Assembly (NCBI GenBank): GCA_020073145.1 | Contig: JAIQFS010000018.1 | Location: 1-64,000 of the forward strand | Origin: Terriglobia bacterium | Lineage (GTDB): Bacteria; Acidobacteriota; Terriglobia; Bryobacterales; Bryobacteraceae | Reading direction: 5' to 3' | DNA length: 64,000 nt | In this document: positions 1-64,000 of the stretch, one piece after another | Position numbering within the stretch: position 1 is the stretch's first letter | How the letters are laid out: every line of letters begins with the position of its first letter | Made by a program: the position numbers and the translations under genes | The notes under the pieces: model-generated | Database searches by the model: none | Told to the model about the DNA's origin: nothing | What the model saw: only the letters and a program-made list of their open reading frames with translations

Positions 1-238
1 GACTCATGCGCATATCCAAGGGGGCATCCCAGCGAAAACTGAACCCCCTCTCTTGATTTTCCAGCTGCTCGGTGGAAACTCCCAGATCCAGCAGGATCCC
101 ATCCACTCCGGGGACGGAAAGGGCTTTCAAGACCGATCTCAAGTCTTTAAAATTAGCCTTTACAAGCTCGACTCTTCCTCCAAAGGACGAAAGGTTCTTC
201 CGGGCGCGTTCGAGGGCCTCGATCGCACCCTCGTCCTG
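1..238 (-). CDS. rsmH: RsmH (MraW) fragment, internal part only
   Basis: Read on the minus strand, this stretch encodes the core of 16S rRNA (cytosine-1402-N4)-methyltransferase. The conserved [10 protein letters not shown] motif is followed by a [11 protein letters not shown] segment and then APLDMRM, which match the family in order and spacing. Upstream of these comes a segment like the second half of the SAM-binding fold ([16 protein letters not shown]), with VELVKANF just after it. The C-terminal part lies outside the window. The N-terminal part is missing: homology stops abruptly near position 238, where plus-strand aminotransferase sequence begins. No start codon fits. GC is about 43-52 % here against 60-65 % beyond, and codon choice differs, so this piece probably comes from another genome (a chimeric join) or a recent rearrangement. 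Identification is firm; its status as a gene is not. Confidence 0.75.
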
Positions 239-316
239 CCTTGGAATGAGAACTACACCGTGGAGCACGTCGACTACATCGCCGCTTCTCTGAAGGAGGT
301 CATTAGAGACTTATGA
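212..316 (+). CDS. C-terminal end of a DegT/DnrJ/EryC1/StrS-type aminotransferase (truncated 5')
   Basis: The last ~30 codons read [12 protein letters not shown] followed by [15 protein letters not shown], a close fit to the extreme C-terminus of PLP-dependent sugar aminotransferases (DegT family). The frame stays open to position 2, but the residues encoded before about 224 resemble nothing in the family; that DNA reads as rsmH on the other strand. The stop codon overlaps the next gene's start (ATGA), so this tail clearly belongs to the operon that follows. The rest of the aminotransferase (about 330 residues) is absent. In WbpE/WlbC-like pathways such an enzyme aminates the 3-keto sugar made by the dehydrogenase encoded next. 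Confidence 0.6.
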
Positions 317-1359
317 GCGTTACCAATCGGCATGGCGAGAATCTCCGGTTTGGCCTGGTGGGCGCCGGACGGATTGCCCGCACCTATGCCCAAGCGCTTT
401 CCCGAACACCCAACGCCCGCCTCTCGGCAGTTTGCGATGTTTTTGCTCCGGCTGCGGAACAGTTCGCCCGGGAGAACGGCTGCCTTCAGTTTTCGTCGCA
501 CGCGGAACTGGCCGAGAGCGGCAAGGTCGACGCCGTCGTTGTCGCCGCGCCGCCCGCCTCTCATGGTCCGATCTGCATCGACCTGCTTCTGCGCGGCATT
601 CCAGTCCTCTGCGAAAAACCCGTCGCCTTTAGCGTCGACACTGCCCGCAAGATTCGCAAGGCTTCCCGGGAGCAGCGAACCTTGTTCACCATGGCGTCGA
701 AATTCCGCTATGCCGAAGATGTCGTGCGGGCCCGGAAGATGGTGCATTCCGGCATTCTTGGCGACGTCGTCTTGTTCGAGAACACCTTCATGTCCTTTGT
801 CGATATGACGGAGCGCTGGAACTCTGACCGGCGCGTCAGTGGCGGCGGCGTCTTCATCGACAACGGCACCCACTCCGTCGACATCATGCGCTACTTCATC
901 GGACCGTTGGCGGTGATTCAAGCTGTCGAAGGCCCCCGCCTCCAGGATCTCGCGGTCGAGGAAACCGCGTACGTCAGTACTCGCGCCGCCCAGGGCGCTA
1001 TCGGCCGCATGGACCTCTCCTGGAGCATCAACAAGGAGTGCGACGACTATATCGCCGTCTACGGCTCCGAGGGGGTCTTGCGGGTGGGCTGGAAGTCGTC
1101 CTTCTACCGCCGCAGAGGCGGCTCCGATTGGGTCCAGTTCGGAACCGGATACGACAAAGTCCGGACGTTCTGCGATCAGATCTCCAACTTCTCGGCCGCC
1201 ATCCAGGGCCTCGAGCCGCTGGTCATCGACGCCGATGATGCCATCGCCTCTGTGGAAGCCATCCAGGCCGGTTACGAGTCTCTTGCCCGGAATTCCTGGA
1301 CACCGATCCGGAACGAAGAGGTCGCCGTCGCCGGCAGCTTCGGCCCGGCTGCCGCATGA
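313..1359 (+). CDS. Gfo/Idh/MocA family NAD(P)-dependent sugar dehydrogenase (WbpB-like)
   Basis: A 348-residue cytoplasmic oxidoreductase. The N-terminal Rossmann fold has GLVGAGRIA at residues ~15-23, then the CEKPVAF signature around residue 100 that places the catalytic lysine. The C-terminal alpha/beta domain has the GGGVFIDNGTHSVDIMRYF stretch typical of the family. It overlaps the aminotransferase tail by four bases and the acetyltransferase gene by four bases. An aminotransferase, a dehydrogenase and a hexapeptide acetyltransferase in a row is the arrangement of wbpB/E/D, which build 2,3-diacetamido-uronic acid sugars, so oxidation of a UDP-HexNAc(A) at C3 is a reasonable guess. The substrate cannot be read from sequence. 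Confidence 0.85.
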   Translation: MSVTNRHGENLRFGLVGAGRIARTYAQALSRTPNARLSAVCDVFAPAAEQFARENGCLQFSSHAELAESGKVDAVVVAAPPASHGPICIDLLLRGIPVLCEKPVAFSVDTARKIRKASREQRTLFTMASKFRYAEDVVRARKMVHSGILGDVVLFENTFMSFVDMTERWNSDRRVSGGGVFIDNGTHSVDIMRYFIGPLAVIQAVEGPRLQDLAVEETAYVSTRAAQGAIGRMDLSWSINKECDDYIAVYGSEGVLRVGWKSSFYRRRGGSDWVQFGTGYDKVRTFCDQISNFSAAIQGLEPLVIDADDAIASVEAIQAGYESLARNSWTPIRNEEVAVAGSFGPAAA

Positions 1360-1985
1360 CTGCCTATATCCATCCCAGCGCTCTCATCGAGACCGGCGTC
1401 GAAATTGGAGACGATACCAGCATCTGGGACCACGTCCATATCCGCCATGACACCCACATCGGCCATCATTCCATCGTAGGAGAGAAGACGCACATCAGCT
1501 ACCACGTTCGCATTGGCGATCTCGTCAAAATCAACGCGTTTGTTTACGTCTGTACCGCTGTCACCCTTGAAGACGGCGTCATGGTCAGCGCAGGGTGTGT
1601 CTTTACCAATGACCGGTTCCCGCGTGCCGCCGACCCCGAACTCGCCGCGCTTCGTTCCAGCGACCCTGATGAAGAGACGCTTTCCACGGTGGTGCGGGCC
1701 GGCGCCACCATTGGAGCGGGATCGATCGTCGGCTGCGGCCTCACCATCGGCCGATTCGCCATGGTGGGTATGGGCAGCCTGATCACTCGTTCCGTGGAAG
1801 ACTTTCACCTCGTGATGGGCAGTCCGGCCCGTTCGGTTGGATACGTCTGTCGCTGCGGCCGGCCTTTCGCTCGGTTCGCTCCCCGGCTCTATCCCGAAGA
1901 GGTCGCCCACTTCTGTGATGCGTGCCGCCGCCGCTATGTGGTGAAGAAGGGAGCGGTCCGAGAGTTCCTGGTGGCCGGCACATGA
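1356..1985 (+). CDS. Left-handed beta-helix sugar N-acetyltransferase (WbpD/WlbB-like)
   Basis: A 209-residue protein made of isoleucine-rich hexapeptide repeats from the first residues (IHPSALIE, VEIGDDTSIW, and so on) to about residue 165, the LbH fold of acyl-CoA-dependent acetyltransferases. A loop with TNDRFPRA interrupts the helix around residues 85-110, as in WbpD. The ending MGSPARSVGYVCRCGRPF is the usual WbpD-type tail, followed by a CRCG...CDAC cysteine pair pattern that may bind a metal. It probably acetylates the amino group introduced by the upstream aminotransferase. Its start overlaps the preceding gene (ATGA) and its stop overlaps the next start. Confidence 0.85.
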   Translation: MTAYIHPSALIETGVEIGDDTSIWDHVHIRHDTHIGHHSIVGEKTHISYHVRIGDLVKINAFVYVCTAVTLEDGVMVSAGCVFTNDRFPRAADPELAALRSSDPDEETLSTVVRAGATIGAGSIVGCGLTIGRFAMVGMGSLITRSVEDFHLVMGSPARSVGYVCRCGRPFARFAPRLYPEEVAHFCDACRRRYVVKKGAVREFLVAGT

Positions 1986-3301
1986 GCAACCCGCTGCATT
2001 GGGGAATTGTCGGTGGTGGCATGTTGGGCATGACCCTTGCCTGGGAATTAGCCAAGGCCGGCAACCGAGTCAGTCTCTTCGAAGCCGAGGCTCAGGTGGG
2101 AGGGCTCGCCAGCGCCTGGCGCCTGGGCGACGTCGTGTGGGATCGCCACTATCACGTCACCTTGCTCTCGGATACGGCGCTCCGCGGGCTGCTCGGTGAG
2201 TTGGACCTTGACCGTCACATGTGCTGGAACAAAACCCGCACCGGCTTTTACTGCAACAGCCGCCTTCATTCCTTCTCCGGCATCGCCGATTTCGCCCGAT
2301 TCCCGCTCCTCAATCCCTGGGAGAAGGCCCGTTTCGGTTCGGCGATCTATCGCGCAGCGCGGCTCGATTCGTCTGAGTCCATCGACGGCCTGACTGTCGA
2401 AGAGTGGCTCACTCGGATTTCCGGCAAGAGCGTTTTTCGCAAACTCTGGAAGCCGCTCCTTCTCGCAAAGTTGGGCAATGACTACCATTCCACCTCCGCT
2501 TCGTTCATCTGGGCGACCATCCGGCGCATGTACGCGGCCCGGCGATCCGGGCTCCGGGCGGAGTTGTTCGGCTATTTACCGGGAGGATATGCCCGAATGC
2601 TCGAAACCTTTGCGGCCGCGCTGCGCCGCCAAGGTGTCTGCATGAACCTCAATGCTCGCGTGCGCGAGGTCGGCCCCGCCTCCGACGGCCGTGCTGAAGT
2701 CGAGTTCGAAAACAACGCCGTCGAACGCTTCGATCGAGTGGCGATCACCGTTCCGGCGCCGCTCGCCGCTTCCTTCTGCCCCAGACTGACGGCCCGCGAA
2801 CAGGACCTTCTCCGTGCCGTTGAGTATCAGGGCGTCATTTGCGCCTCGCTTCTGCTCCGCCGCCCCCTTTCCGGTTTTTACATCACCAATATCGCCGATG
2901 GCTCGATTCCCTTGACCGGTGTCATCGAGATGTCCTCCTTGGTCGATCGCAAGTGGTTCCAAGGCCATGCCCTGGTTTATCTTCCCCGCTACCTGCGGCC
3001 CGACGACCCCGCCTTCCGCCGCTCCGACGATCAGATCGTCTCCGAATTGTTCAGCGGCCTGCGCCGCATGCATCCGTCTCTCTCCGAGGGCGACATTGTC
3101 GCCAGCCGCGTCTCCCGGGCCCGCTACGTCTTCGCCCGTCCCACCCCTGGCTCGTCCCGGCGAATGCCACCCGTCGATACTTCCTTGTCCCGCATTCACA
3201 TTTTGAATTCCGCTCACATCGCCGGAGGAACGCTCAACGTCAATGAAACTGTCCTTCTTGCCCAGCGCCATGCCCGGAGGTTCCATGAACTCGCCGCCTG
3301 A
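1982..3301 (+). CDS. FAD-dependent amine-oxidase-like oxidoreductase
   Basis: A 439-residue flavoprotein. The start at 1982 gives an ATGA overlap with the preceding stop and places the dinucleotide-binding motif GIVGGGMLGMTLAWELA at residues 8-24, followed by FEAEAQVGGLASAW, the second half of the FAD-binding signature. An upstream in-frame ATG at 1922 would overlap the previous gene by 64 bases and adds nothing conserved. The body resembles protoporphyrinogen-oxidase, phytoene-desaturase and HpnE-like members of the amine oxidase superfamily (PGGYARMLETFA motif near residue 205). Family members of this kind occur in glycan clusters, sometimes annotated as UDP-galactopyranose mutase-like. The substrate is unknown. 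Confidence 0.75.
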   Translation: MSNPLHWGIVGGGMLGMTLAWELAKAGNRVSLFEAEAQVGGLASAWRLGDVVWDRHYHVTLLSDTALRGLLGELDLDRHMCWNKTRTGFYCNSRLHSFSGIADFARFPLLNPWEKARFGSAIYRAARLDSSESIDGLTVEEWLTRISGKSVFRKLWKPLLLAKLGNDYHSTSASFIWATIRRMYAARRSGLRAELFGYLPGGYARMLETFAAALRRQGVCMNLNARVREVGPASDGRAEVEFENNAVERFDRVAITVPAPLAASFCPRLTAREQDLLRAVEYQGVICASLLLRRPLSGFYITNIADGSIPLTGVIEMSSLVDRKWFQGHALVYLPRYLRPDDPAFRRSDDQIVSELFSGLRRMHPSLSEGDIVASRVSRARYVFARPTPGSSRRMPPVDTSLSRIHILNSAHIAGGTLNVNETVLLAQRHARRFHELAA

Positions 3302-4307
3302 AGCCGCTGCCAGCGTGTCGCTCGATCTCGACGACAAGTGGACGTACATGAAAACCCGGGGGCTCGCCGGTTGGGAAGTGTTCCCAAGCTATCTGGAAGT
3401 CGCCGTGCCGCGGATCCTGCGATTCCTTGAGGAGCGTAAGCTGCGCATCACATTCTTTATTGTCGGGCAGGATGCCGCCTTGCCCCGCAATGCGCCCCTG
3501 CTTCGCTCGATCGCCCGCGCCGGGCATGAGATTGGAAACCACTCCTTTCATCACGAACCCTGGCTTCATCTCTATTCCCACACAGAAATCGAACGGGAAG
3601 TCGCCCTGGCGGAACAACACATTGAAGGAGTAACCGGACGTAGAGTGCGCGGCTTTCGCGGGCCTGGCTTTAGCACCTCAACGGCCGTGGCCGATGTCCT
3701 GGCCGCGCGCGGTTATCGATATGACGCTTCGCGGCTTCCCACGTTTCTCGGCCCGCTCGCCCGCGCCTATTATCTGATGACCAGCAATTTAGATTGGAAG
3801 GAACGCAGGCGCCGGGGCCGGCTCTACGGCCGCTGGCGGGACGGCTTCGGTTCGCTCCGCCCGCACCGCTCTGAGCGGAGCTCCCTCGTCGACATTCCCG
3901 TGACGACGGTGCCTATCGTTCGCACGCCCTTTCACCTCAGCTACCTCATCTGGCTGTCGGGCCATTCGCCCGCCGGGGCGCGCCAGTATCTGAACATGGC
4001 CCTGGCCTCTTGCCGTGCCTGCCACATCGCGCCGTCATTCCTCCTCCACCCGCTCGATTTCCTCCAGCTCAGCGAGGCCCCGGAGCTTGGGTTCTTTCCA
4101 GGGATGACGCTTCCGCTCCACCGCAAGCTGGAAGTCGCCGATTCTGCCTTGGCCGGCATCGCCGCCCGGTACCGTATTTTCACGCTCGAGGAACACGCCC
4201 TCGCGGCCGCCGATTCGGCAGGCAGCGGCGCCTCTGAATGGACGCTTCAGCCCGCTCACGAAGCTGCGGCGCAGCCCCCAAGTCTCCCGGAAGGAAAGAT
4301 CCGATGA
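3285..4307 (+). CDS. Polysaccharide deacetylase (NodB-type, CE4)
   Basis: A 340-residue protein. The start at 3285 is preceded by GGAGG four bases upstream; an earlier ATG at 3243 would lie 59 bases inside the previous gene. The N-terminus carries SLDLDDKW, the Asp-Asp pair that provides the general base and a metal ligand. GHEIGNHSFHH around residue 82 supplies the metal-binding histidines, and RGFRGPGFS is the next conserved motif. No signal peptide is seen, so it probably acts on a lipid-linked or nucleotide-linked sugar in the cytoplasm or membrane interface, removing N-acetyl groups. Context is a nucleotide-sugar/glycan operon. Confidence 0.8.
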   Translation: MNSPPEAAASVSLDLDDKWTYMKTRGLAGWEVFPSYLEVAVPRILRFLEERKLRITFFIVGQDAALPRNAPLLRSIARAGHEIGNHSFHHEPWLHLYSHTEIEREVALAEQHIEGVTGRRVRGFRGPGFSTSTAVADVLAARGYRYDASRLPTFLGPLARAYYLMTSNLDWKERRRRGRLYGRWRDGFGSLRPHRSERSSLVDIPVTTVPIVRTPFHLSYLIWLSGHSPAGARQYLNMALASCRACHIAPSFLLHPLDFLQLSEAPELGFFPGMTLPLHRKLEVADSALAGIAARYRIFTLEEHALAAADSAGSGASEWTLQPAHEAAAQPPSLPEGKIR

Positions 4308-5194
4308 AAGCAGCCTCTCGCAAAAGACATCTGAAACCGCGCTCGATTGTCAGATCCATGCGTTTCCTGGGAAGGGTCGTGGACTATTGCCGGGCCCTCG
4401 GGCCCATGCTGGGCCTGCGCTGGTACTTTGCCCGAATTCTGGCGCGCTTGCCTGGGCGCGCCATGCGGTTGGCCGTCATCAAGCCTCCGCATCTGGTTCA
4501 CCCGGTGGCCGTGCGAATGAACCCGAGTAGCGATGAACACGTCTTCGACCAGCTTTTTGTCCGCCACGAGTATGCGCTCGTATCAGACCGTCTGAAGGAC
4601 CAGAAAGTCATTTTGGACCTCGGGGCCAACGTCGGTTATGCCAGCGCTTACTTCGCCAGTCGTTATCCGGACGCGAGAATCCTCGCGGTGGAGCCGGACC
4701 CGGGGAATTATCAGCTCTGCCTCAAGAATCTGGAGCCGTATGGAGATCGCGTGACAACCCTCAACGGAGCGGTATGGTCGCGATGCGCGCGGCTGGCCCT
4801 TTCGCGCGGCTCGTCCTGCGACGGACGCGAATGGTCCACCCAAGTCGTGGCAGCCGCCACCGAGTCGCAGGCGGATGTGGACGCGTGGGATATGCCGACC
4901 CTCCTCGACTTCGCCCATGTGAAGACCGTGGATCTGGTCAAAGTCGACATCGAAGGCAGCGAGGCCGAACTCTTCGCCGCCAACGTTTCTCAATGGCTTC
5001 CCCGAGTGCGCAACATCTGTATCGAGCTCCACAGCAAGCGCTGCAGCGAGATTTTCTTCAACGCGCTCGCCGAGTTCGAGTACGAAGTTGACGAGTGCCA
5101 CGAGTTCACTCTCTGCCTCAACCTGAGGCCGCGCGCTCAGAAAGCGGATCGCCTCCGGTCTGCGTTCACTGGGCTCCCGGTCCACGGATGGTGA
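4304..5194 (+). CDS. FkbM family SAM-dependent methyltransferase
   Basis: A 296-residue protein. The start at 4304 overlaps the previous stop (ATGA) and has GGAAGGAAAG upstream; an in-frame ATG at 4238 would lie 70 bases inside the deacetylase gene. The SAM-binding motif VILDLGANVGYASAYFASRY sits near residue 102 and AVEPDPGNY follows. The FkbM signature VDLVKVDIEGSEAELF is near residue 210. FkbM enzymes O-methylate sugars or other hydroxyls, and in glycan clusters they usually methylate a hexose of the repeat unit. The basic N-terminal ~40 residues are not part of the fold. Confidence 0.8.
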   Translation: MKAASRKRHLKPRSIVRSMRFLGRVVDYCRALGPMLGLRWYFARILARLPGRAMRLAVIKPPHLVHPVAVRMNPSSDEHVFDQLFVRHEYALVSDRLKDQKVILDLGANVGYASAYFASRYPDARILAVEPDPGNYQLCLKNLEPYGDRVTTLNGAVWSRCARLALSRGSSCDGREWSTQVVAAATESQADVDAWDMPTLLDFAHVKTVDLVKVDIEGSEAELFAANVSQWLPRVRNICIELHSKRCSEIFFNALAEFEYEVDECHEFTLCLNLRPRAQKADRLRSAFTGLPVHGW

Positions 5195-5198
5195 CTCT

Positions 5199-6863
5199 AT
5201 GATCGCGGACATACGAACCCTCCCGCACGATTCCCCCATCGAAGCCGACGTGTGTATCATCGGCGGCGGCGCGGCCGGCATTGCCCTCGCTCGAGATCTT
5301 CTCTCCTCTCCATTCAAGGTGGTTCTGCTCGAAAGTGGCGGCTATCGGAGGGAAGACCGCGTCCAGCGCCTCGGCTCGGCCGATAGCATCGGCGAAAAAT
5401 ACTTTCAGGAGCTCCATGAATGCCGCAGCCGGCGTTTCGGGGGAAGCACCAATTGCTGGGGCGGTATTTGCACACCCCTCCACGCCATCGATTACGAGAA
5501 ACGGCCGTGGGTGCCGTGGAGCGGATGGCCCATTGCCGGCGCCCAGTTGGAGCCGTACTTGCGCCGTGCCCATGACCTCTGCGGCGTCGGACCGTATCTC
5601 TATGATGCCCGCGCCTGGGAACGGATGGGCATCCCCTTCGGGGAATTTCCGCCGGATCGCTTCCAGCGGTTTGTCTGGCACTACAACGGCCGGGGCCGTG
5701 CCAGCCTCCGGTTCGGCAAGCGCTTTCGCGAAGAGCTGCGCCGCGCTCCCAACGTTCACGTCTTCTTGCACGCCAACGCCACTGAGCTCCTGACCGGCGC
5801 ATCCGGGCGTTCCGTCGAGCGCGTCATGGTCCGCACGCTCGATCGTCGGACCCTCCAGGTGAGGGCGAAGATCTTCGTGCTCGCCTGCGGCGCCATCGAA
5901 AATTCCCGCCTCCTGCTCTCTTCCACCAGCTGCCATTCGGCCGGTCTCGGCAACCATCGGGATTTGGTCGGCCGGTTCTTTCATGAGCACCTGCACATGC
6001 CTTGCGGCCTTCTCCTGGCCCCCGATCGCGGCGGCCTCGCCGCTCGGTACTCGCGCCTCTCCAAACTGGGCGGCGCCTTTTGCTTGCCCGGTCTGTCCCT
6101 GGCGCCGGAAGCACAGGCCGCCAACCGGACTCTCAACGGAAGCCTCGCCATTGATCCCTTTTACGACCCCGATGGCGCATGGATGGCCTTCCAACACCTC
6201 CGCTCCGGCTGGAAAACGCGGAAACTCAACCTACAAACGCTGGGCCAGCTCGGCAGAGTCGTCCGCGAGAGCCGTCAACTCGCTCCCGAGATATGGCGGC
6301 GCCTGGTGCATAAAGACCGGCCGCGCGGCGACTCGCGCCGTTTCGTCATCTACGCTCGCGCCGAGCAGGCTCCCAATCCCGATAGCCGCGTCGTTCTCTC
6401 CAGCGAAGTCGACGCCCTCGGCATGAGACAGGCCCGCCTCGATTGGCGAACCACCCCCTTGGATCGCAAAGCCATTCGTTTAATGGCCTCCTGGGCGGCC
6501 GAGGAGTTCCCTCGGCTTGGGTGGGGACATGTGATCGAATCTCCTTGGCTCTCCGGGGAATCGTGGCCGCCGGATCTCGAGGGCGGCCCCCACCACATGG
6601 GGACCACGCGAATGGCTGAAGAAGATTCCTCCGGGGTTGTGGACCGCAACTGCCGCGTTCACGGCCTTCACGGCCTATATGTCGCCGGCAGTTCCGTGTT
6701 TCCGACCGGCGGCCACGCAAACCCGACCCTCACGATCATCGCGTTGGCGCTGCGCCTCGCCGAACACCTTCGAATCATTCTCGCGGACCCGATCGCTTCG
6801 CGGGTGTCGGAAGAATCGGCCGCTCGTCTGCCGGAGCCCTCCCGCGTACAGGTAATGAACTGA
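5199..6863 (+). CDS. GMC-family FAD oxidoreductase
   Basis: A 554-residue flavoprotein. The N-terminal FAD-binding motif is ADVCIIGGGAAGIALARDL, with VLLESGG after it. FGGSTNCWGGI near residue 80 is the GMC loop next to the flavin. The C-terminal GMC_oxred_C domain contains HHMGTTRMAEE and ends with GLYVAGSSVFPTGGHANPT, which holds the conserved His-Ala-Asn of the active site. GMC enzymes oxidise alcohols or sugars. This subgroup recurs beside glycosyltransferases in acidobacterial and cyanobacterial glycan clusters, suggesting oxidation of a glycan residue, but the substrate is unknown. It starts four bases after the FkbM gene and shares one base with the next gene (TGATG). Confidence 0.82.
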   Translation: MIADIRTLPHDSPIEADVCIIGGGAAGIALARDLLSSPFKVVLLESGGYRREDRVQRLGSADSIGEKYFQELHECRSRRFGGSTNCWGGICTPLHAIDYEKRPWVPWSGWPIAGAQLEPYLRRAHDLCGVGPYLYDARAWERMGIPFGEFPPDRFQRFVWHYNGRGRASLRFGKRFREELRRAPNVHVFLHANATELLTGASGRSVERVMVRTLDRRTLQVRAKIFVLACGAIENSRLLLSSTSCHSAGLGNHRDLVGRFFHEHLHMPCGLLLAPDRGGLAARYSRLSKLGGAFCLPGLSLAPEAQAANRTLNGSLAIDPFYDPDGAWMAFQHLRSGWKTRKLNLQTLGQLGRVVRESRQLAPEIWRRLVHKDRPRGDSRRFVIYARAEQAPNPDSRVVLSSEVDALGMRQARLDWRTTPLDRKAIRLMASWAAEEFPRLGWGHVIESPWLSGESWPPDLEGGPHHMGTTRMAEEDSSGVVDRNCRVHGLHGLYVAGSSVFPTGGHANPTLTIIALALRLAEHLRIILADPIASRVSEESAARLPEPSRVQVMN

Positions 6864-8023
6864 TGCGATTCCGCTGTCTGATCGGTCTGCTGGCCGCTTC
6901 CATCGCGCCCTTGTGGTGCGCCGATGCAGGCCGGGTTCACTACCAGCGCCGCGCCGCGCCGGATCTCGATCGGTTCACCGACGCGCCCTCCCGCGCCCAG
7001 CAGCAATGGTTTCGAACCCACTTCCAGCGCATGGCCGTCTTTTCGCCATACTTTGACGCCAAGACCGCGTGGTACCCGAATGCCCTTGTCTACTTCGACC
7101 TCTACGGCATTCCGCGGGAATCGCCCCTGGTCCGTGACCACCCCGATTGGATCCTCCACGATTCCCGTGGCAGTTTGCTCTACATCCCGTGGGGCTGCGC
7201 CCGGGGCGTCTGCCCGCAGTACGCCGGTGACATCGCCAACTCCGGATTTCGCGCCTGGTGGATCAACCGCGCCAAAGCCCTCTTGTCCCACGGCTACCTC
7301 GGTCTATGGATCGACGATGTCAACATGGAGTTTCGCGTCTCTGACGGGAATGGCCGCCAGGTTCCGCCCGTCGATTCGGGCACCGGCCGCGCCATGACCT
7401 GGGAGGCATGGAGAGGCCACGTCGCCGGATTCGTCGAGCAGATCCGGCAAGCACTCCCCAAAGCTGAAATCGTTCACAATTCCATCTGGTTTGCCGGGCC
7501 GCCGGGCGTGCGCGACGCCGATCCCGCCATTCAGCGCCAGATCCGGTCGGCTGACAATCTGAATATCGAACACGGAATCGGCAGTGACCCCAACTTAACC
7601 GGCGGTTCCGGCATCTGGTCGGTCTCCGCCCTTTTCGCGTACGTCGACCGCATCCACGCCGCCGGCCGCGGCATTACCCTGGAGGAATTCACGGCCGACC
7701 GCTCGGCGCTGCAGTACGCCCTGGCCGGCTATTTCCTGGTCTCCAGCGGCGACGATCGTTTTGGAAACTCCGCCGACAACCCCTCCAACTGGTGGGACGG
7801 CTACGACATTGATCTCGGAGCCCCGCTCGGCCCGCGCACCGACAGCCAGGGCGTGTTCCAGCGCAACTTTTCCTGCGGGATGGTTCTGCTCGGCGAGCCC
7901 GGCCTGCCCCCCCGAACCGTGACCCTGCCGACCCCGCTCACGACTCTCGACGGCCAGTCCGTCCGTTCCGTCGAACTCTCCGGCCGCCAGGGGGTCGTCT
8001 TACAAGGCTGCAAGTCTTCATGA
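6863..8023 (+). CDS. Secreted glycoside-hydrolase-like protein, function unknown
   Basis: A 386-residue protein with a signal peptide (MRFRCLIGLLAASIAPLWCADA, cleavage near residue 21). The body contains short strand/acid motifs expected of a TIM-barrel glycosidase: FSPYFDAKTAWYPN, GLWIDDVNMEF (paired acids after a hydrophobic strand), AEIVHNSIWFAG and ITLEEFTADRS. The pattern recalls the hypothetical glycosyl hydrolase families near GH114 and GHL15, but I cannot assign one with confidence. It lies inside the glycan operon, with a one-base overlap upstream and a four-base overlap downstream, so it may trim or remodel the glycan in the periplasm or outside. Confidence 0.6.
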   Translation: MRFRCLIGLLAASIAPLWCADAGRVHYQRRAAPDLDRFTDAPSRAQQQWFRTHFQRMAVFSPYFDAKTAWYPNALVYFDLYGIPRESPLVRDHPDWILHDSRGSLLYIPWGCARGVCPQYAGDIANSGFRAWWINRAKALLSHGYLGLWIDDVNMEFRVSDGNGRQVPPVDSGTGRAMTWEAWRGHVAGFVEQIRQALPKAEIVHNSIWFAGPPGVRDADPAIQRQIRSADNLNIEHGIGSDPNLTGGSGIWSVSALFAYVDRIHAAGRGITLEEFTADRSALQYALAGYFLVSSGDDRFGNSADNPSNWWDGYDIDLGAPLGPRTDSQGVFQRNFSCGMVLLGEPGLPPRTVTLPTPLTTLDGQSVRSVELSGRQGVVLQGCKSS

Positions 8024-9627
8024 TGTCCTCCCGTACTCTCGTGATCTGCGCCGTATGTTATGCCGCGGTGCTGAGCCTGTCGATCGGCGGCGCCAGCCTT
8101 TGGACCGACGAGGCCTTTTCCGCCTGGCTCGCCAGCCACGAAAGCCTCCGCAGCCTGGCTGGGTCTCTGCTCACCGGCGGTTCGTCCGACTTGCAGATGG
8201 CTCTCTACTACGTCTACCTCTTTTTTTGGACCAAGCTCTTCGGCGCCGGCGAGTTTGCTCTGCGCGCAGCCAATATCCCCTTCATCCTTCTCTTCAGCTT
8301 CGTCCTGGTGTGGTCATCGGCCCGCCTCTTCAAGTCCCGTGCGGCCTGGCTCGCGGCCGGCATGCTTCCCTTTGTCTGGCACTATGCTTCCGAAGCACGC
8401 CCGTATATGATCCTCCTGGCCTTGAGCACTACCGCGTTCGCCTGCGTCGTGCGATTCATCACTGCCGATTTCGTCGAGAGGCTGGCGCCACTTCCGTGGA
8501 TCTGCCTCGCCTCCCTCATCGTCGGAAGTCTGTTCCACATGCTGTTTCTGCTCGCCGCCGCCCCGATGGCGTTGATCCTCGGGCTTGCCTACTGGTCCGA
8601 TCGGTCCGATCTGCGGTGGCGGTATTGGACGATGCCGCTGGCGGTTTTCGTACTTCCGTTTGGTGCGCTCGCTGGTTTCTTTGCCTTCACGCTGCATCGG
8701 GGTATCGTGGATTACAACTATCCTCCACCGGGCGTCCGGCAAATGGCCTCCGTCGCCTATGAACTCGCGGGCTTCTCTGGTTTCGGACCGAATCGCAAGT
8801 TCTCTCTGGACTTCCATCCGTACGCCGTTCCGGTCGTCTTGGGCGCCTTGGCCATCTGTGCCGGCATGGTCTTTGCCGCTTACCCGGTCCTCCTGAAACT
8901 CCGCCTCAGGGATCGCGTGGTGCCCCTTCTGGGCGCAGCGGCTCTCCTCGGTGTCGTGGAAGTGCTCGCCGTGGCCTTCGCCACCAGGAAGCAGCCGGAT
9001 GCCCGGCATCTGGCTGCGCTTGTGCCGATCTTTCTGTTTCTGTTCATGGGGCTCATTCGGCGCGCCGGACCTCGCACCGCCGCCGCGTCGTTGATCCTGC
9101 TGGGGGGCGCCTGGTTCATCTCCGACCTGCGCGCGGAGTTCCTTCCCGAATATCAAAAGGAAGACTACCGCGACGCCGTCAGCGCCGCTTTATCGATTCA
9201 CCAACGCACGGGCGCCGATATTGCCGTCGCCGCCGACCCCGTGGCTGCGGCCTATTACGGTCTGGACGTGCGTGGCCCGGCCCCGTGCTACCCCATCCAG
9301 GGAGCTTGCGGTCCGGCCTTCCAGCGCGTCCCCTGGCCCCGCCGCGCCCCGGCGATCGACGCCGCCCACTGGTCTCAGGCGGAAATCCAGAATTGGCTCG
9401 CGGTTCACCGGGAGCGCGGCATTCCAGCCGTCGTTGTGATGCAACTCGACCGCGCCCACCTTCGTGACTCTGACTGGGGGCCGGTCCTCGCCGGCAGCCA
9501 CGCGGACCACCGCCTCTGGCTCCACGGCTTCGAAGTTGTCATGCTTCAGAACCGATCCACTCCCGAGGCCTCCCTGCGGTTCAGTTCCCGTCTGCCCGGC
9601 CACACTGGCACCTCAACTGCTCCTTGA
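8020..9627 (+). CDS. GT39/ArnT-like membrane glycosyltransferase
   Basis: A 535-residue integral membrane protein with around ten hydrophobic segments. The first segment is followed by GGASLWTDEAFSAWLA, the conserved acidic (W-x-DE) loop of the GT-C fold in ArnT/PMT-like enzymes, where the Asp-Glu binds the lipid-phosphate sugar donor. DLQMALYYVYLFFWTKLFG matches the next periplasmic loop. The C-terminal ~130 residues (from about 395) are soluble and periplasmic. It probably transfers a sugar from a polyprenyl-phosphate donor to a glycan or protein outside the inner membrane. It overlaps the preceding gene by four bases (ATGA). Confidence 0.75.
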   Translation: MMSSRTLVICAVCYAAVLSLSIGGASLWTDEAFSAWLASHESLRSLAGSLLTGGSSDLQMALYYVYLFFWTKLFGAGEFALRAANIPFILLFSFVLVWSSARLFKSRAAWLAAGMLPFVWHYASEARPYMILLALSTTAFACVVRFITADFVERLAPLPWICLASLIVGSLFHMLFLLAAAPMALILGLAYWSDRSDLRWRYWTMPLAVFVLPFGALAGFFAFTLHRGIVDYNYPPPGVRQMASVAYELAGFSGFGPNRKFSLDFHPYAVPVVLGALAICAGMVFAAYPVLLKLRLRDRVVPLLGAAALLGVVEVLAVAFATRKQPDARHLAALVPIFLFLFMGLIRRAGPRTAAASLILLGGAWFISDLRAEFLPEYQKEDYRDAVSAALSIHQRTGADIAVAADPVAAAYYGLDVRGPAPCYPIQGACGPAFQRVPWPRRAPAIDAAHWSQAEIQNWLAVHRERGIPAVVVMQLDRAHLRDSDWGPVLAGSHADHRLWLHGFEVVMLQNRSTPEASLRFSSRLPGHTGTSTAP

Positions 9628-9628
9628 A

Positions 9629-11473
9629 ATGGAGCCCATGCAGAGCCGAATAAACAGAACTGCCCCCCGGCCGATTCGGATGAAATCGCGGGAGCGATCC
9701 GCTCCCCGGCCGAAACCTCGGGAGGTGTACCCGGTCCGCGTCAGATCCCACAATGGCTACGTGGAATGCCAGTCTTCTCTGCTGGCGGAGATTAGCGGAG
9801 CGTCGCTCCCCAAGCCAAGCCGGCCTCTCCACTTAAAACTCGAGTTCGGTGGAGGTTTTCTTGGCAAGAACCGCTCCGTCAACTGCGGGCTGCCTCTGTC
9901 CCCGGAGGCTACCGAGGTGAACGGAGTCCTCCTCGGCCGGCGGGAAGACTCGCGAGTCCTGATTCTCGCCTTTCGGCAAATGGCCCCGGCGCCGGACGGT
10001 CGTGGTTTCCCCCCGCGCTCCGAGGAGTGGGAGCGCGCTTTCGGCGGGCTGGTTGCGCGCGTCCGCTGGGATCCCAAACTCGCCGGGCTCCAACCAGTGG
10101 GTTGGTTCCGAGCTCACCCCGAAGCCTCCATGACCCTGGCGCGGCGCGACTTGGAAATCTTCAATCGCTTCTTTTTCGAGCCCTGGCATTTTGGCGTGGT
10201 GTTGCAGCCCGCGGACGGCACCGCTCGCGGCCGGTTCTTCCTGCGCGAAGCAGATCAGTCCCTGGCGCCCGATAATTTTCAGGACGTGGTGGTGCGCTGG
10301 AACTCGGCGCCCTCGGTTGTTGCCATGGGGCCGTCCATCAGGCCGGGCGCTCCCTCCCCGTCGCCCGCCACAGGACGCGGGCAGCGTCGTACCCGAGTGG
10401 CAGTCTGGCCGGCCCTCGCGCTCCTGGCCGCGGTCCTGGGCGTCGGCGCTTGGTGGACCCTGCGCCCGCAGAAGCCTGCCGCCGTTCCCGACCGCGACCA
10501 GACCGCTGCGGCGCCCGCCATCGATCAGCAGGCAGCCCGGCAAGCTGCGGCCTTGTGGAAAAACTGGGAGAACGAGGCACGCCACGAGCAAGTGGATGCT
10601 CCGCCCCCGCCCGCAGAGCCGGCGGAACCCGCCAAGCCGGTGGAGGAGGAGATCCATAGGCAGCCTGCCGCCGTGCCTCCACGTCCGGCGGACCGCGGCC
10701 GGCTCGCCGGCGTCGAGGATCGGCTCGCCGCGATTCGGCGTTTAGTCCGCTCTTCCTCCACCGCGGAAGCGCGATCAGTCCCGCCGCCTGAACGAAAGTC
10801 GGAAGCCCCTCCGGCTCAACCGGCGCCGAAACCTTCTCCGGCCGCTCTGCTCGCTGAGGCGCCTTCCCTTTCCACGCCGTCGCGTAGCATCCAGGAGCCC
10901 CCAGCCATGCTGCGCGCCTCGCCGGTCCCGCCGCAAGCCGCCTCGCAGCCATCGGCTCCGCCACCCACGCCGGCACGCGCACCGCAGCCCCTGCCCGCCA
11001 CTGCTTCTCCCCATCCGGAGCCGTCCGTTCCTCGATCTGGTTCTGGGGCGCCGAAGCTGCAACCAGCCAACGGTGTCTCGGTCCCCGCCACTCCATCGTC
11101 TGGCCGGTTGATTTGGACCGGGCGCTTGCGCAAGAACGAGACCATCGTCTTTGAGGGCGGCAAAACCTCAATCGGCTCATCCACTGGAGCGCTGCCGGGA
11201 CGTCCCATCCGGTTCGACGTCTCCCCGGGCAATCTCACCAATGGCGGCATGGTGGTCTATACCGCCCGCTTGCATGGGGCTGGCGCCGCGCAGGAACCTC
11301 CCGGACCCCAAAACGGTTGGAACAAGACCGTGTATGAGTGGGACCCGGCGCGCACCGCGGATCTCGAAGTGATGGAAGCTCCCAGCGAGACGAACGGCTG
11401 GAAGCGCCTCGTCCTTCGCGCGCGGAGTTCCAAAGACTCCATCATTATAGTGGAGTGGAAGGCGCAGCCGTAA
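9629..11473 (+). CDS. Membrane protein with degenerate JAB/MPN domain, Pro-rich linker and unknown C-terminal domain
   Basis: A 614-residue protein starting at 9629, two bases after the previous stop; the longer frame from 9464 would lie inside the preceding gene. Residues ~35-210 look like a JAB1/MPN fold: EVNGVLLGRRE at ~96, VGWFRAHPE at ~157 and RRDLEIFNRFF at ~172. Compared with active JAMM proteases (E...HxHP...S..D), the first His is Arg161 and the Ser is Ala171, while His163 and Asp174 remain, so it is probably catalytically dead. One membrane segment follows (~256-277), then ~230 residues rich in Pro/Ala, then a conserved-looking beta-rich C-terminal domain (~515-614) starting RLIWTGRLRKNETIVFEGG. 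With this order the MPN part is cytoplasmic and the tail periplasmic. Confidence 0.6.
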   Translation: MEPMQSRINRTAPRPIRMKSRERSAPRPKPREVYPVRVRSHNGYVECQSSLLAEISGASLPKPSRPLHLKLEFGGGFLGKNRSVNCGLPLSPEATEVNGVLLGRREDSRVLILAFRQMAPAPDGRGFPPRSEEWERAFGGLVARVRWDPKLAGLQPVGWFRAHPEASMTLARRDLEIFNRFFFEPWHFGVVLQPADGTARGRFFLREADQSLAPDNFQDVVVRWNSAPSVVAMGPSIRPGAPSPSPATGRGQRRTRVAVWPALALLAAVLGVGAWWTLRPQKPAAVPDRDQTAAAPAIDQQAARQAAALWKNWENEARHEQVDAPPPPAEPAEPAKPVEEEIHRQPAAVPPRPADRGRLAGVEDRLAAIRRLVRSSSTAEARSVPPPERKSEAPPAQPAPKPSPAALLAEAPSLSTPSRSIQEPPAMLRASPVPPQAASQPSAPPPTPARAPQPLPATASPHPEPSVPRSGSGAPKLQPANGVSVPATPSSGRLIWTGRLRKNETIVFEGGKTSIGSSTGALPGRPIRFDVSPGNLTNGGMVVYTARLHGAGAAQEPPGPQNGWNKTVYEWDPARTADLEVMEAPSETNGWKRLVLRARSSKDSIIIVEWKAQP

Positions 11474-11497
11474 ACCCGCGCAAACACCGCCGCTTCC

Positions 11498-12124
11498 TCA
11501 CATCCGCACGGTCACGGGCTCCCGGAGCCGGAAGGTCAGACGAGTTTCGGGGGCAAGCTGGAGGTTCCGTTTCCCCGTGACCAGCGCGCCCGTTGTCCCC
11601 GCCGCTGCCCCCGCGCCGGCTCCGATCAGCGCCCCGATTCCGCCCCCCGCAATCGCTCCGATCGCCGCCCCGGTGCCCGCGCCGCTCCCGATCCAAACCA
11701 GATTGCGCCTCTTGGGAATCTGGGTGGTGCGTGCCGCAGCGGAGGTCACAACCCGATACGATTGGCCATTCCACTCCACCGAATCGAGCGTCAGGGCCAT
11801 CACGGCCCGTCCGCGAAACCGGCCCGACGGCTTCGACTCCACCAGGTGACCGTGGCAAACCGTTCCGCGCGCGAGAACCTCGCCCTCTTTCTGCACCAGC
11901 GCGGCTGCCAGGTAAGCGGTGAATCGTGTGCCCGGCCGGTCCCTCCGGGTATCCAGCGCCTCCTTCAGCCGAACTGTAAGCGGGGTTCCGGAGGAAAGGA
12001 CGATTTCGTGCCGAATCGGCGACGGCTTCGTCTGCGCTCCCAGTATCGTCGCCTGCAGGCAAGCTGCACCCGCGATCGCAATTGTTCCGAGCCCTGGCTT
12101 CGCCATGCGGAAGAATCGATGCAC
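11498..12124 (-). CDS. Exported glycine-zipper protein, function unknown
   Basis: A 208-residue protein with a signal peptide (hydrophobic stretch ending ATILGAQ near residue 31). The middle (~40-125) is a beta-rich domain containing LTVRLKEALDTRR and GHLVESKPSGRFRGRAVMAL, a pattern seen in acidobacterial secreted proteins of unknown role. Residues ~143-180 form a glycine zipper, a run of Gly/Ala at spacing four beginning WIGSGAGTGAAIGAIAGGG, which may insert into a membrane or self-assemble. The ending TRLTFRLREPVTV is a typical final strand of this group. It converges on the MPN-domain gene with 24 bases between stops. Confidence 0.55.
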   Translation of the reverse strand: MHRFFRMAKPGLGTIAIAGAACLQATILGAQTKPSPIRHEIVLSSGTPLTVRLKEALDTRRDRPGTRFTAYLAAALVQKEGEVLARGTVCHGHLVESKPSGRFRGRAVMALTLDSVEWNGQSYRVVTSAAARTTQIPKRRNLVWIGSGAGTGAAIGAIAGGGIGALIGAGAGAAAGTTGALVTGKRNLQLAPETRLTFRLREPVTVRM

Positions 12125-12149
12125 GCGGCCTGCCAGTCGAACGTGCGAT

Positions 12150-12204
12150 GAACCGTACGCTCGATCACCTCTCGATTCCGGTCGCAGGTGAAACGGTACG
12201 GTTC
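12150..12204. promoter_or_regulatory. Nested inverted repeat between divergent genes
   Basis: GAACCGTAC at 12150-12158 is the exact complement of GTACGGTTC at 12196-12204. Inside it CACCT and AGGTG form a second arm pair. The structure lies 26 bases upstream of the minus-strand glycine-zipper gene and about 175 bases upstream of the plus-strand coiled-coil gene. It could be an operator for one or both, or a structured leader. No known regulator site is recognised. Confidence 0.35.
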
Positions 12205-12379
12205 AGCCCGGTAATTTCTTCCGCCCGCCCGGGCCTCCCCGCAACCCACGACGGGGCAGTCGCGCCCTCTTCGATCAGCCATGCCAAGATGATGGCGCAT
12301 TTGGCTCCGAGATTGCACAGGGCCAGGTGCCGATGGGGTTTCTTATAGAAACCCAGAGCATCGAAAGGAGCAACGGTTT

Positions 12380-13264
12380 ATGAACGACTCTACGACTTCC
12401 ATTGAAGGAAACTCTGAAGGGAACTCGCACCATAACTGGCACTCTCCCGTGATTCTCGCGATCGCGGCCGTTCTCGTGGCCGGTAACATTTACTTTTTCG
12501 AAAGCACGGGAAAGCTCCAGCAAAGGCTGAGCCAGCTCGAGACCTCAACCCAATCCGGAATGACCTCGATGCGGGAGAGCTCGGAAGCGCAGTCCAGCAC
12601 CGCCTCCAAGAAGCTTGACGAACTCAGCGCTCGGATTGATGATGAGCGCGGCCGGGCCTTGCGGGCCGCCAGCCAGGCCAGTAAGAGCGCCCAGCGCCAT
12701 GCCGACGACCTTGCCCAGAAGATCGAGTCCGAACAGCAGCAGGCCCAGCAACAGGTCGCGTCCGCCATCGGCGAGGTCAAGGATGCCGCGAACACCGCCA
12801 ATACGAAAATCGCCGAGACCATCGACCGTGTGAGTTCCGTCGACACTCGAGTCTCGCAAACCCGTTCCGACCTGGATAAGACCGTTGCCGATCTCAAGAG
12901 CGTTCAGGGTGACCTGGGTGTGCAGAGCGGCCTGATTGCCACCAATGGCAAGGAGTTGGCGGCCTTGCGCGAACTCGGCGAGCGGAACTACGTCGAGTTC
13001 GATGTGAAGAAAACCGGCCAGCCGCAGCGCGTCGGCACCATCAGTGTCGTCCTCAGGAGAGCCGACCCCAAGCGCAATCGATTCACTCTCGATGTCCTTG
13101 CCGATGACAAGAAAGTGGAGAAGCGCGACCGGTCCATCAACGAGCCTGTGCAGTTCTATGTCGCTCGCGCCCGCCAGCCGTACGAGCTGGTCGTCAACCA
13201 GGTCCAGAAGGATCGCGTCGTCGGCTATCTGGCGATGCCCAAGGTCCTCTCCGCGTCCCGTTGA
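12380..13264 (+). CDS. Membrane-anchored coiled-coil protein, function unknown
   Basis: A 294-residue protein preceded by GAAAGGAG (spacing ~9). A short polar N-terminus is followed by one membrane segment (VILAIAAVLVAGNIYFFEST, residues ~24-43). Residues ~48-200 are a long amphipathic coiled coil rich in Gln, Ala, Ser and Glu (QLETSTQSGMTSMRES and QKIESEQQQAQQQV). The C-terminal ~85 residues form a small beta-rich domain (NYVEFDVKKTGQPQRVGTIS). This is the plan of a single-pass envelope protein with a periplasmic coil. No family name is recognised. It is a single gene followed by a strong hairpin. Confidence 0.6.
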   Translation: MNDSTTSIEGNSEGNSHHNWHSPVILAIAAVLVAGNIYFFESTGKLQQRLSQLETSTQSGMTSMRESSEAQSSTASKKLDELSARIDDERGRALRAASQASKSAQRHADDLAQKIESEQQQAQQQVASAIGEVKDAANTANTKIAETIDRVSSVDTRVSQTRSDLDKTVADLKSVQGDLGVQSGLIATNGKELAALRELGERNYVEFDVKKTGQPQRVGTISVVLRRADPKRNRFTLDVLADDKKVEKRDRSINEPVQFYVARARQPYELVVNQVQKDRVVGYLAMPKVLSASR

Positions 13265-13272
13265 GCAGACCG

Positions 13273-13300
13273 GTGGGCAGGCTTCCTGGAGCCTGCCCAC
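13273..13300. terminator. Hairpin terminator between convergent genes
   Basis: GTGGGCAGGCT and AGCCTGCCCAC form a perfect 11-base-pair stem with the loop TCCTGG, nine bases after the coiled-coil gene's stop. There is no T-run. It lies between convergent genes and could serve both directions. Confidence 0.6.
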
Positions 13301-13373
13301 TCCGCAACCCCGCCCGTGCGCCCGCGTCGTGTTCAAGGTACTCTCCCGTCACTGCAACTTTTCCGTCCGGCGT

Positions 13374-14960
13374 CTACGGGACCGCGCTCCAGTTACTCAT
13401 CACCGGCGCATCGCCCGGCTGACCGTATACGAAGGCGTGAGGCAAATCCAACAGATCCCAATTACCCGTCCCGTTCCAGTCGACGTACCATAACCCGCTG
13501 CGAAAAACGCCAATCTTGCGCCGGCCGTCGCCATTCCAGTCGCCCAGCACTGGCACGTCGCCCGCCTGTCCGAAACTCATCACATGCGAAGCATCGGTCG
13601 CATCCCATTGGTTGTTACCGTTCCAATCGACATACCACGCGCCGCTGCGAAAGACGCCGATCTTGAGCCGGCCGTCTCCATTCCAATCGGCCAGGACCGG
13701 CACGTCGCCCGCCTGTCCGAAACTCATCACATGCGCTGCATCGGTCGAATCCCATTGGTTGTTGCCGTTCCAGTCGACATACCACGTGCCGGCGCGAAAG
13801 ACGCCGATCTTGAGCCGGCCGTCCCCATTCCAATCCCCCAGCACTGGCACATCCCCCGCTTGGCCGAAACTGAAGACGTGCGCCGCATCGGTCAAATCCC
13901 ATAGACCGTTGCAATTCCAATCAACATACCAGGCGCCCCCGCGGTAGACGCCCGCGCACGATGGAACGGGCAATCGAACCGGGCCGAAAAAGATTCCGCT
14001 GAGCACCGCGTTCGAATGGAGCGCGGAGAGCCGCAGCGTGACATTCCCCGCCAGGTCCCACACCAGATACTGTCCACCGCCAAAATTCGCGACCGTCCGC
14101 GTGTCCAATACGTTGCCATTGGCATCCATCACCTCCGCAACGGCCGATCGCCCTGCCAGATCCCAGTCGACCAGGTAGATCGCGACCGCATGTGCGCTTT
14201 GGTCGGAGAAATTGAAGTGAACATCAAGTGTGCTGTTGGAATACCAGGCGGCTGCGATCCGGTCCGTACTCGAGGCGGCTTTCTGCAGCGCGCGAACGTC
14301 GGCGGTGGACGCTGCCCAGACAAAACTGGATGCGCCGGACGCCAACGTCACATAGGAAGGAAGGCTGGTGGAATCGCCGATCACGGAATAGCCTTCGCTG
14401 CCATAGATGGGCTTCCACGAACCTTGCGTAGTAGCGTCCGTTCTCAGGAAGACCGCGCTTCCAGTGGAACTGCCGGTTGCCAGCGTCACAGCGCCTCCGG
14501 TGCCGGTCACCGCCTGGCCGCTGCCCGTCGGCAACGCCCCCATCGTGCCGGCCACCGCAATCGACGTCCCTGCAAAACTGGCCGAAAGGGTCACCGTCAC
14601 CACGGCTACCACCCCATTCGGCACGGCCTGATTATTCAGCCCGCTAAGGATGCACAACGAAGAGCCCGGGGATGAACTGCAGGATAGGGTTTTGCCCGCG
14701 GCGCTGGCGCTGGGTCCGGCCGCCGCCGACAGCGCCACGACATCCGCCGCGGAATAGCCGAAGGTCCACTGAATCCCAGACGGCTGCTGACCCGTGGGAG
14801 CGTTGAGCGACAGGTTCAGCGTGACCGTGCCTCCTGGCGCGGCGGAACTCGACGACAGGGCCAGGGAATCCGTTTGCCCCAACGCTGGAACGCACATCCA
14901 TGTCAAGCTGGCGATCGCCGCCAGCAGTGTAGCGCCGGTGTGTGAGAGAGTGGCACGCAT
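13374..14960 (-). CDS. Secreted protein with cohesin-like N-terminus and four 49-residue FG-GAP/VCBS-like repeats
   Basis: A 528-residue exported protein (signal peptide to about residue 28, ending CVPALGQ). Residues ~30-165 resemble a cohesin-type beta domain (APGGTVTLNLSLNAPTGQ, then VVAVVTVTLS). Residues ~165-330 are a second beta-rich domain with DWDLAGRSAVAEVMD. From ~335 to the end come four tandem copies of a ~49-residue unit with the core WYVDWNGNNQWD and then GDVPVLGDWNGDGRLKIGVF. The DWNGDG part is the calcium-binding loop of FG-GAP/VCBS repeats. The last copy is the most diverged. It is probably a surface or extracellular adhesion or display protein. A weak AAGGA lies upstream of the start. 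Confidence 0.7.
   Translation of the reverse strand: MRATLSHTGATLLAAIASLTWMCVPALGQTDSLALSSSSAAPGGTVTLNLSLNAPTGQQPSGIQWTFGYSAADVVALSAAAGPSASAAGKTLSCSSSPGSSLCILSGLNNQAVPNGVVAVVTVTLSASFAGTSIAVAGTMGALPTGSGQAVTGTGGAVTLATGSSTGSAVFLRTDATTQGSWKPIYGSEGYSVIGDSTSLPSYVTLASGASSFVWAASTADVRALQKAASSTDRIAAAWYSNSTLDVHFNFSDQSAHAVAIYLVDWDLAGRSAVAEVMDANGNVLDTRTVANFGGGQYLVWDLAGNVTLRLSALHSNAVLSGIFFGPVRLPVPSCAGVYRGGAWYVDWNCNGLWDLTDAAHVFSFGQAGDVPVLGDWNGDGRLKIGVFRAGTWYVDWNGNNQWDSTDAAHVMSFGQAGDVPVLADWNGDGRLKIGVFRSGAWYVDWNGNNQWDATDASHVMSFGQAGDVPVLGDWNGDGRRKIGVFRSGLWYVDWNGTGNWDLLDLPHAFVYGQPGDAPVMSNWSAVP
13390..13965. repeat. Tandem 147-bp coding repeats (about four copies)
   Basis: Within the secreted-protein gene the same 147-base unit recurs; for example CCGATCTTGAGCCGGCCGTC begins near 13657 and again near 13804, 147 bases later. 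The two central copies are nearly identical at the DNA level, while the outer ones are more diverged, consistent with recent internal duplication or gene conversion. Confidence 0.75.
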
Positions 14961-15268
14961 CTTGTAGGAGATCCTTCCCTAGTTGGAATGCAGAGTTCCT
15001 GTGGCTCATCGCGGAAAACGCCCGCCCATTCTCCGCGGCTTCTGGCTCTGAAAAGTGAAGCCTGGGCTTCGCAATCGAAGCTCCATCCCTCTATCCGCTT
15101 AAGATTCGTCAATCTCAGCGTGGCTCGGTGTATAAATCTGACACGTGCGCTGAGTTAAAGTTGCGCGCCGTGAAGACTGAAGAGTGTATTGTAAATTGGA
15201 CCAAAGATAGACCAACCGGATGTGCTGCAAATGAACTGAGACAGGCGATCAAGATTCATTTTTCATGA
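14961..15268. other. Upstream region of the repeat-protein gene, no gene seen
   Basis: About 300 bases between the start of the repeat-protein gene (minus) and the transposase remnant. It is less GC-rich than its surroundings, especially 15100-15270, as expected of promoter DNA for the minus-strand gene. No convincing open frame, RNA gene or named operator is visible. Confidence 0.4.
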
Positions 15269-15373
15269 ATGGAGAATAGAGGATTGTCTCGACGGAAGTT
15301 CACTCCGGAGTTTAAGGAAGAGGCCGTCCGGCGCCGGGAACTGGGGGCTTCGTTGGGTTCCGGTTTAGCGTGA
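15269..15373 (+). pseudogene. Transposase (IS3-type OrfA) N-terminal remnant
   Basis: A 34-codon frame whose start contains SRRKFTPEFKEEAVRR, the classic N-terminal helix-turn-helix opening of IS3-family (HTH_Tnp_1) transposases. The frame becomes unrelated after RELGAS and hits a stop at 15371. The rest of OrfA and all of OrfB are missing, and no flanking inverted repeats are visible. It is a dead fragment of an insertion sequence. Confidence 0.6.
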
Positions 15374-15647
15374 AATGGGGAATGCCCGGCAGATCGTAGA
15401 AGGCAGCGACTCTCTGCTCGACGCCTGAATAGGCTGAGAGCAATTTTCTTTTCGCGAGAAAAAGGAGAGCCGCTCGGAAGAAGCCAAATCGGATGGAAGG
15501 GCAGCGGGCGGTGAGGCAGCTCGAAGAGAGGGCCGACGACGGCAACCCACGGTGCAGGTGGTGCTGCCCATGGCCGAGATGGGGTCAGGATGCGCCAGCG
15601 CGGGGGCTCGTTGATTCGGCGGGCCGGCCCGAAGCGGCCACTCGCTC
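15374..15647. other. Intergenic remnant region, no gene seen
   Basis: The 274 bases between the transposase remnant and the end of the hybrid kinase gene hold only short frames without recognisable similarity. Given the adjacent transposase fragment they may be decayed insertion-sequence DNA. A short dyad (TTTTCTTTTCGCGAGAAAAA, ~15444-15463) is present. Confidence 0.35.
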
Positions 15648-17234
15648 CTACCGGTCCGCGGCGGCTTTCCCCAGAATCTCCCGGACCTTTCGCCCCAGGG
15701 CTTCCCGGCTGAATGGCTTGGGCAGGAAGTCGACTCCGTTGTCGAGCACGCCGTGGTGAATCACCGTGTTCTCCGTGTATCCGGACAGGTAGAGCACCTT
15801 CAGGTCCTGACGCGCAGCCAGCAACTGGTCGGCTACTTGCCGCCCGCTCATGTGCGGCATCACCACGTCCGTCACCAGCAGCGCAATCTTGCCGGCATAG
15901 GCTTGGGCGATCTCGAGGGCCGCGGCGCCCGACGCCGCCGCCAAAACCACATAGCCAAGCTGCTCCATCATTTTGACCGTCAGCTCGCGAACCGCCTGCT
16001 CGTCTTCCACCACCAGAACCGTCTCGCCGCCGGCAGCCGCCTTTTCCGCGCCGGGCGCTTCGGTTTCCGCTGCGGCTTCGTCCACCCTCGGAAAATACAG
16101 CTTGAACGTCGTGCCCTGCCCTACCTCGCTGTAGACCCAAATGTCGCCGCCCGCCTGCTTCACGGTGCCGTACACCGTGGCCAGTCCCAGCCCCGTGCCC
16201 TTGCCCTGCATCTTGGTGGTGAAAAACGGTTCGAAAATGCGCTGGCGCGTGGAGGCGTCCATGCCATAACCGGTGTCGCTCATCGCAATCATCACAAAAT
16301 CGCCCGGCTGCACTCCCAGATGTGTGCGCACATAGTTCTCGTCGAGATGCACGTTCGCCGTTTCCACGGCAATCCGGCCTCCAGTCGGCATGGCATCCCG
16401 GGCATTGACCGCCAGGTTCACAATGGCTTGCGCAATCTGATTCGGATCCGCTTTGATATTACCCACCCCCACCGGCAGATCGAGCACCAGCTGAATGTCC
16501 TCTCCCAGCAGGCGGCGAAGCATCTTTTCCGTGTGGCTGACCACCGTATTCACACTGATCACTCGCGGCTGGATGATCTGCCGGCGGCTGAAGGCCAGCA
16601 ACTGATTGGTGATCGCCGCCGCCCGATCGGCCGCCTTGAGCACCTCCTCGGCATAGCCGCGCAGCGGGTCCATGGGCGACAGTTCGTCCAGGATCATCCG
16701 GTTGTAGCCCGTAATCACCGTCAGCATGTTGTTGAAGTCGTGCGCCACGCCGCCTGCCAGACGCCCCACCGCTTCCATCTTTTGGGCCTGCAGCAGCTGT
16801 TCTTCCAGAGTCTTGCGCTGGCTGATGTCGCTCACGAACGCGATCGCGAAAAATCCTTGTTCGGTTTCGATATTGCTCAGGCTGACTTCGACTGGAAACT
16901 CGATCCCGTCTTTGCGGCGCCCCGCCAGGTCCATCCCGATCCCCATGGGCCGGATGCGCGGTTGCGCCATATAGTCGTCCCGCTGCCGGCCGTGCGCCGC
17001 GCGTCGCGACTCCGGCAGCAGGATCTCGATCCGCGCCCCCACCAATTCCTCCCGCGCGTAGCCGAACATCTCCTCGGCACGCCGGTTCGTCAGCACAATC
17101 CGCCCTTCCCGGTTAATGCTGATGATGCCCTGGGACGCCGATTCGAGAAGGGCCACCACCATCTTCTGGCTGGTGAGGAATTCGCTGTACATTGCTTGCC
17201 CTGCTGGTCTTCCTGTGGCGCCATCAGACGGCAT
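15648..17234 (-). CDS. Hybrid sensor histidine kinase: PAS - HisKA - HATPase - receiver
   Basis: A 528-residue protein from the start at 17234, which has GGGGAGG about ten bases upstream; in-frame ATGs at 17351 and 17192 are alternatives. A PAS domain (VALLESASQGIISINREGRI onward, then FGYAREELVG) precedes the dimerisation helix with the phospho-acceptor His in GGVAHDFNNMLTVITGYN. The catalytic domain has NLAVNARDAM (N box), DTGYGMD (G1) and GKGTGLGLATVYG (G2). The C-terminal receiver (VLVVEDEQAVRE; phospho-Asp in LLVTDVVMPHMSG; Lys in LPKPF) completes a cytoplasmic hybrid kinase without membrane segments. Its phosphorelay partner is not encoded nearby. Confidence 0.85.
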   Translation of the reverse strand: MPSDGATGRPAGQAMYSEFLTSQKMVVALLESASQGIISINREGRIVLTNRRAEEMFGYAREELVGARIEILLPESRRAAHGRQRDDYMAQPRIRPMGIGMDLAGRRKDGIEFPVEVSLSNIETEQGFFAIAFVSDISQRKTLEEQLLQAQKMEAVGRLAGGVAHDFNNMLTVITGYNRMILDELSPMDPLRGYAEEVLKAADRAAAITNQLLAFSRRQIIQPRVISVNTVVSHTEKMLRRLLGEDIQLVLDLPVGVGNIKADPNQIAQAIVNLAVNARDAMPTGGRIAVETANVHLDENYVRTHLGVQPGDFVMIAMSDTGYGMDASTRQRIFEPFFTTKMQGKGTGLGLATVYGTVKQAGGDIWVYSEVGQGTTFKLYFPRVDEAAAETEAPGAEKAAAGGETVLVVEDEQAVRELTVKMMEQLGYVVLAAASGAAALEIAQAYAGKIALLVTDVVMPHMSGRQVADQLLAARQDLKVLYLSGYTENTVIHHGVLDNGVDFLPKPFSREALGRKVREILGKAAADR

Positions 17235-17723
17235 GGACCGACCCCCTCCCCGCTGCCATTTTCCAACACCGGGCCCGCTAAAAGCAAAAGAGCCGCGGTC
17301 CGGCCATCCTCCAGGCGAAAACCCCAAAAAAACCCGAGTGGTTCGGCACAATCGGTAATAGGACTTTTCTCCCGATTTTCGGGCAGCGCCTGCCTCACCT
17401 TCCCCTGCAGCGGCAGTCTCCCCATAATCCCAAAGTAGTTACGCCACGATCGGCATCCTCACCAGGAGCAGAGAGTACCAGGCCGGGTCCTACAACCAAA
17501 CCGATTCTTCAGGAACAGACCACCGAGGGATGCCCCTTACCGTACTTGGCCGAACTCCGACTGCGTGATCCAATGGCCTTGGGGCGCCTCGTGACCGCGC
17601 TCCGGTTCGTATGCGATTGGCCGAATCTGTAACAGTACATTTACCCGATTCGGAGAGTACAAGCGCCATTGATAGATGAAGGCCCTCATGGAACAATCGC
17701 AAGTGAAGATGAGGAATAGCTCG
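17235..17723. promoter_or_regulatory. Divergent promoter region between kinase and PEP-CTERM genes
   Basis: About 490 bases without a supported gene. It must hold promoters for the minus-strand kinase and the plus-strand PEP-CTERM gene. Three AGTAC-containing words occur (AGAGTACC near 17472, CAGTACAT near 17633, GAGAGTACAAG near 17655), similar to words upstream of the exopolysaccharide blocks. No -35/-10 pair is clear enough to name. Confidence 0.3.
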
Positions 17724-18506
17724 ATGAAGCGCCATTTACTTTCGCAGGACCGGAGAATTCAGCGGCCGTTATTGGTCATGGCCGCCGTTCTCACCGTGTT
17801 GGCTTCCACTGCCTCGGCCGACACCACTGTCTCCATGCAACTGATCGGCCCTACAGGAGCTGCGCCCAACCTGGCGGGTGTCTATACAGACCCCTACACG
17901 GCTACGGTGGGCGTCGCCGGCCAGACCGGCCCCACCATTAGTGGGGTCGCGATGCAGGTCCTGTGCGATGACTTTACGACCGATGTGAATATCGGCGACT
18001 TTTGGCAAGCCCACGTGACGAACATGTCACAGTTGAACGGCACCACCCTGCAGACCCAGCTGAAGTTCGATACGTCCGGCTCGGCAACGGCGGCGTCGCA
18101 GCTCCAAGACTACATGACCGTTGCCTATCTGGCCCAACAGATCATGGCCATCAATCAGAGCACTCCGGCCGGCGCGTACCAAGCAGAGATACTGAGCTTC
18201 GCGATGTGGGGCGTGTTCGACCCCACCACCATCGACCCCAATGGCCCGCTCAGTGGCCACTGGATCAAAAACGGCGACTTGACCTTGGCCCAGGCCGATC
18301 TGGCCGCAGCCCAAGCTGCCGTGGTGGGAAAGACCGGGGCGGACTTCTCCAATGTCTCCATCTATACACCCAGTCCTTTGACTGCCTCCCAGGAGTACAT
18401 TGTCGTCACTCCAGAGCCGGGCACATTCGGGATGTTGGCGCTCTGCCTCTTGGGGCTGGTGTGGGGATCGCGCCGCCTTACACAGATGGCGCAGCCCGCA
18501 AAATAA
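17724..18506 (+). CDS. PEP-CTERM sorting-domain protein
   Basis: A 260-residue exported protein. The start at 17724 is preceded by GAGGAA at a good distance and gives a compact signal peptide (MKRHLLSQDRRIQRP, then a hydrophobic run ending ASTASA); an in-frame ATG at 17676 would add 16 non-conserved residues. The mature part includes LCDDFTTDVNIGDFW, common in one PEP-CTERM group. The C-terminus is the diagnostic triad: TPEPGTFG, a hydrophobic helix (MLALCLLGLVWG) and a basic tail (SRRLTQ). Such proteins are cleaved by exosortase and exported with exopolysaccharide; no exosortase gene is in the window. Confidence 0.85.
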   Translation: MKRHLLSQDRRIQRPLLVMAAVLTVLASTASADTTVSMQLIGPTGAAPNLAGVYTDPYTATVGVAGQTGPTISGVAMQVLCDDFTTDVNIGDFWQAHVTNMSQLNGTTLQTQLKFDTSGSATAASQLQDYMTVAYLAQQIMAINQSTPAGAYQAEILSFAMWGVFDPTTIDPNGPLSGHWIKNGDLTLAQADLAAAQAAVVGKTGADFSNVSIYTPSPLTASQEYIVVTPEPGTFGMLALCLLGLVWGSRRLTQMAQPAK

Positions 18507-18526
18507 ATCAAGACTGCATGAGGAAC

Positions 18527-18554
18527 AAAAGGGGCCGGCGAGCGCCGGCCCTTT
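18527..18554. terminator. Bidirectional hairpin terminator
   Basis: GGGCCGGC and GCCGGCCC pair around the loop GAGC, flanked by AAAAG on one side and CTTT on the other. It sits between the convergent PEP-CTERM and superoxide dismutase genes, 20 bases after one stop and 10 before the other. Confidence 0.75.
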
Positions 18555-18563
18555 CGTATTTGG

Positions 18564-19175
<612 letters not shown>

Positions 19176-19220
19176 ATCGTTCTCCTTGTCTCCTCTGAAA
19201 GTGAAACTTGCGCAGGCCGG

Positions 19221-20657
19221 CTAAGCGGTGCCTGCCTTCTCAAACGCATCCGCGAGCCGGAACATCGTGGTCTCGTCGAAATGCCGCGTCAAAATCTGCA
19301 TTCCCACCGGCAGGCCTTCGGCCGTCTTGCCGCATGGCACGCTCATGCACGGAATGCCCGCCAGGTCGCCGGTAATGGTGTAAATGTCCGAAAGGTACAT
19401 GGCCAGCGGATCGTCCACCTTCTCGCCCAGTTTGAAGGCCGGAAACGGCGAGACCGGGGCCACAATGGCATCTACCTCTTGAAACGCGTTCGCGAAATCG
19501 CGCGCGATCAACGCCCGCACCTTCTGCGCCTTCAGATAATACGCGTCGTAGTAGCCCGCGCTCAGCACGTAGGTGCCCAGCATGATCCGCCGCTTGCATT
19601 CCGCCCCGAAACCCTCGCCGCGTGTGTTTCGATACATGTCCGAAAGCGTCTCGGCGCTGCCCGACCGGAAGGTATACCGCACCCCATCGTACCGCGCCAG
19701 GTTCGAGCTGGCTTCCGCGGTGGCGATGATGTAATAGCAAGCCACCGCCGAATCGGTGGCGGGCAAGCTGATCTCCCGCACGTCGCAGCCCAATTTTTTC
19801 AGGACATCCACCCCGCGCGCCATCAGATCGCCGGATTCGCTCGCCACATCCTTTAGATACTCGCGGGGCAGCCCCAGCTTCAAACCTTTGACCTGGCCGT
19901 CGAGCGCGGCGGTGTAGTCGGGCACAGGCGCGTCCGCCGACGTGGCATCGGAAGGATCGCGCCCGGCGATCACTCCAAGTAGCGTGGCCGTATCCCGCAC
20001 CGTCTTTCCGAGCGGTCCAATGTGATCGAGGGAACTGGCAAACGCCGTCAGGCCGTAGCGCGACACCCGCCCGTAGGTCGGGGTCACGCCCACCACCCCG
20101 CAAAACGACGCCGGCTGACGGATCGATCCGCCGGTATCCGAGCCCAGCGCCACCACTGCTGTTCCCTGCGCCACCACCGCCGCGGAGCCGCCGCTCGATC
20201 CGCCCGGCACGCGATCCAATGCCACTGGGTTGCGCACGGGCCCGTAGGCGGAGTTCTCGTTCGACGAGCCCATGGCGAACTCGTCGCAATTGGTCTTTCC
20301 CAGAATCACGCCGCCGGCCTGTTCCAGCCGCGCGATGGCCGTGGCGTCGTACGGCGGAACATAGTGCTCTAGCAGCCGCGAGCCGCACGTGGTGGTGACG
20401 CCCTTGGTGAGGATGACATCCTTCACCGCTACCGGCACTCCCGCCAGCGGCCCGGGGTCTTCGCCCCGCGCCAGTTGTTCGTCCACCCGCCGGGCCGCAG
20501 CCATCGCGCGCTCCGGCGCCAGGCGCAGATAGGCGTTGGTTTTGGGATTCTCAGCCTCCGCGAATCGCAGCGCCTCCGCCGCCAGTTCGCACGCGCTAAA
20601 CTCGCGCCCGAGCAGGCCCTTCCTCACTCGTTCAATGGTCAGCGACGAAACGTCCAT
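19221..20657 (-). CDS. gatA: Asp-tRNA(Asn)/Glu-tRNA(Gln) amidotransferase subunit A
   Basis: A 478-residue amidase of the GatCAB complex, which converts Glu-tRNA(Gln) or Asp-tRNA(Asn) to the amide. It carries the amidase signature: catalytic Lys in VPVAVKDVI, the GGSSGGSAAVVAQ motif with the cis-Ser, and GSDTGGSIRQPASFCG with the nucleophile Ser. The C-terminal AGIPCMSVPCGKT and LPVGMQIL stretches are also typical. It follows gatC with three bases between them. No gatB is in the window, so it must lie elsewhere in the genome. Confidence 0.95.
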   Translation of the reverse strand: MDVSSLTIERVRKGLLGREFSACELAAEALRFAEAENPKTNAYLRLAPERAMAAARRVDEQLARGEDPGPLAGVPVAVKDVILTKGVTTTCGSRLLEHYVPPYDATAIARLEQAGGVILGKTNCDEFAMGSSNENSAYGPVRNPVALDRVPGGSSGGSAAVVAQGTAVVALGSDTGGSIRQPASFCGVVGVTPTYGRVSRYGLTAFASSLDHIGPLGKTVRDTATLLGVIAGRDPSDATSADAPVPDYTAALDGQVKGLKLGLPREYLKDVASESGDLMARGVDVLKKLGCDVREISLPATDSAVACYYIIATAEASSNLARYDGVRYTFRSGSAETLSDMYRNTRGEGFGAECKRRIMLGTYVLSAGYYDAYYLKAQKVRALIARDFANAFQEVDAIVAPVSPFPAFKLGEKVDDPLAMYLSDIYTITGDLAGIPCMSVPCGKTAEGLPVGMQILTRHFDETTMFRLADAFEKAGTA

Positions 20658-20660
20658 GGG

Positions 20661-20960
20661 TCAGCGTTCGATGACTTTGGGTACTTTGAAGTACCCGCCG
20701 CCCGGTTGCGGAGCATTGGCCAGAGCCGCCGGGTTGCCCAGCGGAGGCACCGCAACATCCGCGCGCAGCGTGGCGGTTTCTTCGGTATCGTAGAGCACCT
20801 GCGCCATGGGCTCGATCCCGCTGGTGTCAATCTCGTTCAACCGGTCGATATGCGCCAGGATTTCGTCCAGATCGGCCTGGAATTTCCGCACCTCGGCGTC
20901 GCTGAGATTCAGATTCGCCAGCCCGGCTACGTACCGGACTTCGGTTTCGGTGAGCTTCAC
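20661..20960 (-). CDS. gatC: Asp/Glu-tRNA amidotransferase subunit C
   Basis: A 99-residue subunit that holds GatA and GatB together. TETEVRYVAGLANLNLSDAE at the N-terminus and DRLNEIDTSGIEPMAQVL in the middle are family hallmarks. The start is a GTG at 20960 that overlaps the stop of the upstream DciA-like gene (GTGA), which explains why the open frame appears to run far upstream. It is directly followed by gatA. Confidence 0.92.
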   Translation of the reverse strand: MKLTETEVRYVAGLANLNLSDAEVRKFQADLDEILAHIDRLNEIDTSGIEPMAQVLYDTEETATLRADVAVPPLGNPAALANAPQPGGGYFKVPKVIER

Positions 20961-21355
20961 GCCAGGGCCTTTTTTCGGGCGCTGCGGTAGATGCCCCGCA
21001 ACACCGGGTCGGCGATGCTCTCGGCCTCGTCGGCCGGAGCGGAAACCGCCTGCTCGGCGCGCTGCGGTCCCCGCGGCCGCGGCACAATCCGAAATTCCAG
21101 ATCGTCCACCACGCCCGCCCCGAGATTCTTCGCCAGATTGCCGAGAATGTGCGGCGTGAGCGCGAACAATTGGCGCTGCCAGATCTTGTCTTCCACCTCG
21201 ACGATCAGCCGCGCCCGCACCATGCGGGCCGCGCGCGTATGCCCGGCAATCTTCTGGCCCACCGCCTGGGCCCACGCCGCGCGCGCCAACTCTTCGGCGG
21301 CGATCGGCTCGCCGGGCAGTCTCAGTCCCTGAATGAGCTTGCTCGCGCGTTCCAT
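20957..21355 (-). CDS. DUF721/DciA-like protein
   Basis: A 132-residue protein with the DUF721 pattern: W at AWAQAVGQKIAGHTRAARM, then RLIVEVEDKIWQRQLFALTP and an ILGNLAKNLG helix. DUF721 proteins include DciA, the loader of the DnaB replicative helicase in most bacteria, and have a KH-like fold binding nucleic acid. The charged C-terminal ~40 residues are probably disordered. It heads the gatC-gatA group with a translationally coupled junction. Whether it is the functional helicase loader is not shown by sequence alone. Confidence 0.75.
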   Translation of the reverse strand: MERASKLIQGLRLPGEPIAAEELARAAWAQAVGQKIAGHTRAARMVRARLIVEVEDKIWQRQLFALTPHILGNLAKNLGAGVVDDLEFRIVPRPRGPQRAEQAVSAPADEAESIADPVLRGIYRSARKKALA

Positions 21356-21386
21356 GTGGGGAAGAACTCATTCTAGCATGCAAGAC

Positions 21387-21435
21387 GCCCTTTGCCCTTT
21401 GCCTTTTGCCTTTTGCCCTTTGCCCTTTGCCTCTT
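21387..21435. repeat. Seven-unit heptamer tandem repeat
   Basis: Seven consecutive 7-base units: GCCCTTT twice, GCCTTTT twice, GCCCTTT twice and a final GCCTCTT. It fills the gap between the end of the PPK2 gene and the start of the DciA-like gene, both on the minus strand. Unit number may vary by slippage. Confidence 0.85.
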
Positions 21436-21436
21436 C

Positions 21437-22246
21437 TTACTCGAACCGGATCTTCGAAAGATCCGCCGCCGGCTTGGGATATTCCAGCTTCATGTCTTGA
21501 AGCGTCTCCACCAAAATCTTCGACACCGCCAGGTTGCGGAACCATTTGTGGTTGGCCGGAATCACGTACCACGGAGCGTGAGGGGTGCTGCACTGGCGCA
21601 GCATGTCGTTGTAGGCGTCGATGTACGAATCCCAGTACTCCCGCTCCTTCAGATCGGCGGGCGAGAATTTCCAGTTCTTGGTCTTCTCGCGCAGCCGCAG
21701 GCGGAAGCGCTTGGCCTGCTCTTCCTTGCTGATGTACAGCAGAAATTTGACAATGCGCACGCCGCTTTCGCTCAGCATCTGTTCGAAGTCGTTGATCTGC
21801 CGGTAGCGCTGCGACCACACCTCCTTCGGCACCAGCCGGTGCACCCGCACCACCAGCACGTCTTCATAGTGCGAGCGATTGAAGATGCCGATCTGTCCCC
21901 ACTCCGGCACCGCGTTGTGAACCCGCCAAAGGTAGTCGTGCCGCTTCTCGGCGCCCTCCGGAACTTTGAATGGCGTGACCCGCACGCCCTGCGGATTCAG
22001 CCCGCTCATGACGTGCTTGATGGTGCCGTCTTTGCCGCCGGCATCGATGCCTTGCAAAACCACCAGCAACGATCGCCGCCCTTCGGCATACAGCAGATAT
22101 TGCAGCAGCGAAAGCCGCTCGATGTTTTTCGCCAGGTGCTCGGCACACGCCTGCTTGTGCATTCCATGGGTATCGCCCGGATCGATCCTTGCAAGGTCAA
22201 CCTTCTTGCCGGGACGAACCATCAACTTCGAGGAAGCGTGATTCAT
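21437..22246 (-). CDS. ppk2: Polyphosphate kinase 2 family protein
   Basis: A 269-residue protein with Walker A-like [15 protein letters not shown] around residue 66, then [35 protein letters not shown] (Walker B region and lid) and [14 protein letters not shown] near the C-terminus. These are the PPK2 signatures. The single-domain length and the YLWRVH form suggest a class that phosphorylates nucleoside mono- or diphosphates with polyphosphate. It is divergent from maf with 25 bases between starts. Confidence 0.88.
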
Positions 22247-22271
22247 CTGGCCCTCATTCTACACTGGTAGC

Positions 22272-22814
22272 GTGTTGATCCTGGCGTCGCAATCCCCCCG
22301 CCGGGCGGAAATTCTCCGCCAGGCCGGAATCGAGTTCACCGTCCGATCGGCTTCGGTCGACGAGACCCCGCTGCCCCACGAAACGCCCGAGGACTATGTG
22401 CGCCGCCTGGCGGAAGTCAAGGCCATCGCCGTCCATGCCTCGCCCGACGAGACGGTTCTCGGCGCCGATACCACCGTCGTCGTCGATGGCGAAATGCTGC
22501 TCAAGCCCGCCGATGCATGCGACGCGCGCCGCATGCTCGAAGCGCTCTCCGGCCGCTGCCACGAAGTCCTCACCGGTATCTGCCTCCGCCGCGGATCGGA
22601 CCGTGTCTGCGACTTCGCACGCACCCGCGTCTGGTTCACCGCCATGACCGCGCCCGAAATTGACGCCTACGTGGCCAGCGGGGAGCCGATGGACAAGGCC
22701 GGCGGCTACGCCATTCAAGGACTCGCCTCCAAGTTCATCGAACGCATCGACGGGTGCTACTTCAACGTGGTCGGCCTGCCGATTGCCCTGCTCTACTATC
22801 ACCTGCATCGATAA
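22272..22814 (+). CDS. maf: Maf-family nucleoside triphosphate pyrophosphatase
   Basis: A 180-residue enzyme beginning at a [21 protein letters not shown] is the N-terminal signature, [18 protein letters not shown] holds the catalytic acid, and [10 protein letters not shown] and [18 protein letters not shown] complete the family pattern. Maf proteins hydrolyse dTTP/UTP or modified nucleotides to monophosphates, cleaning the pool. The 3' end overlaps the tail of the convergent methyltransferase gene by 53 bases. Confidence 0.93.
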
Positions 22815-23574
22815 TCCCGTTGTGTACGGCGGATTCTCCGGGCTTCCGCAGCCACAGGTAGCAGTGGTTGCCCATACGCCGTGCCGACGGACAGCGCAGC
22901 AGCCAGAGGTCCAGGTAGCGGAACGGAAACAGCAGCCATCCCAGTACGCCGTGCGACACCACCCGCCACATGCGGAACGGCAGCAGCAGTTTGACATACT
23001 CGATCAGGAAAACCAGCAGGGTCGCCGTCGGCCCCGTCCGCCAGCCCTCCGCAATCACTTCCATTGGGCCGGCCAGCTCCTTTAGCCCATCCAGCGTGAA
23101 TCGTCGATAGTCCCGGGGATACTCGTGGAACGGGTGGCAGAACGGCGTCACCAGGTGGACATAGCCGCCGGGCCGCAACACGCGCCGGATCTCTGCCATC
23201 ACCGGCTGCGGGTCTCGAACGTGCTCCAGCACGGCGTCGCACTCCACCCGTTGGAACACTCCGTCCGGAAACGGTAACTGCTCCGCGTCCGCGGCCACGT
23301 CCACCCCATCGATCGCGACCAGGTCGAGATTGACGTAGCCATCCACCGCACGGCCTGCGCCGCCGATGTACAGGTTCCAGCGCCCCAGAGGGAAGTCCAA
23401 CGGTTCCCCCGGGTTCATCAGGAATGGGGCTGGCGGCTCGAGGAGCCGGATCAGCCGATCCTGCCACCGCCGGGAGCTCCGCTGGCGATAGCGCTCTTCC
23501 ATCGAGGACTTCGGCACCGCCTTCACTGTATCAGGAACGGCGCCCTGCCTGACAGGTAGCTTCAATGAATTCAA
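22762..23574 (-). CDS. Class I SAM-dependent methyltransferase
   Basis: A 270-residue protein. [20 protein letters not shown] is the SAM-binding start, [20 protein letters not shown] the Methyltransf_11 signature and [17 protein letters not shown] the following strand. A hydrophobic stretch (~205-240) suggests membrane association or lipid substrate. The last ~18 codons overlap maf on the opposite strand. The substrate is unknown. Confidence 0.75.
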
Positions 23575-23635
23575 TGGCTTAGAAGCCTCCCAGTCTGGTC
23601 CGAATTCTCTGTAGATTTTTACGACAAACAGGTCT

Positions 23636-23641
23636 TATAAT
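23636..23641 (+). promoter_or_regulatory. Likely -10 box of the PFOR operon
   Basis: A perfect TATAAT lies 28 bases before the chosen TTG start at 23669. The expected transcription start would fall near 23648, so the earlier in-frame TTG at 23648 would have no leader; this supports the downstream start. No good -35 hexamer is seen at 16-18 bases. Confidence 0.5.
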
Positions 23642-23668
23642 ATTGTTTTGGAGAAGGAGGGGCTGAAG

Positions 23669-26600
23669 TTGACTAGTTCACCCGCCACCACGCGCCCGAA
23701 AGTTACGATTGACGGCAACGAAGCGGCTGCCTACGTCGCCCACCAGATCAACGAGGTCATCGCGATCTATCCCATCACGCCCTCATCCAACATGGGCGAA
23801 TGGGCCGACCAGTGGTCCGCCGAGCACAAGCCCAACATCTGGGGCACCGTGCCCACGGTGATCGAGATGCAGAGCGAGGGAGGCGCAGCCGGCGCGCTCC
23901 ACGGCGCCCTGCAAGCCGGCTCGCTTTCGACCACGTTTACCGCGGCCCAAGGCCTGCTGTTGATGATCCCGAACATGTACAAGATCGCCGGCGAGTTGAG
24001 CCCCACGGTGTTCCACATCGCGGCGCGCTCGCTGGCCATCCATGCGCTTTCCATTTTCGGCGATCACAGCGACGTCATGGCCGCCCGCTCCACCGGCTTC
24101 GGCATGCTGGCCTCCAACTCCATTCAAGAGGTGATGGACTCCGCGCTCATCGCACAGGCCGCCAGCTTGGAATCGCGCGTCCCGTTTCTGCACTTCTTCG
24201 ACGGCTTCCGCACCTCGCACGAGGTCGCCAAAGTCGAGCAGCTGACGGTGCAGGACCTCCGCGCCATGATCGATGACGACCTGGTGCGCGCCCACCGCGC
24301 CCGGGCCCTCTCCCCCGACCACCCGGTGATCCGCGGCACGGCGCAGAACCCCGACGTCTACTTCCAGGCGCGCGAGGCCAGTAACCCGTTCTATCTGGCC
24401 ACGCCGACGATCGTGCAGAACGCCATGGACAAGTTCGCCAAACTGGTGGGCCGCCAGTATCACCTGTTCGATTACGTGGGCGCCCCGGATGCCGAGCGCG
24501 TCCTGATCTTGATGGGTTCCGGCGCCGAAGTGACACACGAGACCGTGGAAGCCCTCGTCGCCACAGGTGAAAAGGTCGGCGTTCTCAAAGTCCGCCTGTA
24601 CCGCCCCTTCTCCATCCCGGACTTTCTCAAAGCTCTCCCCGCCTCGACCAAGTCCATCGCGGTTCTCGACCGCACCAAGGAGCCGGGCGCCACGGGCGAG
24701 CCGCTCTATTGCGACGTAGTCACGGCGCTCGCCGAATCGGGCGTCAGCAAGAAAGTAGTGGGCGGCCGCTACGGGCTCTCCTCCAAGGAATTCACGCCCG
24801 CCATGGTGAAAGGCGTGTTCGACGAGCTGAAGAAGAAGACTCCGATGAATCACTTCACCATCGGCATCAAGGACGACGTCACCCACACCAGCCTGGACTA
24901 CGATCCCGAGTTTTCGACCGAAGTTCCCGGGACTGTGCGCGCGCTGTTCTATGGACTCGGCGCAGACGGCACGGTCGGCGCCAACAAAAATTCCATCAAG
25001 ATCATTGGCGAAGAGACCGGCAACTTCGCGCAGGGCTACTTCGTCTACGATTCGAAGAAGTCCGGGGCCATCACCGTCTCGCACCTGCGCTTCGGGCCTC
25101 GGCCGCTGCACTCCAGCTACCTGATTACCAAGGCCAACTTCGTGGCTTGCCACCAGTTCTCTTTCCTGGAGCGCGTCGACATGCTCAAGGCCGCCGAGCC
25201 CGGCGCCACCTTCCTGCTCAACAGCCCGTACGGCCCGGACGAGGTGTGGGATCACCTGCCCCGGACGGTGCAACAGCAGATTCTCGACAAGAAACTGAAG
25301 TTCTACACGATCGACGGTTACGAGGTGGCCAAGCAGACCGGCATGGGCGCGCGCATCAACACCATCATGCAGACCTGCTTTTTCGCCATCAGCGGCGTGC
25401 TGCCGCGCGAGGAAGCTATCGCGGCCATCAAGCACACCATCGAGAAGACCTACGGCAAGCGCGGCGAGAGCGTGGTGCGGAAGAACTACGCCGCCGTGGA
25501 CGCAGCACTCAGCCATCTCCACGAAGTCAAGGTCCCGGGAAAGATCACGGCGCTGTTCGACATCCGGCCGCCGGTCCCCGCCGCCGCGCCCGAGTTCGTG
25601 CAGAAAGTCACGGCCAAGATCATCACCGGCGAAGGCGACGACCTGCCGGTCAGCGCCATGCCGGTGGACGGCACTTTCCCCTCGGCCACTGCGCAGTGGG
25701 AGAAGCGCAACATCGCGCTCGAAATTCCCGTGTGGGACGAAGAGCTGTGCATCCAGTGCGGCAAGTGCATCCTGGTGTGCCCGCACGGCGTAATCCGGGC
25801 GAAGGTCTACGACGAGAAATACCTGGCCGGCGCGCCCCCCACGTTCAAAGCCGTCCCTGCGCGTTGGAAGGAGATGAAGGAGAAGAAGTACACCCTGCAG
25901 GTGGCGCCCGAGGACTGCACCGGCTGCACCCTGTGCGTGGAGTTCTGCCCGGTCAAAAGCAAGAGCGAAGTGAAGCACCGCGCCATCAATATGGTGGCGC
26001 AGCCGCCGCTGCGCGAACCCGAAGCCGCCAACTGGGAGTTCTTCCTCAAGATTCCGGAAACCGACCGCCAGTCGCTCTCTCTGACCCAAGTGAAGGACGT
26101 GCAATTGCTGCGGCCGCTGTTCGAGTTCTCCGGCGCCTGCTCCGGCTGCGGCGAAACGCCGTACGTCAAGCTGATGACGCAGCTGTTCGGCGACCGCGCC
26201 TTGATTGCCAACGCCACCGGCTGCTCCTCGATTTATGGCGGCAACCTGCCGACAACCCCTTATTGCACGAACGCCGACGGACGCGGCCCCACGTGGTCGA
26301 ACTCGCTGTTTGAAGACAACGCCGAGTTCGGCCTGGGCCTGCGCCTGGCGGTGGACGCGCAAAACGATTACGCCCGCGTGCTCGTGGCGCGGCTCAGCTC
26401 CGTCCTCGGCGACGACCTGGCGCAAGCCCTCCTTCACGCCGATCAGACCACCGAGGCCGGCATCTTCGCGCAGCGCGAGCGCGTGGGCGTCTTGAAACAG
26501 AAACTCGGCGGGCTGCGCACCGCCGAGGCGCGCGACCTGCTGAGCGTCGCCGACATGCTGGTCAAAAAGAGCGTGTGGATCGTCGGCGGTGACGGCTGGG

Positions 26601-27232
26601 CCTACGACATCGGCTACGGCGGCCTGGACCATGTGCTCTCCACCGGGCGCAACGTCAATTTGCTGGTGCTCGATACCGAAGTCTATTCGAACACCGGCGG
26701 TCAGGCCTCCAAATCCACGCCGCGCGCGGCCGTGGCCAAGTTCGCCGCTGGCGGCAAGCCAACCGGCAAAAAGGACCTCGGCCTCATGGCCATGAGCTAC
26801 GGCACGGCCTACGTGGCGCACATTGCCATGGGCGCCGGCGACATGCAGACCGTGAAGGCGTTTTTGGAAGCCGAGGCCTTTGACGGGCCGTCGCTCCTCA
26901 TCGCCTACAGCCATTGCATCGCGCACGGTTACGACCTGGAGCACGGCATGGATCAGCAGAAGGCCGCGGTCAATTCCGGCTACTGGCCGCTGTTCCGCTA
27001 CAACCCGGCGCTCTCGGCCCAGGGCAAGAACCCCTTCCTGCTCGATTCCCGCCCACCCACCCTGGCCTTGAAAGACTACGCCTACAACGAAACTCGTTAC
27101 ACCATGCTCGCCAAAAGCGATCCCGAGCAAGCCAAGAAACTGCTGGCCCTGGCGGAACAGGACGTGGCCAGCCGCTGGAAGCTGTATGACTATTGGGCCC
27201 ACATGCCCGTCAACGGGGGAGAGAAAAAATGA
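23669..27232 (+). CDS. nifJ: Pyruvate:ferredoxin (flavodoxin) oxidoreductase
   Basis: A 1187-residue homodimer-type enzyme converting pyruvate and CoA to acetyl-CoA with reduced ferredoxin. The TTG start at 23669 is preceded by AAGGAGGGG six bases away; an in-frame TTG at 23648 lacks a site. Domains in order: pyruvate-binding domain (VTIDGNEAAAYVAHQINEVI), transketolase-like domains, an insertion with two [4Fe-4S] motifs (CIQCGKCILVCPHG and CTGCTLCVEFCP), then the TPP domain (SGACSGCGETPYVKLMTQLFG; GGDGWAYDIGYGG; NTGGQASKSTPR). Nothing is missing. Its presence suggests anaerobic or microaerobic capacity. It is coupled by an ATGA overlap to the next gene. Confidence 0.96.
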   Translation: MTSSPATTRPKVTIDGNEAAAYVAHQINEVIAIYPITPSSNMGEWADQWSAEHKPNIWGTVPTVIEMQSEGGAAGALHGALQAGSLSTTFTAAQGLLLMIPNMYKIAGELSPTVFHIAARSLAIHALSIFGDHSDVMAARSTGFGMLASNSIQEVMDSALIAQAASLESRVPFLHFFDGFRTSHEVAKVEQLTVQDLRAMIDDDLVRAHRARALSPDHPVIRGTAQNPDVYFQAREASNPFYLATPTIVQNAMDKFAKLVGRQYHLFDYVGAPDAERVLILMGSGAEVTHETVEALVATGEKVGVLKVRLYRPFSIPDFLKALPASTKSIAVLDRTKEPGATGEPLYCDVVTALAESGVSKKVVGGRYGLSSKEFTPAMVKGVFDELKKKTPMNHFTIGIKDDVTHTSLDYDPEFSTEVPGTVRALFYGLGADGTVGANKNSIKIIGEETGNFAQGYFVYDSKKSGAITVSHLRFGPRPLHSSYLITKANFVACHQFSFLERVDMLKAAEPGATFLLNSPYGPDEVWDHLPRTVQQQILDKKLKFYTIDGYEVAKQTGMGARINTIMQTCFFAISGVLPREEAIAAIKHTIEKTYGKRGESVVRKNYAAVDAALSHLHEVKVPGKITALFDIRPPVPAAAPEFVQKVTAKIITGEGDDLPVSAMPVDGTFPSATAQWEKRNIALEIPVWDEELCIQCGKCILVCPHGVIRAKVYDEKYLAGAPPTFKAVPARWKEMKEKKYTLQVAPEDCTGCTLCVEFCPVKSKSEVKHRAINMVAQPPLREPEAANWEFFLKIPETDRQSLSLTQVKDVQLLRPLFEFSGACSGCGETPYVKLMTQLFGDRALIANATGCSSIYGGNLPTTPYCTNADGRGPTWSNSLFEDNAEFGLGLRLAVDAQNDYARVLVARLSSVLGDDLAQALLHADQTTEAGIFAQRERVGVLKQKLGGLRTAEARDLLSVADMLVKKSVWIVGGDGWAYDIGYGGLDHVLSTGRNVNLLVLDTEVYSNTGGQASKSTPRAAVAKFAAGGKPTGKKDLGLMAMSYGTAYVAHIAMGAGDMQTVKAFLEAEAFDGPSLLIAYSHCIAHGYDLEHGMDQQKAAVNSGYWPLFRYNPALSAQGKNPFLLDSRPPTLALKDYAYNETRYTMLAKSDPEQAKKLLALAEQDVASRWKLYDYWAHMPVNGGEKK

Positions 27233-28245
27233 TCGACCTATCCAAGACCATTGATCTGTCGACGACGTATCTGGGGTTGAAATTGAAAAATCCGCTGGTG
27301 GCTTCCGCCTCGCCGATGTGCGAGGACGTGGGCAACATCCGCCGCATGGAGGATGCCGGCGCCGGCGCGGTCGTGCTGCATTCGTTGTTCGAAGAACAGA
27401 TCGAAATCGAGAACGACGATCTCGACCGCTTCCTGACCGAGGGCTCCGAGCGTTCCCCCGAAGCCGTGACCCACTTCCCCGAGTTGACCAGCCGCGTCCT
27501 CGGCCCGGAAGGATACCTGGAACACCTCCGGAAATGCAAGAAGGCGATCAAGATTCCGGTGATCGCCAGCCTCAACGGTTCCAGCCGGGGCGGGTGGATG
27601 AGTTACGCCAAACAGATCCAGCAGGCCGGCGCCGACGCCCTCGAGCTCAACATCTATTACATCCCCGTGGACCCTCATGTGACCGGCGAACAGGTCGAAC
27701 TGAACTACGTCGAGCTGGTCAAAGCCATCAAAACCGAGGTGAAGCTGCCGGTGGCCGTGAAACTCGGCCCCCACTTCAGCTCCATGGCCAACATGGCCCA
27801 GAAACTGGACGCCGCCGGCGCCAATGCGTTGGTGTTGTTCAACCGCTTCTATCAGCCCGACTACGACCTGGAAGCCCTCGAAGTGGTGCCCAACCTCATC
27901 CTGAGCAGCTCCCACGAACTCTTGCTGCGTCTGCACTGGATCGCGGTGCTCTACGGCCAGATCAAAGCCGACCTGGCGCTCACGGGCGGCATCCACACCG
28001 CCACCGACGTGGTCAAAGCCATGATGGCCGGCTCCAAAGTAGCAATGATGACCTCGGCGCTACTGAAGCGTGGCATCAACTACCTCGACACGCTCGCCAC
28101 CGAGCTGCTCATCTGGATGGGCGAGCACGAATACGACTCCATACAGCAGATGCAAGGCAGCATGAGCCGCAACGCCGTCCCGCAGCCCGCCGCCTTCGAG
28201 CGCGCCAATTACATGAAGGTGCTGGGCTCGTACGCCATGCGGTGA
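27229..28245 (+). CDS. Dihydroorotate-dehydrogenase-like FMN protein
   Basis: A 338-residue TIM-barrel flavoprotein starting at 27229 (ATGA overlap with nifJ, GGGGGAGA upstream). DLSTTYLGLKLKNPLVASAS is the DHOD-type N-terminus, PVIASLNGSSRGGW the FMN-binding strand and LALTGGIHTATDVVKAMMAG the phosphate-binding end. It is annotated in many genomes as a dihydroorotate dehydrogenase-like protein next to pyruvate:ferredoxin oxidoreductase. This linkage suggests a redox role with ferredoxin rather than pyrimidine synthesis; that is inference. Confidence 0.82.
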   Translation: MIDLSKTIDLSTTYLGLKLKNPLVASASPMCEDVGNIRRMEDAGAGAVVLHSLFEEQIEIENDDLDRFLTEGSERSPEAVTHFPELTSRVLGPEGYLEHLRKCKKAIKIPVIASLNGSSRGGWMSYAKQIQQAGADALELNIYYIPVDPHVTGEQVELNYVELVKAIKTEVKLPVAVKLGPHFSSMANMAQKLDAAGANALVLFNRFYQPDYDLEALEVVPNLILSSSHELLLRLHWIAVLYGQIKADLALTGGIHTATDVVKAMMAGSKVAMMTSALLKRGINYLDTLATELLIWMGEHEYDSIQQMQGSMSRNAVPQPAAFERANYMKVLGSYAMR

Positions 28246-28326
28246 GGCACGGAATCGCCCGGAGCGCCACGCGAACGTCCGCGCCCCCCGGGACCGCCCC
28301 CCTGCCCATCGCTTATCCTGGGGACG

Positions 28327-28503
28327 ATGGAGTACTTCTTCGCGTGCCCCTATTGCTGGGAACGGATTTCCATGGTGCTCGACACCTCGGTCAAATCGCA
28401 GACCTATGTCGAAGACTGCGAGGTGTGCTGCCATCCGATCGAGGTCCGCTACTCCGCTGAGGATGACGCGGTGCGCGACTTTGAAGCCCGCGCCCTCGAG
28501 TGA
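28327..28503 (+). CDS. CPXCG-type cysteine-rich small protein
   Basis: A 58-residue protein: MEYFFACPYCWERISMVLD, followed by a second cysteine pair in EDCEVCCHPIEV and an acidic tail. Two C-x2-C pairs point to a zinc ribbon. It matches the small CPXCG motif-containing protein family of unknown function. It lies 81 bases after the DHOD-like gene and 88 before the DUF1003 gene. Confidence 0.75.
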   Translation: MEYFFACPYCWERISMVLDTSVKSQTYVEDCEVCCHPIEVRYSAEDDAVRDFEARALE

Positions 28504-28591
28504 ACGGAACTTCGGAGCGCCCCTTGTCCCTCCGCGCCCCTCTGTGGAATTCTAGGGTAGAAGCGCCATTCCTACCCGACGAGGTGACTCC

Positions 28592-29440
28592 ATGCCCTGC
28601 AACCCCGACGTGCTCAAGCAGGTTCCGCTGTTTGCTCTGCTGGACGACGAAGAAGCCGCCGTGCTCGCCGGCCAAGTCGAGCTCAAGACGTTCGCGCCGC
28701 GCCAGCGCATCTACAAAATGGGCGATGCCTCCAGCCGCGCCTACATTCTCGTTTCCGGGGCAGTGCGCGTCACCACCGTCGACGAAGACCAGCAGGAAAT
28801 CGTGGTCGATCAGCCGGGGCCTGGCGAGTTCTTCGGATTTGCTTCCCTGCTCGACCAGACCCCGCACCAGACCGGCGCCCTGGCCGTGGAAGAGACCGAG
28901 TGCATCGAGGTCGACCGCCACGATATCTCCGTCCTGCTCGAACGCAAGCCCATGGCGGGAATGGATATGCTGGCTGTGCTCGGCCGCCAGTTTCATGCCT
29001 CGCAGCAATTGGTCCGCTTGCGCTCAGCACGCAATCCGAACGAGGTCATCGAATCGGAGACCACCACCGGCGAACGCGTCGCCGACGCCGTGGCGCGGTT
29101 TGGCGGATCCTGGGCATTCATCATTACGTTTGGAGTCGTGCTGATGGTGTACACCTGGCTGAACGTAGCGTTGGGGCGGTCCGCCTGGGATCCCTACCCG
29201 TTCATCCTGCTGAACCTCTTTCTCTCCATGCTGGCCGCCATCCAGGCCCCGGTGATTATGATGAGCCAAAACCGCCAGGACGCCAAGGACCGGCTGCGCG
29301 GCGAATTGGATTACCAGGTCAATCGTCGGGCCGAGTCCGAGATCCAAGGTCTGGCGCGCAAGTTAAACCTGCTGGGGGACAAACTGGGCGACATCGAAGA
29401 CCTTCTGCGGCCCAAACTGCCGGCTGGTGGACAACGCTAA
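28592..29440 (+). CDS. Cyclic-nucleotide-binding domain fused to DUF1003 membrane domain
   Basis: A 282-residue protein preceded by GAGGTGA. Residues ~8-125 form a cNMP-binding beta-roll (VPLFALLDDEEAAVLAG, RIYKMGDASSRAYILVSG and PGEFFGFASLLD). From ~150 comes the DUF1003 module: GERVADAVARFGGSWAFIIT, two membrane segments with WDPYPFILLNLFLSMLAAIQAP between them, MMSQNRQDAKDRLR, and a C-terminal coil (EIQGLARKLNLLGDKLGDIE). The sensory domain is cytoplasmic. It may switch an ion or small-solute path or a membrane complex, but no function is established for DUF1003. Confidence 0.82.
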   Translation: MPCNPDVLKQVPLFALLDDEEAAVLAGQVELKTFAPRQRIYKMGDASSRAYILVSGAVRVTTVDEDQQEIVVDQPGPGEFFGFASLLDQTPHQTGALAVEETECIEVDRHDISVLLERKPMAGMDMLAVLGRQFHASQQLVRLRSARNPNEVIESETTTGERVADAVARFGGSWAFIITFGVVLMVYTWLNVALGRSAWDPYPFILLNLFLSMLAAIQAPVIMMSQNRQDAKDRLRGELDYQVNRRAESEIQGLARKLNLLGDKLGDIEDLLRPKLPAGGQR

Positions 29441-29796
29441 CCACCACCCCCGTTCTTTACAGAACTTTTGCGTCGCCTCCACCTTCGCCCCGGCCTTCCG
29501 GCTTACGATGCAATCATGGAACGACAAAGCGCAGCTTGGGGATCCTAGGACGCAAAACGCGGCAGCACCGCGCCGGCGTCCGGGATACGTACGAAAACGG
29601 ACACAGCCTTCCCCGGTGATGCGGCGGCGGGCTACAGAATCATCAATAGAATCATCAGAATCGCAAATCCCGCCTTCCGCGGTGCATCCTTCCCGTGGTT
29701 CGCAGAAATTCTCCAACGGAACGGCTCCACAAATTTTGGTTGGGATGAAACTAACACCGCCGGGCCCTCGTACGTCTATTCAGAGTAGAGAGAAGC
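29441..29796. other. Intergenic region, no gene seen
   Basis: About 356 bases between the DUF1003 gene and the small gene at 29797. Frames on both strands lack similarity and plausible starts. A short direct repeat (AGAATCATCA, twice near 29635-29660) is the only visible structure. It is somewhat less GC-rich before 29797, as expected for a promoter. Confidence 0.4.
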
Positions 29797-30096
29797 ATGT
29801 CGACGCAGATTCAACCAGATACGGGCGAGAGGGACCCAGGCAAGCTGGCCGGACTCCGGGCCAGAACCGATCGTGATCTGGCCGCGCTCCTCCACCGGAT
29901 GCTGGACCGCGGTTTTGCATTGGCCAGTCAAGCCGAATACCCTGATGCCGAGGCCGTTTACGCCCGGATTGCTCGTCTGCTGCCCTTGGCCAGCAGTGTG
30001 GAAACTCCGGAATTCACGACTCTGCGGCCGCGCCTCCACGACCTGCGGGCATACCTGGATGAGGTGACTTTGGCCGGCGCCTGTCTCGCCAGCTAG
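29797..30096 (+). CDS. Small hypothetical helical protein
   Basis: A 99-residue protein with AGAGAGAAGC upstream. It is mostly helical (LAALLHRMLDRGFALASQAEYPDAEAVYARIARLLPL), with a repeat-like helix pair reminiscent of a single TPR-type hairpin. No family is recognised. Its end overlaps the convergent phosphatase gene by four bases. Confidence 0.5.
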   Translation: MSTQIQPDTGERDPGKLAGLRARTDRDLAALLHRMLDRGFALASQAEYPDAEAVYARIARLLPLASSVETPEFTTLRPRLHDLRAYLDEVTLAGACLAS

Positions 30097-30902
30097 CGCG
30101 AGGCCAGTGCCGCGCCTGCGTTCCGCCCGGAGGCCTCTGACCGCTGGGAGAAGAAGGAAAACCAGCTCTTCTTCCGGCCGCGCGACCGCACCCGCGTCAA
30201 CGGGATTCCATCCAACGCAGACTGCGGATTGTCGATGAACAGGCGGCGCGCCATATCGCCCCCATAGTGTTCTTCCACGTATTGCCAGGCCGGCTTCAGA
30301 TCCGTGGTCCGATGTTTAAGGTCATGGGCGTCGCTGGCCAGGAAGTGCACCAGGCGGCGCTCCATCAAAGTATGGCTGAATTCCTTGGCGTGGGTACCGA
30401 ACAAGCCGAGTAGCGATTGCGCCGTCACCTGCAGACAGCATCCCTGCTCCACCCACGCTTCCAGGTCTTCGATTTTCTTCTGGAGCAGCCGGTTGCGTTC
30501 GGGATGCGTCACGATAGGACAGATCCCGGCGTTGCGCATCGCGGTAAAGATCTCGCCGGTGGTTTTGGGGATGAAGCCATCGGAGAATTCCACCAGCAAA
30601 TAGCCTCGATGGTTGATTGAGTATTTGCCCGGCGCGCGCAGGGCGTCGTCGATGTTTTCGGGCGTGAGGTGAAAATCGCAGCCGTAATGGATGCGAACCA
30701 CGTCGCCCGCGGCTTCCTGCAATTCGGCGATCCGGCGCTCGACATCGGCCGGGTCGAAGGCGAACTGCATATTGGCATGAGGCGTTGCGACGATGTCGGT
30801 CGTGCCGAAGGCCGCCGCCATCCGGAGCATGGCGATCGATTCCTCCATCGCTGAAGAACCATCGTCCAGGCCGGGCAAAATGTGGCTATGAATATCGATC
30901 AT
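30093..30902 (-). CDS. CpsB/CapC-type PHP-domain tyrosine phosphatase
   Basis: A 269-residue metal-dependent phosphatase. IDIHSHILPGLDDGS provides the first metal-binding histidines, TPHANMQFAFD and YGCDFHLTPEN the next, and PIVTHPERN and LASDAHDLKHR the last, all typical of CpsB/YwqE. These enzymes dephosphorylate the tyrosine cluster of the bacterial tyrosine kinase that controls polysaccharide chain length. The kinase at 37701-39926 is the obvious partner. It is the last gene of a minus-strand operon and abuts the J-domain gene. A basic tail (SRGRKKSWFSFFSQR) follows the enzyme domain. Confidence 0.88.
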   Translation of the reverse strand: MIDIHSHILPGLDDGSSAMEESIAMLRMAAAFGTTDIVATPHANMQFAFDPADVERRIAELQEAAGDVVRIHYGCDFHLTPENIDDALRAPGKYSINHRGYLLVEFSDGFIPKTTGEIFTAMRNAGICPIVTHPERNRLLQKKIEDLEAWVEQGCCLQVTAQSLLGLFGTHAKEFSHTLMERRLVHFLASDAHDLKHRTTDLKPAWQYVEEHYGGDMARRLFIDNPQSALDGIPLTRVRSRGRKKSWFSFFSQRSEASGRNAGAALASR

Positions 30903-32002
30903 CAGGGCTCCCGTTGACGCACGAGTTGGGCCGTACCGGATGCAAGGTTCAGGTCGGCGCTGAGTTGGCTGGCGATCCAGCTCACTTCGAGCCGATCGCG
31001 CGAAATGAGCCGCAAAGTAACCTTGCCGCGAGACTCGCCCGGACCCGTCCAGGCAAGTTGGGCGACGGGAATTTTGCCGGCGCCTTCGAACCGAAAGGCC
31101 ACTTCCGGCGAGATCGCTTGGTCCGTAATCCGATACAGCGCGCGGTAGCGGCCGCGAACCGTACCCGCTCCTTCGGCAAGCCGGAGCTCGATGTATTGGG
31201 GGAGATACGTGCCTTTCGCGGCCGTGGGATGGGGCAGCGGCACGTAATACCAGTTGCCCGCAAACTGGGAAGGCGCGGGGCCGGTACGCTCGCTCATCGC
31301 CGGTTCCATACGCGCTAGCGGCGTCACCGGATTCACGTCTGGCTCTGCGAATTGCAGCGCGGCTGCCGGTGGTTCGGGAATGGAGGGCTCCCGGGACTGG
31401 GGCCGCGCCCGCACAGCCAGTTCCTCCACCATTCGCAGATTCTCGGCGCGAAGAGATTGCAGGTCCCGCTGGGAAGCATTAAACCGCGCCAGCAGACTCT
31501 CCTCGTCCGGCCCGGCGGCGGCCAACGGCCCGGCTGCCGCCACGGCCGCGCGAGCGCTGCCGTGTGCCGTGGAGGTTGAATTCTGTCCGGTGTCCAGCGC
31601 CGCGGCGGGCAGGACTTCTCGAAAACCACCGCCGTAATACAGAAGCGCCGCGAAAAATGCGATCACAACGGCCACGGGCGGAAGCCAGGCACATAAGCCG
31701 ATGGCCCATGGGCGCACCCAGCGTCGCTCGACCGGCGCCGGAACCACGGTGCGCTCCGGCGGACGCACCGAACGGACCGCGGGAGGCCCCTGCAGCTGGA
31801 CGTTGTATCGACGCCGCTCCTCGGGATTGCAGAGCAGGCCGAGGATCCCGTTCAGCCGCTTCATCTGCAACTCGGCCAGATGGTTCATCGCGGCATCCGT
31901 AAACTGATCGGGATGCAATAACCGCGCCAAGGTCTTATAGGCGTGCCGGATTTCCTCGGCGGACGCCCCCGGCGAAACCCCCAACTCTTCGTAATAATTC
32001 AT
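30902..32002 (-). CDS. Membrane-anchored J-domain protein
   Basis: A 366-residue protein starting at 32002 (TGATG junction with the ligase gene); the longer frame upstream lies in that gene. Residues 1-67 are a J domain with intact HPD (residues 30-32: LLHPDQF), so it should stimulate an Hsp70/DnaK ATPase. One membrane segment (~99-124, GLCAWLPPVAVVIAFFAALLYYGG) follows, then a coil (ESLLARFNASQRDLQSLRAE) and a C-terminal beta domain (~245-366: FAGNWYYVPLPHPTAAKGTY, VRGRYRALYRITDQ). Topology puts the J domain in the cytoplasm and the tail outside. It may assist assembly of the polysaccharide export complex. Confidence 0.75.
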   Translation of the reverse strand: MNYYEELGVSPGASAEEIRHAYKTLARLLHPDQFTDAAMNHLAELQMKRLNGILGLLCNPEERRRYNVQLQGPPAVRSVRPPERTVVPAPVERRWVRPWAIGLCAWLPPVAVVIAFFAALLYYGGGFREVLPAAALDTGQNSTSTAHGSARAAVAAAGPLAAAGPDEESLLARFNASQRDLQSLRAENLRMVEELAVRARPQSREPSIPEPPAAALQFAEPDVNPVTPLARMEPAMSERTGPAPSQFAGNWYYVPLPHPTAAKGTYLPQYIELRLAEGAGTVRGRYRALYRITDQAISPEVAFRFEGAGKIPVAQLAWTGPGESRGKVTLRLISRDRLEVSWIASQLSADLNLASGTAQLVRQREP

Positions 32003-33213
32003 CAGGACCCGCTGTCCGGCTTGGGGATGACGGCGATCCGTTTGACGACCTGGGCCGCCGCCAACGCGCCTGCCATGGCAAAAAACCAGCCCGCCAGCGC
32101 CGGCCGCTGCTGCATCGGATAATCCACAAGGCTGTGTAAGAGCAGCGATACCAACCCAACTCCCCACAACGAGGTCCACGCCATTCGCGCCAGCAGCAGA
32201 GCGAAGACCGCCATGGCGGCGAGCAGCGGCAGTCCGCCTTCGACGCCCCATTGGGCCCAATCGTTGTGCGCCTGATTGGCATACAGGCCGTCATCGTACA
32301 AGGCGAACGCGGGATAGGCCGTGGCCCAGGTGCCCAGACCGAAGCCCATCACGGGACGTTCCTGAACCATCTGCACCGACGACCGCAGCATGTCGCGCCG
32401 CACCCCATACGGATCTGCCAGCTGAAACCGCTGCCAGACGACGCCCCATCCCACAACCGTGATGAACACGGCCGAAAGCATGATGCCGCTTCCGAGCGCG
32501 AGGGCGGCCGTCCGCCCCGGAATCAGGCCCCGCACCGAGGCCAGCAGTGGGATCACCAGAACTTCCAGCAGAACCAGCAGAGTGCCCGTCCGCGATGCCG
32601 AGGCGACCACCGAAGCCACCATCACCCCCGCCATCGCCCAATACCCAAACGGCTTCTTGTGGGTGACGCCCCGGTACAAGGCCAGCGGCAAAATCGTCTC
32701 GATAAAAGCCGCATACTGATTCTGGTAAATGAACGGCCCCATCACAAAGTCGGAGTAGCCGCTGGGAAACAGCCAGAAGATCCGCCCCTCCGACGTGAAC
32801 ATCTGGACCGTAGACAGGATGCTCACGGCCACGCCGAAATACAGAAGGCAATCCAGGAACCGCTGCCGGCGCCGCGGTTCCCGCAGAATCTGCAGGGCCA
32901 GGAAGAAACTGGCCAGATTCACAGTCCAGTTCAATACCGAATTCCAGGTCTCCGCCCGGTAGATCGTGCGGCCCGCCGCGAGTTGCGCCAACCCCCAGAT
33001 TGGGATGAGCGCGAGTGGGATCAGCAGCGCGCTCCAAGCCACGCGCGTCGGCCGCACCGCCATCCAGACTCCAAATGCCGCGCACGCCCCCAAAGCTGCC
33101 GCCTGGTACAGGGCCAGCGCCCATCGGTCCGCGACCCAGAGTGTCAGGATCCCGTATGCCAATAGGGCCGCCAATCCCATCGCCCCGTCCAGAACCCGTT
33201 CGTTTCTCTTCAT
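32002..33213 (-). CDS. O-antigen ligase/polymerase-like membrane protein
   Basis: A 403-residue protein with about ten hydrophobic segments. The large periplasmic loop contains QMVQERPVMGFGLGTWATAYPAF followed by NQAHNDWAQWGVEGGL, the Wzy_C/WaaL pattern with the conserved His (AHNDW). Such proteins ligate a polymer to an acceptor or polymerise repeat units. A second protein of this class lies at 43319, so this one may be a ligase and the other the polymerase, or they may serve different products. It overlaps the upstream gene by four bases. Confidence 0.8.
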   Translation of the reverse strand: MKRNERVLDGAMGLAALLAYGILTLWVADRWALALYQAAALGACAAFGVWMAVRPTRVAWSALLIPLALIPIWGLAQLAAGRTIYRAETWNSVLNWTVNLASFFLALQILREPRRRQRFLDCLLYFGVAVSILSTVQMFTSEGRIFWLFPSGYSDFVMGPFIYQNQYAAFIETILPLALYRGVTHKKPFGYWAMAGVMVASVVASASRTGTLLVLLEVLVIPLLASVRGLIPGRTAALALGSGIMLSAVFITVVGWGVVWQRFQLADPYGVRRDMLRSSVQMVQERPVMGFGLGTWATAYPAFALYDDGLYANQAHNDWAQWGVEGGLPLLAAMAVFALLLARMAWTSLWGVGLVSLLLHSLVDYPMQQRPALAGWFFAMAGALAAAQVVKRIAVIPKPDSGS

Positions 33214-34436
33214 GGCAGCAACTCCATCCCGACGTTCCGCAGCCAGGCGGTGCCTTCAATTCGCACCGTCCCCGGTTGCCGCCGGTAGATCAGCGTCACC
33301 GCCGTGGCCTGCACCCCTTGTGGTACCGCAAAGGCCAGACCTCCTTGAGTCCAGGAATCGCTCGAAAGGTTCAAGGGCGGAGTCAGAATCTCCGCGCCAG
33401 TGGCACCGTCCCTCACCATCCACTGCAAGCCGGTTTCCGGCTCAATACCCTCGGTCCGGTACTCGAAGCGAAGGGCGTAGCGCTTGCCGGACACCGCCGG
33501 AACCAACTGGTAAACCACGGTGCAATTCTCCGGCTGGTTTCCAGAAAAATCGAACCTGAGCGAAGGAGGCGCGTCGTTGTACACGGCCGCCACTCCCTTC
33601 ACCTCGGGTAGGCGCCAGTCAAAACCGGAGTTCAAGGGCGGTCCGGTGAACGCTCCGTTGGTCAGTATCGGTCCGCGGCTCGCGTCCAGAGGACTGTAGT
33701 GCACTACCTTGCGCAAGCACAGGGCGTTCCACGCGGAGAGCGCGGCTTGCCACCGGCGTTGATCCAACATGCGGTCGGCGTAATTCAGCAACAGGTCTCG
33801 ATCCTGGTTGGAAGCCTGCCCCTCCAGTTTGCCGGCCACCCCCAGGGCCGCGTCGGACCGGTTTTCGCGCAGCAGGTATGCCAGGTAATCGCGCAGCACA
33901 TTGGCGCGGTCGGGAATGGCGCGTTCCAGAATCACATCCGCATCCGGCTTCATTTTCCAGCAAAGGTCGAACAGAAGTCCGCGGTCGCCGTAGGACCACT
34001 CTAGGGCGCTCTTCGCCCAAGGCCAGAAGTGCTCCGGATCGTTTCTGCGGTAATAGTAGTTGGCAAGCGTCCATCTCGGCTCGTATTGCAGGCTCTGCTT
34101 GGCGCCTCGGAGCAGGCGTTGTTCGGCTTGAACAAAGTTGCCGTCCGTTTCCGCTTGGAGGCCCGCTCGGATCCAGACCTCCGCTTCGTACGGGTCCGCC
34201 TCGGAGGCGCGTTCAATTCCTAAACCGCCCGTTTCGCCCCGCGCCTGTTCGAGGTCCGCCCAATGCAGCCAATAGCCGGCGTTGTCCGGAGCCATCCGCA
34301 GGCCCTCCCGGACTTGCGCCTCGGAGTCGCTGTGCGCCAGCCGGTCGGCCCAGGCCAGCCGGATCGCCCCATAGGTCGCCCAGCCCATCCCCGCGGCCAA
34401 AACTCCCCCGATGATCCTTCTCAAAAGCGAATTCAC
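33210..34436 (-). CDS. Membrane-anchored TPR-like protein with C-terminal carbohydrate-binding-like domain
   Basis: A 408-residue protein with an N-terminal membrane segment (IIGGVLAAGMGWATYGAIRLAW). Residues ~35-230 are helical repeats of TPR character (NAGYWLHWADLEQARGE, AEVWIRAGLQAETDGNFVQAEQ, ADRMLDQRRWQAALSAWNAL). The C-terminal ~170 residues form a jelly-roll-like beta domain (NGAFTGPPLNSGFDWRL ... SSDSWTQGGLAFAVP) resembling carbohydrate-binding modules. It is the first gene of the ligase/J-domain/phosphatase operon and is probably a periplasmic scaffold. No named family is recognised. Confidence 0.6.
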   Translation of the reverse strand: MNSLLRRIIGGVLAAGMGWATYGAIRLAWADRLAHSDSEAQVREGLRMAPDNAGYWLHWADLEQARGETGGLGIERASEADPYEAEVWIRAGLQAETDGNFVQAEQRLLRGAKQSLQYEPRWTLANYYYRRNDPEHFWPWAKSALEWSYGDRGLLFDLCWKMKPDADVILERAIPDRANVLRDYLAYLLRENRSDAALGVAGKLEGQASNQDRDLLLNYADRMLDQRRWQAALSAWNALCLRKVVHYSPLDASRGPILTNGAFTGPPLNSGFDWRLPEVKGVAAVYNDAPPSLRFDFSGNQPENCTVVYQLVPAVSGKRYALRFEYRTEGIEPETGLQWMVRDGATGAEILTPPLNLSSDSWTQGGLAFAVPQGVQATAVTLIYRRQPGTVRIEGTAWLRNVGMELLP

Positions 34437-34581
34437 AATGATTTCAATCGCTTTCCGATCTCGCTTTTTGCACCCAAAAGTAACGCAGCTGTATCATACG
34501 GCAAAGGAAGTGCCTCTCACTAGTGATCCCCAAGCCAGGACCGACATAGGAGACATAGGACCCCCTTAAGGTGCTTTTTCT

Positions 34582-34610
34582 TTGGTAAACCAGGGATATT
34601 CCTCCATAAT
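34582..34610 (+). promoter_or_regulatory. Predicted sigma-70-type promoter of the FecR-like gene
   Basis: TTGGTA at 34582-34587 and CATAAT at 34605-34610 are separated by exactly 17 bases (4/6 and 5/6 matches to consensus). A start near 34617 would leave a ~29-base leader containing GGAGAA before the ATG at 34646. Confidence 0.55.
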
Positions 34611-34645
34611 GGCACTTGGATAGATTGAAACGGAGAACTTCCACT

Positions 34646-35593
34646 ATGCAGCTTTCCACGCGCGCTCTCGTCGCATTGATTTTGGTTGGCAGCGTGACTT
34701 CCTTGATGGCCTCCAGCGCCGCTATCGGTTTCGTAGCCGCCAACGGCAGTTTCCAGGTGAACGCCCAGCAAGCCCGAGGCAACGCTACCCTGTTTGACGG
34801 CAGCGTGATCGAAACCACCAAGGCGCCTTCCCAGCTACGCCTGGAAAACGGCGTCCAGCTCCGCCTGGCGACCGATTCCCGCGCCACCGTCTACCAAGGG
34901 CGCGTGGTTCTGGAAAAGGGATCGGGACAGCTCGAGTCGTCCTCTCCCTTCCCCGTCGAGTCCCGCACTCTCCGCGTCTTCTCCACCGGCCCGAACACCG
35001 TGGCGCGGGTCCAGCTCGATGGCCAAAAACGAGTCCTGGTTGCCGCGTTGAAAGGCTCCGTCCGCGTCACCAATAGCTCCGGCATCGTGCTGGCGAACCT
35101 CCCCAGCGGTCTGTCCATGGCGTTCGAACCGCAGGTCGGCGCCTCTGCCCCCGCCCGGGTATCCGGCTGCCTGTTCCAAAAAGGCGGCAAGGACTTTGTC
35201 TATGACGGCACCACCAAGGTCGCTTTGGAGCTGACCGGCACCGGCCTCGACAAGCAGGTCGGCAAGAACGTGGAAGTCACCGGAATCCAGAATCCCGCCA
35301 CCCAAGCGATTGCCGTGACCGGCTTGAAACCGGTGTCGGGCGGAAATTGCGCCAAATTCGCGAAAATGGTTGAAAAGTCCGGAGTGGAAGCCGCCGCCGC
35401 CGCGACGGGCGCCGCTGGGACGGTCGCCGCCGCCGGCGCGGGCGCCGCTGCGGGTGCTGCAGCCGGCGCCGGCGTTGCCGCCACCGCCACCGTTATTGGC
35501 GGCGTGGCCGCTGCCGCCACTGTGGGTGGACTGGCCGCCGCGGGCGGTTTCTCGGGCCCGTCCCAAAACACCAATCCTCCAACCAGCCGGTAA
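34646..35593 (+). CDS. Exported FecR-like protein with Ala/Gly-rich C-terminus
   Basis: A 315-residue protein; the start at 34646 has GGAGAA nearby and opens a signal peptide (MQLSTRALVALILVGSVTSLMASS). Residues ~28-165 resemble a FecR-type beta domain (GNATLFDGSVIETTKAPSQL, LENGVQLRLATDSRATVY and VAALKGSVRVTNSSGIVLANL). A second domain has KVALELTGTGLDKQVGKNVE, similar to DUF5666-like folds. Residues ~245-305 are almost purely Ala/Gly with some Val, a glycine-zipper-like helix that may span the outer membrane or drive assembly. It is a single gene with its own promoter and terminator, placed directly before the exopolysaccharide operon. Confidence 0.65.
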   Translation: MQLSTRALVALILVGSVTSLMASSAAIGFVAANGSFQVNAQQARGNATLFDGSVIETTKAPSQLRLENGVQLRLATDSRATVYQGRVVLEKGSGQLESSSPFPVESRTLRVFSTGPNTVARVQLDGQKRVLVAALKGSVRVTNSSGIVLANLPSGLSMAFEPQVGASAPARVSGCLFQKGGKDFVYDGTTKVALELTGTGLDKQVGKNVEVTGIQNPATQAIAVTGLKPVSGGNCAKFAKMVEKSGVEAAAAATGAAGTVAAAGAGAAAGAAAGAGVAATATVIGGVAAAATVGGLAAAGGFSGPSQNTNPPTSR

Positions 35594-35612
35594 CCAACCC
35601 CTGCTTTCCCGC

Positions 35613-35643
35613 AGCCCTGCCCGCCCGGGCAGGGCTCTTTTTT
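35613..35643 (+). terminator. Rho-independent terminator of the FecR-like gene
   Basis: AGCCCTGCCC and GGGCAGGGCT form a perfect ten-pair stem with a four-base loop, followed by CTTTTTT. It lies 20 bases after the stop codon. Confidence 0.92.
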
Positions 35644-35681
35644 GGCCGGGACGGCGGCCTTCTCCGATTCAAATCAACGCT

Positions 35682-35750
35682 AAATAGTCCGAATAGTACC
35701 GGCAATCCCAGAGAAAATAGTACCGAAAATCGTGAAAGTAGCCAGTACTG
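35682..35750 (+). promoter_or_regulatory. Cluster of AATAGTAC words upstream of the exopolysaccharide operon
   Basis: AAATAGTCC (35682), GAATAGTACC (35691) and AAATAGTACC (35715) are direct repeats, followed by CAGTACTG at 35743. The same two words, CGAATAGTAC and CAGTACT, recur in the same order upstream of the second glycosyltransferase block (49908 and 49969). They lie 55-125 bases upstream of the predicted -35, suiting an activator. Confidence 0.45.
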
Positions 35751-35805
35751 CTCTTTCGCGTATTCGGAATGTATTCTACACTCCGATTGTATGGCTGCCC
35801 TGGCT

Positions 35806-35836
35806 TTAACAATATCTTTTTCACGAACATTCTAAT
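35806..35836 (+). promoter_or_regulatory. Predicted promoter of the exopolysaccharide operon
   Basis: TTAACA (35806-35811) and TCTAAT (35831-35836) each match 5/6 of the sigma-70 hexamers, 19 bases apart. A start near 35843 gives a ~45-base leader with AAAAAGGAGC before the ATG at 35888. Confidence 0.4.
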
Positions 35837-35887
35837 TTATCTGGAAACTCGAATTCTCTGACTCGAGAGCAAAAAGGAGCACTGGCT

Positions 35888-36430
35888 ATGCTGACTGGTC
35901 CGGATCAACCCGTGTGGCGCGCGCTGAAAGTGAAGTCTCGTCACGAAAAGCTTGTGGCCCAGAGCCTGCGCGGGCGCGGCCTGGAAGAGTTCCTCCCGTT
36001 GCACTCCTCGAAACGTACCTGGTCGGACCGCTCGAAAGTCATCGAGATGCCTCTGTTCCCCGGATATGTCTTTTGCCGAATGACGGGAAAGCACCGGCTG
36101 TTGGCCACATCCACGCCCGGGGTCAGTTCCATCGTCGGTTTCGGCGGAGTCGACGCGGCTCTGCAAGAAGACGAAATTCAAACCGTGCGCCAGATGCTGG
36201 CGTCCGGTGTGCCTCTGGAGCCATGGGACTACGCCCGGCCCGGGCACATCGTGGAGGTCCAAGCCGGGCCGCTGGCGGGGATGCGCGGTGAGGTCGTCCG
36301 GGAGAAAGGGCTCTGGCGTCTGATTGTGAACGTGGACCTGCTCCAGCGGTCGGTGGCCGCGGAACTGGGACGCGAGATGGTCCAGGTGATTCGCGCTCCG
36401 CAGGAAGCCTTCGGCGCGGCCGTGGCCTGA
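35888..36430 (+). CDS. NusG/RfaH/UpxY-like transcription antitermination protein
   Basis: A 180-residue specialised NusG paralogue. The N-terminal NGN domain has WRALKVKSRHEKLVAQSLRG, FLPLHSSKRTWSDRSKVIE and PLFPGYVFCRM, the surface that binds the RNA polymerase clamp. The C-terminal KOW domain (~115-165) contains PGHIVEVQAGPLAGMRGEVV. Such proteins travel with RNA polymerase to read long polysaccharide operons through internal terminators. As the first gene of a ~14-kb operon it probably acts on its own transcript. AAAAAGGAG precedes the start. Confidence 0.9.
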   Translation: MLTGPDQPVWRALKVKSRHEKLVAQSLRGRGLEEFLPLHSSKRTWSDRSKVIEMPLFPGYVFCRMTGKHRLLATSTPGVSSIVGFGGVDAALQEDEIQTVRQMLASGVPLEPWDYARPGHIVEVQAGPLAGMRGEVVREKGLWRLIVNVDLLQRSVAAELGREMVQVIRAPQEAFGAAVA

Positions 36431-36447
36431 CCGGGGATGGAGTTTTG

Positions 36448-36726
36448 ATGTCCATGTCCAACAACAGGAATCGAATGGTGGTCTTCCGCCTGACGCAGCA
36501 AGAATACGACACCTTGAAGGGCGTCTGCTCCGAGCGGGGTGGCCGCAACCTTTCCGACTTTACGCGCTCCGAGCTGATGAATTTTCTGGGGTCCGAATCT
36601 CTGGGCGGACTCGTGGAGAGGCGCTTTACCGACGTCCGACAAAGGCTCGGGGATTTGCAGGACGCGGTCAGCAAACTGACGATTTTAGTGTGTAACGCCC
36701 GTACCCCGGGCGAGGAGACCGAATAA
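36448..36726 (+). CDS. Small ribbon-helix-helix/MobC-like protein
   Basis: A 92-residue protein beginning at ATG 36448, with GGAG upstream. RMVVFRLTQQEYDTLKGVC followed by GGRNLSDFTRSELMNFLG fits the strand-helix-helix pattern of MobC-like and other ribbon-helix-helix DNA-binding proteins. The rest is a coil (RFTDVRQRLGDLQDAVSKLT). It lies between the NusG-like gene and the exporter gene, with its stop touching the next ATG, so it may be a regulator of this operon. No relaxase or plasmid genes are present. Confidence 0.55.
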   Translation: MSMSNNRNRMVVFRLTQQEYDTLKGVCSERGGRNLSDFTRSELMNFLGSESLGGLVERRFTDVRQRLGDLQDAVSKLTILVCNARTPGEETE

Positions 36727-37677
36727 ATGAAGTTCGCAATCGTAATCTTGATGACTGCCGCGGCGTGGAGCCAGACGGCGAGGAATGCCGGGACATCGGC
36801 CGATGTCCGCTCGACCAGCTTGCCGGCACAGAAAATCGGCCCCAACGACCTCATCTCCCTCTACGTCTATAACGCCCCGGAATTATCGGGCACCATCCGG
36901 GTCGGGGAAGAGGGTTACATCCGCATGCCCATGTTGAAGCAAAGGATCAAAGTGGACGGCCTGATGCCGGCTGAGATCGAAGTCGCGATTGCGGCGGCTC
37001 TCCAGCAAGAGCAGATTCTGGTCGACCCTTACGTGACCGTCGGGATCGCGGAGTACCACAGCCGGCCTATCAGCATCATGGGCGCGGTTCGCAACCCCAT
37101 CACTTTCCAGGCCGATACCCCCGTCACCCTGCTCGACGCCCTGGCGCGCGCCGGAGGACTGGATGCCGAAGTCGGTCCGGAAATCCTGGTCAGCCGCCAA
37201 CAGGACGGCGGAGACGGAACCCTGACCACCCTGGTGCAGCGCATTCCGGTGAAGTCCTTGATCGACGCAGCCGACCCTGAAATGAACCTGATGCTGACCG
37301 GCGGCGAGGAGATCCGGGTTCCCACCGCCGGCAAGATCTTCGTGGTCGGAAACGTCAAAACGCCCGGCGCGTTTCCCGTGCATGATGCCGCCGAGAGCAC
37401 CGTGTTGCAGGCCCTGGCGCAAGCCGGAGGGCTGGTGCAATTCGCCGGCAAACAGGCTTTCATTATCCGTCGCGAGGCGAGCGGGGCAAAGAGCGAGATT
37501 CCCGTGGAACTCGGCAAAATCATGGATCGCAAGGCCCCGGACGCCCCGCTGCTCGCCGGAGACATCCTCTACGTTCCGGACGCCAAAGGACGGCGGGCGG
37601 CGATGGCCGCGATTGAAAAAGCTTTGATCTACGGCAGTGGCGCGTCTTCGGCATTGATCTACGCCGGCATGCGTTAG
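36727..37677 (+). CDS. Wza-like polysaccharide export protein (SLBB)
   Basis: A 316-residue exported protein with a signal peptide (MKFAIVILMTAAAWS). Residues ~35-115 are the Poly_export domain (IGPNDLISLYVYNAPELSGTI and VDPYVTVGIAEYHSRPISIMG). Two SLBB domains follow (MGAVRNPITFQADTPVTLLDAL and VVGNVKTPGAFPVHDAAEST). No lipobox Cys is seen, unlike E. coli Wza. It should form the outer-membrane or periplasmic part of the export channel, working with the Wzc-like kinase encoded next. Confidence 0.9.
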   Translation: MKFAIVILMTAAAWSQTARNAGTSADVRSTSLPAQKIGPNDLISLYVYNAPELSGTIRVGEEGYIRMPMLKQRIKVDGLMPAEIEVAIAAALQQEQILVDPYVTVGIAEYHSRPISIMGAVRNPITFQADTPVTLLDALARAGGLDAEVGPEILVSRQQDGGDGTLTTLVQRIPVKSLIDAADPEMNLMLTGGEEIRVPTAGKIFVVGNVKTPGAFPVHDAAESTVLQALAQAGGLVQFAGKQAFIIRREASGAKSEIPVELGKIMDRKAPDAPLLAGDILYVPDAKGRRAAMAAIEKALIYGSGASSALIYAGMR

Positions 37678-37700
37678 AAATCCCAAAGAGGCCTACATTT

Positions 37701-39926
37701 ATGAACGACAAAAGCTTCCCTCGCTCTCTCCCGGCCCCTGCCGACGACATGGGGGGACGGAATATGCCCGCGCCGTCCGAGGCGTACTGGGGGGCGCCGA
37801 ACGCCTTCGACCCCCAGGCCGAGGAGCCGCCCGTCCCCATCTCGCAGTACATGTGGGTTCTCAAGCGGCATCGCTGGAAGATCGCTTCCTTCACCGTGGC
37901 TTGCATGTTGGCCGCGGTGGTGATCTCCAAGCGCCTCACCCCGATCTACGAATCTACCGCGACCGTGGACATCGACCGCCAGATGCCGACCGGCATCATC
38001 GGAGACGCGGCCATGCAGATGTCCCTGAACGACGCCGACGAATTCCTGGCCACCCAGATCAAGCTGATTCAGTCTGACTCGGTGCTGCGGCCCGTGGCGC
38101 AGGAACTTCACCTGGCGGACCAGGCGGGCCAATCCGCAGCCCGCATGCCGCAGGGAGTCACCGCGGCTGACGCTCCCGTGGCTTTGAAGAGCCTCAAAGT
38201 GACGCGCCCGTCGAACACCTACCTGCTCCAGCTGAGCTATCGTTCGACCGATGCCAGGCTGGCCGCTGAGGTGGCCAACGCCGTGGCCCGCTCCTATCTG
38301 CAGCACACCTATGAAATCCGATACCGCTCCTCCGCCAGCCTCTCCGCCTTCATGGAAAAGCAACTGGAAGAGTTGAAGGCTAAGATGGAGCGCTCCAGCC
38401 AGGCTTTGGTGGCCTTCGAAAAAGAACTGAACGTCATCAATCCTGAGGAAAAGACCAGCATCTTGTCCTCGCGGCTGCTGCAACTCAATACCGAGTACAC
38501 CAACGCGCAAGGCGAGCGCGTCCGCAAGGAAGCCGCCTACAAGTCGGTCAAAGGCGGAAGCATCGAAGCCGCCCAAACCTCCACTCAGGGCGAATCCCTG
38601 AAGAAACTGTTGGACCGCCTGGACGAAGTGCAGCAGCAGTTCGCCGACGTGAAGGTCCAGTACGGCGTCAATCACCCGGAATACCGCAAGGCCGCGGCTC
38701 AGCTCGCCGAGATCCAGCGCCAGGTCCAGGCCGCCGGGGCCAATATCGTCCAGCGCGTTCAGGTGGAATACGAGGAAGCGTTGAACCGGGAGGCCACTCT
38801 CGAGAAGACCGTGGCGGAAACCAAAGACGAATTCGACAACTTGAACGCCCGGTCTTTCGAATACCAGTCGCTCAAGCGGGAAGCCGACGCCGACAAGAAG
38901 CTGTATGAGGAACTGGTCACCAAGATCAAGGAAGCCGGGATCAACGCGGGCTTTCAGAACAGCGCCATCCGCATCGCCGACCTGGCGCGGCCGGCGGTCC
39001 GGCCGGTCTTCCCCAACACGATGTTGAACGTGATGTTGTCGGCGTTCTTCGCTCTGCTGCTCTCGATTGGGGGAGCCTTCGTCGCCGACGCGCTCAACAA
39101 CACCGTGCGCGATCCCGAACAGATCTTGCGCATGAACACCGAAGTGGTGGCCAGTCTTCCGGCGATCCGGGGCTGGCGCAACCGGGCCCAGGCGCTGACC
39201 GCCGGCGGCTCCAATGTCGCGGTGATTCCGGCCGACACCGCCGGCACTACCTTCAGCAGCTATGAAGAGGCCATCCGCACGCTCCGCAACTCGATCCTGC
39301 TCACCGATTTCGACCGCCGGGTCCGCACCATGATGGTGGGAAGCCCCTCGCCTTCGGAAGGCAAGTCCACCGTCGCCTCTCACCTGGCCCTGGCGCACGC
39401 GCAGCAAGGCCGCAAGACGCTCATCATCGACGCGGATTTGCGGCGCCCCAGCCTGCACCGCCGTTTTGACATCACCGCTCCCACCGGCTTGACCGACGTC
39501 CTCACCACCGGCATCGATTGGCACGACGTGCTGGTCCCGCATGCCTCCGTTCCCGATCTCCACATCCTGCCTGCCGGCCCCCCATCGCGCCGCGTGGCGG
39601 ACTTGCTGGGCGTCGGCCTGCCGCGAATTCTGGAAGAGGCCTCCGCGGAATACAACCTGGTCATCCTGGATTCCCCGCCCCTGCTGGGATTCCCGGAGCC
39701 GCTGGAACTGGCCTGCCTGGTCGACGGAGTCCTGTTGGTGGCTCTGGCCGGCAGCACCAACCGCAAAGCTCTGCGCACCGCCGTCACTACTTTGAACCGG
39801 CTCCGCGCCAACCTGTTGGGCGTCGCCTTGAACGAAGTGAAGGCGGATGGCGAATCCGGCTACTACTACCACTATTACAGCGCCAAGTATTACCGGCATT
39901 ACGAAACCAGCGCCAGCAACTTCTGA
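37701..39926 (+). CDS. Wzc-like polysaccharide co-polymerase with tyrosine kinase domain
   Basis: A 741-residue inner-membrane protein. An N-terminal Wzz domain lies between a membrane segment (WKIASFTVACMLAAVVISK, ~56-74) and a second one (NTMLNVMLSAFFALLLSIGG, ~440), with a long periplasmic coil of about 300 residues. The cytoplasmic BY-kinase domain has Walker A (SPSPSEGKSTVASHLALA, ~548), A' (TLIIDADLRRPSLHRRF) and B (LVILDSPPLLG). The last ~20 residues hold eight tyrosines (YYYHYYSAKYYRHYE), the autophosphorylation cluster. It controls chain length; the PHP phosphatase at 30093 should reverse its phosphorylation. Confidence 0.93.
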   Translation: MNDKSFPRSLPAPADDMGGRNMPAPSEAYWGAPNAFDPQAEEPPVPISQYMWVLKRHRWKIASFTVACMLAAVVISKRLTPIYESTATVDIDRQMPTGIIGDAAMQMSLNDADEFLATQIKLIQSDSVLRPVAQELHLADQAGQSAARMPQGVTAADAPVALKSLKVTRPSNTYLLQLSYRSTDARLAAEVANAVARSYLQHTYEIRYRSSASLSAFMEKQLEELKAKMERSSQALVAFEKELNVINPEEKTSILSSRLLQLNTEYTNAQGERVRKEAAYKSVKGGSIEAAQTSTQGESLKKLLDRLDEVQQQFADVKVQYGVNHPEYRKAAAQLAEIQRQVQAAGANIVQRVQVEYEEALNREATLEKTVAETKDEFDNLNARSFEYQSLKREADADKKLYEELVTKIKEAGINAGFQNSAIRIADLARPAVRPVFPNTMLNVMLSAFFALLLSIGGAFVADALNNTVRDPEQILRMNTEVVASLPAIRGWRNRAQALTAGGSNVAVIPADTAGTTFSSYEEAIRTLRNSILLTDFDRRVRTMMVGSPSPSEGKSTVASHLALAHAQQGRKTLIIDADLRRPSLHRRFDITAPTGLTDVLTTGIDWHDVLVPHASVPDLHILPAGPPSRRVADLLGVGLPRILEEASAEYNLVILDSPPLLGFPEPLELACLVDGVLLVALAGSTNRKALRTAVTTLNRLRANLLGVALNEVKADGESGYYYHYYSAKYYRHYETSASNF

Positions 39927-39951
39927 GGTCAGAACTCCTGGCGGCTCACTC

Positions 39952-41493
39952 ATGACCCCGGCTCAACCCAGTCTCGCGCGCAACACACTCCGCGGCATCG
40001 CGGTGTCGTACGGATCGGCCGTCATCACGGGCGCCATGCAGATCGCTACTACCGCGGTGGTAGCGCGAATGGTGGCGCCCCGTGACTTCGGCATCCTGGC
40101 GATGGCGCAGCTGGGCGTTCGGTTTGCCGGGTATTTCTCGCAGTTCGGCGTCGGATCCGCGCTCGTCCAGAAACGGGACCTGAGCGAATCGGATACCGCC
40201 GCTGCGCACCTGATGGCCATCGCGGCGGGAGTTCTGTTTACAGCGGCGGGCCTGCTGCTGGCTCCGCTGGGCGGCGCTGTCTTTCACTCCAACGATGTCG
40301 TCTGGGTGATCCGCGCGCTCGCCTTCACCTTCCTGCTCACTAGCTTCACCGTAGCGCCCCTGAGTCTGCTGCGGCGCAACCTGCGTTTCGACGCCATCTC
40401 GGCGATCGACATCGCGTCCTATGTTCTTGGATATGCCGCCCCGTGCCTGACTCTCGTATGGCTCGGCCACGGCTTGTGGGGACTGGTGGCCGGCAACCTC
40501 GGCGCGGTCCTCGTGCAGTGGATCCTTCTCCAATCGGTGCAGCCGGTGGCTTGGAAATGGGTCCGCGAGTGGGAAATCTACCGCGGCCTCCTCAGCTACG
40601 GCTCAAGAATTTCCATCACCGGTTTTCTGGAATACATCACGAGCAACATCGACACCTTCGTGGTGGGCCGCTATCTGGGCCCCAAACCGCTGGGCCTCTA
40701 CACCCGGGCTTACAATCTCGCCGCTGTTCCGATGCATATGATGAGCTCCGCGGCGGCCCGCGTGCTCTTCCCCGTGTTCTCGCGGGTTCAGCACGACTCA
40801 GTCAAGCTCGCTCGGACTTACAAAGACACCCTCACTCTGCTCTTCGTGCTGACCTGCCCCCTGGGCTTCGCGCTGGTCCCTTCGGCCCCTCACATTGTGC
40901 GCCTGTTGCTCGGTCCGGCCTGGGCCGAAGCCGCCCTCCCGCTGGCCGTCTTCGGCATCCTGGCCCCGTTCGATATGGCCGTGGCGCTCCCGGGCATCGT
41001 TCTCGACGCCACCGGCACCCTGAACAAGAAGCTGTACGTGCGGCTCGCGACCTTGATGGCCGCCGGTACCGTCATCTATCTCCATCGCGAGTCCGGCATC
41101 GTGACCATCGCGTGGCTCATGCTCGGGTCCTGCGTCCTCACCTTCTTCGGTTATCACTTCCTGGTGGTCCGGCAGTTGGGGATGTCCTGGTCCTCCGCCT
41201 TGTCGCCCGTTCTCTTCGGCGCCTGTACCGGCGCTATCCCGCTGGTGACGATCCATTTCGCGATCGCCTTCGCCAACCTGGAACTTCTCCCTGCCCTGGC
41301 CCTCGAAGGTTCGATCCTGATTCTTTCGTATGTCCTGATCCTGGTCTTTTCGCCCTTCCCGATGGTGAATGCCGCTCTGTCGCGCGTGTTAACGGCGCTG
41401 CTCGGTGAAACCCGGCAGGTTCCGGAAAACCTGCGCTCCCGCTGCCTGGCCCTTCAACTTCTGGCGACGGCACGCGCGGAAGGGGGTTGCTGA
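39952..41493 (+). CDS. Wzx-type flippase (polysaccharide transport membrane protein)
   Basis: A 513-residue integral membrane protein with 12-14 hydrophobic segments. The start at 39952 follows the kinase stop; the frame open upstream lies inside the kinase gene. ATTAVVARMVAPRDFGILAM and RVLFPVFSRVQHD are typical of the MOP/PST superfamily used in Wzx-like export. It flips the lipid-linked repeat unit across the inner membrane. Residues after ~495 are soluble. Confidence 0.85.
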   Translation: MTPAQPSLARNTLRGIAVSYGSAVITGAMQIATTAVVARMVAPRDFGILAMAQLGVRFAGYFSQFGVGSALVQKRDLSESDTAAAHLMAIAAGVLFTAAGLLLAPLGGAVFHSNDVVWVIRALAFTFLLTSFTVAPLSLLRRNLRFDAISAIDIASYVLGYAAPCLTLVWLGHGLWGLVAGNLGAVLVQWILLQSVQPVAWKWVREWEIYRGLLSYGSRISITGFLEYITSNIDTFVVGRYLGPKPLGLYTRAYNLAAVPMHMMSSAAARVLFPVFSRVQHDSVKLARTYKDTLTLLFVLTCPLGFALVPSAPHIVRLLLGPAWAEAALPLAVFGILAPFDMAVALPGIVLDATGTLNKKLYVRLATLMAAGTVIYLHRESGIVTIAWLMLGSCVLTFFGYHFLVVRQLGMSWSSALSPVLFGACTGAIPLVTIHFAIAFANLELLPALALEGSILILSYVLILVFSPFPMVNAALSRVLTALLGETRQVPENLRSRCLALQLLATARAEGGC

Positions 41494-41494
41494 C

Positions 41495-42679
41495 ATGCGC
41501 ATCGGTATCGCAGGACCCATGACGCTGGAACTTCTGAAGCCCTATCTGCCGGATTCGTGTCCCCTGCCGCAGGGCTATCCCTTCCCGATGACCGCGATTC
41601 TGGTGGGCGAGTTGCTTCAACGGGGTTATGAGATCACGGCATATACGACCAGCACCGACATCACCGAGACCTACACCGTCTCCGGCCCGAAGCTCACTTT
41701 GTGTGTTTCGCCCAGCCGGCCGCGTCATCGCGCTAAGACGCTGTTCCGGGAAGACGTCCGGGGCCTCGTGAATTCCCTCCAAGCCCACCCTTGCGACGTT
41801 CTCCACGCCCACTGGACGTACGAATTTGCGATGGCCGCCCTCGCATCCGGCTTGCCGTCGCTGATTACAATCCATGACTGGGCATGGGCCATCCTCTGTC
41901 AATACAAGGACGCGTACCGCCTGGTCCGATGGGGAATCAACGCCTACACCACGCGCCGGGCCCCGCACCTTTCCACGGTCTCGCCCTATATGTGGGAGCA
42001 CCTCCCACCATCGGTCCGCCAGAAAACCCACGTGATCCCCAACTTCGTCACCGATTCGCTGTCGGATCGCTCGGCCCCGAACGCCCCGCGTGAGGATTAC
42101 ATCATTTCGGTCTGCAACGGCTTCAGCCGGCGGAAGAACCTCGAGACTGCCCTGCTCGGCTTCCGGCAGGCGCAATCCAGCCTGAAAGGGGTTCGGTACC
42201 TGTTGGTTGGACAGGATTGCCAGCCGGGCGGCCCCGCGCAGCGCTTCTGTGAAGCGAATGGATGCCTGGAAAACGTCGTCTTCGCTGGCCCGGTGTCTTA
42301 CGACCGCGTCCTCGACATGGTCGGGAATGCCCTCGCCATGCTGCATCCCTCCTACGAGGAGTCCTTTGGCATGTCGGTGCTCGAGGCCATGGCGCTGGGG
42401 ACGCCGGTAATCGCCGGGGCACAAAGCGGCAATATGCCGCATTTGATCCAGCACGGCACGACCGGCTTCCTGTGCGATGTCGCTGAACCTGCCAGCATCG
42501 GAACCGCCTTGCGTACGCTTCGCGCCGATGATTCCCTGAGGCGCAGTATCGGGATTGCCGCCCGCCGGCACGGGAAGGAAAACTACTCCGCTTCGGTTGT
42601 CGTCGGCCGTTATCTGGACGCCTATCAGGAGATTCTCGGGGGGCGCTCTCGCGCGCTGGAGACTTGTTTATGCAACTGA
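41495..42679 (+). CDS. Family 4 glycosyltransferase
   Basis: A 394-residue GT-B enzyme starting at 41495, two bases after the flippase stop. MRIGIAGPMTLELL is the N-terminal strand, DVLHAHWTYEFAMAAL the acceptor-side motif, and HPSYEESFGMSVLEAMALGTPVIAG the donor-binding E-x7-E motif of GT4. It adds one sugar to the lipid-linked repeat unit on the cytoplasmic face. Donor and linkage are unknown. Confidence 0.88.
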   Translation: MRIGIAGPMTLELLKPYLPDSCPLPQGYPFPMTAILVGELLQRGYEITAYTTSTDITETYTVSGPKLTLCVSPSRPRHRAKTLFREDVRGLVNSLQAHPCDVLHAHWTYEFAMAALASGLPSLITIHDWAWAILCQYKDAYRLVRWGINAYTTRRAPHLSTVSPYMWEHLPPSVRQKTHVIPNFVTDSLSDRSAPNAPREDYIISVCNGFSRRKNLETALLGFRQAQSSLKGVRYLLVGQDCQPGGPAQRFCEANGCLENVVFAGPVSYDRVLDMVGNALAMLHPSYEESFGMSVLEAMALGTPVIAGAQSGNMPHLIQHGTTGFLCDVAEPASIGTALRTLRADDSLRRSIGIAARRHGKENYSASVVVGRYLDAYQEILGGRSRALETCLCN

Positions 42680-43287
42680 TCGGCCGTTTACGGATGTTGA
42701 TGTCAGGCCGGTGGTACCAGTTGATCGGGAAGCTCTATCTCCGGGGCTGCGGCGTCACGGTGGGCGCGAGCCCCACTCTGCACGGGTTGCCCATCGTCGC
42801 GCGGACGTCGTCATCCTCGATTGTTGTTGGAGACGGAGTGGTCTTGTGCTCGAACAGCCGCTTCACGGCGTTGGGAGTCAACCATCCGGTCATCCTGCGG
42901 ACGCTACGGCCGGGTTCGGCGATTCGGATCGGAAACAATTGCGGCCTCAGCGGCACAGTCATCTGCGCGGCCCAACGCGTCGAAATCGGCAACAACGCTT
43001 TGATCGGAGCCAACGTCACCATCGCCGATACCGACTTTCATCCTCTGGATCCGGAGGGAAGGCGATTCAGCAACGATCAATCGAAGATCGCATGCGCCCC
43101 CGTTCGCCTGGAAGACAACGTCTTCGTGGGCGCTGGTTCCACCATCCTCAAGGGAGTAACGATCGGCGAAAACTCGGTCATTGGCGCCGGCAGCGTGGTG
43201 ACCAAGAGTATCCCGCCGAATGTGGTGGCCGCGGGCAACCCCTGTCGCCCGATCAAGAGTCTAGCCGTGTTGGAGATGCTGGCGTGA
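42670..43287 (+). CDS. Hexapeptide-repeat O-acyltransferase
   Basis: A 205-residue protein; the ATG at 42670 overlaps the previous gene by ten bases. Hexapeptide repeats run from ~75 to 190 (IRIGNNCGLSGTVICAAQRVEIGNN and so on), with TIADTDFHPLDP holding the catalytic His, and VVAAGNPCRPIKSL ending the fold. This is the Maa/NodL/WbbJ type that O-acetylates a sugar of the repeat unit. Confidence 0.85.
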   Translation: MQLIGRLRMLMSGRWYQLIGKLYLRGCGVTVGASPTLHGLPIVARTSSSSIVVGDGVVLCSNSRFTALGVNHPVILRTLRPGSAIRIGNNCGLSGTVICAAQRVEIGNNALIGANVTIADTDFHPLDPEGRRFSNDQSKIACAPVRLEDNVFVGAGSTILKGVTIGENSVIGAGSVVTKSIPPNVVAAGNPCRPIKSLAVLEMLA

Positions 43288-43318
43288 CGTTAGGGCCTCG
43301 CCAAACGAACTGATATCC

Positions 43319-44800
43319 ATGACAATGCCGATCACAGCTTCCACGAAAAGGATCACCCCGGTCGGGCTCGGTCGCAAAGCCGCTTTGCCAAGACGGAGAG
43401 GGTTCATCGCCGACCAGGGCCTGTGGTTGATTGTCGCGGCGTTCTTGTTGTGCACCGCTCTCGGGATCGGCCTCAACACGAAGTTGTACGTTGGAGACAA
43501 TCTGTCCAGCGCACGAGCCGCGAGCGCGAACGCTCAAGAAGGAGGCCGCATCTTCAACGAGGCGGCCATCGCGGTTTGTCTGATCGGCTTACTGATGGCG
43601 GCCAGCCGGACGGAATCCTTCCGCCGTTCGTTTCGCGTCTGGAAGAATCCGGTCGTTTGGGCCTTGGCTTACCAGGCGATCATGGCGTGGCACTATTGGT
43701 CTAACGATAATGCGTGGGACATGGCCAGGCTCTGCGGAGTTTGGCTGTTGCTGATGGTGGCGATGGCCTCCAGCGCCCCCATGACTCTGGATCGGTACGT
43801 GCCGAAAATGCTGCTTCTTTTCCGGCTCCTGTTGTGGATCTCGTTGATTGTCGGCATTGTGCTGCCGGATAACGCATGGATGCATGACTACATTTCGAGT
43901 TTCATTCCAGGACTCAACGACCGCTTTGCCGGCATCGCCGGCCACCCCAATAGTATGGGTGCCGTCGTGGGTATCGCGGTATTGATGGAGCTGGATCAGT
44001 TCTTCGGGGACGGCTCGAAGCGATGGTTGAGTCTCGTGCATCTCCTGCTTGGCAGCGCTCTGCTTCTTCTGACGCAGTCCAAGATGGCCCTTTTGGCTTG
44101 TGCGGCGTGCGCTGTCTGGTTTCTATTGAGCCGGAGGAACCGCCTCCTTCGCGGACCGGTCCGCGTGGTGGTAGTCGCCACCACGGTTGTCGCTGGTGCT
44201 TTGGTCGCTTGGGCGTCTTTGGCGGACTGGGTGGCTTCTAACCAATACAATTTGGACGATCTCACGGGCCGTATTGGTGTTTGGCAGTATCTTTGGGATG
44301 TCGCACGCGAGCGGCCGTGGTTTGGCTACGGAGACGCTCTGTGGTCCCAGCTCTATTTGAGTGAGTCGTTTCAGTACAAGTGGGCGGCCGGTAATGCTCA
44401 TAACCAACTTCTGAATTCCTTTCTGATGACCGGCTTGGTGGGTGTGGGATGTCTCGTCGCCTTCGTGACTGCCCTGTTCCGGCAACGGCGCCGGATCGAC
44501 CCGAACTATCGTGCCCTCTTTACCGCCTGCCTGGCCTTCTTGCTCATTCGCTCCATTGCGGAGGCCGGCTTCGAACCTGGCAGTCTGGGGGTTGCGGGAC
44601 TTCTGCAAACCGTTCTCATCGGCTTCTGTTTCTGCCTCCGAAAGCCGGAACGGGCCGCCCTCCCGGGCTGCGCGGCTCGCCCCGGCCTGACCCAGATGGC
44701 CGGGACTCAAGAACGAGCTTTCCGGGCTGCCGAATACCGGATGCGGCGGCGCCTGCTGGCATTCCCCCGGCGAAACCCGATCCCCGGTAAAAGCCTATGA
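43319..44800 (+). CDS. Wzy-like polysaccharide polymerase/O-antigen ligase family protein
   Basis: A 493-residue membrane protein with 10-12 hydrophobic segments. FAGIAGHPNSMGAVVGIAVL is the first conserved region (with an HPN motif), and the periplasmic loop has YLWDVARERPWFGYGDALW and WAAGNAHNQLLNSFLMTGL, the Wzy_C pattern with the conserved His. Position inside the operon favours the repeat-unit polymerase. The C-terminal ~50 residues are Arg-rich and soluble. Confidence 0.8.
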   Translation: MTMPITASTKRITPVGLGRKAALPRRRGFIADQGLWLIVAAFLLCTALGIGLNTKLYVGDNLSSARAASANAQEGGRIFNEAAIAVCLIGLLMAASRTESFRRSFRVWKNPVVWALAYQAIMAWHYWSNDNAWDMARLCGVWLLLMVAMASSAPMTLDRYVPKMLLLFRLLLWISLIVGIVLPDNAWMHDYISSFIPGLNDRFAGIAGHPNSMGAVVGIAVLMELDQFFGDGSKRWLSLVHLLLGSALLLLTQSKMALLACAACAVWFLLSRRNRLLRGPVRVVVVATTVVAGALVAWASLADWVASNQYNLDDLTGRIGVWQYLWDVARERPWFGYGDALWSQLYLSESFQYKWAAGNAHNQLLNSFLMTGLVGVGCLVAFVTALFRQRRRIDPNYRALFTACLAFLLIRSIAEAGFEPGSLGVAGLLQTVLIGFCFCLRKPERAALPGCAARPGLTQMAGTQERAFRAAEYRMRRRLLAFPRRNPIPGKSL

Positions 44801-45729
44801 GTCATTCCGGCTCGCAGATTCTCAACTCGGACCGGAAACTGGCCATCGTCATCCCGGTTCATAACCGGCTCGGCTTTACACGGAGCTGCCTCGAGCACCT
44901 GCGCAGACAGACGGTCTCCGGATTCCAGATCATTGTTGTCGACGACGGCTCGAGCGACGGCACCTCGGAAATGATCCGTGATGAGTTCCCGGACGTGACG
45001 CTGCTGCACGGCGACGGCAACTTGTGGTGGACCGGGGCTACCAATCTCGGTGTGAAAGTGGCTGTGGAACAGGGCGCCAGCCATGTCATGACGCTCAACG
45101 ACGATACCGTGCCGGAGCCAGCGTTTGTCGAGAACATGTGGATGGGCGCCTTGGAGAAGCCCGAAGCCCTGGTCGGCGCCTATTCGGTTGAAGTGGGCAG
45201 CGGCCGCCCGGTCTTTGGCGGAGAACGCATCCACTGGACGACGGGCTTCATCGAGAGCCTGCTGCAGGATCCCGCGAATTCTCGCGAGGGGCTGGTCGAA
45301 GTGACCCATTACGCCGGCCGGGGCCTGCTCATCCCGAAGGCGGTCTTTCAACGGATCGGTCTCTTCGACGCCGTGCACTTTCCGCACTACGCGGCGGACT
45401 ACGATTTTACCTACCGCGCCGGCCGCTACGGCTATCCGGTCTTCTGTAACTATCAAGCCCGGCTCGGAATCTATCCCGAAGCCAGCGGCGACGCCGCTAA
45501 CCGGCGGCGGAAGGGGCTGCGCAACTATTACCGGCACCTGTTTGATATCAAGGGCGGCGCGAACCTGAAGGTCTTCTTCTGGTTTGCGCTGCGGAATTGC
45601 CCGAAATATCTGCTTCCCATCGGTCTGCCTATGGGAATGGCCCGGCGGATTTTCGGATATCCGATGGAATGGATGAGAGAGACTTGCAGACTCTGGTGGA
45701 ACCGTGATGCATCGTATCGAAGAGCATAA
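44797..45729 (+). CDS. Family 2 glycosyltransferase
   Basis: A 310-residue GT-A enzyme overlapping the polymerase gene by four bases (ATGA). LAIVIPVHNRLGFTRSCLEH is the nucleotide-binding start, IIVVDDGSSDGTSEMI the family signature and MTLNDDTVPEPAFVENM holds the D-x-D-like metal site. HYAADYDFTYRAGRYG is the acceptor-binding region. It resembles rhamnosyltransferase-type GT2 enzymes; specificity cannot be read. Confidence 0.88.
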   Translation: MSHSGSQILNSDRKLAIVIPVHNRLGFTRSCLEHLRRQTVSGFQIIVVDDGSSDGTSEMIRDEFPDVTLLHGDGNLWWTGATNLGVKVAVEQGASHVMTLNDDTVPEPAFVENMWMGALEKPEALVGAYSVEVGSGRPVFGGERIHWTTGFIESLLQDPANSREGLVEVTHYAGRGLLIPKAVFQRIGLFDAVHFPHYAADYDFTYRAGRYGYPVFCNYQARLGIYPEASGDAANRRRKGLRNYYRHLFDIKGGANLKVFFWFALRNCPKYLLPIGLPMGMARRIFGYPMEWMRETCRLWWNRDASYRRA

Positions 45730-46945
45730 GACCGTGCCTCAGCGGCCTGAAGCCCTGCCCCAGCGCGTTGCCGGCGCCAAGGTCGGCTTCGTCCACAATA
45801 TGGCCACGCACTACCGGATCAAGGTCTTCGAGGCCTTCGCCCGGATGTGTGACGCCGAGTTCTATTTCTACTCAGATGGCGGCGAGTGGTACTGGCAAAA
45901 ATCCCACGGTGTCGCTCCCAAAACGGGCTTCGTCCATCGCACTCTGCGCGGCTTCTGGTGGGGCCGGACGCGCGTCACGCCGGGGCTGCTCCCGGCTCTG
46001 CTCTTCGGCGGGTACAACGTTTTCATCAAGTGCGTCAACGGACGCTTCGCCCTTCCCGCGACGTTCGCCGCAGCTCGGCTCCGGCGCGCTCCGTTCATTC
46101 TCTGGACCGGCATCTGGTGCCGCCTGCAAACCCCGTTTCACCGGTTGCTGTTCCCGATCACCCGGTTCATCTACCAACACTCTGACGCGGTCGTGGTCTA
46201 CGGCGAACACGTCAAGCGCTACTTGATTTCGGAGGGCGTCGCCGAGGAACGAATTTTCCTCGCGCCCCAGGCTGTCGACAACAGCCTCTACCGGCGCACC
46301 CCGTCCGCCGCTGAAGTAGAGGCGCTCCGTGCCAAGCACAACCTTCCCGCGGACCGGAAGATCGTGCTGTACCTGGGCCGTTTGGAAGAGATCAAGGGTC
46401 TTCCCGACTTGTTGCAGGCCTTCGCGCAGTTGGACCGAACCGATGCCATCCTGGTCTTCGGCGGTTCCGGCAGCCAAGAAGAAAAACTGCGGGCTCTGGC
46501 CGCCGAGCGCGGGGTGCTGGACCGCGTTCGTTTTACCGGCCACGTGTCGCAGGCCGAGGCCCCGGTGCTCTACGGCATTTCCTGGGTCACCGTTCTGCCC
46601 TCGGTGACTCTGCCCGCGGGCCGCGAACTGTGGGGGCTGGTGGTCAACGAAGCATTCAACCAGGGTGTCCCTGTCATCGCCACCGACGCCGTGGGAGCCG
46701 CCGCCGGGGGCCTGGTCCGCAACGGCCGCAACGGCCTGATCGTTCCCGAACGCGATCCCAGTGCCCTTCGCGACGCCATCGAAACCGTCCTTGCCAACCC
46801 CGAATTGAGGAACCGGCTCGGACGCGCCGCCGCCCGCGACGTGGTGTCGTTTACCCAAGAGGGCATGGCCGCAGGATTGCGCGACGCCGTGGCTTACGTG
46901 ATGACCGCCAAGACAGCCAAGAAGGAGAAAGTCTCCCGTGGGTAG
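45707..46945 (+). CDS. Family 4 glycosyltransferase
   Basis: A 412-residue GT-B enzyme. The ATG at 45707 overlaps the GT2 gene by 23 bases; a GTG three bases earlier is also possible. AKVGFVHNMATHYRIKVFEAF is the N-terminal strand, RKIVLYLGRLEEIKGLPDLL the start of the donor domain and SVTLPAGRELWGLVVNEAFNQG the E-x7-E region. It extends the lipid-linked repeat unit. Confidence 0.87.
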   Translation: MHRIEEHKTVPQRPEALPQRVAGAKVGFVHNMATHYRIKVFEAFARMCDAEFYFYSDGGEWYWQKSHGVAPKTGFVHRTLRGFWWGRTRVTPGLLPALLFGGYNVFIKCVNGRFALPATFAAARLRRAPFILWTGIWCRLQTPFHRLLFPITRFIYQHSDAVVVYGEHVKRYLISEGVAEERIFLAPQAVDNSLYRRTPSAAEVEALRAKHNLPADRKIVLYLGRLEEIKGLPDLLQAFAQLDRTDAILVFGGSGSQEEKLRALAAERGVLDRVRFTGHVSQAEAPVLYGISWVTVLPSVTLPAGRELWGLVVNEAFNQGVPVIATDAVGAAAGGLVRNGRNGLIVPERDPSALRDAIETVLANPELRNRLGRAAARDVVSFTQEGMAAGLRDAVAYVMTAKTAKKEKVSRG

Positions 46946-47777
46946 CCGTAACCGCAGTGACAACCGGCCCATTCTATGGGTCACCACCAGTTGGGACGAC
47001 GGCTATCCGCTCGATACGCGACTGGCCGAATTGCTCCATCGATACGGCGTGGCCGCCACCTTTTACGTGCCCATCCGGTCGCAGCTGCCGGTCATGGAGC
47101 CCCGACAGATCCGCGATCTGGCCCGCATGTTCGACATCGGCGGCCACACCGTCAATCACGTCCGGCTGGATAGCGTCGCCCCGGAGGCCGCCCGGGAAGA
47201 GATCATCCAGTCCAAGCAGATGATCGAGGACATTACCGGCAGTCCCTGCCGCATGTTCTGCCCTCCCGGGGGACGTTACTTACGCTCCCATCTCGACGAT
47301 GTGCGGGAGGCCGGCTATTCCGGGCTGCGGACGGTGGAGTTGATGTCCGTGGCCCGCCCCGCCCGCCGCGACGGCCTGATGGTCATGCCCACCACCCTGC
47401 AACTGTTCCCGCATGGCGCGGCGGCGTATTTTAAGAACGCGCTGAAACGCCGCCGCCCGGAAAACGTGAAGACCTACCTCCTGCACGGGCGTCGCCCCGG
47501 CCTGCCGGAGACCGTCGATTCGATCCTCGATAGCCTCGTCGAATCCGGCGGCGTCTTCCACCTCTGGGGCCACTCTTGGGAAATGGAGCACTCCCGCCTC
47601 TGGGGAGTGCTGGAGAGCGTCCTGAAGCGGCTGGATGCCCACCGGGACCGCTGCCGGTTCGTTTCCAATGCGGCGCTCTGCGAACACTTCGAGCACATGG
47701 AAGAGGCGGCCGATGTCGCGCCTGCCGGCGCCTGTGCCGGAGGAACGTTCGGATTGGAGGATCGTGCGGCCCGCTAA
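46938..47777 (+). CDS. Polysaccharide deacetylase (CE4)
   Basis: A 279-residue protein starting at a GTG (46938), with AAGGAG upstream and an eight-base overlap with the GT4 gene. LWVTTSWDDGYPLDTRLAE carries the Asp pair, DIGGHTVNHVRLDSV the metal-binding His residues and CPPGGRYLRSHL the next motif. No signal peptide is seen. It probably removes N-acetyl groups from a HexNAc of the repeat unit. It is unrelated in detail to the deacetylase at 3285. Confidence 0.83.
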   Translation: MGSRNRSDNRPILWVTTSWDDGYPLDTRLAELLHRYGVAATFYVPIRSQLPVMEPRQIRDLARMFDIGGHTVNHVRLDSVAPEAAREEIIQSKQMIEDITGSPCRMFCPPGGRYLRSHLDDVREAGYSGLRTVELMSVARPARRDGLMVMPTTLQLFPHGAAAYFKNALKRRRPENVKTYLLHGRRPGLPETVDSILDSLVESGGVFHLWGHSWEMEHSRLWGVLESVLKRLDAHRDRCRFVSNAALCEHFEHMEEAADVAPAGACAGGTFGLEDRAAR

Positions 47778-49011
47778 GATTCTCGTGCTCCACAACCGCT
47801 ACCAGCAGGCCGGCGGCGAAGACGGAGTCTATGCGCATGAAGTCCAGCTGCTTCGGCGCAACGGCCACCAGGTCATCGAATACCTGGAGAACAACGAAGG
47901 CCTCGACGAGACCAACGCCTTCAGGAGCGGGCTTGCGGCCATCTGGTCCTGCGACACCACCGCTCGGCTCCGCAAGGTGCTCCACCAGGAACGGCCGGAC
48001 ATCGCCCATTTTCATAACACGTTCGCCAGGATCTCGCCGGCCGCTTATTATGCCTGCCGGCAAGCTGGAGTGCCGGTGGTCCAGACCTTGCACAATTTCC
48101 GGATCGGATGCCTCAACGCCTTCTGCATGACCGAAGGCAATCTGTGCGAGCGGTGCCTGCCCCACCTGATCCCCGTGGCCGGAATCGTCAAGGGCTGCTA
48201 CCGCGGCTCTTCCGTGACCTCGGCCGGGATGGCCGCCATCACCATAACACATAAGATCTTGGGGACCTATCGCAAACAAGTCGACGCCTACATCGCCCTG
48301 ACGGAATTCGCGCGCCGCGTCCACCTGCGCGCCGGCGTTCCGGCAGACAAGACGTTCGTGAAGCCAAACTTCATCGACCACCGCGCTGAACCTCCTTCCG
48401 ACCGCCAACGCTATGCCCTGTTCGCCAGCCGCCTCTGCCCGGAAAAAGGTGTTCTGACGATGCTCCAAGCGTGGAAACAGAACGGACTGGACATCACCCT
48501 CAAGATCGCCGGCGACGGGCCCAGCGCGCCAGAGGTAGCCGAAGCGGCCGCGCAGTATCCGAATATCGAATGGCTCGGTTCGCGCTCCCAGGACCAGGTT
48601 ATGGAACTGATGCGCCATGCCCGGTTCCTCGTGATGCCCTCGCTGGGATATGAGAATTTCCCTCTATGCCTGGTGGAGGCTTTCAGCGCCGGCCTGCCGT
48701 GCCTGGCGAGCGGCCACGGAGCCATGCAGGAGATTGTCGACGATGGCCTGACCGGCCTGCATTTCCAGACCGGAGATGCCGCCGATCTGGCCGCCAAGGC
48801 CCGTTGGATGGCCGCCCATCCGGCCGAGTGCCAACAAATGGGCCTGGCCGCCCGAGAGCGTTTCTCTGAGCGCTATACTCCGGAGCGGAATTACCAGATC
48901 CTCACGAAAATATACGATTCGGCCATGAGCAACTTCCGGATTTCCCGAAGCTGCGAGAGGCGGCCCGCACTGACCGATGGGTTTAAGGCCTGCTCTTATG
49001 AGGATCTATGA
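47764..49011 (+). CDS. Family 4 glycosyltransferase
   Basis: A 415-residue GT-B enzyme. The GTG at 47764 starts just before the first strand (AKILVLHNRYQQAGGEDGVY) and follows GGAGG by three bases; an ATG at 47713 is the alternative start. Cys-rich CMTEGNLCERCLPHLIP near residue 125 is common in this subgroup. The donor domain has RYALFASRLCPEKGVLTML and MPSLGYENFPLCLVEAFSAGLP (E-x7-E). The C-terminal ~25 residues are unusual. It overlaps the next gene by four bases. Confidence 0.87.
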   Translation: MRPAKILVLHNRYQQAGGEDGVYAHEVQLLRRNGHQVIEYLENNEGLDETNAFRSGLAAIWSCDTTARLRKVLHQERPDIAHFHNTFARISPAAYYACRQAGVPVVQTLHNFRIGCLNAFCMTEGNLCERCLPHLIPVAGIVKGCYRGSSVTSAGMAAITITHKILGTYRKQVDAYIALTEFARRVHLRAGVPADKTFVKPNFIDHRAEPPSDRQRYALFASRLCPEKGVLTMLQAWKQNGLDITLKIAGDGPSAPEVAEAAAQYPNIEWLGSRSQDQVMELMRHARFLVMPSLGYENFPLCLVEAFSAGLPCLASGHGAMQEIVDDGLTGLHFQTGDAADLAAKARWMAAHPAECQQMGLAARERFSERYTPERNYQILTKIYDSAMSNFRISRSCERRPALTDGFKACSYEDL

Positions 49012-49778
49012 CACAGCGACCAACAACTTCTACAATGCTCGAGAGTCCAAATCAAGACGCGATTCGCGGAACTAAGCCTCAATTGCCTCCATCGCGGTCC
49101 CTCGCCAGGAAACTCAAGCACGTCGCTCTGTTCTGCGCCGGCCGCGAGGTGTTGTACTCGCCCGAGGTCCGTTGTCCCTTTGAGATCCTCGGCAACGAAG
49201 GCGCCAATTTCGCGGTCTGCCCGGACCGGCTCGCCTCCGATTCGGTCGTCTACTCCTTCGGCATCGGCACCGATATCTCATTTGATCTCGGGCTCATGCG
49301 CCGTTTCGGCGTCCGCGTCCACGCCTTCGATCCTACCCCGCGGAGCCTCGCTTGGCTCAAAACTCAGAACCTCCCTCCCCATTTCGAAGTGCACGAGTAC
49401 GGCGTTGCCGGCCACGATGGGGTCGTTGAGTTCGCGCCTCCCGATTCACCCGACCACGTGTCCCACACCATCGTCGCCGGCCGCGGCCTCCGCACCGTCT
49501 CTGCCCCTGTTCGCCGTCTGGCCACCATCATGCGGGATTTGGGCCATACCTCCATCGACCTTCTCAAAATGGACGTCGAAGGGGCCGAGTATGACGTCAT
49601 CCGTGACCTGGTTTCCCTGCCGCTTCCGGTGGGCCAGCTCTGCATCGAGTTCCACCATCGCTGGCGGCAAGTAGGTGCCGGCAAAACCCGCCAAGCCGTC
49701 GCCGCGCTGCGGTCCGCCGGCTATCGGCTCTTCCATGTGTCCGACCTGGGTTCGGAGTACAGCTTCCTCGGCCGCTGA
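49008..49778 (+). CDS. FkbM family methyltransferase
   Basis: A 256-residue protein. VVYSFGIGTDISFDLGLMRR is the SAM-binding motif (replacing the usual DIGAN-type start), RVHAFDPTPRSLAWL the next strand, and SIDLLKMDVEGAEYDVIRDL the FkbM signature. It probably O-methylates a sugar of the exopolysaccharide. It is the last gene of the first exopolysaccharide block; a ~236-base gap follows. Confidence 0.82.
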   Translation: MTQRPTTSTMLESPNQDAIRGTKPQLPPSRSLARKLKHVALFCAGREVLYSPEVRCPFEILGNEGANFAVCPDRLASDSVVYSFGIGTDISFDLGLMRRFGVRVHAFDPTPRSLAWLKTQNLPPHFEVHEYGVAGHDGVVEFAPPDSPDHVSHTIVAGRGLRTVSAPVRRLATIMRDLGHTSIDLLKMDVEGAEYDVIRDLVSLPLPVGQLCIEFHHRWRQVGAGKTRQAVAALRSAGYRLFHVSDLGSEYSFLGR

Positions 49779-49907
49779 CCGGCGGCCCGCACGAAACCAC
49801 AAACTGGCTCTCCATGTCCATCGACCGCGCTCCTGCCGTTTACTTTCAACCCGTCAGGACCTCTCTGCCTGCCCGAAAACCCCACCTCCCTTACCCCGAC
49901 TCCCAAA

Positions 49908-49976
49908 CGAATAGTACTCCTATCCCTCAAAACTAGGCCTGACCATCCTTGAGCCGGTTCTCCTTATTCAGTACTC
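49908..49976 (+). promoter_or_regulatory. Second copy of the CGAATAGTAC / CAGTACT elements
   Basis: CGAATAGTAC at 49908 and TCAGTACTCTTTC at 49968 repeat, in the same order, words found at 35690 and 35742 (CCAGTACTGCTCTTTC). Start-to-start spacing is 61 here and 53 there. They lie in the gap before the WecG-like gene and mark a likely second promoter under shared control. Confidence 0.45.
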
Positions 49977-50014
49977 TTTCCATAGGCCACATTCATTAAA
50001 TAAGCGCTGAAGTT

Positions 50015-50851
50015 ATGGGAATTTACAGAAAATTTCCCACGATTTTCGGAAATCAAGCATGGGACTTGGAAGGCGAAGCTTTGTATAACCAGCCAGCACC
50101 GCCACTCCGGAGCCGTTACATCCTCAACATGAGGGTGGACGCCTCCAACTATGCCGACTCCGTCAGCCGGGTCCTGGGATGGGCCAGCCGCGGCGAGAGC
50201 CGCTACGTCTGCTGCGCCAACGTCCATTCGGTCATGGAGTCGTTTGACGATCCCCAGTTCCGAAGCTGCATCAATGGCGCCGACCTGGTCACCTCCGACG
50301 GGATGCCTCTGGTTTGGGCGCTGCGCCGCCTGGGTGTTTCCGAAGCTGCCCGCGTTTACGGTCCGGACTTGGTGCCCGCCGTGCTCCGGGCCGCCGATCG
50401 CGAAGGCCTCCGGGTCGGTTTCTACGGCGGCACGCCCAACACCTTGAAGCTCTTATCGGAAAACACCGGTCGGGAGTACCCGGGCCTGGTCGGTTACGAG
50501 TTCTCGCCGCCCTTTCGCGACCTCAGCCCGGAAGAAGACCAGATGATCGTCGATCGGATCAACGCCTCCGGGGTCCAGATCTTGTTCATCGGTCTTGGTT
50601 GCCCCAAGCAGGAGAGGTGGATGGCCGAACACAAGCACCGCGTGCATGCGGTCATGCTGGGGGTCGGAGCGGCCTTCGATTTTCTGACCGGGGTCAAACC
50701 CCAAGCCCCGCATTGGCTGCAATCGGCGGGACTGGAATGGCTGTTCCGCTTTGCCGTGGAGCCCAAGCGTCTGTGGCGGCGCTATTTGAAACAAAATCCC
50801 AGGTTTGTGGCCCATTTCGCGGCTCAACTTCTGACATTGAAACAATCATAA
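50015..50851 (+). CDS. WecG/TagA/CpsF family glycosyltransferase (GT26)
   Basis: A 278-residue enzyme. YVCCANVHSVMESFDDPQFR and GADLVTSDGMPLVWALRRLG carry the family's conserved Asn, His and Asp; GFYGGTPNTLKLL, QILFIGLGCPKQERWMAEH and GVGAAFDFLTGVKPQAP follow. Members transfer ManNAc or ManNAcA to a polyprenyl-linked GlcNAc. The start at 50015 is weakly supported, with an ~25-residue N-terminal extension before the conserved part. It opens the second block, ahead of the initiating transferase gene. Confidence 0.88.
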   Translation: MGIYRKFPTIFGNQAWDLEGEALYNQPAPPLRSRYILNMRVDASNYADSVSRVLGWASRGESRYVCCANVHSVMESFDDPQFRSCINGADLVTSDGMPLVWALRRLGVSEAARVYGPDLVPAVLRAADREGLRVGFYGGTPNTLKLLSENTGREYPGLVGYEFSPPFRDLSPEEDQMIVDRINASGVQILFIGLGCPKQERWMAEHKHRVHAVMLGVGAAFDFLTGVKPQAPHWLQSAGLEWLFRFAVEPKRLWRRYLKQNPRFVAHFAAQLLTLKQS

Positions 50852-50906
50852 ATCGAATGATGAACGTGACCAATTTGAAAAACGCAGCCCATCGAGTATT
50901 TGTTTT

Positions 50907-52367
50907 ATGACGCCTGAAACGGTTGAATTTGCCCAAATTTCGGTTCTGGATGTCCCGAAGTCGGCATTCAAGGAGCGGAAGTGGGTCTCCTGGGCGTTGC
51001 TGATGGGCGACATCCTAGCCCTTCAGTTCGCTCTCCTGCTCGGCTGCTTTGCGCGCATCGCCATCAGCGGATGGTGGCCTATCCATCTCACTGCGTCCGA
51101 ATATCAGGGCCTGGCGCTGGGTCTCCTCTTCATTCCGGCGGGCTATCAAATGGCGGGGTTGTATCCCGGCTATGGCTTGGGTCCCGTCGACAAGCTTCGC
51201 GGGCGCCTCAAAGTCACGTTTGCGGTATTTGGCGGCTTGGTCATCTGGGATTACCTGGTTCAGCATGGAATCTTGTCACGCGGCATTTTGTTGGTCACCA
51301 TGGCCTTTGCCCTGGTGCTGCCGCCTCTCATGGAATCCGCACTGGTCATGCTGCTGGTCCGTCTCAAACACTGGGGTACGCCGGTCGTGGTTCTCGGCGC
51401 CACGCGCACCGGCGTCGATCTGGTGGAACGCCTGCGCCAGAAGAAATACATCGGTCTGATTCCCGTCGCGGTCCTGGACGACGACCATGCCGCTCCGGAT
51501 TACGAGCACCCGGACGTCCCGGTCATGGGCCCCCTCTCGATGGCCGGCTGGTTCCGCGACCGCGTGCACACCGCCGTGGTCGCCATGCCCCGCATGGGCC
51601 AGGCCCGCCTCGGACGCCTGCTCGAGGAATTGTCCTTCCCCCGGGTCATCGTGATCCCCGACTTTTCCGATTTGCAGAGCCAGTGGATCACCCCCCTCGA
51701 CATGGGCGGAACCCTGGGCCTCGAACTCAAGCGAAATCTTCTGCTCGGACGGAACTGGTTCATCAAACGCTTGCTCGACTACGTCCTCGTGGTGCCGCTG
51801 TTCTTATTCAGTCTGCCCCTGATTGGGCTGTTGGCGTTGTGGGTCAAGCGCGTCAGCCCCGGGTCGCCTTTCTATACTCAGGAGCGCGAGGGCTATGACG
51901 GCCGCAGCATTCGGATCTGGAAGCTCCGCACCATGTACCTCAACGCCGAGGAAGTGCTCGAACGTCACCTCGACGAATGCCCCGAAGCCCGCCAGGAGTG
52001 GAGCCGGTTCTTCAAATTGAAGAAGGATCCGCGAATCCTGCCCGGCGTCGGCCACATCCTGCGCAAAACCAGCTTGGATGAGTTGCCGCAACTCTGGAAC
52101 GTCTTGAAGGGCGAGATGAGCCTGGTGGGGCCGCGGCCCTTCCCCTCCTATCACCTCGAGAGCTTCGACGGAGAATTCCGCCGCCTCCGCCAGCGGGTGC
52201 TCCCCGGATTAACCGGGCTCTGGCAGGTTTCCGAACGCAGCAACGGCGACCTCGCCGTGCAGAGATCGTTGGACACGTACTACATCCGCAACTGGTCCAT
52301 CTGGCAGGACATTTATCTGTTGGTCGCCACCTTGCGGGCCGTTCTGTTGAGTAAAGGCGCCTACTAA
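50907..52367 (+). CDS. Initiating sugar transferase (WbaP/polyprenyl phosphoglycosyltransferase)
   Basis: A 486-residue protein. The N-terminal half has four or five membrane segments and a Rossmann-like domain ([21 protein letters not shown]). The C-terminal catalytic domain begins with the re-entrant helix ([19 protein letters not shown]) and has [41 protein letters not shown] and [15 protein letters not shown], the monotopic PGT signatures with the Asp-Glu pair. It loads the first sugar-1-phosphate onto undecaprenyl phosphate, so it starts the repeat unit. Confidence 0.92.
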
Positions 52368-52410
52368 GCCGGCTGCTCCGCCGCCGACAATTCCACCAAA
52401 AAGGAAACTC

Positions 52411-53439
52411 ATGAAGCGCGCATTGATCACCGGTATCACGGGTCAGGACGGCTCCTACCTGGCCGAGTTTCTGATGCAAAAAGGCTACGAGGTGCACGGC
52501 ATCAAGCGCCGCTCCTCTTCCTTCAACACCGACCGCGTCAACTCCATCTACGAAGACCGGCACGAGTCCGACGCCCGATTCTTTCTCCACTACGGGGATT
52601 TGACCGATGGCAGCTCGCTGACCCGCCTCCTCACCAGGATTCAGCCCGACGAAGTCTATAACCTCGGCGCCCAGAGCCACGTCCGCGTCAGTTTCGACGT
52701 CCCGGAATACACCGCGGATTCCGTCGCGATGGGCACCCTGCGCCTGCTCGAATCCATTCATCAGGCCGGCTTGCCCTGCCGCTTCTATCAAGCCTCCTCC
52801 AGCGAAATGTACGGCTCCACACCGCCTCCCCAAAACGAACTGACGGCATTCCACCCCCGCAGCCCGTATGCCTGCGCCAAGGTCTTCGGTCACCAGCTCG
52901 CCGTCAACTACCGGGAGAGTTACGGCCTCCACGCCTCCTGCGGCATCCTCTTCAACCATGAATCCCCCCGCCGCGGCGAGACCTTCGTCACCCGCAAGAT
53001 CACCCGCGCCGCCGCGCGCATCAAGCTCGGCCTCCAGGACAAGCTGTACCTGGGCAACCTCGACGCCAAGCGCGATTGGGGCTTTGCCGGCGACTACGTC
53101 CGAGCCATGTGGATGATGCTCCAGCAGGACACTCCCGACGATTACGTCATCGGCACCGGCGAATCGCATTCCGTCCGCGAGTTCGTTGAGCTCACCTTCA
53201 GCTACCTCGATCTCGACTGGCGTCGGTACGTCGCCATCGATCCACGCTATTTCCGCCCGGCGGAAGTGGACCACCTCCACGGAGATCCTTCCAAGGCCCG
53301 CCGCGTGCTGGGCTGGACCCCGGAAGTCTCGTTCGCCGAGCTCGTTGTCATGATGATCGAATCCGACCTCGCCGAGCTGAACCGCACGCTGAAAGGCGGC
53401 CCCGAAGCCATGCGCGCCGCCGTCGGAGTCGGAGACTAA
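52411..53439 (+). CDS. gmd: GDP-mannose 4,6-dehydratase
   Basis: A 342-residue SDR-type enzyme making GDP-4-keto-6-deoxymannose. [20 protein letters not shown] is the NADP-binding motif, with [11 protein letters not shown] after it. [15 protein letters not shown] carries the catalytic Ser/Glu and [11 protein letters not shown] the Tyr-x3-Lys. [16 protein letters not shown] is diagnostic for GMD. AAAAGGAA precedes the ATG. It feeds the next gene product. Confidence 0.96.
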
Positions 53440-53441
53440 CC

Positions 53442-54410
53442 ATGCAGCTCCACGGAAAACGAATTCTCGTTACCGGCGCCGGCGGCTTCCTCGGCAGCCA
53501 CCTGCTCGATTCGCTCCGCGCCGCCGGCTGTGACCAGATTTGCGCGCCGCGCCGCCGCGAGTGCGACCTCACCCAGGCCGCTGATGTCGAACGCATTTTC
53601 TCGGTCTTCCGTCCCGAGGTGGTCATTCATGCCGCCGCCGTGGTCGGAGGGATCGGCGCCAACCGCGCCCAGCCCGGCCGCTTCTTCTATGAGAATGCCA
53701 TCATGGGCATTCAGCTCATCGAGGCCGCCCGCCGCTACGACGTCGAAAAGACCGTCGTCCTCGGAACCATTTGTGCCTATCCCAAGTTCACCCCAGTGCC
53801 GTTCCGCGAGGAAGATCTCTGGATCGGTTATCCCGAAGAGACCAACGCGCCCTACGGCATCGCCAAGAAGGCGTTGCTCGTGCAGTGCCAGACCTATCGC
53901 GAGCAGTACGGCATGAACGCCATCTTTCTGCTGCCCGTCAACCTCTACGGCCCGCGCGACAACTTCGACCTGAACACTTCCCACGTCATCCCCGCCCTCA
54001 TCCGCAAATTCGTCGAGGCCCGCGAGGCCGGGCGCCGGGAAGTCGAACTCTGGGGCGATGGCTCTCCCACCCGCGAGTTCCTCTACGTGAAGGATGCCGC
54101 CCAGGCGATTGTCGCCGCCACCCAGTCCTTCGATGGCTCCGAACCCGTCAACATCGGCAGCGGCCACGAAATCTCCATTTTCGCTCTGGCCCAGAAGGTC
54201 GCCGTGCTGACCGGCTTCCAGGGCCGCTTCCTCTGGAACGCTTCGCAGCCCAATGGCCAGCCGCGCCGCTGCCTCGACACCACCCGCGCCGAGCGCGAAT
54301 TCGGCTTCCGCTCTTCCACCTCCCTCGACCAGGGCTTGCGCCAGACCATCGACTGGTACGAGAACCATATCGCCGCGGGCCTCGCGCAGAGCTATTTGGC
54401 CTTGGCGTAG
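53442..54410 (+). CDS. fcl: GDP-L-fucose synthase
   Basis: A 322-residue epimerase/reductase that converts GDP-4-keto-6-deoxymannose to GDP-L-fucose. [19 protein letters not shown] binds NADP(H); [21 protein letters not shown] is diagnostic for the family; [17 protein letters not shown] and [17 protein letters not shown] hold the Ser and Tyr-x3-Lys. [20 protein letters not shown] is also conserved. It starts two bases after gmd, so fucose (or a derivative) is likely a sugar of this polymer. Confidence 0.94.
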
Positions 54411-54490
54411 AGCGGCCGCATCGCTCTGCATGTTCCCGCGAATTTCCAGTGAACCCGCTTTCGTCCGGCTCAGTCCACAACCAAACCCCT

Positions 54491-55426
54491 ATGCCTGAAA
54501 CCAAAACCCGCTCCCGCCTATCGGTTCGCCGCGCTTTGGAGTCCGACAACCCGATCTCTCGCACGGTCCTGATGGCCTACCGGGCCAAGGTGGCATTGGG
54601 ATACTGCACCCCTAAGCTGGCCGCCATTCCGTCATGGCTCCTGCACTCCCGCGAGTTCACCAACTTCACCTACGATCTGACCGAACGCAATCTGTCTTAC
54701 CTGGCGAGCACTCTCTCCCTGGTCACCGGGCAGCCGGTTGAGGACATCGCCGGTTTCTTGCGCGAACCGGCGCACGACCGCCAGCTTCAGGCGCATGTTC
54801 GCTCCACCGTCAACGCGTCGCGCCTCCGGTCCGTATCCGATTCATCGCCTCGTTTTGGCAGGCGTCTGGGCTGGTATGCCCTGGCCCGCGCCTTGAAACC
54901 CTCGGTCCTTGTGGAGACCGGCGTGGATAAAGGCCTCGGGTCCGTTCTTTTGTGCTCCGCGCTCCTGCGCAACGCGGAAGAAGGACATCCTGGCCTCTAT
55001 TACGGGACCGACATCAATCCCAAGGCCGGCTACCTGCTACACGGAGCCTACGCCCGCGTCGGCAAGGTCCTCTGCGGCGATTCCATCGCCTCCTTGAAAG
55101 CCTTGGACCACAAGATCGATCTGTTCGTGAACGACAGCGATCACTCCGCCGAGTACGAACTGGCCGAATACCGCACCATCGCGGTGAAACTGTCCGAGCG
55201 CGCCGTCATCCTGGGCGACAACTCGCACTGCTCCGACTCCCTTTGGACGTTCTCGCGCGAGTCGAATCGCGAGTTTATATTCTTCGCCGAGGAACCCGCC
55301 GCTCATTGGTATCCTGGCGGCGGAATCGGAATCTCGCTCCGCCGCAAGCAGGCCGCCACACAAGGCCTCACCCTCGCCGCCGCGGCCGCTGGGGCCGTGG
55401 CCGGCCGATCGCTCTTCCGGCACTAA
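54491..55426 (+). CDS. Class I SAM-dependent methyltransferase (Methyltransf_24-like)
   Basis: A 311-residue protein starting at 54491; the frame open far upstream lies inside fcl. SVLVETGVDKGLGSVLLCSALL (SAM motif) follows a helical N-terminal region, then YYGTDINPKAGYLLHG and DLFVNDSDHSAEYELAEY (acidic post-motif). This arrangement is seen in sugar O-methyltransferases of glycan clusters. The last ~20 residues are an Ala/Gly-rich hydrophobic helix that may tether it to the membrane. Confidence 0.7.
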   Translation: MPETKTRSRLSVRRALESDNPISRTVLMAYRAKVALGYCTPKLAAIPSWLLHSREFTNFTYDLTERNLSYLASTLSLVTGQPVEDIAGFLREPAHDRQLQAHVRSTVNASRLRSVSDSSPRFGRRLGWYALARALKPSVLVETGVDKGLGSVLLCSALLRNAEEGHPGLYYGTDINPKAGYLLHGAYARVGKVLCGDSIASLKALDHKIDLFVNDSDHSAEYELAEYRTIAVKLSERAVILGDNSHCSDSLWTFSRESNREFIFFAEEPAAHWYPGGGIGISLRRKQAATQGLTLAAAAAGAVAGRSLFRH

Positions 55427-55460
55427 ATCCCTGCCGGAGCTGTGACTCCGCTCGCACAAG

Positions 55461-56594
55461 ATGAGACTCCTCGTCCTCTACCAGGCCCGCGACGCTGCCA
55501 AAGACCACCCCGGCTACTTCGCCGGCTTTGAGCGCCTCGTCGCCGAAGGGGTCCTTAGCTCCCATACCGCGATCCCCTACTACGGCGTCGCCGAAGCGCG
55601 CGGCTGGGATGCTCTGTGGAGCGAGGCCTACCAGGCGGCCCGCCAGATTGAGGCTGACGCCATATTCCTCCAGTTCTTTCATGGACCGATTCCCGATCCC
55701 GCCGAAGGCATCCAGCGCCTCCAGCGTCTGCCGGGCAAGCCGCTCGTCTTTACCAGCTTGGGCGATCCCTTCGGCCGCTGGACCAAGCGAGTCGGGCCCT
55801 GTTTTGAGGCCGCTAGTTCTCTAGCCGCCGTCACCTTCCTGACCGGAATGGGCTATCTCGCCCGACAGCTCGAGCGGCGCGGCAGCAAGAATCTGGTGCT
55901 CATGCCGCACGGGTGTTGCCAGGTGCGATTCGGCGCCCAAACCGAACCGGTCGCCTCTCATCCGGACTTCGATGCCGTGTTTGTGGGAAGTCGCCTCCGC
56001 TCCCGGAACCCCTCCAGCCACTTCTTCTGGGTTGCGAGGCACCGCGCCGAATTTGTCGCCGCCTTTACCAAGCGCTATGGCCGCCGCTTCGGCCTGTTCG
56101 GCAACGGATGGTCCGGAAACGCGAGCTGGCAGGGCCCGGTGCCCTTTCTCGAGCAGGAGGCCACCTATCGGCGATCCGCCGTGGTCCTGGGCGGCATGCC
56201 AAACGCCACCCACGACTACTACCTGTCGGATCGCCCCTTCATCGCGGCGGCGTCCGGCGTGCCTCTCGTGGATCGCTGGGTTCGCGGAGTGGATCGCATC
56301 CTGACCCACGAACGCGATTGGTGGCTCGCGCCCGACATCGACGGCATGATCCGCTGCTGCGACCGCCTGCTGGAGATGCCTCAATCGGACCGGTTAGCCG
56401 TGGCTGCGCAAACCAGAGAGCGCATCCTGGCCTCCCATACCCAATACCACCGCTGCCGCGAGATGGTGGAGATTGTCAGCAACCTCCGACAGAAGCGCCA
56501 GCGCGGCGAGCGCGCCCAAGCGCCTGCACTGAGCTTCCTGTCACCTGGCCCCGCTTTCGCAGTGCCGCCCGCTATTGTCAATTGGCAGGGGTGA
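55461..56594 (+). CDS. Glycosyltransferase, CgeB/Glyco_trans_1_2-like
   Basis: A 377-residue GT-B-like protein. RLLVLYQARDAAKDHPGYF is the N-terminal strand, AIFLQFFHGPIPDPAEGI the acceptor-domain helix, and DAVFVGSRLRSRNPSSHFF with FGLFGNGWSGNASW starts the donor domain. NATHDYYLSDRPFIAAASGVP matches the end of the Glyco_trans_1_2 module. It is the last gene of the second block. Confidence 0.75.
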   Translation: MRLLVLYQARDAAKDHPGYFAGFERLVAEGVLSSHTAIPYYGVAEARGWDALWSEAYQAARQIEADAIFLQFFHGPIPDPAEGIQRLQRLPGKPLVFTSLGDPFGRWTKRVGPCFEAASSLAAVTFLTGMGYLARQLERRGSKNLVLMPHGCCQVRFGAQTEPVASHPDFDAVFVGSRLRSRNPSSHFFWVARHRAEFVAAFTKRYGRRFGLFGNGWSGNASWQGPVPFLEQEATYRRSAVVLGGMPNATHDYYLSDRPFIAAASGVPLVDRWVRGVDRILTHERDWWLAPDIDGMIRCCDRLLEMPQSDRLAVAAQTRERILASHTQYHRCREMVEIVSNLRQKRQRGERAQAPALSFLSPGPAFAVPPAIVNWQG

Positions 56595-56724
56595 ATTTCC
56601 TCAGCCCGCACGCTCCGCTACTCCTCGTCCCAACATCGGAAGCAGGCGGTCTCTCGCACCGGCTTCCCGCAAAGCTCCCATCAGCCTCTTCCCTTTCCGC
56701 ACGGAGTGTCAGCATTACCAGAAA

Positions 56725-58509
56725 TCAAAAGGGGCAATTCCACGTGCCCGCCGCAGTGCGAAATGCGAAGGCCCCGCTACCGCCGCCGGCGCATGGAGTA
56801 GCCACTCTGCAATCGATGCACCATACCTGCGTGCCGGGGCTGGGCGTCGAGAGATCGGCAAAGGCCGATCCCGCGGACCGGAAGAACCCTGCGACAACCG
56901 ACCCGATACGAGTGCTCCCTCCCAATCCGCCGGCTGGATTCAGTACCACGTTCGCTTTCCCGGAAGAATCATAGCCGGCGAGGATGAGCGCGTACACCGG
57001 ATTGCCGGCGTTCTGAAACCACCATTTGCCGTTGTTCGAGGCGGAGTTGCCCGCGAAGATGGTCGCCTGGACGGCGTTCAATGTGGTTTTGTCTCCTGTG
57101 ACCGTCGCGGAGTTCCAGGTGGGGTTCAAGGTGTTGACGCCATTCGGAATGTGCAAGGTGTTGTCGAGCTGGGCAAAGTATTTATAAGTGCCATTGCTGC
57201 AGCCGAGCCAGTTGTTGAGCGACGTGTCGTACCAGAATGGGCCGCTAGAGCAGTTGGAGGGAATCGATGCCGTCGCGCCTGTACTCGGAAACGGCGCGGT
57301 GTAGGAGAAATCGTTGCTAAGATACGTGCCGGACGCGAACTGGAACATCGGAATCGAGGAGTTGTACCCGTCGTCGACCACGACGTTGGTTGCTGTCAAC
57401 GCCGCCCCGCCGTTGCCGTAGATTTCGCAGTCGCGGCGATCGCCCACCACCTGGACCCCGTCCACCTTGATGAATCTGCCGCTGTCCAGTTCGACGAAGG
57501 AGTGAACGCTGCCGTCCTTGGGCGCGATCCCCGCCGATCCGAGCACGAGAAAACTGCTCTGGATGTTGATGTTCCTCGGGTAGGAACTGTCGCCGATATT
57601 TTCTCGGACCAGGATCCGCCGGTATTCCTGCCACCCGTTGATCCCGCCATAGCCCGCGCCGGTTTCAAACCAGTTGTTCTTCACGGTCACGTTGGTGTCG
57701 ACGTCGAAGCTCGAAATGCCGCTCGGGCTCCAGCCGAACCGCGTGGGCTGCTCTCGTTCAAAGGTAATATCGGCCGTCATCGAATCGACGAACGCTGACT
57801 CACTCAGGGTTCCCTGGCCGCAGCCGTCGCAGACGAAGGCTTCGCCGTTGGTGTGGCCTTCGACTGCGCTGATGGAGAATTGCTGCGAGCTCGGGCCCAT
57901 GTAGAGGCCGACATCGTTGGACGCCAGCCAGATATTCTTGAAACGGTCCAAGTCGCTGCCATAAGGCGCGGCAAACCCATACTTCAGGCCCACAAATTGC
58001 ACGTCGTCCATCACCACTCGGCCGGATCCGTTCGTCTGGATGCCCGTCGTGACGCGCGATGCGGTGAACGATACATTGGTTTGCGTGGAATTCTCGAGGG
58101 TGAGATTCTTTGCCGTCAGCCCGTCTGCCGTGCCCGTCCACGGCGGGCTCTGCGTGGTCGAGAAAGTTCCCAGGTTGAAGATCGGGCCTGAGATCGCAGC
58201 GTCGATGAACGTATTCCATGGAGTCGTGCCTTCCAGACAAACGCCGCGCTCCGAAATCTGAATGGTCGCAGTGACTTTGTAGATACCGGCTGGAAAGATC
58301 ACGCACGGGTGCTCCTGGCCGGCAACAGACGCCTTGATCGCCCTTTCAATCGCCGCAGTATCGTTCGTCGATCCGTCGCCCTTCGCGCCGAAATCCTTGA
58401 CCGAGATCGTGAACCCCGGGTTCGCCTTGCGGTCATCGTCGGCGCGGGCCGCCGCAGGCGTAAAAAGAAGACTCAACGTCACGGCCAGGACAACACCGGC
58501 CCGCGCCAT
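56725..58509 (-). CDS. Secreted pectate-lyase-like right-handed beta-helix protein
   Basis: A 594-residue exported protein. The start at 58509 opens a clear signal peptide (MARAGVVLAVTLSLLFTPAA); in-frame ATGs at 58572 and 58620 would bury it. VKDFGAKGDGSTNDTAAIERAI followed by CVIFPAGIYKVTATIQI is the opening of Pectate_lyase_3/GH28-related parallel beta-helices and of phage tail-spike-like depolymerases. Later rungs (TAKNLTLENSTQTNVSFTAS, TNVTVKNNWFETG) continue the helix. The C-terminal ~150 residues resemble a trimerisation/tail domain ending near GTQVWCIDCRVATPC. It faces the exopolysaccharide locus and could cut its polymer. Confidence 0.7.
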   Translation of the reverse strand: MARAGVVLAVTLSLLFTPAAARADDDRKANPGFTISVKDFGAKGDGSTNDTAAIERAIKASVAGQEHPCVIFPAGIYKVTATIQISERGVCLEGTTPWNTFIDAAISGPIFNLGTFSTTQSPPWTGTADGLTAKNLTLENSTQTNVSFTASRVTTGIQTNGSGRVVMDDVQFVGLKYGFAAPYGSDLDRFKNIWLASNDVGLYMGPSSQQFSISAVEGHTNGEAFVCDGCGQGTLSESAFVDSMTADITFEREQPTRFGWSPSGISSFDVDTNVTVKNNWFETGAGYGGINGWQEYRRILVRENIGDSSYPRNINIQSSFLVLGSAGIAPKDGSVHSFVELDSGRFIKVDGVQVVGDRRDCEIYGNGGAALTATNVVVDDGYNSSIPMFQFASGTYLSNDFSYTAPFPSTGATASIPSNCSSGPFWYDTSLNNWLGCSNGTYKYFAQLDNTLHIPNGVNTLNPTWNSATVTGDKTTLNAVQATIFAGNSASNNGKWWFQNAGNPVYALILAGYDSSGKANVVLNPAGGLGGSTRIGSVVAGFFRSAGSAFADLSTPSPGTQVWCIDCRVATPCAGGGSGAFAFRTAAGTWNCPF

Positions 58510-58620
58510 CGTGAACTGGCCGCGCCAAAGCCCTGGCCTTCCTCCGCAACACTGGCGATTTCGCTCGAGCATCCCCCAGGAAGCGATGCGCCATCGTGGA
58601 AACGGGACTGTGGTCGACAT

Positions 58621-58941
58621 TCTGTCGATAGTGGCATTGCTGCCCCACAGAAGTGAATAGAGCAGCCGTACCGAGCTTCACGGAACTTTCGATTCAGCAA
58701 TGGGGAACTGTTGAGCCAGAACGGATGGGCTACTCCGATCGGAAGGATCAGCGATCGAACTTCTCTGGAGCGCGTTGCGATCCGGCGCTCGTCTCAGCAG
58801 GCGCGCGATCGCTCTGATGCTGTGACCCTGCCGCGTATCGATCTTCGACACAACGACCCTGGCTTCGGCATCGATTCCCTCAGAAAAGCCGCCGGCGTGT
58901 CACTCGTCCGGACGTACCGGTACCCGCCCTTCCGCCCCGCT
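58621..58941. other. Intergenic region with a possible transposase scrap
   Basis: About 320 bases upstream of the beta-helix gene. On the minus strand ~58740-58860 one frame reads GHSIRAIARLLRRAPDRNAL, which recalls a transposase helix-turn-helix, but it is too short and unsupported to call. No other gene, RNA or promoter is clear. Confidence 0.3.
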
Positions 58942-59250
58942 TCACGCCCCGGCTGCCTGGGAATCCTCTTCCTGATACGGGAAGCGATTGATCTCCCGGA
59001 CGCACTCCTGCAGCGCTCCTAGCAGCGTCTTTCCCCATCCGCACGGTGTGTACGCCGCCACCCCCTGGTTGGTTTGTTTGTCCGCCTGGGCAAAAAACAC
59101 CAGCGCCCCGTCCTTGGGCGTCGCATACTCCTTCACCGTAATCCGGAACTCCACTTCCCCGCCCGCCTGCGTCTTCTTCATCATCGAAAACCAGTGCAGC
59201 CGGGCCAGTTCTTCCGACGGATGGCCTTGCGCATATCCCCAGTCGTTCAT
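58942..59250 (-). CDS. Hypothetical protein with a WGYAQGHPSEELARLHWF motif
   Basis: A 102-residue protein starting at 59250, with GAGAGAGGGATCG upstream; a longer frame from 59337 adds 29 arginine-rich residues. It is soluble and beta-rich (EVEFRITVKEYATPKDGALVFFAQ). The last part is helical (GKTLLGALQECVREINRFPY). No family is recognised. Confidence 0.5.
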   Translation of the reverse strand: MNDWGYAQGHPSEELARLHWFSMMKKTQAGGEVEFRITVKEYATPKDGALVFFAQADKQTNQGVAAYTPCGWGKTLLGALQECVREINRFPYQEEDSQAAGA

Positions 59251-59352
59251 CGATCCCTCTCTTCGCGATTCGCACGCCTGCAGCAGTGTCCCACTCCGAA
59301 TTCGGCCCCGAAGGAGTGCCGCCGGGCGCTGTCCCAACGGATTGCCGGGTTC

Positions 59353-60132
59353 TTACTTCGCCGCCAGACCTTCCGTCAGCTCGATCCGCGTCCCCGCCGG
59401 GTCCGTGAGGAACGCGATCTTCAGGCCGATCCGCTGCGTCATATCGGTGTAGGGCATGTCCAGCGTGATCCCCTCAGCCTGCAGTTTCTCGCTGAAAGCC
59501 TTCAGGTCTTTCACTTCGAAACCAATGTGATCGAGCGTCCTCCCCTTAGTCGGAGCTTGCGGCATCGGGGCGCGCAGGAAATCCACTTCCCCGCCCGGAA
59601 TCATGCTGGCCGGCAGATTGCGGCGCGAGCCCGCCGTCCCCCCGAACGTCTTGTCATACCAGGCCTGCAGCGCCGCGCCATCCACCACCGACTCATGCAC
59701 GTGATGGAACGCCACCGGCGCGGCCTGATCCTTGACTTCCATGACCTCCACCCGCACGTCCTCCGGGAAGGTCGCGAACATCTGCTGATTGGGCGTCAAT
59801 TCCTGCATCTTCACGTTCGCGGCCATCAGCTTTTCCTTGATGGCCGGGTAGTCCTTCACCGCAATCCCGATGTGGTTCACCGACGATCCATTCGAGCCGC
59901 CGTTCGGCATCCCCTTGGATACGATGATAAAAACCCCGGGCAACTTCAGCAGGTCCAGCGTCCCGGCCTTTTCCATCTGTGCGCCCAACCCATCGACCCA
60001 CGCTTTTTCTTCAGCCGCCGGATCAGCCACCACCAGGTGAATGTGTCCGAACGAAATCCCGGCGTCATTGGGAGCCGAAAGTTGACCGTACAAAGGAGCG
60101 GCCACAGCCGCCAACAAGCAGAGCCAGCGCAT
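59353..60132 (-). CDS. Exported VOC (glyoxalase/dioxygenase-fold) protein
   Basis: A 259-residue protein. The start at 60132 opens a signal peptide (MRWLCLLAAVAAPLYGQ); the frame upstream is intergenic. Two VOC-type half-domains follow: GISFGHIHLVVADPAAEEKAW with SVNHIGIAVKDYPAIKEKL, then VAFHHVHESVVDGAALQAWY with RTLDHIGFEVKDLKAFSEKL, ending FLTDPAGTRIELTEGL. The His and Glu residues of a metal site are present (HIH, H..H, E). The reaction is unknown; a secreted VOC protein is unusual. Confidence 0.75.
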   Translation of the reverse strand: MRWLCLLAAVAAPLYGQLSAPNDAGISFGHIHLVVADPAAEEKAWVDGLGAQMEKAGTLDLLKLPGVFIIVSKGMPNGGSNGSSVNHIGIAVKDYPAIKEKLMAANVKMQELTPNQQMFATFPEDVRVEVMEVKDQAAPVAFHHVHESVVDGAALQAWYDKTFGGTAGSRRNLPASMIPGGEVDFLRAPMPQAPTKGRTLDHIGFEVKDLKAFSEKLQAEGITLDMPYTDMTQRIGLKIAFLTDPAGTRIELTEGLAAK

Positions 60133-60191
60133 GCGGGATAGGCTATCATTTCCCCGCCGAAAGCGCCAGCGCGCGGCCTTCGTTCCGCCGT

Positions 60192-60255
60192 CAGAGCGCC
60201 CTTCCACCCTAGTCCCACCGCTGTCCTCCAGCCTCCCCCCTCTTCCCTGCGTTAA
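60192..60255 (+). repeat. 64-bp intergenic repeat, copy 1
   Basis: A 64-base pyrimidine-rich sequence from CAGAGCGCCCTTCC to CCTGCGTTAA. A second copy in the same orientation lies at 60999-61062, differing at only four positions. It lies upstream of the VOC gene (minus strand). Confidence 0.85.
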
Positions 60256-60449
60256 CTGCTTCCCCTTGAAGTGAACCCTTGGGCTGAGACACCGAGTTAA
60301 GGGAGTTATCGCCGTTCGCTGCAAAAGCGTTGCCGGCGAGGTTGCGGTTGATCCACTCTGGAAGCACCTGAGCGGAGGATAGGGCAACGCAGGGATGCGA
60401 CGCGAGCGCCGACTCAGCGGCCGGAATGGCGGGGCGGCACCAGCCGCCC
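60256..60449. other. Intergenic region, no gene seen
   Basis: With copy 1 of the repeat this makes a ~317-base gap between the VOC gene's start and the end of the small gene at 60450. No supported frame, RNA or terminator is visible. Confidence 0.35.
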
Positions 60450-60635
60450 CTAAGTGCGATCAGGATCTTCGCGCCATGACTTGACGACGTCTTTGGCGAA
60501 TAACCCCACGATTTCACCTGTCGAATCCACGAAGAAGACATACCCCTCGGGTTCCTCGTCTTGGTCTCCCGATGCCGCGGTAATCGGCTGCTCTGTACCG
60601 TCATTGAAAAAAACGATGAACCTCTTTTCAGCCAT
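60450..60635 (-). CDS. Small hypothetical acidic protein
   Basis: A 61-residue protein starting MAEKRFIVFFNDGTEQPI at 60635. Two beta-hairpins with an acidic turn (ASGDQDEEPEGYVFFVDSTG) and a short helix (LFAKDVVKSW) suggest a compact fold. The ribosome site is weak. No family is recognised. Confidence 0.4.
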   Translation of the reverse strand: MAEKRFIVFFNDGTEQPITAASGDQDEEPEGYVFFVDSTGEIVGLFAKDVVKSWREDPDRT

Positions 60636-60724
60636 CGCCGCCAGTCTACAGGAACAGCCATTCTGGCGGAAAGGCGATAAATCCCGGGGGGCTGGGGGCA
60701 GCGCCCCCAATCAAAAACGGCGCG

Positions 60725-60922
60725 ATGAAGTGCCTGGCGATGCGACTTGGAGAAGAATTCCAAGACCATAATGATGTGGCGACGCTCCTAAGCGTGCTCG
60801 GCATCAAGCACACCGAAGACGCGGAGGCCGCGCTCGCCCGTTACTACCCGCTTGACCGATACCCCGCGCGGACCCGTTATGTGCTCGAAGACTTACTTGG
60901 TGGAGGATCCTCTCAGCCCTAA
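60725..60922 (+). pseudogene. DUF6036-type nucleotidyltransferase, C-terminal remnant
   Basis: A 65-codon frame reading MKCLAMRLGEEFQDHNDVAT, then LLSVLGIKHTEDAEAALARY and TRYVLEDLLGG. This resembles the C-terminal end of DUF6036/AbiEii-like nucleotidyltransferases (often toxin-antitoxin components). The nucleotidyltransferase core that should precede it is absent; upstream DNA holds a GC-rich hairpin (60696-60710) and the divergent small gene. It is probably a decayed gene. Confidence 0.45.
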
Positions 60923-60959
60923 GGACCCTGGCTTCCCTTCCAAGCTCGGCATCCCGCAC

Positions 60960-60977
60960 GTGCACCACAAGGTGCAC
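60960..60977. repeat. Short perfect hairpin
   Basis: GTGCACC and GGTGCAC pair around ACAA, 37 bases after the remnant gene's stop and just before repeat copy 2. No T-run follows, so a terminator role is uncertain. Confidence 0.4.
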
Positions 60978-60998
60978 GCCAAGAAACCGCTCGATCGC

Positions 60999-61062
60999 CA
61001 GAGCGCCCTTCCTCCCTTGTCCCACCGCTCTCCTCCAGCCTCCCCCCTCTCCCCTGCGTTAA
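60999..61062 (+). repeat. 64-bp intergenic repeat, copy 2
   Basis: Same orientation as copy 1 at 60192-60255, with four mismatches in 64 bases. It ends 10 bases before the response regulator's start, so it forms that gene's leader or promoter. Confidence 0.85.
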
Positions 61063-61072
61063 GCTTGGAAGC

Positions 61073-61789
61073 ATGAGGCTCTTGGTAGTCGAGGACGAAA
61101 GGCGCATCGCCGACTTTCTTTCCCGCGGCCTGCAGGGCGCCGGCTACGCCGTCGATATCGCCCCCACCGGCACGGCGGCTCTCGACTGCGTCCACTCCGC
61201 CGACTACGACCTCGTCATCCTCGACCTCATGCTCCCCGACATGGATGGCATGCAGGTCCTCGAGAAAATCCGCAACCGCCAGATCGGCCCGCCCGTCCTC
61301 ATCCTGAGCGCCCGCGGCGGCCTCGACGACCGCGTCAAAGGCCTCGAGCAGGGTGCCGACGACTACCTCGTCAAGCCTTTCGCGTTCGTCGAAATGCTGG
61401 CCCGCGTCCGGGCGCTCCTGCGCCGCGGCCAGCCGGCCCCCGAAAAGCTCCAGGTGGCCGACCTCTCGCTCGATTGCATCCGCCGCAAAGTCGCCCGCGC
61501 CGGCGAAGCCATCGACCTCGCCCCCAAGGAATTCGGCATCCTCGAATATATGATGCGCAATAAGGGCCGGCCGCTCAGCCGCACCATGATCGTCGAGCAC
61601 GTCTGGGACATGGATTACGACGGCCTCACCAACATCGTCGACGTCTACATCCGGCACCTCCGCGGCAAAATCGATGACCGCTTCCCCGTCAAGCTCATCC
61701 AGACCGTGCGCGGCATCGGCTATATGATCGAAGGCCCCGACAAAGCCGCCGAGCGGCACCCGGAGCCGGCCGCGGAACACCAGGTTTGA
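61073..61789 (+). CDS. OmpR-family response regulator
   Basis: A 238-residue transcription factor. The receiver domain has RLLVVEDERRIADFLSRGL (acidic pair), LVILDLMLPDMDGM (phospho-Asp), LILSAR (Thr/Ser position) and DDYLVKPFAFVEML (Lys). The C-terminal winged helix has IDLAPKEFGILEYMMRNKG, TMIVEHVWDMDYDGLTNIVD and RHLRGKIDDRFPVKLIQTVR, as in CusR/MprA types. The kinase gene begins one base after its stop, so the two form a two-component system. Confidence 0.93.
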   Translation: MRLLVVEDERRIADFLSRGLQGAGYAVDIAPTGTAALDCVHSADYDLVILDLMLPDMDGMQVLEKIRNRQIGPPVLILSARGGLDDRVKGLEQGADDYLVKPFAFVEMLARVRALLRRGQPAPEKLQVADLSLDCIRRKVARAGEAIDLAPKEFGILEYMMRNKGRPLSRTMIVEHVWDMDYDGLTNIVDVYIRHLRGKIDDRFPVKLIQTVRGIGYMIEGPDKAAERHPEPAAEHQV

Positions 61790-61790
61790 C

Positions 61791-63311
61791 ATGCCTCGCA
61801 AACGCAGCCACCGCCGTCTGACCCGGGGCTTGCGCTTCCGCCTCACCGCCAGCTACGCGCTCTTCTTCGCCCTGTTGCTCATTGGCGTGGCGGCGCTGTT
61901 CCGCGCCCGCCTGTCCACCGTCCTCGATAACCAGATGCACGATACCCTCAACCAGGAATGGGCCGCCTTGAAGGGCTACTTGCGCATTGAGAAGGATGGC
62001 CCGCACTGGTATTACGACGAGGAGGACCCCGACGAAAGCCTGATTGTGCTGCGCATGCGCCGCGTCTATCTGCTGACCGATTCCAATGGCAAGATGATCG
62101 AGGTTTCCACCGAGTATCAGGACTTGGGCATCGATTCGGCGGCCTCCATCCGCTCCCAGGTGCGCGCCGCGCTCGCCTCCTACCGCCCCGAATCCGCCGG
62201 CATGTCCTTCTGGACCGAGCGCCGCAATGCCGAAAACGTGCCTTATCTCATCCGCGCCGGCATCGTCTTCGATGAGCGCCACACCGCCCCCTACTACGTC
62301 GCCATCGGCACTCCCCTCGAAAATAATGAACGCGTCCTGGCCCAGTACACTTGGTTCTGTGTCGGCCTCATTCCCGCCGCGTTATTTCTGGGATCGTGGC
62401 TCGGCTGGTTCATGGCCGGCCGCGCCCTGACCCCCGTGCTCGAGGTCGCCCAGGCCGCCCAGCGCATCTCCGGCTCCAATCTCAGCCTCCGCCTCCCCAC
62501 CCGCCAGGCCAACGACGAACTCGATTATCTCGTCCTCACGTTTAACCGCATGATCGATCGCCTGGAAGCATCCTTCCAACAGGTGCGCCAATTCTCCACC
62601 GATGTCTCCCACGAGCTCCGCACTCCCATCACCGCCATCCGCGGCCAGCTCGAGGTCGCCCTCTTCACCGCCAAAACCACCGACCAGTACCGCGAAGCCA
62701 TGGTCAATTCACTCCAGGACATCGACCGCCTTTCCCAGATCGTCCGCGCCCTGTTGCTCCTCTCCCAGGCCGAGTCCGGTCAGTTGGTCCTCCAAAAAGC
62801 TTCCGTCGATCTCAGCGACATTGTCCAGGACCTCGCCGATCAGTTTCAGATTCCGGCCGAGGAGGCCGGCGTCAAATTGTCTGCCCATGTGCCCGCGCAA
62901 TCTATGGTCAGCGTCGACCGCGTCCAGATCGAACGCATGATCACCAACCTGCTTTCCAATGCGGTCAAGTTCACGCCCCAGGGAGGCTCCGTCCGGATCT
63001 CCTTGCAGCCTGACGAAGAATCGGTCGAATTGGTCGTCGAGGACACCGGCCTCGGCATTCCCGACCAGTACCTGCCCCATATCTTCGACCGCTTCTACCG
63101 CGTTCCGGGCTCTGGCACCGCGCCCGGTCCCGATCAGGGATTGGGACTGGGCCTCAGCTTCGTCGCCTGGATCGTCAAGGCCCACGACGGCTCCATCGAT
63201 GTCGAGAGCTCTCCCGGCAAAGGCACCCGCTTCCGCATCCGGCTCCCCCTCGGCGAGGCTCACTCGGCGCCTTCCGAGCCCGCCCGCCAACCCATCATGA
63301 AGGAACTTTAA
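61791..63311 (+). CDS. Membrane sensor histidine kinase
   Basis: A 506-residue kinase partner of the preceding regulator. A membrane segment (LTASYALFFALLLIGVAALF, ~19-38) leads to a periplasmic sensor of ~155 residues and a second segment (WFCVGLIPAALFLGSWLGWF, ~187-206). HAMP (GRALTPVLEVAQAAQRISG), HisKA with the phospho-His in FSTDVSHELRTPITAIRGQL, and HATPase (NLLSNAVKFTPQGG, DTGLGIPDQYL, GLGLGLSFVAWIVKAHDG) follow in order. The signal it senses is unknown. Confidence 0.93.
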   Translation: MPRKRSHRRLTRGLRFRLTASYALFFALLLIGVAALFRARLSTVLDNQMHDTLNQEWAALKGYLRIEKDGPHWYYDEEDPDESLIVLRMRRVYLLTDSNGKMIEVSTEYQDLGIDSAASIRSQVRAALASYRPESAGMSFWTERRNAENVPYLIRAGIVFDERHTAPYYVAIGTPLENNERVLAQYTWFCVGLIPAALFLGSWLGWFMAGRALTPVLEVAQAAQRISGSNLSLRLPTRQANDELDYLVLTFNRMIDRLEASFQQVRQFSTDVSHELRTPITAIRGQLEVALFTAKTTDQYREAMVNSLQDIDRLSQIVRALLLLSQAESGQLVLQKASVDLSDIVQDLADQFQIPAEEAGVKLSAHVPAQSMVSVDRVQIERMITNLLSNAVKFTPQGGSVRISLQPDEESVELVVEDTGLGIPDQYLPHIFDRFYRVPGSGTAPGPDQGLGLGLSFVAWIVKAHDGSIDVESSPGKGTRFRIRLPLGEAHSAPSEPARQPIMKEL

Positions 63312-63356
63312 TTCCGTCTTTAGCTCGGGTTCATGGCGGAAGCCTATTCTGAATAG

Positions 63357-63686
63357 ATGCGGTCCGTCTTCTCGCTCCTCTTGCTGGCGCTGCTCGTCGA
63401 CGGCGCAACCCTTCCGTCCCTGATGCAGAAGCCGGCGCAGGCAGCCCCCGCCAAGGTCAAGGACCAATATTTCACCGGACTGGTGATGTCCATCGACGAG
63501 GCCAGCCTGACCGTGAACCGCACCGTCTTAGGAAAAAACTCCTCCACCAAAACCTTCGCCATCACCGCCGAAACCCGCTTCGAAGGGGCCCGGCCCATCG
63601 TGCGCTCCCAAGTCACCGTGCGCTACGTGACCGGCGACGAGGGCGACCGCGCCCTCCGCGTAATCCTGCGGCGTTCCCCGAAATAG
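63357..63686 (+). CDS. Small exported protein, function unknown
   Basis: A 109-residue protein with a signal peptide (MRSVFSLLLLALLVDGATL). The mature part is a small beta-barrel-like domain (YFTGLVMSIDEASLTVNRTV, RFEGARPIVRSQVTVRYVTG), similar to OB-fold/DUF5666-like proteins common in acidobacteria. It lies 45 bases after the kinase gene on the same strand and could be its target or part of its operon. Confidence 0.6.
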   Translation: MRSVFSLLLLALLVDGATLPSLMQKPAQAAPAKVKDQYFTGLVMSIDEASLTVNRTVLGKNSSTKTFAITAETRFEGARPIVRSQVTVRYVTGDEGDRALRVILRRSPK

Positions 63687-63732
63687 CCGGGGAAAACTGC
63701 TACAATCCAACTGACGCTTCTGCTCCGCTCCC

Positions 63733-64000
63733 ATGGGATCGCCAGCCACTGTTACCCCCAATGTGTTCCGGCGCGTCTTCAAGGCTTTCCATTATCGGGA
63801 CTTCCGCCTCATGTTCACGGGCGCCTGCATTTCCAGCATCGGCACCTGGATGCAGAGCCTCGCCCAGGCCTGGCTGGTCTTCGACATGTCCAAGTCGCCG
63901 TTTATTCTCGGCTTGGATGCGTTCCTCGCCGGCATCCCCATCTTCTTCTTTTCCCTGATCGGCGGTGTGGTGGCCGATCGCGTCGAGCGCCGCCGCGTCC
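63733..64000 (+). CDS. MFS transporter, N-terminal part (runs off the window)
   Basis: The first 89 codons of a membrane transporter. VFKAFHYRDFRLMFTGACIS, then SSIGTWMQSLAQAWLVFDMS and ADRVERRRV, are the first two membrane segments and the A-loop motif of the MFS_3/enterobactin-exporter-like (EntS, DUF894) group. The rest lies beyond the end of the window. The substrate is unknown. Confidence 0.8.
   Translation, partial: MGSPATVTPNVFRRVFKAFHYRDFRLMFTGACISSIGTWMQSLAQAWLVFDMSKSPFILGLDAFLAGIPIFFFSLIGGVVADRVERRRV

Follow-up and report, generated by a model that had tools for sequence, protein, structure and literature searches.

Why should a J-domain protein (JDP) be encoded among the genes of an exopolysaccharide (EPS) pathway? 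The question arises from a minus-strand gene in a 64,000-nucleotide stretch of a Terriglobia bacterium contig (Bryobacterales; Bryobacteraceae), the whole of which is referred to here as the window. The gene lies in a Wzx/Wzy-type EPS locus with the following features:

30093-30902, minus strand: CpsB/CapC-type phosphatase gene (Pfam CpsB_CapC, E=1.9e-54)
30902-32002, minus strand: gene for a 366-aa protein with a J-domain, a single transmembrane helix, a linker and an avidin-like barrel
30905-31267, minus strand: within it, the C-terminal eight-stranded barrel, calycin/avidin-like in fold and predicted periplasmic (structure models)
31634-31696, minus strand: within it, the transmembrane helix, residues ~103-123 (hydropathy and AlphaFold)
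31802-31999, minus strand: within it, the J-domain, residues 2-67, with HPD at residues 30-32 (Pfam DnaJ)
32002-33213, minus strand: gene for a Wzy_C (O-antigen ligase/polymerase-like) membrane protein (Pfam Wzy_C, E=1.7e-13)
33210-34436, minus strand: TPR-like conserved partner gene, family A4 (weak PgaA-model match, E=0.00068)
34646-35593, plus strand: FecR-like/DUF5818-like conserved divergent partner, family A5 (sub-threshold Pfam FecR, E=0.25, and DUF5818, E=0.01)
35888-36430, plus strand: NusG/RfaH-like antiterminator, first of the divergent EPS genes (Pfam NusG, E=5.9e-16)
36727-37677, plus strand: Wza-type export protein (Pfam Poly_export, SLBB)
37701-39926, plus strand: Wzc-type BY-kinase with a Tyr-rich C-terminal tail (Pfam Wzz, GNVR, CbiA/AAA_31; the tail was read directly)
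39847-41493, plus strand: Wzx-type flippase (Pfam Polysacc_synt_3, E=4.1e-66)
43319-44800, plus strand: second Wzy_C protein (Pfam Wzy_C, E=1e-18)

Further plus-strand genes encode glycosyltransferases, a polysaccharide deacetylase, a WecG-type transferase, an initiating sugar transferase (Bac_transf) and a GDP-mannose dehydratase-like enzyme, and the second Wzy_C protein is likely the polymerase of this main operon. The TPR-like and FecR-like partners match no Pfam family above its cut-off; 'TPR' is a label given here to a product without a Pfam match, and the FecR-like protein carries, by inspection, a signal-like stretch at its N-terminus. A small protein with a sub-threshold NikA-like match (36445-36726, plus strand) is encoded between the NusG-like and Wza genes, and its relatives adjoin Wza at two other loci (L039 and L193). 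A cyclic-nucleotide-binding domain fused to DUF1003 (28592-29440, plus strand) also adjoins the EPS genes.

The minus-strand genes follow the order TPR-like, Wzy_C, JDP and CpsB/CapC phosphatase, so that the JDP gene does sit between an O-antigen ligase-like gene and a CpsB-type phosphatase gene, as an earlier sequence-only reading of this DNA had placed it. The TPR-like and Wzy_C frames overlap by four bases, and the Wzy_C/JDP and JDP/CpsB junctions are one-base stop/start overlaps. These overlapping junctions suggest that the four genes share one transcript and that their translation is coupled.

The JDP gene is an exact open frame of 366 aa, and not a chance one, because full-length relatives exist in other genera. 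The protein consists of a J-domain with an intact HPD motif, one helix and a C-terminal domain predicted to form a barrel, an architecture that agrees with the sequence-only reading of a J-domain linked by one helix to a periplasmic beta domain. The J-domain matches Pfam DnaJ with E=4.7e-13 (49.5-53.3 bits against a cut-off of 27.8), and the HPD motif is unchanged in all rows of a 22-row alignment. AlphaFold, run with ten sequences, models this domain at a pLDDT of ~90-95, and a Foldseek search with the model retrieved solved J-domains, including the one in the DnaK complex 5nro (E=0.002). Residues 103-121 form the sole hydrophobic stretch that stands out (mean Kyte-Doolittle 2.38; runner-up 0.77), and AlphaFold places a helix at 107-123 with low to middling confidence. 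A further helix at 168-195 is modeled with low confidence, as is the linker, whose length differs between members. The C-terminus is modeled as all-beta, with eight strands spanning residues 249-362 and a pLDDT of 72-94 per ten-residue block.

The HPD-bearing J-domain is also all that the protein shares with DnaJ, since no other domain of it reaches Pfam and the best stretches of the NCBIfam DnaJ models cover the J-domain alone. These are the features of a class C J-protein, and the family is best described, from its sequences, as a real and conserved variant of the membrane-anchored class C J-proteins that is partly tied to EPS loci, with a predicted role in EPS. Identity as DnaJ or CbpA was rejected because only the J-domain matches. 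Identity as DjlA was likewise rejected on domain order: according to PMC11709261, DjlA begins with a short periplasmic segment, followed by a helix, a TerB-like domain and, at its C-terminus, the J-domain, whereas the JDP has an N-terminal J-domain, a helix and a barrel predicted beyond the membrane, with no TerB match in Pfam.

When the last 121 residues were folded alone, the barrel again had eight strands, with a mean pLDDT of 87.7 and a pTM of 0.81. Its best structural match in VIA-align is a designed beta barrel (6czj; Z 11.6 over 99 residues at 2.5 A), followed by a domain of quinohemoprotein amine dehydrogenase (1jmx; Z 11.0). Streptavidins and avidins rank below the designed barrels and 1jmx, with Z of 8.3-9.6 over ~95 residues at ~3 A and 10-17% identity; an engineered streptavidin monomer reaches Z 9.6 (96 residues, 2.9 A, 14% identity) and core streptavidin Z 9.1. 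The Foldseek matches, designed barrels and lipocalins, all fall short of E<0.001. An eight-stranded barrel is also the form of avidin, streptavidin and other calycins, and the fold is predicted to be calycin/avidin-like. Unlike avidins, the barrel has no avidin match in Pfam, nor a match to any Pfam family above cut-off. The sequences of solved structures held no relative at E<=1, and a PHROGs search gave J-domain or weak matches only.

In a search of the window's genome together with 60 related ones, 61 in total, full-length JDP relatives occur in other genera, and four congeners hold J-domain matches alone or nothing. Twelve named records comprise eight from Bryobacterales/Bryobacteraceae, one from Acidobacteriaceae and three from other phyla that match the J-domain alone. 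Within Bryobacteraceae, the barrel is present at E<=1e-4 in 110 of 237 genomes, of which 92 are counted as JDP type (barrel E<=5.5e-19, plus one weaker match, G557, with a J-domain in its locus); the remaining 18 are weaker matches that are not so counted. Across 396 genomes of the phylum, the barrel profile found two matches, both from the window's own family, and the whole-protein profile matched J-domains widely. With few candidates scored per genome, that search gave no full-length JDP match beyond the window's genome among the matches listed. One member lies in another family of the same order (G039).

The locus survey covered 94 JDP loci: those of the 92 Bryobacteraceae genomes, a second copy in one of them and the locus from the other family. 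Left out were the named-record loci (L036-L044), eight of which (all except L040) sit on contigs equal in length to contigs of the whole-genome set, and two loci whose barrel is lost at a contig end (L063 and L064), in both of which a FecR-like gene adjoins the J-part. Loci L203-L208 and barrel matches weaker than 1e-12 were handled separately. A J-domain is recognizable in frame at 86 of the 94 loci, and four of the other eight reach a contig end. Among the 85 complete J-domains, 84 retain HPD and one, at L201, has HPE; this last protein (L201:8704-9519, minus strand) also has a short linker, and its J-domain is possibly decaying. A hydrophobic helix (19-residue mean of at least 1.2) is found in 84/85, and in 74/85 the Lys/Arg count before the helix equals or exceeds that after it, a charge bias of the N-in kind. 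One helix with this bias would fit a DjlA-like single-pass protein with its J-domain in the cytoplasm.

The linkage to EPS genes, whose lack of conservation the sequence-only reading had named as refuting its proposal, recurs beyond the window's genome, but it is not shared by the whole family. One or more EPS markers are present within 9 kb at 33/94 JDP loci, against 1/40 other J-domain loci (Fisher 2.1e-5, kinship ignored), a contrast tilted somewhat towards linkage because the marker profiles started from the window's genes and were expanded with JDP-locus hits before being run on the controls, and because the window is counted among the 94. Strict markers (Wzy_C, CpsB, Wza, Wzc and NusG) give 27/94 against 0/40 (Fisher 2.8e-5, kinship again ignored); the sole marked control locus is a weak TPR match. 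The controls, picked from the 61-genome search, were Bryobacteraceae loci of similar span subjected to the same marker count, near which diverged EPS genes may escape the profiles, and some contigs are short. If kinship is set aside, adjacency to EPS genes thus exceeds chance, and an accident of one genome was rejected as its explanation. The notion that all members are EPS-linked was rejected as well, since 61/94 loci have no EPS marker within 9 kb.

A quick tree built from 86 members requires six changes of the strict EPS label, compared with a mean of 21.8 when labels are shuffled, and the window's clade of nine is strictly EPS-linked throughout (SH-aLRT 96). Because the label clusters on the tree, the linked loci represent far fewer independent events than their number. 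EPS linkage passes down within clades and recurs in several arrangements; it is real but partial, non-random and not universal. At the unlinked loci, a convergent gene read as 6-phosphogluconolactonase is found at 15/61, and genes read as opcA and zwf at 13 each; opcA was matched by Pfam at L196 and L059 only. This neighborhood, seen beside the JDP gene at L059, L176, L180 and L196 for example, is probably synteny.

The unmarked loci, the clustering on the tree and the non-EPS neighborhood kept at 13-15 loci are all in keeping with a general envelope co-chaperone, DjlA-like in outline, that would position DnaK at the inner membrane for the quality control of membrane proteins, its own place among EPS genes reflecting regulatory convenience or inherited synteny. 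We nevertheless regard this as somewhat unlikely. The linkage recurs in differing gene orders, including one-base overlaps between the JDP and Wzy_C genes (in the window, L135 and L139) and TPR genes that directly abut the JDP gene (L141, L164 and L165). JDP genomes also nearly always carry the FecR-like and TPR genes, and some barrel proteins without a J-domain lie beside EPS-module genes as well; both points are taken up below.

Neighbors within 700 bases of the JDP gene were measured at 30 linked loci. The commonest is a divergent FecR-like gene upstream (16/30), followed by a same-strand TPR gene downstream (12/30), CpsB downstream (9/30, window included, and on the same strand in the window only), same-strand Wzy_C upstream (7/30, window included) and Wza upstream (3/30). 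The order NusG-Wza-JDP is seen at three loci (L192, L194 and L199). Wzc is missing from this 700-base neighborhood at all 30, and the specific link to the tyrosine kinase that the sequence-only reading had raised is not borne out by these neighbors. Control of the Wzc-type kinase/CpsB phosphatase cycle, for instance through remodeling of the Wzc oligomer by DnaK, would fit the nine loci with CpsB downstream, the presence of Wzc within 9 kb at 11/94 loci and the Tyr-rich tail of the window's own BY-kinase. Given that FecR-like and TPR neighbors are commoner and Wzc is absent from the immediate surroundings, we consider such control very unlikely. The JDP may act on Wzc directly, but Wzc is no better indicated than Wzy_C, the TPR protein or the FecR-like protein.

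The partners that recur at linked loci are also found together away from the JDP gene. TPR genes are present in 161 and FecR-like genes in 155 of the 237 Bryobacteraceae genomes. With profiles for both built from JDP loci, the TPR gene is found in 88/92 JDP genomes against 73/145 without JDP, and the FecR-like gene in 87/92 against 68/145. Counted by genus, the corresponding figures are 42/42 against 24/34 for TPR and 42/42 against 17/34 for FecR-like. The JDP, TPR and FecR-like genes are all absent from the four congeners. Layout was sampled in 32 JDP genomes, comprising 31 unlinked genomes and G651, where a TPR match is the only marker near the JDP gene. In at least 24 of the 32, the FecR-like gene is paired divergently with the TPR gene, and in at least 18 Wzy_C lies within 3 kb of TPR on the same strand. 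Because the three occur together away from the JDP gene, FecR-like/TPR/Wzy_C looks like an independent module, within which the position of the JDP gene varies. In one genome (G524), the open frames carrying the TPR match and the Wzy_C match are of equal length (772 aa), perhaps a fusion.

The barrel, too, exists apart from this J-domain. Among the weaker barrel matches are longer J-proteins, of which three of five have a FecR-like gene in divergent orientation (L203, L205 and L206; not L211 or L222), and proteins in which the barrel accompanies a JAB-like domain, at L207, L208 and L210 (Pfam JAB E=9.7e-5, 4.8e-4, which is below cut-off, and 2.7e-6, respectively). In the last group the JAB/MPN-like domain is N-terminal and the barrel C-terminal (L207:4205-6028, plus strand; L208:3937-6006, plus strand; L210:5727-7718, minus strand); L207 has, by inspection, a hydrophobic stretch between the two. 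Other weaker matches look secreted on inspection. The barrel appears exchangeable between J-domain, JAB-like-domain and secreted forms.

Such forms would be expected if the JDP were a barrel-based periplasmic assembly or ligand-binding protein for EPS whose J-domain is a mere cytosolic handle, with no part for DnaK. The retention of HPD in 84/85 proteins, with HPE as the one exception, is hard to explain without Hsp70 contact, and we would be surprised if this account proved correct. EPS or module genes lie nearby at 4/17 barrel loci without a J-domain match, and 13/17 have no marker. As some of these loci lie beside module genes, they weakly suggest that the barrel is the EPS-side part and that the J-domain brings DnaK. 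The barrel proteins lacking a J-domain are found beside TPR and FecR-like genes at three loci (L213:5689-6861, L217:5513-6670 and L221:5184-6401, all minus strand) and beside NusG and Wzc at one (L200:9035-9529, minus strand).

The reading we prefer, at a probability of roughly 50%, is that the JDP is an inner-membrane, DnaK-recruiting class C co-chaperone whose periplasmic barrel binds an EPS partner or ligand, so that DnaK is placed at EPS proteins. The protein would span the inner membrane once, with the cytoplasmic J-domain recruiting and stimulating the host DnaK. The helix would serve as anchor, and the barrel as a periplasmic anchor or sensor for a ligand or partner in the EPS machinery, the likeliest candidates being the members of the FecR-like/TPR/Wzy_C module. 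DnaK would then sit at the cytosolic faces of EPS membrane proteins and assemble or remodel these putative clients where the barrel is engaged, with a possible effect on the polymer. A bolder form of this proposal, which we consider unlikely, has the barrel sense an EPS product or partner and switch the cytosolic work of DnaK, which would amount to outside-in chaperone signaling devoted to the assembly of polysaccharide. DnaK systems are known in the making of surface polysaccharides in some bacteria; a membrane-anchored co-chaperone adjoining Wzy_C, TPR and FecR-like genes in an EPS locus narrows the candidate clients to a few.

The sequence-only reading took chaperone control of polysaccharide assembly for a new idea, but three published systems precede it. 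In E. coli, overproduced DjlA acts with DnaK and GrpE to induce the Rcs relay and the colanic acid capsule, according to the available text of PMC11709261. The same text states that the J-domain and membrane helix were reported as needed in earlier work, that a MalF-anchored form also worked, and that deletion of DjlA had no significant phenotype except delayed mucoidy. DjlA resembles the JDP, as predicted here, in being a membrane-anchored class C protein with a single helix, a cytosolic J-domain and a co-chaperone role with DnaK, but it works through a phosphorelay, a difference from the JDP (PMC11709261, in the part available).

In Nostoc punctiforme, the DnaK1/DnaJ3 pair is needed for normal amounts of hormogonium polysaccharide (available text of PMC9239167). 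Unlike the JDP, this pair is tied to type IV pilus motors, and its description there nowhere uses the word 'transmembrane'; in their discussion the authors write that they have yet to identify its target protein (PMC9239167). In Myxococcus xanthus, EPS is regulated by the DnaK homologue StkA, which acts upstream of the Dif proteins; StkA is an Hsp70 and the JDP is a J-protein, and both are placed with EPS (PMC4319316, available text). DjlB and DjlC of E. coli are membrane J-proteins thought to bring Hsp70 to the plasma membrane, as is proposed for the JDP. They are, however, tail-anchored and linked to HscC, and the available text of PMC8215388 mentions no large periplasmic domain, unlike the JDP. 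A literature search, mostly of papers readable without subscription, found no protein with a J-domain, helix and avidin-like barrel and no J-proteins within EPS loci, although the prokaryotic J-protein survey by Barriot and colleagues (cited in PMC8215388) may list the architecture. The JDP architecture and its tie to the FecR-like/TPR/Wzy_C module look new.

The window's genome encodes one canonical DnaK, with dnaJ directly after it. Besides this DnaK, the genome contains two adjoining Hsp70-like matches, in frames of 622 and 897 aa (G000:C65:10985-13612).
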